20,759 nucleotides of DNA from a virus: positions 1 to 20,759 of IMG/VR virus record IMGVR_UViG_3300026077_000033; one strand, written 5' to 3'. The notes below the pieces were generated by a model. It was not told the DNA's origin. It was given only the letters and a program-made list of their open reading frames with translations, and searched no databases. Shown piece after piece: positions 1-20,759 of this stretch; within the stretch, counting starts at the first letter, position 1, and every line of letters starts with the position of its first letter. A program made the translations under genes and the position numbers.

Positions 1-1117
1 TTTCACTTTCCAAATCTCGTTGCTGTCGTTGACAGTTTGAGATAAGAGTATTGTTTTTAGAAATGCCATGCGTAAGTTTAGTAATCTCCTTTGATAGTTT
101 GGTAAATTGACGTTCCCTTTCTTGTTCTTTTTTTATTGTTTGTTCTAGTTCTTGATAACCAGACTGCAACTCTTTTGCTTTTAATTGAACGTCTTTAATT
201 TTATTTAAGCGAAATGATTCCTCTATAGATTGGGTACATGTAGGGCATGTTACATTATCAGTAAAGAACTTATGTTCCTTGGTAATGGTTGCTACTTTAT
301 TGGATATTTGACCTTTATAATTGTTAAGTTTCGCTAACGTATCTGATCCATATCCCAACTTCTCCTGATCCTCTGTAAGACCAAAAACTAGGTCATCCGA
401 ACGTTCATTCTCCATAATGTATACACAGATATCATCTCCCAAAGCATCCATTTTCTTTCTTTTCTTTTCTATTCTTTCTTTACTATTAGTCTCTAATTCT
501 TTGATAAAGTTCTCTTGCATTGCAACTTTATCATTTAATGATTCCTTTTTTAATGTAAGTGTTTTAACATCATCTCTCACTATTTTAATCTTATCTCTAA
601 TAATATTATTCATAGCAGTAAAGATACGAATATCAAGAAGATCCTCTATCACATCTCTACGATTAGGCCCAGACAACTGCATAAATGGTATAAATGTACT
701 ACTACCTAATATCACAATCTGAGTGAAAGATTTGTAATTCATCTTTACAACATTCTGTTCTAACCATTTTTGTTGGTCATTAACAGATGATCTTTGATCT
801 AACAATTTATCATTTCTCCATATCTCAAATATATTTGGTTTAATCCCTCTTATAATTTTCCAATCCGTACTACCTATAGAAAACTCTACTTCCACCCTAC
901 AATCTTTCTCATTAGTAGAGTTGAGTAGTTGTGATCTATTGATTTTACGATAAGGCTTAGAAAACAATACAAAAGTAAGAGCATCTAATACTGTACTCTT
1001 ACCTGCACCATTATTACCAGATATCAAAACTGTTGACTTCTCTTGGAAATCTAATTCGATATATTGATTACCTGTACTTAGAAAGTTTTTCCAACGTATC
1101 TTTTCAAATAAAATCAT
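1..1117 (-). CDS. 46: gp46 recombination endonuclease, Rad50-like ATPase subunit (partial, C-terminus beyond window)
   Basis: This is the ATPase subunit of the gp46/gp47 (Rad50/Mre11-like) nuclease, which in T4 resects DNA ends for recombination-dependent replication and host DNA breakdown. The visible 372 residues begin MILFEKIRWKNF. A Walker A motif GNNGAGKST lies at residues 34-42 and a Q-loop glutamine at about 133 (NYKSFTQIVILG). A long charged, helical coiled-coil stretch follows, and the zinc-hook CPTC sits at residues 291-294. The returning coiled-coil arm, signature motif and Walker B lie beyond position 1. The start ATG at 1117 overlaps the last 14 bases of the upstream DUF3110-like gene, so translation is probably coupled. 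Family and context (gp55, gp47, gp46) agree, and the identification is very secure. Confidence 0.96.
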   Translation of the reverse strand, partial: MILFEKIRWKNFLSTGNQYIELDFQEKSTVLISGNNGAGKSTVLDALTFVLFSKPYRKINRSQLLNSTNEKDCRVEVEFSIGSTDWKIIRGIKPNIFEIWRNDKLLDQRSSVNDQQKWLEQNVVKMNYKSFTQIVILGSSTFIPFMQLSGPNRRDVIEDLLDIRIFTAMNNIIRDKIKIVRDDVKTLTLKKESLNDKVAMQENFIKELETNSKERIEKKRKKMDALGDDICVYIMENERSDDLVFGLTEDQEKLGYGSDTLAKLNNYKGQISNKVATITKEHKFFTDNVTCPTCTQSIEESFRLNKIKDVQLKAKELQSGYQELEQTIKKEQERERQFTKLSKEITKLTHGISKNNTLISNCQRQQRDLESE

Positions 1118-1382
1118 TAGGTTTAGATGTATTTGGTGGGATTACGATGTCATTTGGAGTTATGACAGTGTATTCGTATCCATGTGTTTCACATACTGAC
1201 ATCATCATGTCAGGATCAACCTCCATAACGTGCATATCAGGAAAAGATTCCTCTTCTAACAACATAGCATAACGACTTGCATCGTCTTTTTGTTCAAAGA
1301 GATAAAGAACATGATCTCCTTCTTCATTTTGAACAGAGTATGCTCCATCTTTTTCTTTGCCATCTACTGTTAGAATAAACAT
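1104..1382 (-). CDS. DUF3110-like small protein between gp47 and gp46
   Basis: This is a 92-residue acidic protein without membrane segments. The central stretch (GAYSVQNEEGDHVLYLFEQ followed by KDDASRYAMLLEEESFP, roughly residues 13-48) resembles, from memory, the DUF3110 family. That family is found mostly in cyanobacteria and T4-like cyanophages; its members share a VLYLFE...DDA.R.A..LE core and have no known function. The start ATG overlaps the gp47 stop as TAATG, and its own end overlaps the gp46 start by 14 bases. It is therefore embedded in the nuclease operon and probably made in step with both subunits. The family call is pattern recognition, not a search. Any role with the gp46/gp47 complex is inferred only from position. 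Confidence 0.8.
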   Translation of the reverse strand: MFILTVDGKEKDGAYSVQNEEGDHVLYLFEQKDDASRYAMLLEEESFPDMHVMEVDPDMMMSVCETHGYEYTVITPNDIVIPPNTSKPNDFI

Positions 1383-2422
1383 TACACTAACTCACAAGCT
1401 TCTTGATAAACATCTGATATCATAGTCTGGATTCTAGATTTTTCAAGATCTATTTCAGACTCTTCAACATATCTGTTTAAGATAGAAAGAGTATTTTCTG
1501 ATTCAAATGCCTCAAAATTCTCGTTGTCAATGAGTTGAAAGTTTTCAACTATTTTAAGTTCGTATACATTAGAATTATACAACTTATCTACGAATCTTTC
1601 AAACTTTGTTTGATCGGTTTTCTTTCTTACGATAAGCTTTACTATCTTATCATCATATCTTCGTGTGTCAAATGTTTGATGATTAGTATCCTCATAGTAA
1701 ATATTATAGAACATTTGATGAGGATTATCAATAGGAGTATGTTCTATTGTATCTGTATCAAAGATATGAAATCCACGAGTATCTGATATATCATTCCAAT
1801 ACATCTCATATGGATTACCTAAGTAATATATTTTACCATCATCAGATCTTGTGTGATAGTGACCAGAATAAACTCTATCAAACTTATCAAAGGTCTTAAC
1901 ATCAGTTCCCTGTTCCATAACAAAACCACGATGAATTCTAAATCCTTTACATTCAAGATGGCCCATTGCAACTTTAGATTTTGATTTATCAATTGCTTGC
2001 AATGTCATCTTCTCATTCTCAGAATTAATCCAAGGAATAAGTAAGATGTTTAGATTATCTATCTTAATATCAGTTGCTTCAGAATATATCTTGACATTAT
2101 CATACTCACGCAACAGTAAATCCACTGCGTTTACATCATTTGTATTCTTATAGTATGCGGTATGATTGCCAACTATGGTATGAATCTCACAACCCATTTT
2201 CTGCAAACGATCATAGTAATTATCCTTTGCCCAAGCAAGAGATGAGAAATCAACTCCCTTACGACTATCAAAGGTGTCTCCCATATCAACTATGGTTGTG
2301 ATACCTTCTTTCTCTAGGGTAGGGAAAAATGTATCATTATAAAATTTCAAAAAATAATCATGAAAATGCTTTGAGTTTTTACGACACCCAAAATGCTGAT
2401 CTGTAATAATTGCTATCTTCAT
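1382..2422 (-). CDS. 47: gp47 recombination endonuclease, Mre11-like nuclease subunit
   Basis: This 346-residue calcineurin-like metallophosphoesterase is the nuclease partner of gp46. Metal-binding motifs appear in the usual order: DQHFG (Asp8, His10), GDTFD (Gly48-Asp52), GNH (85-87), MGHLE (His155) and GHYH (187-190). The length is close to T4 gp47 (about 339 residues). The C-terminal third lacks the catalytic motifs and should hold the capping and gp46-binding parts. The start codon overlaps the gp55 stop (TAATG) and the stop overlaps the next start in the same way, so gp55, gp47 and the DUF3110-like gene form a tightly coupled cluster. With gp46 and UvsY it forms the phage recombination machinery. 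Confidence 0.96.
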   Translation of the reverse strand: MKIAIITDQHFGCRKNSKHFHDYFLKFYNDTFFPTLEKEGITTIVDMGDTFDSRKGVDFSSLAWAKDNYYDRLQKMGCEIHTIVGNHTAYYKNTNDVNAVDLLLREYDNVKIYSEATDIKIDNLNILLIPWINSENEKMTLQAIDKSKSKVAMGHLECKGFRIHRGFVMEQGTDVKTFDKFDRVYSGHYHTRSDDGKIYYLGNPYEMYWNDISDTRGFHIFDTDTIEHTPIDNPHQMFYNIYYEDTNHQTFDTRRYDDKIVKLIVRKKTDQTKFERFVDKLYNSNVYELKIVENFQLIDNENFEAFESENTLSILNRYVEESEIDLEKSRIQTMISDVYQEACELV

Positions 2423-2892
2423 TAATATCTTAGTTTAGAATGAACCGCATCCTTAATTTGATTATAATCAGAAGCCTCTCCACCGTCATCTCCGTAGAAA
2501 ACTTCGTCATATCCAGATCTCTCTAAGATTTTATTTTTAATTTCAAGTTGTCTTTTCTCTCTTTGTATTCTGCGGAGAAATGCATAATGTATAATCTGCG
2601 TAAAGTAAGCAAAAGGATTCTTGGATTTCTCAGGATTAAAATTATGTATGTATTGAACGCAATTTTCGATTCCATCTGAGATCATATCCTCCTTAAACAT
2701 ATAGTTTACAAAGTTTGGTTTGAATGATAGGTGATTGGCAATTTTTAAGAAACAGTCTCCAATATATCGAGGGATAACAGGTTTAGTTTTATCCTGCAAT
2801 TTAGCAATCTCAACATCCTCTCTATATCTGATTAAGGCAGCCAAAAATTCCTTATTGTTGACATAGTGTTCCGACCTCTTTCGTTTTGCCAT
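2422..2892 (-). CDS. 55: gp55 late-transcription sigma factor
   Basis: This is the T4-type late sigma factor, which directs host RNA polymerase to the short late promoter. The 156-residue form starts MAKRKRSEHYVNN. The region MFKEDMISDGIENCVQYI through NPFAYFTQIIHYAFLRRI (about residues 65-110) matches the sigma region 2-like core of the family. I see no obvious copy of the C-terminal clamp-binding motif known from T4 gp55; the protein ends IKDAVHSKLRY. An in-frame ATG at 2910 would add MIRTGT. I prefer 2892 because the family-like sequence begins there, but neither start has a strong Shine-Dalgarno. A host-type promoter lies directly upstream (2936-2964), and the stop overlaps the gp47 start. 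Confidence 0.93.
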   Translation of the reverse strand: MAKRKRSEHYVNNKEFLAALIRYREDVEIAKLQDKTKPVIPRYIGDCFLKIANHLSFKPNFVNYMFKEDMISDGIENCVQYIHNFNPEKSKNPFAYFTQIIHYAFLRRIQREKRQLEIKNKILERSGYDEVFYGDDGGEASDYNQIKDAVHSKLRY

Positions 2893-2935
2893 AGTGCCTG
2901 TTCTGATCATAAGTCTTTATCACTATTATGTAGAT

Positions 2936-2964
2936 AGTATAACACTTTTACAGACAGTTGACAA
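2936..2964 (-). promoter_or_regulatory. Sigma70-type promoter upstream of gp55
   Basis: On the minus strand TTGTCA (2959-2964) is followed after exactly 17 bases by TATACT (2936-2941). Each hexamer is one mismatch from the bacterial vegetative consensus. Initiation would fall near 2929, about 20-40 bases before gp55. It is the best host-type promoter noticed in the window and would drive gp55, gp47, the DUF3110-like gene and gp46 before late transcription begins. It is read from sequence only. Confidence 0.75.
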
Positions 2965-2988
2965 GTTATGCTAAATCAGTTACAATAA

Positions 2989-3008
2989 CCTTTGTGGAGG
3001 TTCAAAGG
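2989..3008 (-). other. Small hairpin after the Sm-like gene
   Basis: CCTTTG (six bases), an eight-base loop and CAAAGG can pair in the gap just after the stop of the Sm-like gene. On the minus strand the stem is followed by TTATTGT rather than a clean T-run. It could therefore be a weak terminator, a 3' end stabiliser, or chance. Confidence 0.35.
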
Positions 3009-3015
3009 AAATATA

Positions 3016-3423
3016 TTAGCTCTTTTTATTATTATTATTTGATTTATAAAGTTTCTCTAGAATATCTTTAGCATCTCTTACGTTAGATATATAACCCATT
3101 TTTCTACTTAATTTGGGTTCTCCCTTCTTCATTTTATCTGAGTCTTCAACAAATTGTTGAAACATAGAGATCATATGAACATCATTTGATTCTGATATGG
3201 TTAATATGTCTGCTTTATCAATGATAAACAGATCTTCTCTACTGGTTTTTAACCATGGTTCTACTTTATAACCCACTAAACCACCTTTTGCCTTTACCTC
3301 TGTTGCCATTACAGGATTAGATAAAACGAGCATCGTGCGATCTTCTTCTTCAGATACTGCTACTTTAGCAAATATCTCTTCACCGTTTTTGAATTTAATT
3401 GTTGCGTAAAAATCGTCTTCCAT
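3016..3423 (-). CDS. Sm-like (LSm-fold) protein of T4-like cyanophage type
   Basis: This 135-residue protein sits between uvsW and gp55. Residues 5-37 (YATIKFKNGEEIFAKV, then EEDRTMLVLSNPV) have the strand pattern and Lys-x-Gly turn of an Sm1 motif. Residues 64-78 (DLFIIDKADILTISES) resemble Sm2. The segment GYKVEPWLKTSRED links them. A crystal structure of an Sm-like protein of putative cyanophage origin has been published; I believe this is the same family but cannot confirm it here. The C-terminal tail (about 96-135) is basic and ends in an Asn/Lys run. Sm proteins form rings that bind RNA, so an RNA-related role is possible but inferred. A strong AAAGGAG lies five bases before the ATG, inside the end of uvsW. 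Confidence 0.7.
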   Translation of the reverse strand: MEDDFYATIKFKNGEEIFAKVAVSEEEDRTMLVLSNPVMATEVKAKGGLVGYKVEPWLKTSREDLFIIDKADILTISESNDVHMISMFQQFVEDSDKMKKGEPKLSRKMGYISNVRDAKDILEKLYKSNNNNKKS

Positions 3424-3424
3424 C

Positions 3425-4900
3425 TTACTCCTTTAATTGAATTGTAATGATGTCATAATTAAAATTCTCTTCATTGTATACTTTGATTCTTTCAATAAGA
3501 TGATTTAATGTGTAATTTTTTCTTGCCTTATGAGAGCAGTCATCAGAGATGTCGTATAGAATAGCTTTGGTTTTGTTAGTTCCCTTTCTGAGTACTCTTC
3601 CAATGCTCTGGAGATTTCTAACCCTAGACTTTGAAGGAGAGGCAAAAACAATGTTATGGAGGTTTTTGATATTGATTCCAGTTGAAAACGTTCCATAGGA
3701 TGCTATAATAATTGCGTCAATTTCTCTTTCAGTGATTTCACGAATGAGTTCTCTTTCTTCAGCATCAACTCCACCGTGAACAAAGAATACCTTACGATTT
3801 CCTTTCTTATCATTATTTATTAAGTCATATATCACTGCACCATGAGTTTGTACTCTACTATACAATACTAGCGTATTACCTTTCAAATCGAGAGTCAAGT
3901 TCTTAATAAAGTTATTTCTTTGTGAATGTGTGATTAAATACTGTAACTCATCCTCATAGGTTTCAAACTTTTGTGGTGGATGTTTAAGAACAAGACATTG
4001 AATATCTAACTGAGAAAGATGCCCTTGTCTCATCAATTCATCTGTTTTTGTAACTTTGTATGAAGGGCCAAATAGACCTTCTAAGACCCATTTATGCGTC
4101 TGTGTGCCGTCTAAAGTTCCAGTGAATCCAAATCTATACTTCGCATGATGTAATTTTGTCATTATAGATATTAATGACTTACTCTTAAACAGGTGAGCTT
4201 CATCTCCTATAACTACATTGTAGTCTTCAAAAAATGATTTTTCTAGTTTGTATACAGACTGCCATGTGGTAATTGTTACAGGAAACTCATTAGTTTTCTC
4301 TCTTCCAGAATATATACGGTGACAATATGACTCAGAATCCCAACCATAATCCTCAAAATCTTTATACATCTGCTCTACGAGAGATGTCGTTGGAACAATT
4401 AGAAGTATTTTTTGGCCTTTATCAATGTAATATCTTACAAGAGAGTAAATCATCAAGGATTTACCTGAAGCAGTGGGTGATATCAATAGCTTTCTATTAT
4501 GTTTTAGAGCATCATATACTCCCTCAACTTGGTATTTCCTTGGGGAGTGAGAGCATATGGCACTCATGTAATCCTTGACACCTTCATATGATATACCTTC
4601 ATTTTCTTCATAAGGTATTCCATAGTATTCATTTTCTACAAACTTATAACTATAATCGTGTTTCTTACAAAACGCTACAATTCTATCTAACAACCCAACA
4701 TAAATTCTTTTTGATCTAAGATCAAATAAATGTATTTCACCATTCCAGTTACGATTCCGATATTGAGGCATGAACTTTGCACCCTCAACTTGGAATGTGA
4801 AGTGATCTCTTAACTCATACTCGATATGAGGTTCTGCATTTACTCTAAGAAATACTTCATTCGCCTTGGAAATAATAACATTCGCTGATGTATCAATCAC
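3425..4900 (-). CDS. uvsW: UvsW RNA-DNA and DNA helicase (SF2)
   Basis: UvsW unwinds R-loops and branched DNA and helps switch T4 from origin-dependent to recombination-dependent replication. The 491 residues match the T4 protein (about 503). Motifs seen are Walker A SPTASGKS (141-148), DEAH box GDEAH (232-236), motif III-like GFTGTL (258-263), and motif VI QSIGRVLRKG near 430-440. The first 110 residues form the family's N-terminal DNA-binding region. In T4 this gene is expressed late, and a late-promoter octamer (4922-4929) lies 22 bases before the start. It follows an HNH endonuclease gene that separates it from uvsY, and its end holds the ribosome binding site of the Sm-like gene. Confidence 0.95.
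   Translation of the reverse strand: MIDTSANVIISKANEVFLRVNAEPHIEYELRDHFTFQVEGAKFMPQYRNRNWNGEIHLFDLRSKRIYVGLLDRIVAFCKKHDYSYKFVENEYYGIPYEENEGISYEGVKDYMSAICSHSPRKYQVEGVYDALKHNRKLLISPTASGKSLMIYSLVRYYIDKGQKILLIVPTTSLVEQMYKDFEDYGWDSESYCHRIYSGREKTNEFPVTITTWQSVYKLEKSFFEDYNVVIGDEAHLFKSKSLISIMTKLHHAKYRFGFTGTLDGTQTHKWVLEGLFGPSYKVTKTDELMRQGHLSQLDIQCLVLKHPPQKFETYEDELQYLITHSQRNNFIKNLTLDLKGNTLVLYSRVQTHGAVIYDLINNDKKGNRKVFFVHGGVDAEERELIREITEREIDAIIIASYGTFSTGINIKNLHNIVFASPSKSRVRNLQSIGRVLRKGTNKTKAILYDISDDCSHKARKNYTLNHLIERIKVYNEENFNYDIITIQLKE
3427..3434 (-). promoter_or_regulatory. Strong ribosome binding site for the Sm-like gene
   Basis: AAAGGAGT on the minus strand lies inside the last codons of uvsW, with near-optimal spacing to the ATG at 3423. 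It fixes the start and suggests efficient translation directly after uvsW on a shared transcript. Confidence 0.75.
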
Positions 4901-4921
4901 ATAGATGCATGAATCTATATG

Positions 4922-4929
4922 TATTTATT
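4922..4929 (-). promoter_or_regulatory. Late promoter octamer AATAAATA before uvsW
   Basis: AATAAATA on the minus strand matches the T4/cyanophage late -10 pattern (NATAAATA) and lies 22 bases upstream of the uvsW start. It overlaps the stop codon of the HNH gene by two bases. The known late timing of T4 uvsW supports it. Confidence 0.6.
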
Positions 4930-5488
4930 AGCCCTTGTCAACCTTATATTTTTTTCTGTTTGGTTCGTTATCTTTAGGTGTAGTCCACTGTAAATTATCC
5001 ACATGATTATTCATAGTATCACTATCAATATGATCTATGATGGCAGCGTCTCTTATAAATTGCTTTGCTGACTCTGGGCATTTATTCCAATCTTCTTTTG
5101 GAATAGGAGGATTTTCATCAATAGGTTTCCATGCCTCCATTACTGCTCTATGGTATTTTAATTGAACACTAGCTATATCTGGATTTACAGTTAATCTTTT
5201 GTAGTATTTGGAATTAGGATCAGTTGCTACTTTTTGTTGTGACTGAGATAAAGTATAATCATAATCTTCAAACAATTCTGGAGTTTTATTTCTATCAACT
5301 CGTAAACCAACAACATGAGGAGTTATATATCCTCCACTTTCAATAGTCTCATATTTTGGATTCAATATTTTACTTTTAGAGGTTCTAGTGCTAAGAATTC
5401 TTCCATCTTTAGAAACAAAATAATCAGGAATTTCAATTCCATATTTTGTAATTGGTCTAAATTCCTCTTCGCCAAAAATATTAAGCAT
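4928..5488 (-). CDS. HNH homing-type endonuclease with NUMOD4-like N-terminus
   Basis: This 186-residue protein has the layout of free-standing phage homing endonucleases. Residues 10-33 (FRPITKYG...DYFVSKDGRILS) resemble a NUMOD4-type DNA-binding motif. His113 in KYHRAVMEAW, DHID at 152-155, Asn160/Asn161, Asn165 and Trp168 (NLQWTTPKDN) form the HNH signature, with all key residues present. It starts at a TAATG overlap with the uvsY stop and ends where the uvsW late promoter begins. It has thus settled exactly between two recombination genes without damaging either. It could nick DNA and bias inheritance of this locus during co-infection. A role in packaging or nucleotide recycling cannot be excluded. 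Confidence 0.88.
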   Translation of the reverse strand: MLNIFGEEEFRPITKYGIEIPDYFVSKDGRILSTRTSKSKILNPKYETIESGGYITPHVVGLRVDRNKTPELFEDYDYTLSQSQQKVATDPNSKYYKRLTVNPDIASVQLKYHRAVMEAWKPIDENPPIPKEDWNKCPESAKQFIRDAAIIDHIDSDTMNNHVDNLQWTTPKDNEPNRKKYKVDKG

Positions 5489-5925
5489 TAACCTAATCCC
5501 GAATTAAATCTCATAAATTCAATGGCATTCTTAATTTGATACGTTCTATTTTGTATCACCTTGAGAATGCTTTCCAAGTATACCAACATTGTATCATAGT
5601 AGTCAATCTTTAGAGACACATTTGACAATTTCTCATCCGCATCGAGATACTTTTGCATGGTATCTTTGTCTCGTATTTTCTTTGGAAATGGATTTTCTAT
5701 GTATACACTAGGATCTGACTTGCCACTAAAATACTCATATCGTTCATGACGAATGTTTTTTCTTTGTTGTTCTGCCTTCTTTCTTAGTAGAAAAATGGTA
5801 TTATATAATTCAAAGTATTTTGCATGTAGAGATGGGATATTTAAAGATTCATCATGTAGATTATCTCTATCAATTTCTGCGTCTTTTACCCACATCTCTT
5901 GAAGTGATTCAAGAGTTATACTCAT
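5488..5925 (-). CDS. uvsY: UvsY recombination mediator
   Basis: UvsY loads the UvsX recombinase onto ssDNA coated with gp32. This 145-residue protein aligns by eye with T4 UvsY (137 residues). Shared features are SLQEMWVKDAEID at residues 7-19 (T4 has DLQEELKKDVFID), YEYFSGK at about 64-70 (T4 has LDYYSGR), and the ending IKNAIEFMRFNSG (T4 has IKHIQDMRAFEAG). It is mostly charged helices with no catalytic motif, as expected of a mediator. Its ATG overlaps the stop of the tail-tube-like gene by four bases (ATGA), and its stop overlaps the HNH gene start (TAATG), so translation is probably coupled along this run. Confidence 0.93.
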   Translation of the reverse strand: MSITLESLQEMWVKDAEIDRDNLHDESLNIPSLHAKYFELYNTIFLLRKKAEQQRKNIRHERYEYFSGKSDPSVYIENPFPKKIRDKDTMQKYLDADEKLSNVSLKIDYYDTMLVYLESILKVIQNRTYQIKNAIEFMRFNSGLG

Positions 5926-6488
5926 AAAGGATTGTTAGAAATGTCAGTTATATCATACATAGTATACTTGAAAGTTACGTCTGCTGTAAAGTATTCTATG
6001 TCGGTGTCAGTTGCATCGAACTCTAAAGTTGTCAAACTGACTGGAAATAATTCTGTAAAATTAACATTGAACTTAGCAACTAGGTTGCTACTTAATATCT
6101 GTAGTGTTCCGTCTGAATATATTTGATCTCCAAATTGTGCATATCTTTTAGGTAGGTTGTTTTGACCTTCCTTTTCAAACTTATTAAAGTCTTGTATACT
6201 TTCTGGAAAACCCAATCCACGAATCCACTTTTGTATTTCCATATAGTTTGTAAGATCTTCATCAACTAAGAATCTTAGTGTCAAATCTCCAAACTCTATT
6301 TTGTCACCTGGTGTAGGTATATCTCTTAGATAATTTGTTTGCACCGCTACACCTAGACTTAAATCAGGTATGTTTGCCTGATTACAAAAATATGCAACAC
6401 CTGGTGATCTCTGTAGATTAAACTTAAAACCTACAGGTGCTAAAAAGTTTCTATTTTGTATCTGTGTCGGCCCTCTTGTTTCTGCCAT
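5922..6488 (-). CDS. Tail-tube-fold virion protein (second gp19-like paralogue)
   Basis: This 188-residue protein has the pattern of tail-tube proteins. It shows FKFNLQRS, YFCNQANIPDLSL, TPGDKIEFGDLTLRFLVDEDL, NYMEIQKWI and FTELFPVSLTTLEFDATD near the end. The order parallels the true tube protein at 13598-14191 (FEVELTNL, FLCKAAQMPAQTI, AGDRTIENWTITVINDEDF, YEFIDIFPISVGSIDVSYDSSD). It also resembles the tube-like domain of T4 gp54 around the aromatic NY...W segment. It could be a terminal tube ring (baseplate end or neck end); homologues in cyanophages are, as I recall, variously named structural protein or gp3. It starts MAETRGPTQIQNRNF directly after a two-codon minicistron. Confidence 0.65.
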   Translation of the reverse strand: MAETRGPTQIQNRNFLAPVGFKFNLQRSPGVAYFCNQANIPDLSLGVAVQTNYLRDIPTPGDKIEFGDLTLRFLVDEDLTNYMEIQKWIRGLGFPESIQDFNKFEKEGQNNLPKRYAQFGDQIYSDGTLQILSSNLVAKFNVNFTELFPVSLTTLEFDATDTDIEYFTADVTFKYTMYDITDISNNPL

Positions 6489-6496
6489 TAGTTCAT
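6488..6496 (-). CDS. Two-codon minicistron ATG-AAC-TAA before the tail-tube-like gene
   Basis: On the minus strand ATG AAC TAA reads Met-Asn-stop. An AAGGAGAC ribosome binding site sits at ideal distance (six bases between AGGAG and ATG). Its stop shares one base with the ATG of the 188-residue protein (TAATG). The main gene's own ATG is about 14 bases from that Shine-Dalgarno, which is too far to be ideal. Ribosomes may initiate on the minicistron and restart at the gene. It may also be chance; no peptide function is implied. Confidence 0.4.
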   Translation of the reverse strand: MN

Positions 6497-6500
6497 ACAG

Positions 6501-6508
6501 GTCTCCTT
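6501..6508 (-). promoter_or_regulatory. AAGGAGAC ribosome binding site
   Basis: This strong Shine-Dalgarno overlaps the stop of the halogenase gene. Its spacing fits the minicistron ATG at 6496 better than the structural gene ATG at 6488. Confidence 0.7.
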
Positions 6509-7631
6509 ATGTATTTAGTGACATTCCCTCATCCCAATTTTTGAATGAGTATGCAGGCCATTGACCATATAATTTATTTTGAGTTGTTCCACCATAAGTA
6601 ACAGGAATACAATCAGATATTCTACTATATCCTAGAAATTTATCAAAGGTTTCATCCTCAAATGATAGTGTTTTTGCATATTCCCAAAATGGTGTATCAT
6701 ACTTTGATCCAAATTGATAGTGCCATAAAACAAAGTTTTGAAGTTTTTTTATATATTCGGTTATATCTTCTTTGACATGCACGGAACTAACTTTACCTTG
6801 TAAGTAGTAATCAAATACTGCTCTTGCCATTTCAATATATGTTTGTGTTGATGATGATTCTAACGGTTCAAGAAAGAATAATCTATTACCATTTAAAAAT
6901 ATTCTATTGTCTATCACAGGTTCTTTAGCAACATAATTTTTAAATTGAACATGTTTTGTTACTGACACATCAAACATATTCAAGAAGTTTTCTTCTGCTT
7001 CTTCTTGTGATGTTATATCTGAATTGTAACAATAACCCACACAATACTTAAATGATGGCGACTTTTTTCTTGTCGGTATTACAAAACACCATCCATCAGG
7101 AGTTGCAACGTGTCTACTCCAAGGATTTTTTGCAGTTCTCCAATTAGGTTCTGCCAATATACAAGCATTAATTGGATTGACTAACTCTTCATAATTATCA
7201 TAATTATCTGGTTTACCACTACAATCAAAGATATAATCACTATCAATATTATCTAATTCTGGTAAATTTTTATATGTTGTCTTAAACCTACCTGATGTTA
7301 ATATACTTGCTTGCATTTCCCATGGGCAATAATGTATCGCCATACTATCTGCAGGGAATGGGTGAAATAATTTATCAGTTTTACCCCAGTTCTCATATAA
7401 AATACCACTCTTCATTGTGGCATGAATCTTATTATCATACCAATTAAATCCAGTGGTGGCCCATAACAATGCAGATGCTTCTAGTATTGTTGCTTGACCA
7501 ACTCTTTCTGGAGGTATCTCAGGATCATATATTAATTCAACTTCAAAATCTTTTTGTTTATCCATCCATGCACAATAAAGTGCTGTAAAACACCCTGCGT
7601 TACCACCACCAACTACAGTAATTTTCTTCAT
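6507..7631 (-). CDS. Flavin-dependent tryptophan-halogenase-like protein
   Basis: This 374-residue protein looks like a compact tryptophan halogenase (bacterial enzymes are about 500-540 residues), which uses FADH2, oxygen and halide to halogenate an aromatic ring. The FAD-binding VVGGGNAGCFTA is at residues 6-17. The GQATILEA segment at 45-52 parallels the family's GE.T.P loop. MKSGILYENW (73-82) places Lys74 at the catalytic lysine (PrnA Lys79). DCSG is at 136-139. FFLEPLESSS (252-261) places Glu258 at PrnA Glu346. The family signature WxWxIP reads WCFVIP at 181-186, with Phe for the second Trp. It lies alone between a terminator and a late promoter that serves the next gene. Substrate is unknown; a related flavin monooxygenase activity is possible. 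Confidence 0.85.
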   Translation of the reverse strand: MKKITVVGGGNAGCFTALYCAWMDKQKDFEVELIYDPEIPPERVGQATILEASALLWATTGFNWYDNKIHATMKSGILYENWGKTDKLFHPFPADSMAIHYCPWEMQASILTSGRFKTTYKNLPELDNIDSDYIFDCSGKPDNYDNYEELVNPINACILAEPNWRTAKNPWSRHVATPDGWCFVIPTRKKSPSFKYCVGYCYNSDITSQEEAEENFLNMFDVSVTKHVQFKNYVAKEPVIDNRIFLNGNRLFFLEPLESSSTQTYIEMARAVFDYYLQGKVSSVHVKEDITEYIKKLQNFVLWHYQFGSKYDTPFWEYAKTLSFEDETFDKFLGYSRISDCIPVTYGGTTQNKLYGQWPAYSFKNWDEGMSLNT

Positions 7632-7637
7632 TCAACT

Positions 7638-7646
7638 ATTTTAGCA
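7638..7646 (-). promoter_or_regulatory. Possible extended -10 promoter of the halogenase gene
   Basis: TGCTAAAAT on the minus strand resembles an extended -10 (TGnTATAAT) and lies just after the terminator. The -35 position at 17-base spacing (TTGCGG) is poor and falls inside the hairpin. Initiation would fall close to the ATG at 7631, giving a nearly leaderless mRNA, in line with the absence of a Shine-Dalgarno. Weak evidence. Confidence 0.25.
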
Positions 7647-7647
7647 T

Positions 7648-7677
7648 AAAAAAAAGAGACCCGCAATGGGTCTCTTT
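7648..7677 (-). terminator. Rho-independent terminator after the major capsid gene
   Basis: A ten-base perfect stem (AAAGAGACCC and GGGTCTCTTT) with a five-base loop is followed on the minus strand by an eight-T run that partly overlaps the stem. It lies 21 bases after the capsid gene stop and 17 bases before the halogenase ATG. It should end the head-gene transcript and separate the halogenase from it. It is the clearest terminator in the window. Confidence 0.93.
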
Positions 7678-7697
7678 GGAATATATAAGCATCTCGC

Positions 7698-9131
7698 TTA
7701 CATAAGGTTTTTAACAGCCACTCTTCTGTAGTATCTGTTCTGGTTAGCAAGTAATCCACCAGATCCCTGTGTGGTTCCTTCAGCAAATGGGTTTGCAACA
7801 AGACCGTATCTTGTCTTAAATCCAATTTTTGGCTGGAAGGAGTTCTCTCCCACAGCACGAACCATCTGTAGTGGAACGTAAGGGCAGTAGAATATTCCTG
7901 CGTCATAAGGAGATGTTCCTTTGTAACCAACAACGTAATACTGATTACCACCTGAAGGTGCAGCGTTAGCACTTGTTAAGTTAGCAGCATATGGGTCGAT
8001 GTATACTCTATACTTACCTTGTAGAACACCAGCAAATGTGTTACCTGTGTCATCTACATTTAAGTTTGCATTTAATGCAGGAGTATAATCAAGAACACCA
8101 GCCATGGTTAATGCAGAAGCAACGTCTGCTGAACACATGATGATGTTACCCTTTCCGCGACGAGTTCTTTGTGCAATCGCGTTAGCGTCTCTTTCGATCT
8201 GGAATAATAGACCTTTGAACTTCTCAACAGACCATCTTCCGTTTGAGTCGATGTCTAGGTCAAACACACCAGCAGTTGCTGTATTTTGAACAGCACCTTG
8301 CTCTGCAACCTTATAGATTGATCTGATAACTTCTCTGTTAATCTCAGCAAGTATCTCAGTTGAAAGGATGTTTGCAAGTTCTGCTTCTGCGTTTAATCCG
8401 TGGATCGCCTTGAGGTCTTGAGCAAGTTCTAAACTGTACTCAGCTTTTAACGCACGAGACTTAGCAGTAACTGTAACTTTCTCGATTGAGAATGCCATCT
8501 GATTGAAGGCATCGTTACCTGTTCCTTGTAGGTTCTCAGCGTCACCTGTAACCATACCTTGACCAACGTTGTAGCCAGGTGTAGCAGCAGTTCCAACTGG
8601 GTTAAGAATCGCAGGGTTTGATCCTTGTTGTGATGCAGAACCGAAACCAGCAGCTACGTCTGTAAATCCTGCTGTCTCGTCACTGTTTGCATCGTTTCCA
8701 GAGAATGTTGTATCTACTTCATCGTAGAATGTCTCTGTTCCACTCTGTGAAGTGTATCTGGATCTCATCGCAAAGATAAGACCTGTTGGGCCACTCATTG
8801 GTTGAACACCAGCAAGGTCATATGCCACCAAGTTAGGCATAGATCTTCTGATCAATGAGATAAGAACTGGGTCGAAACCAGCAACTGGGCCAGTAGCAGT
8901 TGCACTACCACCGAATCCACCGCCAGCACCAGCAGCGTTCGCACTGTTGGTTGGAGGAGCTTCCATCAGGTTGATACCTGAGTTAAATGCTTGCTCTTCT
9001 CTTAAAAATTTTTCTTGGTTTTCTAGCAAGACAGCAGTAACTGCTTTTCTATGATTATCCTTGATTGGATCAAGACCATCATACTCTAATAGCGGCTTCC
9101 ACTTTTCCTGCAGTTGTTCTGATTGGAACAT
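7698..9131 (-). CDS. 23: gp23 major capsid protein precursor
   Basis: This 477-residue protein is the T4-type major capsid precursor forming the hexamers of the head shell. The N-terminal helical, charged propeptide ends at LMEAPPTN, where Leu55-Met-Glu57 followed by Ala58 matches the T4 prohead protease consensus (Leu/Ile-x-Glu before Ala/Gly). A Gly/Ala-rich linker follows (AAGAGGGFGGSA). Typical family segments are DPVLISLIRRSMPNLVAYDLAGVQPM, SRALKAEYSLELAQDLKAIHGL and the ending NRYYRRVAVKNLM. It follows the protease and scaffold genes and is closed by a strong terminator. I find no late-promoter octamer and no strong Shine-Dalgarno in the 41 bases before it, so it may be read from the promoter before gp22. 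Confidence 0.98.
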   Translation of the reverse strand: MFQSEQLQEKWKPLLEYDGLDPIKDNHRKAVTAVLLENQEKFLREEQAFNSGINLMEAPPTNSANAAGAGGGFGGSATATGPVAGFDPVLISLIRRSMPNLVAYDLAGVQPMSGPTGLIFAMRSRYTSQSGTETFYDEVDTTFSGNDANSDETAGFTDVAAGFGSASQQGSNPAILNPVGTAATPGYNVGQGMVTGDAENLQGTGNDAFNQMAFSIEKVTVTAKSRALKAEYSLELAQDLKAIHGLNAEAELANILSTEILAEINREVIRSIYKVAEQGAVQNTATAGVFDLDIDSNGRWSVEKFKGLLFQIERDANAIAQRTRRGKGNIIMCSADVASALTMAGVLDYTPALNANLNVDDTGNTFAGVLQGKYRVYIDPYAANLTSANAAPSGGNQYYVVGYKGTSPYDAGIFYCPYVPLQMVRAVGENSFQPKIGFKTRYGLVANPFAEGTTQGSGGLLANQNRYYRRVAVKNLM

Positions 9132-9172
9132 TTGCTTAAAAAATTAGTGTTTACGTTTGTTTAATATCGAAA

Positions 9173-10264
9173 TCAGGATTGCTTAAATGCTGATAATGTC
9201 TTCAGATAAGCAGACATTGAACCAGTAGGTGAACCTGCACCTTCTGCATGATCTACTCCTTCTGAAATTGTATCAGATTTAGCAGCTGGTGACTTTGCTT
9301 TAGAAGAGAAATATGACTCTCTAAGTGTCTCCAACTTCTCACGATAAGATTCTTCACTTTCAAACTCTACACTTTCGGAAAGTGAAGCGAGCTTTTCTTT
9401 CTGAGTGGATGCTAATCCTTCAGAAACTGATTCAAGAATACCATTAGCAACAGACTCACCGAGTCTACTGTTTAAACTAACGTTCTTCTCAATCTGCTCA
9501 TTGAGCTTGGTCTCCATGTCATCTAGTTTTTCTACCATGCTTTCCAGCACATCATATTTGTCATCAGGGATTGTTACATAATGTTCTTCAAAGAGTGACT
9601 TCATCCCACTTAAGAAGGATTCGGTCATATCTGTTTTTAACCCTTGCTCAATTGCAAGAGCATTTTCGTTGAACCACTCATCTGCAACATACTCAAGATA
9701 GTTATCAACTCTCTCAGAAAGAGATGCTTTTTCTTCAGCGATTCTTTCTTCAAGTGTTTCTTGGTATTTTGCTTCTAATGCTTCCTTGACTTCGGAAACT
9801 TTAGTGTTTAGAGCTGTCTCGAAAACAAGCTTTGCCTTTTCTTTAAACTCTTCAGAAAGGTCTTCTCCTCCAAAGAGTGCATTAACATCTTCCTCGATGT
9901 CAACTTCTACTTCCTCAGTAGTTTCTTCTTCAGCAACTACTTCATCTGTAGTTACCTCTTCCTCCTCAATAACCTCATCGGTGATTTCCTCATCTTCCTT
10001 CATACCGCCTGGCATTGGATCAGCAGGTTTTGCACCTTTGTTAACAACATCCTTAACTTGCTTTAGTGAAGCACCAGGTGTTTTTAACTTTGCTGAATCA
10101 TCATCAGTCTTGTAGTTATATGGTGTAGGGCCTCCGAGATCCTCAACGCTACCCGCTACTGATGTATCCATCGGCATTGCTGGTTTTGCGTTGGCATTCA
10201 CGGCAGTCTTAGACTGTTTTGTTGAAGACGCTGCATCCATTTCTTGTAATTGTTTCTTAGCCAT
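9173..10264 (-). CDS. 22: gp22 prohead core scaffold protein
   Basis: This 363-residue, strongly acidic protein is mostly predicted coiled helix. Residues 1-90 are Lys/Ala/Pro-rich and flexible, about 90-125 form a Glu-rich stretch (EEEVTTDEVVAEEE), and the rest has charged heptads (for example EEFKEKAKLVFETAL and MVEKLDDMETKLNEQIEKN). It forms the internal core on which the prohead assembles and is later digested by gp21. A matching site ISE/G occurs at residues 333-336. Its position between the protease and the capsid protein fits. GGAGAAAT (10273-10280) is the ribosome binding site, and an AATAAATA late octamer lies 25 bases upstream of the start. Confidence 0.93.
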   Translation of the reverse strand: MAKKQLQEMDAASSTKQSKTAVNANAKPAMPMDTSVAGSVEDLGGPTPYNYKTDDDSAKLKTPGASLKQVKDVVNKGAKPADPMPGGMKEDEEITDEVIEEEEVTTDEVVAEEETTEEVEVDIEEDVNALFGGEDLSEEFKEKAKLVFETALNTKVSEVKEALEAKYQETLEERIAEEKASLSERVDNYLEYVADEWFNENALAIEQGLKTDMTESFLSGMKSLFEEHYVTIPDDKYDVLESMVEKLDDMETKLNEQIEKNVSLNSRLGESVANGILESVSEGLASTQKEKLASLSESVEFESEESYREKLETLRESYFSSKAKSPAAKSDTISEGVDHAEGAGSPTGSMSAYLKTLSAFKQS

Positions 10265-10288
10265 TGCTTTTAATTTCTCCGACTTTTT

Positions 10289-10296
10289 TATTTATT
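10289..10296 (-). promoter_or_regulatory. Late promoter octamer AATAAATA before gp22
   Basis: AATAAATA on the minus strand fits the NATAAATA late pattern and lies 25 bases before the scaffold start, in the gap after gp21. It probably also supplies transcripts for the abundant capsid protein downstream. Confidence 0.6.
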
Positions 10297-10326
10297 AAGG
10301 GAATAACTATAATTTATTTAGAAAAG

Positions 10327-10977
10327 TTATAAATTAGACAGAAAATCACTAAACAGATTTAATTTCTGTTCATCTAATTTTTTCTGATCTACTAGAGTGT
10401 TAATTTGTTTGTAAGTTTTAGTTGCAAACTTCTCACGAAGTATACCACCATCCCATACCCACTCTTTTCCTTCCATAATTCCCGATACAAATGCGTCAGG
10501 AGCTGAAGGATCGGCAACGATATCAGCAGCAGTTGCTAACATGAAATCTTCACCTACTACAGCAAAACCTTCTTTAGTCTGTTGGAGTGAACCAACACCA
10601 CGAGAAGATACGCCAAGTTTTACACCTTCTTCAATTAATGAAGATGCAATTTTACCCATTGGTGTATTAAGGATTTTAGCCTTACCAATAAAATTAGATC
10701 CGCTTTCTTTCAAAGAAACGATCTTATGAGATACTCTATCAAGGTTTACAGTTGGGCCTTCTGGATGACCAAGTTCGCCAAGTGCTCTTCCTGATTGAAT
10801 ATGATTCTCACTATAACGACCAACTTCTCTACGAAGAGTCTCCATAGGATACATTCTGCCGTTACGATTTTTGATATTTCCTTGTAAGAAAACACCTTCG
10901 ATATACATTGATTTCTTGCCGTTCTTTTGTTCAACAAGAAATTCAACAGATTCGATTTCCTCTCTAATTAGTTTCAT
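10327..10977 (-). CDS. 21: gp21 prohead core protease
   Basis: This 216-residue serine protease of the T4 prohead-protease family cleaves scaffold, core and capsid proteins during head maturation. The catalytic histidine is His71 in GELGHPEGP. The catalytic serine lies in GVSSRGVG (Ser124 or Ser125). The N-terminal motif GNIKNRNGRMYP (33-44) is also typical. The length equals T4 gp21 (about 212). An IME/G site at residues 167-170 fits the protease's own consensus and may be a self-cleavage point, as T4 gp21 also processes itself. The start overlaps the stop of the 192-residue gene as TAATG. Confidence 0.95.
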   Translation of the reverse strand: MKLIREEIESVEFLVEQKNGKKSMYIEGVFLQGNIKNRNGRMYPMETLRREVGRYSENHIQSGRALGELGHPEGPTVNLDRVSHKIVSLKESGSNFIGKAKILNTPMGKIASSLIEEGVKLGVSSRGVGSLQQTKEGFAVVGEDFMLATAADIVADPSAPDAFVSGIMEGKEWVWDGGILREKFATKTYKQINTLVDQKKLDEQKLNLFSDFLSNL

Positions 10978-11555
10978 TACGCACTACCTGTAGTTTGAAC
11001 TTGTTGAATGTAAACAACTGACGCTGCAGTTGGATTTGGTGAAATTACTGACACCTTGTTAGACATGAATAATGTAGCATTTCCTGTTGGAGTAAATGCG
11101 GTAGAAACACCAGCAGTGTTTGCCTCAACAGTAACTTTTTCTGAAAAGTCACCACCGACTCCAGCACTTCTACTTTTACCAACAACTTTTGTGTCGTTAA
11201 TTAGAGTAGTATAGTTAGAATCGTTTGTAGCATCACCCTCGAAATCTAAAGTAACTCGATCACCTATATTAAAAGGCATTTGAGTTCCTTCAGGAGCTGC
11301 AAGAGTTGTTGTTGATCCTTTAGTAATACTGACAACTCTTTGCGACATTTTTAACATCGCTAGAGATTCTGGTTCACTAGATGGAACGAGAAAATCAGTA
11401 GTGGTTGCCACTGGATCAGTTCCTATTGCAACATAGGCATCAGCACCCGAAGCTACTATTCTTAAAACATTTGATTGTACTTTAAAAGCAGTAGATGTCG
11501 TTGCTGTTCCTGTTAACGCAATCGATTGCCCTGCTCCAACGGTTCTATATGCCAT
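10977..11555 (-). CDS. Unknown beta-rich virion-type protein in the prohead cassette
   Basis: I do not recognise this 192-residue protein by name. It starts MAYRTVGAGQSIALTGTATT, is rich in Thr, Ser, Ala and Val with only one Trp/Tyr-poor beta-like pattern throughout, and has no signal peptide or membrane segment. Phrases such as NVLRIVASGADAYVAIGTDP look like the beta-sandwich small proteins often found near cyanophage structural genes. It stands where T4 has gp68, but gp68 is a small core protein and the two do not look alike. A TATAAATA octamer lies 26 bases upstream and its stop overlaps the gp21 start, so it is made late together with the protease. A head decoration or neck role is only a guess. 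Confidence 0.8.
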   Translation of the reverse strand: MAYRTVGAGQSIALTGTATTSTAFKVQSNVLRIVASGADAYVAIGTDPVATTTDFLVPSSEPESLAMLKMSQRVVSITKGSTTTLAAPEGTQMPFNIGDRVTLDFEGDATNDSNYTTLINDTKVVGKSRSAGVGGDFSEKVTVEANTAGVSTAFTPTGNATLFMSNKVSVISPNPTAASVVYIQQVQTTGSA

Positions 11556-11580
11556 TATGCTAATAGTTTCATTTAACTTT

Positions 11581-11588
11581 TATTTATA
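11581..11588 (-). promoter_or_regulatory. Late promoter octamer TATAAATA before the 192-residue gene
   Basis: An exact T4 late -10 octamer, TATAAATA, on the minus strand, 26 bases before the start codon and three bases past the end of the gp67-like gene. Confidence 0.75.
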
Positions 11589-11590
11589 AT

Positions 11591-11842
11591 TTATTGTTGA
11601 TCTTCTAATTCAGCTTCAACTTCGGTTTCATCCTCAGCCTCTACTTCATCTTCAACTTCATCAACAATCTCATCATCTAATTCTTCATCTTCAAGATCGA
11701 CATCACCAAATACTCCATTTGCAACATCAGTTTTGAAAGCATCTATTCTTTCTGCTGATTTGTTAAATAGAATCTCTTTGATCTTATCGCTGATTGATGA
11801 TGGTGACTCGTCAGTTGCCATCGCATCCATTAATTCATCCAT
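11591..11842 (-). CDS. 67: gp67-like acidic prohead core protein
   Basis: This 83-residue protein starts MDELMDAMATDESPSSISDKI. It has a short helical N-terminal half (KEILFNKSAERIDAFKTDVANGVF) and a very acidic C-terminal half of Glu, Asp and Val (from about residue 47). T4 gp67 is about 80 residues with the same build (a helical MEGLIEAIKSND-type start and an Asp/Glu tail) and also sits right after the portal gene. It is a minor core component that helps shape the prohead. The match rests on composition, size and position rather than strong residue identity. A TATAAATA octamer lies 22 bases upstream. Confidence 0.78.
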   Translation of the reverse strand: MDELMDAMATDESPSSISDKIKEILFNKSAERIDAFKTDVANGVFGDVDLEDEELDDEIVDEVEDEVEAEDETEVEAELEDQQ

Positions 11843-11863
11843 GATTTTAATTTACTCGTATAG

Positions 11864-11871
11864 TATTTATA
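11864..11871 (-). promoter_or_regulatory. Late promoter octamer TATAAATA before gp67-like gene
   Basis: Exact TATAAATA on the minus strand, 22 bases before the gp67-like start, in the short gap after the portal gene. A small inverted repeat touches its upstream side. Confidence 0.75.
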
Positions 11872-11885
11872 CACTACAGGTAGTG
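11872..11885 (-). repeat. Inverted repeat abutting a late promoter
   Basis: CACTACCTGTAGTG (minus strand) can fold as a five-pair stem with a four-base loop. It lies between the portal stop and the TATAAATA octamer. It may stabilise the 3' end of the portal mRNA or be a protein site; there is no T-run, so it is not a standard terminator. Confidence 0.35.
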
Positions 11886-11889
11886 CAGA

Positions 11890-13542
11890 TTATATTTCAC
11901 CACCTTTAGGTAGTTCTGGTGCTTCAGTAGCAGACCCATCTATCTCAGGTTCCATGACTGGAGCTCCTAGATCTTCACCACCAACTGGTTGCCCTGTTTG
12001 TGGATCAACTGGTGCATTTGGATCTGGAATCACACCATCTGCAATTTCTTTTTTCATCAATTCATCTTGTTCTAATATCTCCATATCTGTTTGACGAAGT
12101 ATCTTACGTCTTACATAATCCTGAGAATAGTATCTTCCAACATATGGTTCAGCAGCTGCAGCAACTGTAATTCTCTCATTAAACAATTCAACTTCTTTTA
12201 ATTCTGAGAAGTGATTATCATATAAAAAGTCATATTGTATGTGTTCACTCATTATTTCCCAGTCTTCTGGGGTGATAATGTTCTTCAATATAAGCTGAGT
12301 CTTCAGCATATCGTCAAACATTCTAGAGAATCTATGTCTTAGTCTACCTACGAATTTTGTAAATTTTAACTCGTCTCTTAATATTTCTGAGGATCTTCCC
12401 AAGTTGAATCCTCCCTCTCCATCCATTCTGGAAGGCGGTACGTTGAGCGACCTATATAATTTCTTTTTGAAGTACTCAATATCCGTGATTTCACCAAGGT
12501 TTTGACCTCCAGGCAAAGTAGAAATTTCAGTTCCACGGCCACCTTCCCTTCTAGGGAGCCAGAAATCTTCAAGCATTGCCATGTACTTCTTGTCATCGCG
12601 GATCTCTCCTGTGTTAGCGTCGTAAACAAGTTTGTTCCGATATCGCATCATCACATCTCTGAGATATTGCTCTGCCTTTACTTTAGGTAAATTACCTACA
12701 TCTATATAGAAGATTCTTCTCTCAGGAGCTCTTGAAAGTCTGTAAATCACCAAACTATCTTCAATCATACGAAGTTGATTGATAGACTTAATTGCTTTAT
12801 GAAGATATGAAAGTGTATTTCCTTTATTTCTATCCACTAATCCAGAAGTGCAATATGTAATTGCATCTCTCGCAATTTTCATTCCTTGACTAGCACCAGT
12901 TGCATTTATATTTCCTGTTGGATATTTACCACTAGCATTGTAAATAAAATATTCTTCTATTTCTGGAAACTTATAATCCATTGGATCTGGTGAGTTACCA
13001 GTGTTTATCTTAATACCATTATTCTTTTTACTTTTTTGTTGACGAACATAACGCATTTTTAATGCATCAATATAACGTAACTCTTGAATACCTTCTTCTG
13101 GTTTTTTTAAATCAATTATTTTGTGATAATATATCCTTCCATCTACATACCAGTTTCTATAAATTTCATGTGCTTTTTTATCAAAATCTAATAGATCAAC
13201 AATATGTTTAAATTCTTGTCTAACTTTTGTTTTAATACCATCGCTTGCATTCAAATTATCTAAATTAATTTGAACAGGAACATCGTTTGTATCAGATACG
13301 ATTGCCTCATTAACAATATCTTCAATAGCACTATCAGCTTCTGGTTGAAGTGCCATTTCACGATATCTTTTTATCAGGTCATATTCAGTTCTGTAGATTC
13401 CTTCGATGTCTACATAAGAACCAAAAAAACCACTACTCATATAGTGGTCAGACCCATCCTCGTTATTTGGAGGAACAGGTGAGACCGCAGTAGGAGATAG
13501 TGGTTCGGAATCCTCTATCGAGAATCCAAATAATTTAGCCAT
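11890..13542 (-). CDS. 20: gp20 portal vertex protein
   Basis: This 550-residue protein (T4 gp20 about 524) forms the dodecameric portal through which DNA is packaged and on which head assembly starts. Typical family segments are YRTEYDLIKRYREMALQPE with AIEDIVNEAIV (about residues 50-85), YRNWYVDGRIYYHKIID, RAPERRIFYIDVGNLPK, and RMDGEGGFNLGRSSEILRDE with FTKFVGRLRHRFS (roughly 380-420). The C-terminal 60 residues are a Pro/Gly/acidic tail (PDPNAPVDPQTGQPVGGED). It is followed by the core protein gene and preceded by the tail tube gene. A 15-base palindrome lies directly before the ATG and an ACTAAATA octamer 39 bases upstream. Confidence 0.97.
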   Translation of the reverse strand: MAKLFGFSIEDSEPLSPTAVSPVPPNNEDGSDHYMSSGFFGSYVDIEGIYRTEYDLIKRYREMALQPEADSAIEDIVNEAIVSDTNDVPVQINLDNLNASDGIKTKVRQEFKHIVDLLDFDKKAHEIYRNWYVDGRIYYHKIIDLKKPEEGIQELRYIDALKMRYVRQQKSKKNNGIKINTGNSPDPMDYKFPEIEEYFIYNASGKYPTGNINATGASQGMKIARDAITYCTSGLVDRNKGNTLSYLHKAIKSINQLRMIEDSLVIYRLSRAPERRIFYIDVGNLPKVKAEQYLRDVMMRYRNKLVYDANTGEIRDDKKYMAMLEDFWLPRREGGRGTEISTLPGGQNLGEITDIEYFKKKLYRSLNVPPSRMDGEGGFNLGRSSEILRDELKFTKFVGRLRHRFSRMFDDMLKTQLILKNIITPEDWEIMSEHIQYDFLYDNHFSELKEVELFNERITVAAAAEPYVGRYYSQDYVRRKILRQTDMEILEQDELMKKEIADGVIPDPNAPVDPQTGQPVGGEDLGAPVMEPEIDGSATEAPELPKGGEI

Positions 13543-13543
13543 A

Positions 13544-13558
13544 ATAGAGTTACTCTAT
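13544..13558 (-). repeat. Palindrome directly upstream of the portal start
   Basis: ATAGAGTAACTCTAT (minus strand) has perfect seven-base arms around one central base. In RNA it could form six pairs with a three-base loop. It ends one base before the portal ATG and covers the place where a Shine-Dalgarno would be, of which only GAG is visible. It may limit portal translation or act as a binding site. Confidence 0.45.
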
Positions 13559-13580
13559 ATGAATTATAGTTTCTTTTTAC

Positions 13581-13588
13581 TATTTAGT
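13581..13588 (-). promoter_or_regulatory. Late promoter-like octamer ACTAAATA before the portal gene
   Basis: ACTAAATA differs from TATAAATA at its first two bases. It lies 39 bases before the portal start in the gap after the tail tube gene. The same variant stands at equivalent positions before two other genes in the window. Confidence 0.45.
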
Positions 13589-13597
13589 CAACTTAAA

Positions 13598-14191
13598 TTA
13601 ACCTGCTTGGCCAGCACCTGTAACTCTGATAGACTGAACTGCAAATTCAACTGTATATTCTTCTATTGTATCACTTGAATCGTAAGATACATCAATACTT
13701 CCAACTGAAATTGGGAATATATCGATAAACTCATATTCCTTAAGAACTACGTTTGCATCTCCACTGTTATTAGTGCTTGCTACTTGTGATCCTCTACCAA
13801 GTTGGAATACTTTAGCATTCACCATATAAGATGATGGGTTTGTTGAACCCATGTTATCATCTAATGCTGCGATCTGTTGTGTCCACTCTTCAAATGCATT
13901 TCTGAATAAGAAGTCTTCATCGTTGATTACCGTAATAGTCCAGTTTTCAATTGTTCTATCACCAGCAACTTTAAAAATACGACCTCTAAATGGAACGTCT
14001 ATGTTAGCGATGGTTTGTGCTGGCATCTGTGCTGCTTTGCACAAAAATCCAAATCGCTCTGCTTGCCAAGGGAATGTTACACTCGCTGGTAAGTTTGTTA
14101 GTTCAACTTCAAATAAATTCGGTCTAGCACCGCCACCCAGTAATCTGGATTTAAATTGTGAGATTGTTCTATTGTCTCTTGTTTGGGCCAT
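13598..14191 (-). CDS. 19: gp19 tail tube protein
   Basis: This 197-residue protein (T4 gp19 163) builds the inner tube of the contractile tail. It matches T4 by eye: ARPNLFEVELTNL (T4 ARPNLFEVEISYL), FLCKAAQMPAQTI (FQCKATALPAGIV), VAGDRTIENWTITVINDEDF (VAGDRTFDDWTVTVMNDEAH), and FIDIFPISVGSIDVSYDSSD (IKGLWPTNVGELQLDWDSNN). It follows the sheath gene. The start has a strong GGAGG (14203-14207), and a TATAAATA octamer lies 25 bases upstream, suiting a protein made in high copy. Confidence 0.97.
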   Translation of the reverse strand: MAQTRDNRTISQFKSRLLGGGARPNLFEVELTNLPASVTFPWQAERFGFLCKAAQMPAQTIANIDVPFRGRIFKVAGDRTIENWTITVINDEDFLFRNAFEEWTQQIAALDDNMGSTNPSSYMVNAKVFQLGRGSQVASTNNSGDANVVLKEYEFIDIFPISVGSIDVSYDSSDTIEEYTVEFAVQSIRVTGAGQAG

Positions 14192-14215
14192 TGGTTTAGT
14201 TTCCTCCGATGATTG

Positions 14216-14223
14216 TATTTATA
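14216..14223 (-). promoter_or_regulatory. Late promoter octamer TATAAATA before gp19
   Basis: Exact TATAAATA on the minus strand, 25 bases before the tail tube start and three bases past the sheath gene stop. It provides independent late transcription of the tube gene. Confidence 0.78.
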
Positions 14224-14226
14224 AAG

Positions 14227-16479
14227 TTAAACGCGGCCAGCGACTTCTTCAAAACTGATTCCTGTTCTGGTTGCAACAAACGTTAGAGTAACGTAGTTGA
14301 TTGACTTCGCAGGTTTCAAGAAGATATCAGCTCTGAACTCATTATTATCAATAACATCAGGAGTGTTATTTGTGGTGTCGCAAACAACCAAGAATCCGTA
14401 GATACCTCGTTTTGCTTCGACATCTCTCAAATATGGTTCAACGATGTTTCTGAAGTTTGCTCTTGTTAATTCATCATTTAACTCAAAGAGTTGTGCTTCA
14501 GCAGCACTCTCAAGAGCTTGCTCAACTGTTAAGAATAAACGACGAACATTGATTCTATCGAATGCAGATGCAAATGCAAGTGCAGTTTTATCACCAAAGA
14601 GTAATGTTCCTACACCAGGTTTGGTGATAACAGAGTTAATTCTCTGAGGATATAGTTGATCTCTTTGATCTTTAGTTGGATTGTATGCTAGTTTGATAGC
14701 ATTATTGATCAAACCTCTTTGTTGCCCTGCTGGTGAGAACCAAGGATAAGCAACAAGATTTGTTCTACACATTAATCCAGCAATATCTCCATTTGTTGGA
14801 ACAAATTGGAATTCATTGTTGAATCTGTCATACATGTATTTGTATCCACTATCAAATACTGCATAAGAAGAACTTGTTAGTGGGCTAAAGAACTCAATCA
14901 AGTTAGATGTTTGAGTTGTTGTGTTTGTAACGTTTACTATGTCTGCTCTGTGTGGCCCGATAGTTGCCATACAATCCTTTCTCTCATTCGCAATAGCAAT
15001 TAATTTATTTGCTTTTGTTTGAGATTGATCTTTAGAACTGCAACCTGGCCCCATGATTAAGTAATCTACTTCTTCATCATCTTTATTAGCGAACAAGTCA
15101 TAAGATGTCATTAGATCACCTAATGTTGCTCTCATACCACCGTTACCACCGAGTGCTGGAATTCCTGCTTGATAATCTTCACCACCACCAAGTGTGTATG
15201 TTATATTACCGATAGCAGAGAATGTTGTTCCTTGTGCATTATTTCCCCATAATCCTTGAGCAGTTGTGAATGGAACAAAGTCAGTTCCAAATCCAGTTGC
15301 TAATGGTGTGGTTAAATGATAAGTATCTAATGCGTTAGATGGATTGAATCCTGCATATACATTTTCAGAGAAGTCTGCAATGTAATTCTTATAGTATGTT
15401 TTCTGAGGTGAATTTACAGATGAAACTGCATCAACTGCTTTTGAGAGACTTAAATGTTTCTCAAGAACATTACCTTTAATACCTGTTACTACTCCGAAGT
15501 CATCAACAACAGCGACATGAATTCCATCACCTTCACCATCTCTTTCTGATGAGTATACACTCGTTGTTGGTTTTGGTGCTAATGATTTCCAGAATATAGT
15601 TGCATTGTCTAAATCTAAAGTCTGTGAATTATACCAGTCAGAAACTGATACTACACTTGCAGAAACTGCAGTGTTTGCTGCATTTGGTTCACCAGTGTTG
15701 ATACCAGTGTTATTAACAAAGAACAATGTGTCGGATGCTTTGATTGATCCAAATCTTGTTCCCTCTGAATAATCTATCTTAGTTTCAGCATAAGAAGCAG
15801 TTCCACCAGCACCTGTTACACGGTGAGTAAGTTTAACATCGAATGTTGAACCACCAGCAGCTCCAGTTGCATCTGTAGAAACACCAGTAATAATTCCTTT
15901 TAAATATCCAGTAAATGTTGATGTTGTTCCTGCACCAGGTATGACTGCATCACTTACTGCGACTGTAACACCGTTACCAACCACACAACCGTAATCTAAA
16001 AGACTTGTTGTTGTGATACCGATTGTTTGATCTGCAGCATCGTCAATCACACAAACCTTTAATCCATTTGCCCATGAACCAGGAGTTTTTGCTGCCCAAT
16101 TATAATCAGCAGATGAAGTATAACTTGCATTATAATCGTCGTAATTCTTAATCTTTAAAGTTGTATCTGAGGCAACACCAACACCAGCGTTTGCTGTATT
16201 TAAGTTTGTGCTGTCTGTTCTTACTACTTTTAAAACACCACCATACGATAAGAATGATGATGCACTTTGCCAATATTCATACTGTGCGTCAGTTGAAAGT
16301 GGTTTACCAAAGACGTTTATTAAGTCTTCTTCTGTCGATACTTGTATAGGGTCATCAATGGGGCCTATTCTAAATGGGCCTGCTATCGCACCAATGTTAT
16401 CTAATACATTATCTGCTCTTCCTACTGTAAGATCAACCTCCCTGACTAATACGCCAGGAGATAATTGAGGAGTCGCCAT
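14227..16479 (-). CDS. 18: gp18 contractile tail sheath protein
   Basis: This 750-residue protein (T4 gp18 659) forms the contractile sheath around the tube. The N-terminus MATPQLSPGVLVREVDLT and the segment AGPFRIGPIDDPIQVSTEEDLINVFG are typical of the family. So are the C-terminal parts FDRINVRRLFLTVEQALESAAEAQLFELND, RANFRNIVEPYLRDVEAKRGI, and the ending TFVATRTGISFEEVAGRV. The middle (about residues 90-400) is Thr/Gly/Ser-rich and larger than in T4, consistent with the surface-exposed, variable protrusion domain. GGAGAC (16486-16491) is the ribosome binding site, and an AATAAATA octamer is 38 bases upstream. It lies between the large terminase and the tube gene, the standard order. Confidence 0.97.
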   Translation of the reverse strand: MATPQLSPGVLVREVDLTVGRADNVLDNIGAIAGPFRIGPIDDPIQVSTEEDLINVFGKPLSTDAQYEYWQSASSFLSYGGVLKVVRTDSTNLNTANAGVGVASDTTLKIKNYDDYNASYTSSADYNWAAKTPGSWANGLKVCVIDDAADQTIGITTTSLLDYGCVVGNGVTVAVSDAVIPGAGTTSTFTGYLKGIITGVSTDATGAAGGSTFDVKLTHRVTGAGGTASYAETKIDYSEGTRFGSIKASDTLFFVNNTGINTGEPNAANTAVSASVVSVSDWYNSQTLDLDNATIFWKSLAPKPTTSVYSSERDGEGDGIHVAVVDDFGVVTGIKGNVLEKHLSLSKAVDAVSSVNSPQKTYYKNYIADFSENVYAGFNPSNALDTYHLTTPLATGFGTDFVPFTTAQGLWGNNAQGTTFSAIGNITYTLGGGEDYQAGIPALGGNGGMRATLGDLMTSYDLFANKDDEEVDYLIMGPGCSSKDQSQTKANKLIAIANERKDCMATIGPHRADIVNVTNTTTQTSNLIEFFSPLTSSSYAVFDSGYKYMYDRFNNEFQFVPTNGDIAGLMCRTNLVAYPWFSPAGQQRGLINNAIKLAYNPTKDQRDQLYPQRINSVITKPGVGTLLFGDKTALAFASAFDRINVRRLFLTVEQALESAAEAQLFELNDELTRANFRNIVEPYLRDVEAKRGIYGFLVVCDTTNNTPDVIDNNEFRADIFLKPAKSINYVTLTFVATRTGISFEEVAGRV

Positions 16480-16516
16480 GCTTTTGTCTCCGTACCATTC
16501 TGTTTTAACTAGAAAT

Positions 16517-16524
16517 TATTTATT
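16517..16524 (-). promoter_or_regulatory. Late promoter octamer AATAAATA before gp18
   Basis: AATAAATA on the minus strand lies 38 bases before the sheath start, in the 56-base gap after the terminase gene. Confidence 0.58.
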
Positions 16525-16535
16525 AATTTGACCTT

Positions 16536-18191
16536 TTACATATATTCCCACATAAAAGACCTGTCTCCATACTCATCAGCCTTGTTCCAACGATCACCTT
16601 CCGCATCAACGAAACTATCATCATCTAACCCATCAATCATAAAACCAAATGGAGCCATATCCTGTTCTATTTGATTTTTTTGCTCTTCATATAATCGTTT
16701 CCTCACATCCTGATCAGTGAGTTCTTTGAAGTAATCATTCTGAACTAACCATGCATATATGACTAAACACATAGCAAGGTCATCATTCGCACCCTCCTCT
16801 GCCTCGAATGAATTATTCTTTTGTATGAAAGTTGTCAGTTCGGATATAATTTCATAGTCTTTGAATATAATCTTATCAGATTCAATTAGTGTTTTTAAGT
16901 TAAGAGATCCTACCTTTTTTACAGTCTTTGACATCTTAACTCCCATTTGAGTCTTCTTACCAGAGAATCCTTGACCAATGACTTGACCTGCTCTTCCTCT
17001 CATTGATGCCATCAACAGATTATCATATTCAAGATCATAATGAATGATTGATGCCACTTGATCACCAATGTCATTTACTTCACATAATATGAATGCTTTG
17101 TTATATTTTGTTGCCACCTCATATATTACACTTGGAAATAGCATTGGTTTGATTTGATTATTTCTATACTTACCAACAATTCTATGCGGAAACGTAGTAA
17201 TATCAATTAAAACAAATGCTGAATAGTCTTTCTCTACACCACGAGCAACGTCAACTGTTATCAAATAATCATGACCCATCATAGGGCATTCATATATATC
17301 TAATCCAGCATTTCTTTCCGAAGGTTCTTCATATACCATCGTTCTTAATTTAGATGGTGCAATTAATGTATCAACAGATCCTAAGAACTCACACTCAAAC
17401 TCAACCTTAAATTGTGCTTCTGATGTGTTTGCAATAGTTTGCTCTCTCCACACATCATCTCTACCTGGCACTTCAGACCAGTGAACATCAGTTGGTTTAT
17501 ATTCATTCTTTCCTCTTTCAGCATCATGCCACAGTCGGTAGAAGTGATTCATACCTCGTGGTGTAGATACAATTATTACTTTAGTACTTTGACCAGAACT
17601 AATAGTAGGATAAACAGAGGCAAAAAATTGATCAGCAATGTGATTTGGAATGAATGCAAATTCATCAAGAAAGATAACATTGTATGACCCGCCTCGTACA
17701 GCACTTGCAGAAGTTGAAGCAGCCAAGATTTTAGAACCATTTTCTAACTCCAGTGATCCTTTATTCCATGCAATAATACCTTGCTGCATCCATTTAGGCA
17801 AGTTTTCATATGCAAGTTGCAATCTACTTAATAAGTCTCTTGCAGTAGATGCTTTGTTAGCAAGTATTGCTATATTTACATTATCATTAAAAACTGCATA
17901 GTGCAACAGATAAGATACACAGGTAGTAGATTTACCTGTCTGTCGAGGCATCTTACAGATATTAAATCTATGCTCGTGGAAATTACTAATTAATTTCTCT
18001 TGGAAAGGGTATAAGTCAAAAGGCACTAAGCCCTCATCAAGAGAAACAATCTTTATATACTTCTTTGCAAAATAAACGGGATCTTCTTTACATGCAACAA
18101 ATTCTAAAATTTGTTCTTGTGTAAATTCAATATCGGTATTCGCTTTCTTTAGATTTGGATTACCGAGATAAATGTCGTCAACTGAAGGCAT
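16536..18191 (-). CDS. 17: gp17 large terminase subunit (packaging ATPase-nuclease)
   Basis: This 551-residue protein (T4 gp17 610) is the motor that pumps DNA into the prohead and cuts the concatemer. ATPase motifs: Walker A MPRQTGKST (81-89), Walker B VIFLDEFAF (172-180) and coupling motif STPRG (209-213). Nuclease acidic residues are Asp314 (TVDVARG), Glu371 (ILCEVND) and Asp470/471 (GANDDLAM). The 57-residue gap between the first two equals that of T4 Asp401 and Glu458. The C-terminus is acidic (DDDSFVDAEGDRWNKADEYGD). The ATG lies three bases after the stop of a 42-codon ORF. I see no late octamer directly before it; the ACTAAATA at 18683 would serve the group. Confidence 0.97.
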   Translation of the reverse strand: MPSVDDIYLGNPNLKKANTDIEFTQEQILEFVACKEDPVYFAKKYIKIVSLDEGLVPFDLYPFQEKLISNFHEHRFNICKMPRQTGKSTTCVSYLLHYAVFNDNVNIAILANKASTARDLLSRLQLAYENLPKWMQQGIIAWNKGSLELENGSKILAASTSASAVRGGSYNVIFLDEFAFIPNHIADQFFASVYPTISSGQSTKVIIVSTPRGMNHFYRLWHDAERGKNEYKPTDVHWSEVPGRDDVWREQTIANTSEAQFKVEFECEFLGSVDTLIAPSKLRTMVYEEPSERNAGLDIYECPMMGHDYLITVDVARGVEKDYSAFVLIDITTFPHRIVGKYRNNQIKPMLFPSVIYEVATKYNKAFILCEVNDIGDQVASIIHYDLEYDNLLMASMRGRAGQVIGQGFSGKKTQMGVKMSKTVKKVGSLNLKTLIESDKIIFKDYEIISELTTFIQKNNSFEAEEGANDDLAMCLVIYAWLVQNDYFKELTDQDVRKRLYEEQKNQIEQDMAPFGFMIDGLDDDSFVDAEGDRWNKADEYGDRSFMWEYM

Positions 18192-18194
18192 GGT

Positions 18195-18323
18195 TTAGAT
18201 CATGAATTTTTTGTCGTGTTCAATGGTTTTTTGTTGTAGTTCTAATGCTTTTTCTAATTTCTCTATTTTCTTTTTTAGAGTTTTGTTATCCTCTTGTTTG
18301 GATAATCGGTTCTCCTGAGTCAT
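18195..18323 (-). CDS. 42-residue coiled-coil ORF overlapping the upstream gene
   Basis: This short ORF reads MTQENRLSKQEDN, then a Lys/Glu/Leu-rich helix (LKKKIEKLEKALEL with QQKTIEHDKKFMI), stop TAA. Leucines and isoleucines spaced about every three or four residues give a strong coiled coil over residues 16-36. The first 38 bases overlap the end of the 125-residue gene in another frame, and its stop lies three bases before the gp17 ATG. It fills a gap that would otherwise be empty, which supports it being real. T4 places the small terminase gp16, with a coiled-coil core, directly before gp17, but this peptide is far shorter than gp16 (164 residues). No good Shine-Dalgarno is seen. Confidence 0.55.
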   Translation of the reverse strand: MTQENRLSKQEDNKTLKKKIEKLEKALELQQKTIEHDKKFMI

Positions 18324-18663
18324 ATTCCGATACTTGATAAGTAACGAGTTTAGAGCCAGGATACACTTTTCTCACTTGATCCTGAACTTCCTTTCTCGAT
18401 GGTTTTTTCACAGTGGGAAAGAACATTTTTATCATATATGTTCCTCCTCGCCATGCTACAGTTACTGCAATTATATTTCCTACTTTATTATAATCTGGTA
18501 GACGAGTTGCTTCGTATTGGATATTTGATTTGGGTGATTTAATTGGATCTGGTTTGATGATGTCAATTGTTTCAAACTCTCTCCACTGAATATCTCCAGT
18601 GGCATCTTCGACCTTAATGCCACAATTTTCTAATGCACCTACTTGTGCTGGAGACCATCCCAT
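18286..18663 (-). CDS. Unknown 125-residue protein upstream of the terminase
   Basis: I do not recognise this protein by function. It starts MGWSPAQVGALENCGI and is a soluble alpha/beta-type sequence. The centre is beta-like (NIIAVTVAWRGGTYMIKMFFP) and the C-terminus combines a basic helix with strands (SRKEVQDQVRKVYPGSKLV, then TYQVSEYDSGEPIIQTRG). The C-terminal pattern looks familiar from hypothetical proteins of cyanophages, but I cannot name a family. It does not resemble T4 gp16. Its 3' end overlaps the 42-residue ORF, and an ACTAAATA late-type octamer lies 20 bases before its start, so late expression with gp17 is likely. Confidence 0.82.
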   Translation of the reverse strand: MGWSPAQVGALENCGIKVEDATGDIQWREFETIDIIKPDPIKSPKSNIQYEATRLPDYNKVGNIIAVTVAWRGGTYMIKMFFPTVKKPSRKEVQDQVRKVYPGSKLVTYQVSEYDSGEPIIQTRG

Positions 18664-18681
18664 ATGAGTATCAATACTGTA

Positions 18682-19314
18682 TTATTTAGTATGTGGAATA
18701 TCTACATCATCGCATCCTGCGTATGAAGTAGATAGATCTGCACCTATATCACCACCCTTATCTGCACCGAACATGGTGACAAATCCAGCAGCAACCCAAC
18801 CAACAAATGGTATATTTGATAGTGCAGGAGCAGCCTGAGCACCAACAGCACCACCCACCATTCTACCAGTTCCTCTTCCAGATCCAGCAGCCTCTATACA
18901 TGCAATAGTCTTAGCACTGATTGTTGGAGCATCATCTCCTTTTGTATTCTGTGCAGATGGATCTATCCAAGCACTAGTGCTACTAACTGGCCCACCATGA
19001 TGAATTGCTCCATCCATTGTATACATTTCTGTTGTTTGTATATTTTCCTTCTTCATTCCTAAGAATCCACCTCTCCTCTCTATATCCTTTACATTCGACA
19101 TTACCAGAGGATCATTCGCTCTGTATAACATATCATATGAACCATCTGCATTGCTTACAACTCTATATGATGTATATGGGCCAACAGGGAGTGAGGGAAA
19201 CCGACTTTCCTCTGCATTTTTTCTAGCGATCATGCCAACCAATCCAACCTGAGTTAATGCAAATATAGCACCAAAACTCAATGCGAACAGTTTAACAGGC
19301 GATTTTATAGTCAT
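18682..19314 (-). CDS. Membrane-anchored protein of unknown function
   Basis: The ATG at 19314 gives 210 residues beginning MTIKSPVKLFALSFGAIFALTQ; the reading frame also extends to a TTG at 19347, but that lacks support. Residues 8-28 form one clear hydrophobic segment after two lysines, followed by RKN, so it is a signal anchor or uncleaved signal. The rest is probably a periplasm- or virion-facing domain, with a Gly/Ala-rich, zipper-like stretch (GRMVGGAVGAQAAPA) and a second hydrophobic part (IPFVGWVAAGFVTMFG) near residues 150-185. It lies between a fibre-like cluster and the packaging genes. Roles such as membrane contact during entry or superinfection exclusion are possible but not shown. 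Confidence 0.78.
   Translation of the reverse strand: MTIKSPVKLFALSFGAIFALTQVGLVGMIARKNAEESRFPSLPVGPYTSYRVVSNADGSYDMLYRANDPLVMSNVKDIERRGGFLGMKKENIQTTEMYTMDGAIHHGGPVSSTSAWIDPSAQNTKGDDAPTISAKTIACIEAAGSGRGTGRMVGGAVGAQAAPALSNIPFVGWVAAGFVTMFGADKGGDIGADLSTSYAGCDDVDIPHTK
18683..18690 (-). promoter_or_regulatory. Late promoter-like octamer ACTAAATA before the 125-residue gene
   Basis: ACTAAATA on the minus strand lies 20 bases before the start and overlaps the stop codon of the membrane-protein gene. It would transcribe the 125-residue gene, the 42-residue ORF and gp17. Part of the match is fixed by the Thr-Lys-stop codons, so it is weaker evidence than the intergenic sites. Confidence 0.4.
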
Positions 19315-19343
19315 TTTTGTCACTGTATGCTGACTTATATAGG

Positions 19344-19628
19344 TCAACCACCATTTCCACCGCCACCGTTTCCACCACCGCCATTACCACCAGAACCACC
19401 GTTTCCTCCATTCCCATTGCCACCATTGCCGTTTCCATTACCATTACCATTGCCATTACCATTACCAGCATCTGATCTATTATCAGGTGCTAAATATCCT
19501 CCTCTACCAACATGATATCCACCAGGTATCTTCTTACATTTCTTTTCATCAAAACAGTAATACTTACCTGGTGGGCATCTCTTCGCTGCTGCTTCTTCGA
19601 TGAATTTATTAAATTGTTTCATGTTCAT
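19344..19628 (-). CDS. Small Cys-containing protein with Gly/Asn repeat tail
   Basis: This 94-residue protein has two parts. Residues 1-54 (MNMKQFNKFIEEAAAKRC, PPGKYYCFDEKKCKKIPGGYH, then VGRGGYLAPDNRSD) contain three cysteines. They resemble a small module (CPPGKY.C...KKC..IP.GYHVG) that I recall from marine phage virion proteins. Residues 55-94 consist only of Gly and Asn plus one Ser, encoded by hexamer-like repeats. It starts just after the stop of the fibre-like gene (TAAAATG context), suggesting coupled expression. The tail could be a flexible linker or an exposed adhesive surface. Function unknown; a minor fibre or virion accessory protein is my best guess. Confidence 0.75.
   Translation of the reverse strand: MNMKQFNKFIEEAAAKRCPPGKYYCFDEKKCKKIPGGYHVGRGGYLAPDNRSDAGNGNGNGNGNGNGNGGNGNGGNGGSGGNGGGGNGGGGNGG
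19347..19466 (-). repeat. Simple Gly-Asn-coding repeat (GGTAAT-type units)
   Basis: 120 bases coding 40 residues of only Gly, Asn and one Ser. The first 42 bases are seven Gly-Asn units built from GGTAAT variants; the rest is GGN and GGGGN units. Six- and fifteen-base units keep the frame when copy number changes. Short-read assemblies may misjudge its length. Confidence 0.85.
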
Positions 19629-19629
19629 T

Positions 19630-20759
19630 TTAAACTGTGACTAGATCTTTGAGTATGGTGACTGTGGCAGATGATGCACTTCCCATTGTTATTTGGAATA
19701 AAACATTATCTCCACTGATTGTTCCAGAGAATGATCCTAACATAGATCCTGTAGCAATCGCGTTTTCTTCAACAACGGTGACTGTTGTTCCGTCATGTAT
19801 TAATGAGTATTTACCACTTTGGTAAGCTGACCCTTGAGTAACCACCACTTTGATAAATGCTGCTCTATAACTTGCCTTTGCAAATGATAGAACTGTAGTT
19901 GCACTTGTGGATGAAACTGCAGTGTCTTCCTCTGATGCACCTACACCTGTCAATCCTGAACCATCACCAACAAAACTTGTAGCAGTTACGATTCCAGCAG
20001 CAATATTACCATTAGTGAATACAGTTGCACCAGTGCTGACAGATAATTTAGTTCCATCAAAGGTTAATGATGATTCTCCATTTAATGTATTAGCAGTTCC
20101 TGAACCAGTTATTATTCTATTATCAGCATTTGTATTGATTGTTATTCCTGCTGGTAATCCTGTTAAGTTTGCTCCACTTCCTATAAAACTTGTTGCAGTC
20201 ACGATACCTGAGAAGGTGGCATTACCATTAGATGCAATCGTAGCAGCAGTTCCTACGTTTACTGCTGTTACTGTGATTGTTGGATTACCACTTAATCCTG
20301 CAGCAGTTCCTGAAGTATTTTGATTACCAGATTCGTTAACACCTGGTAAATTAATAGCAGCAGATCCATCAAATGATACACCACCAATATTTCTTGCAGT
20401 TTCTAATGCAGTGGCAGTATCAGCATTACCTGTTGTATCTTGGTTTAGTGTTGGTATTCTTGCTGCACCGAAAGTTCCCGAAGTTATCTTATCTGCTGCC
20501 AAACTAGGTATTTGAGATGCAGTCAATCCAGTTAATCCTGAACCACCACCTACAAAATTAGATGCAGTTACTATACCTGAGAAGGTTGCATTTCCATTGG
20601 ATGCTAGAGTTGCAGCAGTTCCTACCTTTAATCCACCAGTGGATGTTGTAACTCCTGAAACACTCAATGTTGTTGAAGAAACATGATCCGTGTTAGCTAC
20701 ACCAGTTAATCCTGATCCATCTCCAACAAAATTAGATGCAGTTACTATACCAGCAAATG
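19630..20759 (-). CDS. Tail fibre-like virion protein (partial, N-terminus beyond window)
   Basis: The frame is open to the window edge, so the 5' end is missing; 375 residues are visible. They hold four copies of a GIVTASNFVGDGSGLTGV-type unit. Fibre-type repeats known from marine myovirus tail fibres lie between them (NADTATALETARNIGG, VSFDGSAAINLPGVN, ITSGTFGAARIP). The last 110 residues (from about VGASEEDTAVSSTSATTVL) are a separate beta-rich domain seen, as I recall, at the end of many marine phage structural proteins; it may be a trimerising or host-contact tip. Thr, Ser, Gly and Ala dominate and there is no Cys, as usual for fibres. The 94-residue gene follows at once. Confidence 0.82.
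   Translation of the reverse strand, partial: FAGIVTASNFVGDGSGLTGVANTDHVSSTTLSVSGVTTSTGGLKVGTAATLASNGNATFSGIVTASNFVGGGSGLTGLTASQIPSLAADKITSGTFGAARIPTLNQDTTGNADTATALETARNIGGVSFDGSAAINLPGVNESGNQNTSGTAAGLSGNPTITVTAVNVGTAATIASNGNATFSGIVTATSFIGSGANLTGLPAGITINTNADNRIITGSGTANTLNGESSLTFDGTKLSVSTGATVFTNGNIAAGIVTATSFVGDGSGLTGVGASEEDTAVSSTSATTVLSFAKASYRAAFIKVVVTQGSAYQSGKYSLIHDGTTVTVVEENAIATGSMLGSFSGTISGDNVLFQITMGSASSATVTILKDLVTV
19942..20751 (-). repeat. Four dispersed copies of an 18-residue fibre repeat
   Basis: Copies at 20698-20751 (GIVTASNFVGDGSGLTGV), 20524-20577 (GIVTASNFVGGGSGLTGL), 20155-20208 (GIVTATSFIGSGANLTGL) and 19942-19995 (GIVTATSFVGDGSGLTGV), each 54 bases. DNA similarity is high, so recombination between copies could change fibre length. 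The two middle copies are each preceded by ASNGNATFS. Confidence 0.85.

Follow-up and report, generated by a model that had tools for sequence, protein, structure and literature searches.

The window, meaning here the whole stretch of 20,759 nucleotides analysed (IMG/VR virus record IMGVR_UViG_3300026077_000033), carries on its minus strand a gene for a putative compact flavin-dependent halogenase of 374 amino acids (6507..7631). It is preceded by the gene for the major capsid protein gp23 (7698..9131, minus strand) and followed by a gene for a gp3-type tail completion protein (5922..6488, minus strand) and by uvsY, the next conserved neighbour (5488..5925, minus strand). The original prediction was right about the capsid gene, but the gene it called tail-tube-like is better named gp3: 5922–6488 scores on a tail-tube PHROG, while in Sf-CH8, Bellamy and P-TIM68 the genes in syntenic position are annotated as gp3-type tail completion proteins. 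An HNH endonuclease gene (4928–5488) separates uvsY from uvsW in the window; a related gene is present in L022 and absent in several other relatives. Since gp23 is closest to that of Synechococcus and Prochlorococcus T4-like phages, with up to 83% identity, the record is putatively assigned, on its capsid protein, to the marine T4-like phages, and among them to the cyanophage (Kyanoviridae) type.

The cassette appears to have transcription signals of its own, a terminator and a candidate -10 element, both of which are conserved. The intrinsic terminator of gp23 (7653..7677, minus strand) consists of a 10-bp stem followed by a T run and is the strongest of four in the window, where shuffled sequences lead one to expect 1.7; its position is retained in relatives despite quite different stem sequences, so the strong upstream terminator proposed earlier (hairpin 7677–7653) is confirmed. 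Between it and the start codon lies TGCTAAAAT (7638..7646, minus strand), a candidate promoter for the halogenase of the extended -10 kind. It is conserved in L001, L003, L004, L006 and L012, and its counterpart in the empty site described below is TATGCTATAAT; the element is weak, and its role as a promoter is read from the sequence. Because this candidate -10 ends 6 bases upstream of the ATG, a near-leaderless halogenase transcript is possible. A late promoter was also considered for the halogenase and rejected, the consensus [T/A]ATAAATA or CTAAATA being missing upstream of the gene in the window; the relatives L040–L080 carry AATAAATA at this place. The late consensus precedes most late genes of the window, among them gp18, gp19, gp20, gp22, uvsW, gp3 and those at 10977, 11591 and 18286; its sites number 14 on the coding strand and 4 on the opposite strand. 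For gp3 it takes the form CTAAATA (6512..6518, minus strand), formed by the last halogenase codons CTA-AAT-A and conserved in relatives, as the earlier reading of a late promoter in these codons (6518–6512) had it, and is followed by GGAGACC (6500..6506, minus strand), a likely ribosome-binding stretch. Both the late element and GGAGACC remain with gp3 where a peptide deformylase gene precedes it (L016, L018 and L031).

The borders of the cassette can be seen in a near-identical phage fragment, L087, whose gp23 and gp3 are 97% and 99% identical to those of the window and are separated by only 92 bases, without a halogenase. The order in L087 is terminator-TATGCTATAATAAATAAATAT-GGAGACC-gp3, with the -10-like and late-promoter-like elements fused, and that in the window is terminator-TATGCTAAAATAGTTGA-ATG...CTAAATACATAA-GGAGACC-gp3; the terminator and GGAGACC are intact on either side, the latter being unchanged in the empty-site phage. 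Judged from this comparison, the halogenase appears to sit within the fused promoter, with the -10-like element on its left and the late element, supplied by its last codons, on its right. The existence of such an empty site argues that the halogenase is a separable one-gene cargo cassette, in agreement with the earlier idea of a moron-style gene. The gp23 terminator would stop most read-through into the halogenase, the short extended -10 element upstream of the ATG probably starts its transcription, and, as gp3 would regain its late promoter from the last halogenase codons, the cassette may be gained or lost without harm to gp3.

A scan of IMG/VR with the halogenase as query yielded 108 related stretches, of which 80 were kept. 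The halogenase adjoins gp23 and/or gp3 in 49 of these 80 relatives and also in Synechococcus phage Sf-CH8. In about 26 others it comes after nrdA-nrdB and a gene for a SegE-like homing endonuclease; in L029, L030 and L035 it shares a tail-fibre cluster with genes for 2OG-Fe(II) oxygenases, and in L032 and L034 it stands beside divergent 2OG genes. On the gene tree only 7 context changes occur over 88 rows, compared with 32 in shuffles, and 53 of the 61 gp3 relatives with gp23 on the same contig are without the gene. For these two reasons, the halogenase is an old, often absent resident of the gp23–gp3 slot rather than a recent arrival; a recent random insertion is ruled out by synteny and the gene tree. 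The gene thus cannot be called isolated, as the original prediction had it, since the order gp23-halogenase-gp3 recurs in many marine T4-like phages and in Sf-CH8 and the position is stable on the tree. A second halogenase was found in none of seven related records.

Several further observations concern the same interval. In L012, gp22, gp23 and gp3 are 55%, 82% and 98% identical to those of the window, respectively, a jump in identity that suggests a breakpoint of recombination close to the halogenase. In P-TIM68 the slot is filled by a 373-aa gene of unknown family (L165:5208-6329), which gave no halogenase match and is rejected as a halogenase. Some relatives carry tRNA-Asp (L016, L018 and L024) or tRNA-Asn (L013, L020 and L021) between gp23 and the halogenase; tRNA, peptide deformylase and endonuclease-like genes mark the interval as a variable slot. 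A conserved RNA of about 100 nt, which does not occur in the window, lies past the gp23 terminator in L022 (4684-4790), with equivalents in L013–L015, L017, L020–L028, L103 and L105, the last two being without a halogenase. It has its own -10-like element, a 5' hairpin and a second hairpin, the loop of which pairs back to form a pseudoknot; of 24 pairs, 8 are changed on both sides, compared with 3.8 in shuffles, and no Rfam family is matched at cut-off.

The identification as tryptophan-halogenase-like holds, the best matches of the protein being halogenases. The HMM search proposed at the outset gave a match to Pfam Trp_halogenase (PF04820) with an E-value of 5.3e-31 and 108.4 bits, against a curated cut-off of 21, and the PHROG "tryptophan halogenase" was matched at 5e-69. 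In 45 aligned sequences, the relatives being 58–95% identical, the GxGxxG residues G8, G10 and G13 are invariant together with K74, W181, F183, I185, P186, E258 and S259, and K74 and W181 remain so once distant phage halogenases are aligned. Lys74 (codon 7412-7410, minus strand) aligns with Lys79 of PrnA, RebH and Thal; Glu258 (codon 6860-6858, minus strand) corresponds to PrnA Glu346 (Thal Glu358), and Glu258-Ser259 fall on the Glu-Ser of EPLES in RebH and Thal. It has been reported that Lys79, Glu358 and Ser359 of Thal form the common active-site trio (PMC7948982); the lysine and glutamate equivalents named in the original prediction are thus borne out by the alignments, and the site is intact. 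Of the tunnel motif Fx.Px.Sx.G, F253, P256 and S259 are kept, while the Gly of RebH and Thal (FVEPLES.G) is Ser261. The HPF before the substrate site, letters that have been listed for many halogenases (PMC8269204), is also kept.

Two motifs depart from the family. The change of WxWxIP to WCFVIP, noticed earlier, is present as W181-C-F183-V-I185-P186 (residues 181–186), and WxFxIP replaces WxWxIP throughout the clade of 45 sequences. WxWxIP is thought to prevent monooxygenation, but variants of it, or its absence, occur in active halogenases, and the motif is therefore not strictly defining (PMC8407142). In the same clade, the Glu of VGEAT is replaced by Gln46 (VGQAT), which is invariant in the 45 sequences. 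The corresponding E46Q form of PyrH is a crystallised mutant (2wes). The PyrH E46Q mutant is impaired. With Gln in place of this Glu, low activity or a different oxidation is possible.

These departures bear on a second reading, in which the same fold serves a flavin monooxygenase, and an aromatic metabolite or side chain is hydroxylated instead of halogenated. Such an enzyme would resemble QhpG, a hydroxylase of peptidyl Trp whose fold is like that of halogenases (PMC7876137). Gln46, the altered WxWxIP and a weak, sub-threshold match of the longer phage relative S-PM2 to QhpG speak for it; against it stand the invariance of Lys74, Glu258 and Ser259 and the lack of a QhpG match for the window protein, which matched no NCBIfam model at E 0.01, that of QhpG included. 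The structure model, predicted with AlphaFold from 45 window and locus sequences (mean pLDDT 90.9, pTM 0.89), also argues against it: the top PDB matches are all flavin-dependent halogenases, with Z 28–36 over 345–365 residues (Foldseek, VIA-align), as for AbeH (36.2), Xcc4156 (35.2), BrvH (34.2), PrnA (31.8) and VirX1 (28.1). The QhpG structure 7CTQ was outside the 50 PDB entries listed in this comparison, which thus says nothing on its fold. The predicted fold is that of the flavin-dependent halogenase family, and hydroxylation without halogenation is considered rather unlikely.

The protein is also compact: its 374 aa stand against about 497–554 aa for solved tryptophan halogenases, close to the shortening of about 150 residues originally estimated. 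A central segment of about 50–100 residues and the C-terminal part are absent; in the sequence alignment RebH 110–233 is replaced by profile positions 85–124 and the C-terminus ends early, and in the phage alignment the absent block falls between HPF and the HY-motif helix. The amino-acid clamp of Thal (Tyr454, Tyr455, Glu461, Phe465 and Trp466) is not clearly kept: in the pairwise alignment, which is weak at this end, Tyr355 and the Trp366 region pair with the clamp stretch, without a Glu. Because the clamp is not clearly kept and the central segment and C-terminal part are absent, free tryptophan is probably not the most likely substrate.

In a third reading, to which the uncertain clamp lends some weight, Trp or Tyr of a phage or host protein, for example of the virion, is halogenated as a post-translational modification. 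The gene lies between virion genes in the window and adjoins tail-fibre genes in L029/L030/L035, S-ShM2 and S-RIM4 and the terminase in HTVC008M. Outside the gp23–gp3 slot, halogenases are repeatedly found near 2OG-Fe(II)/PhyH-type oxygenase genes (L029:4273-6001, L083:7357-8001, L066, L032, L161, HTVC008M (L171) and Syn1 (L169)). Such 2OG-Fe(II) oxygenases, some of which are protein hydroxylases, occur near 15 of 36 loci of the other contexts, compared with 5 of 63 control gp3 loci; the association is only a lead, given the dependence among loci and the differing contexts. However, no 2OG gene lies near any gp23–gp3 locus, many phages share the virion genes yet have no halogenase, and no Trp/Tyr column in gp23, gp22, gp21, gp3 or uvsY tracks its presence. 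The suggestion of a protein side chain, offered in the original prediction, thus finds no support in these five virion and neighbouring proteins, and a protein substrate is judged very unlikely; a wider phage toolkit, in which the halogenase and 2OG-Fe(II) oxygenases together modify protein Trp/Tyr in infection, would be just as improbable. A decaying or catalytically dead remnant, passively carried in a variable slot, could account for the shortened protein, Gln46 and the many phages without the gene, but is hardly credible given the active site invariant in 45 sequences at 58–95% identity, the lack of internal stops and a dN/dS of 0.05–0.30 against relatives (dS up to 1.2), by which the protein is under purifying selection.

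The gene therefore probably encodes a compact halogenase dependent on FAD and makes up a one-gene cargo cassette of the gp23–gp3 interval in a marine T4-like phage. By analogy with the family, FADH2 from a host reductase would combine with O2 and halide, yielding hypohalous acid (HOX); this would travel along the tunnel to Lys74, which together with Glu258 and Ser259 would halogenate an electron-rich aromatic compound, perhaps one of the host. The window shows no recognisable flavin reductase gene, and no substrate pathway lies near the halogenase; the literature searched yielded no in vivo substrate for any phage halogenase. Marine phages often carry a halogenase as cargo, and since this one is compact, belongs to a common family, keeps a stable place and has near relatives without the gene, its role in infection is testable by comparison and assay. 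Compact halogenases may also serve as biocatalysts.

Phage halogenases of both lengths are already known, and one viral relative has been characterised. Genes from 1104 to 1593 bp, including some of 1104–1167 bp, were tabulated for cyanophages in 2010 (PMC3037559), and the tabulated phage halogenases include forms of 367–388 aa, catalogued since that year; tryptophan halogenases were also listed among cyanomyovirus genes in 2010 (PMC2984593), and a 2023 review counted a halogenase in 20 of 153 cyanophages (PMC10452541). The compact "tryptophan halogenase" genes of the T4-like cyanophages Sf-CH8, S-ShM2, S-SSM5 and S-SSM7 (T4-like gene cluster 212, PrnA) resemble that of the window in length (359–390 aa) and in the catalytic Lys, and the Sf-CH8 gene also lies between gp23 and gp3; however, these putative enzymes are only 26–53% identical to it and most are encoded elsewhere in the genome. 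VirX1 of cyanophage Syn10 (6QGM) is a viral flavin-dependent halogenase that shares the fold (Z 28.1 over 345 residues), but is of the long type (531 aa versus 374) with 20% identity; it is active in vitro and prefers iodide (PMC8407142). The bacterial PrnA, RebH, Thal, PyrH, AbeH, BrvH and Xcc4156 share the fold, GxGxxG, the Lys79, Glu346 and Ser equivalents and HPF. Compared with them, the window protein is short of about 100 central residues and of the C-terminal end and has WxFxIP and VGQAT where they have WxWxIP and VGEAT, and the window gene lies outside a biosynthetic cluster. A putative compact halogenase gene from a Poribacteria MAG (L163:5998-7092) is 45% identical, has about 365 aa and shares WCFVIP, but its neighbours on the 90-kb contig are ordinary chromosomal genes, such as those for an M48 peptidase and an ABC transporter. 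New relative to these systems are the clean empty site, a join by which the gp3 promoter is kept intact, the stable position and the WxFxIP/VGQAT signature of the clade.
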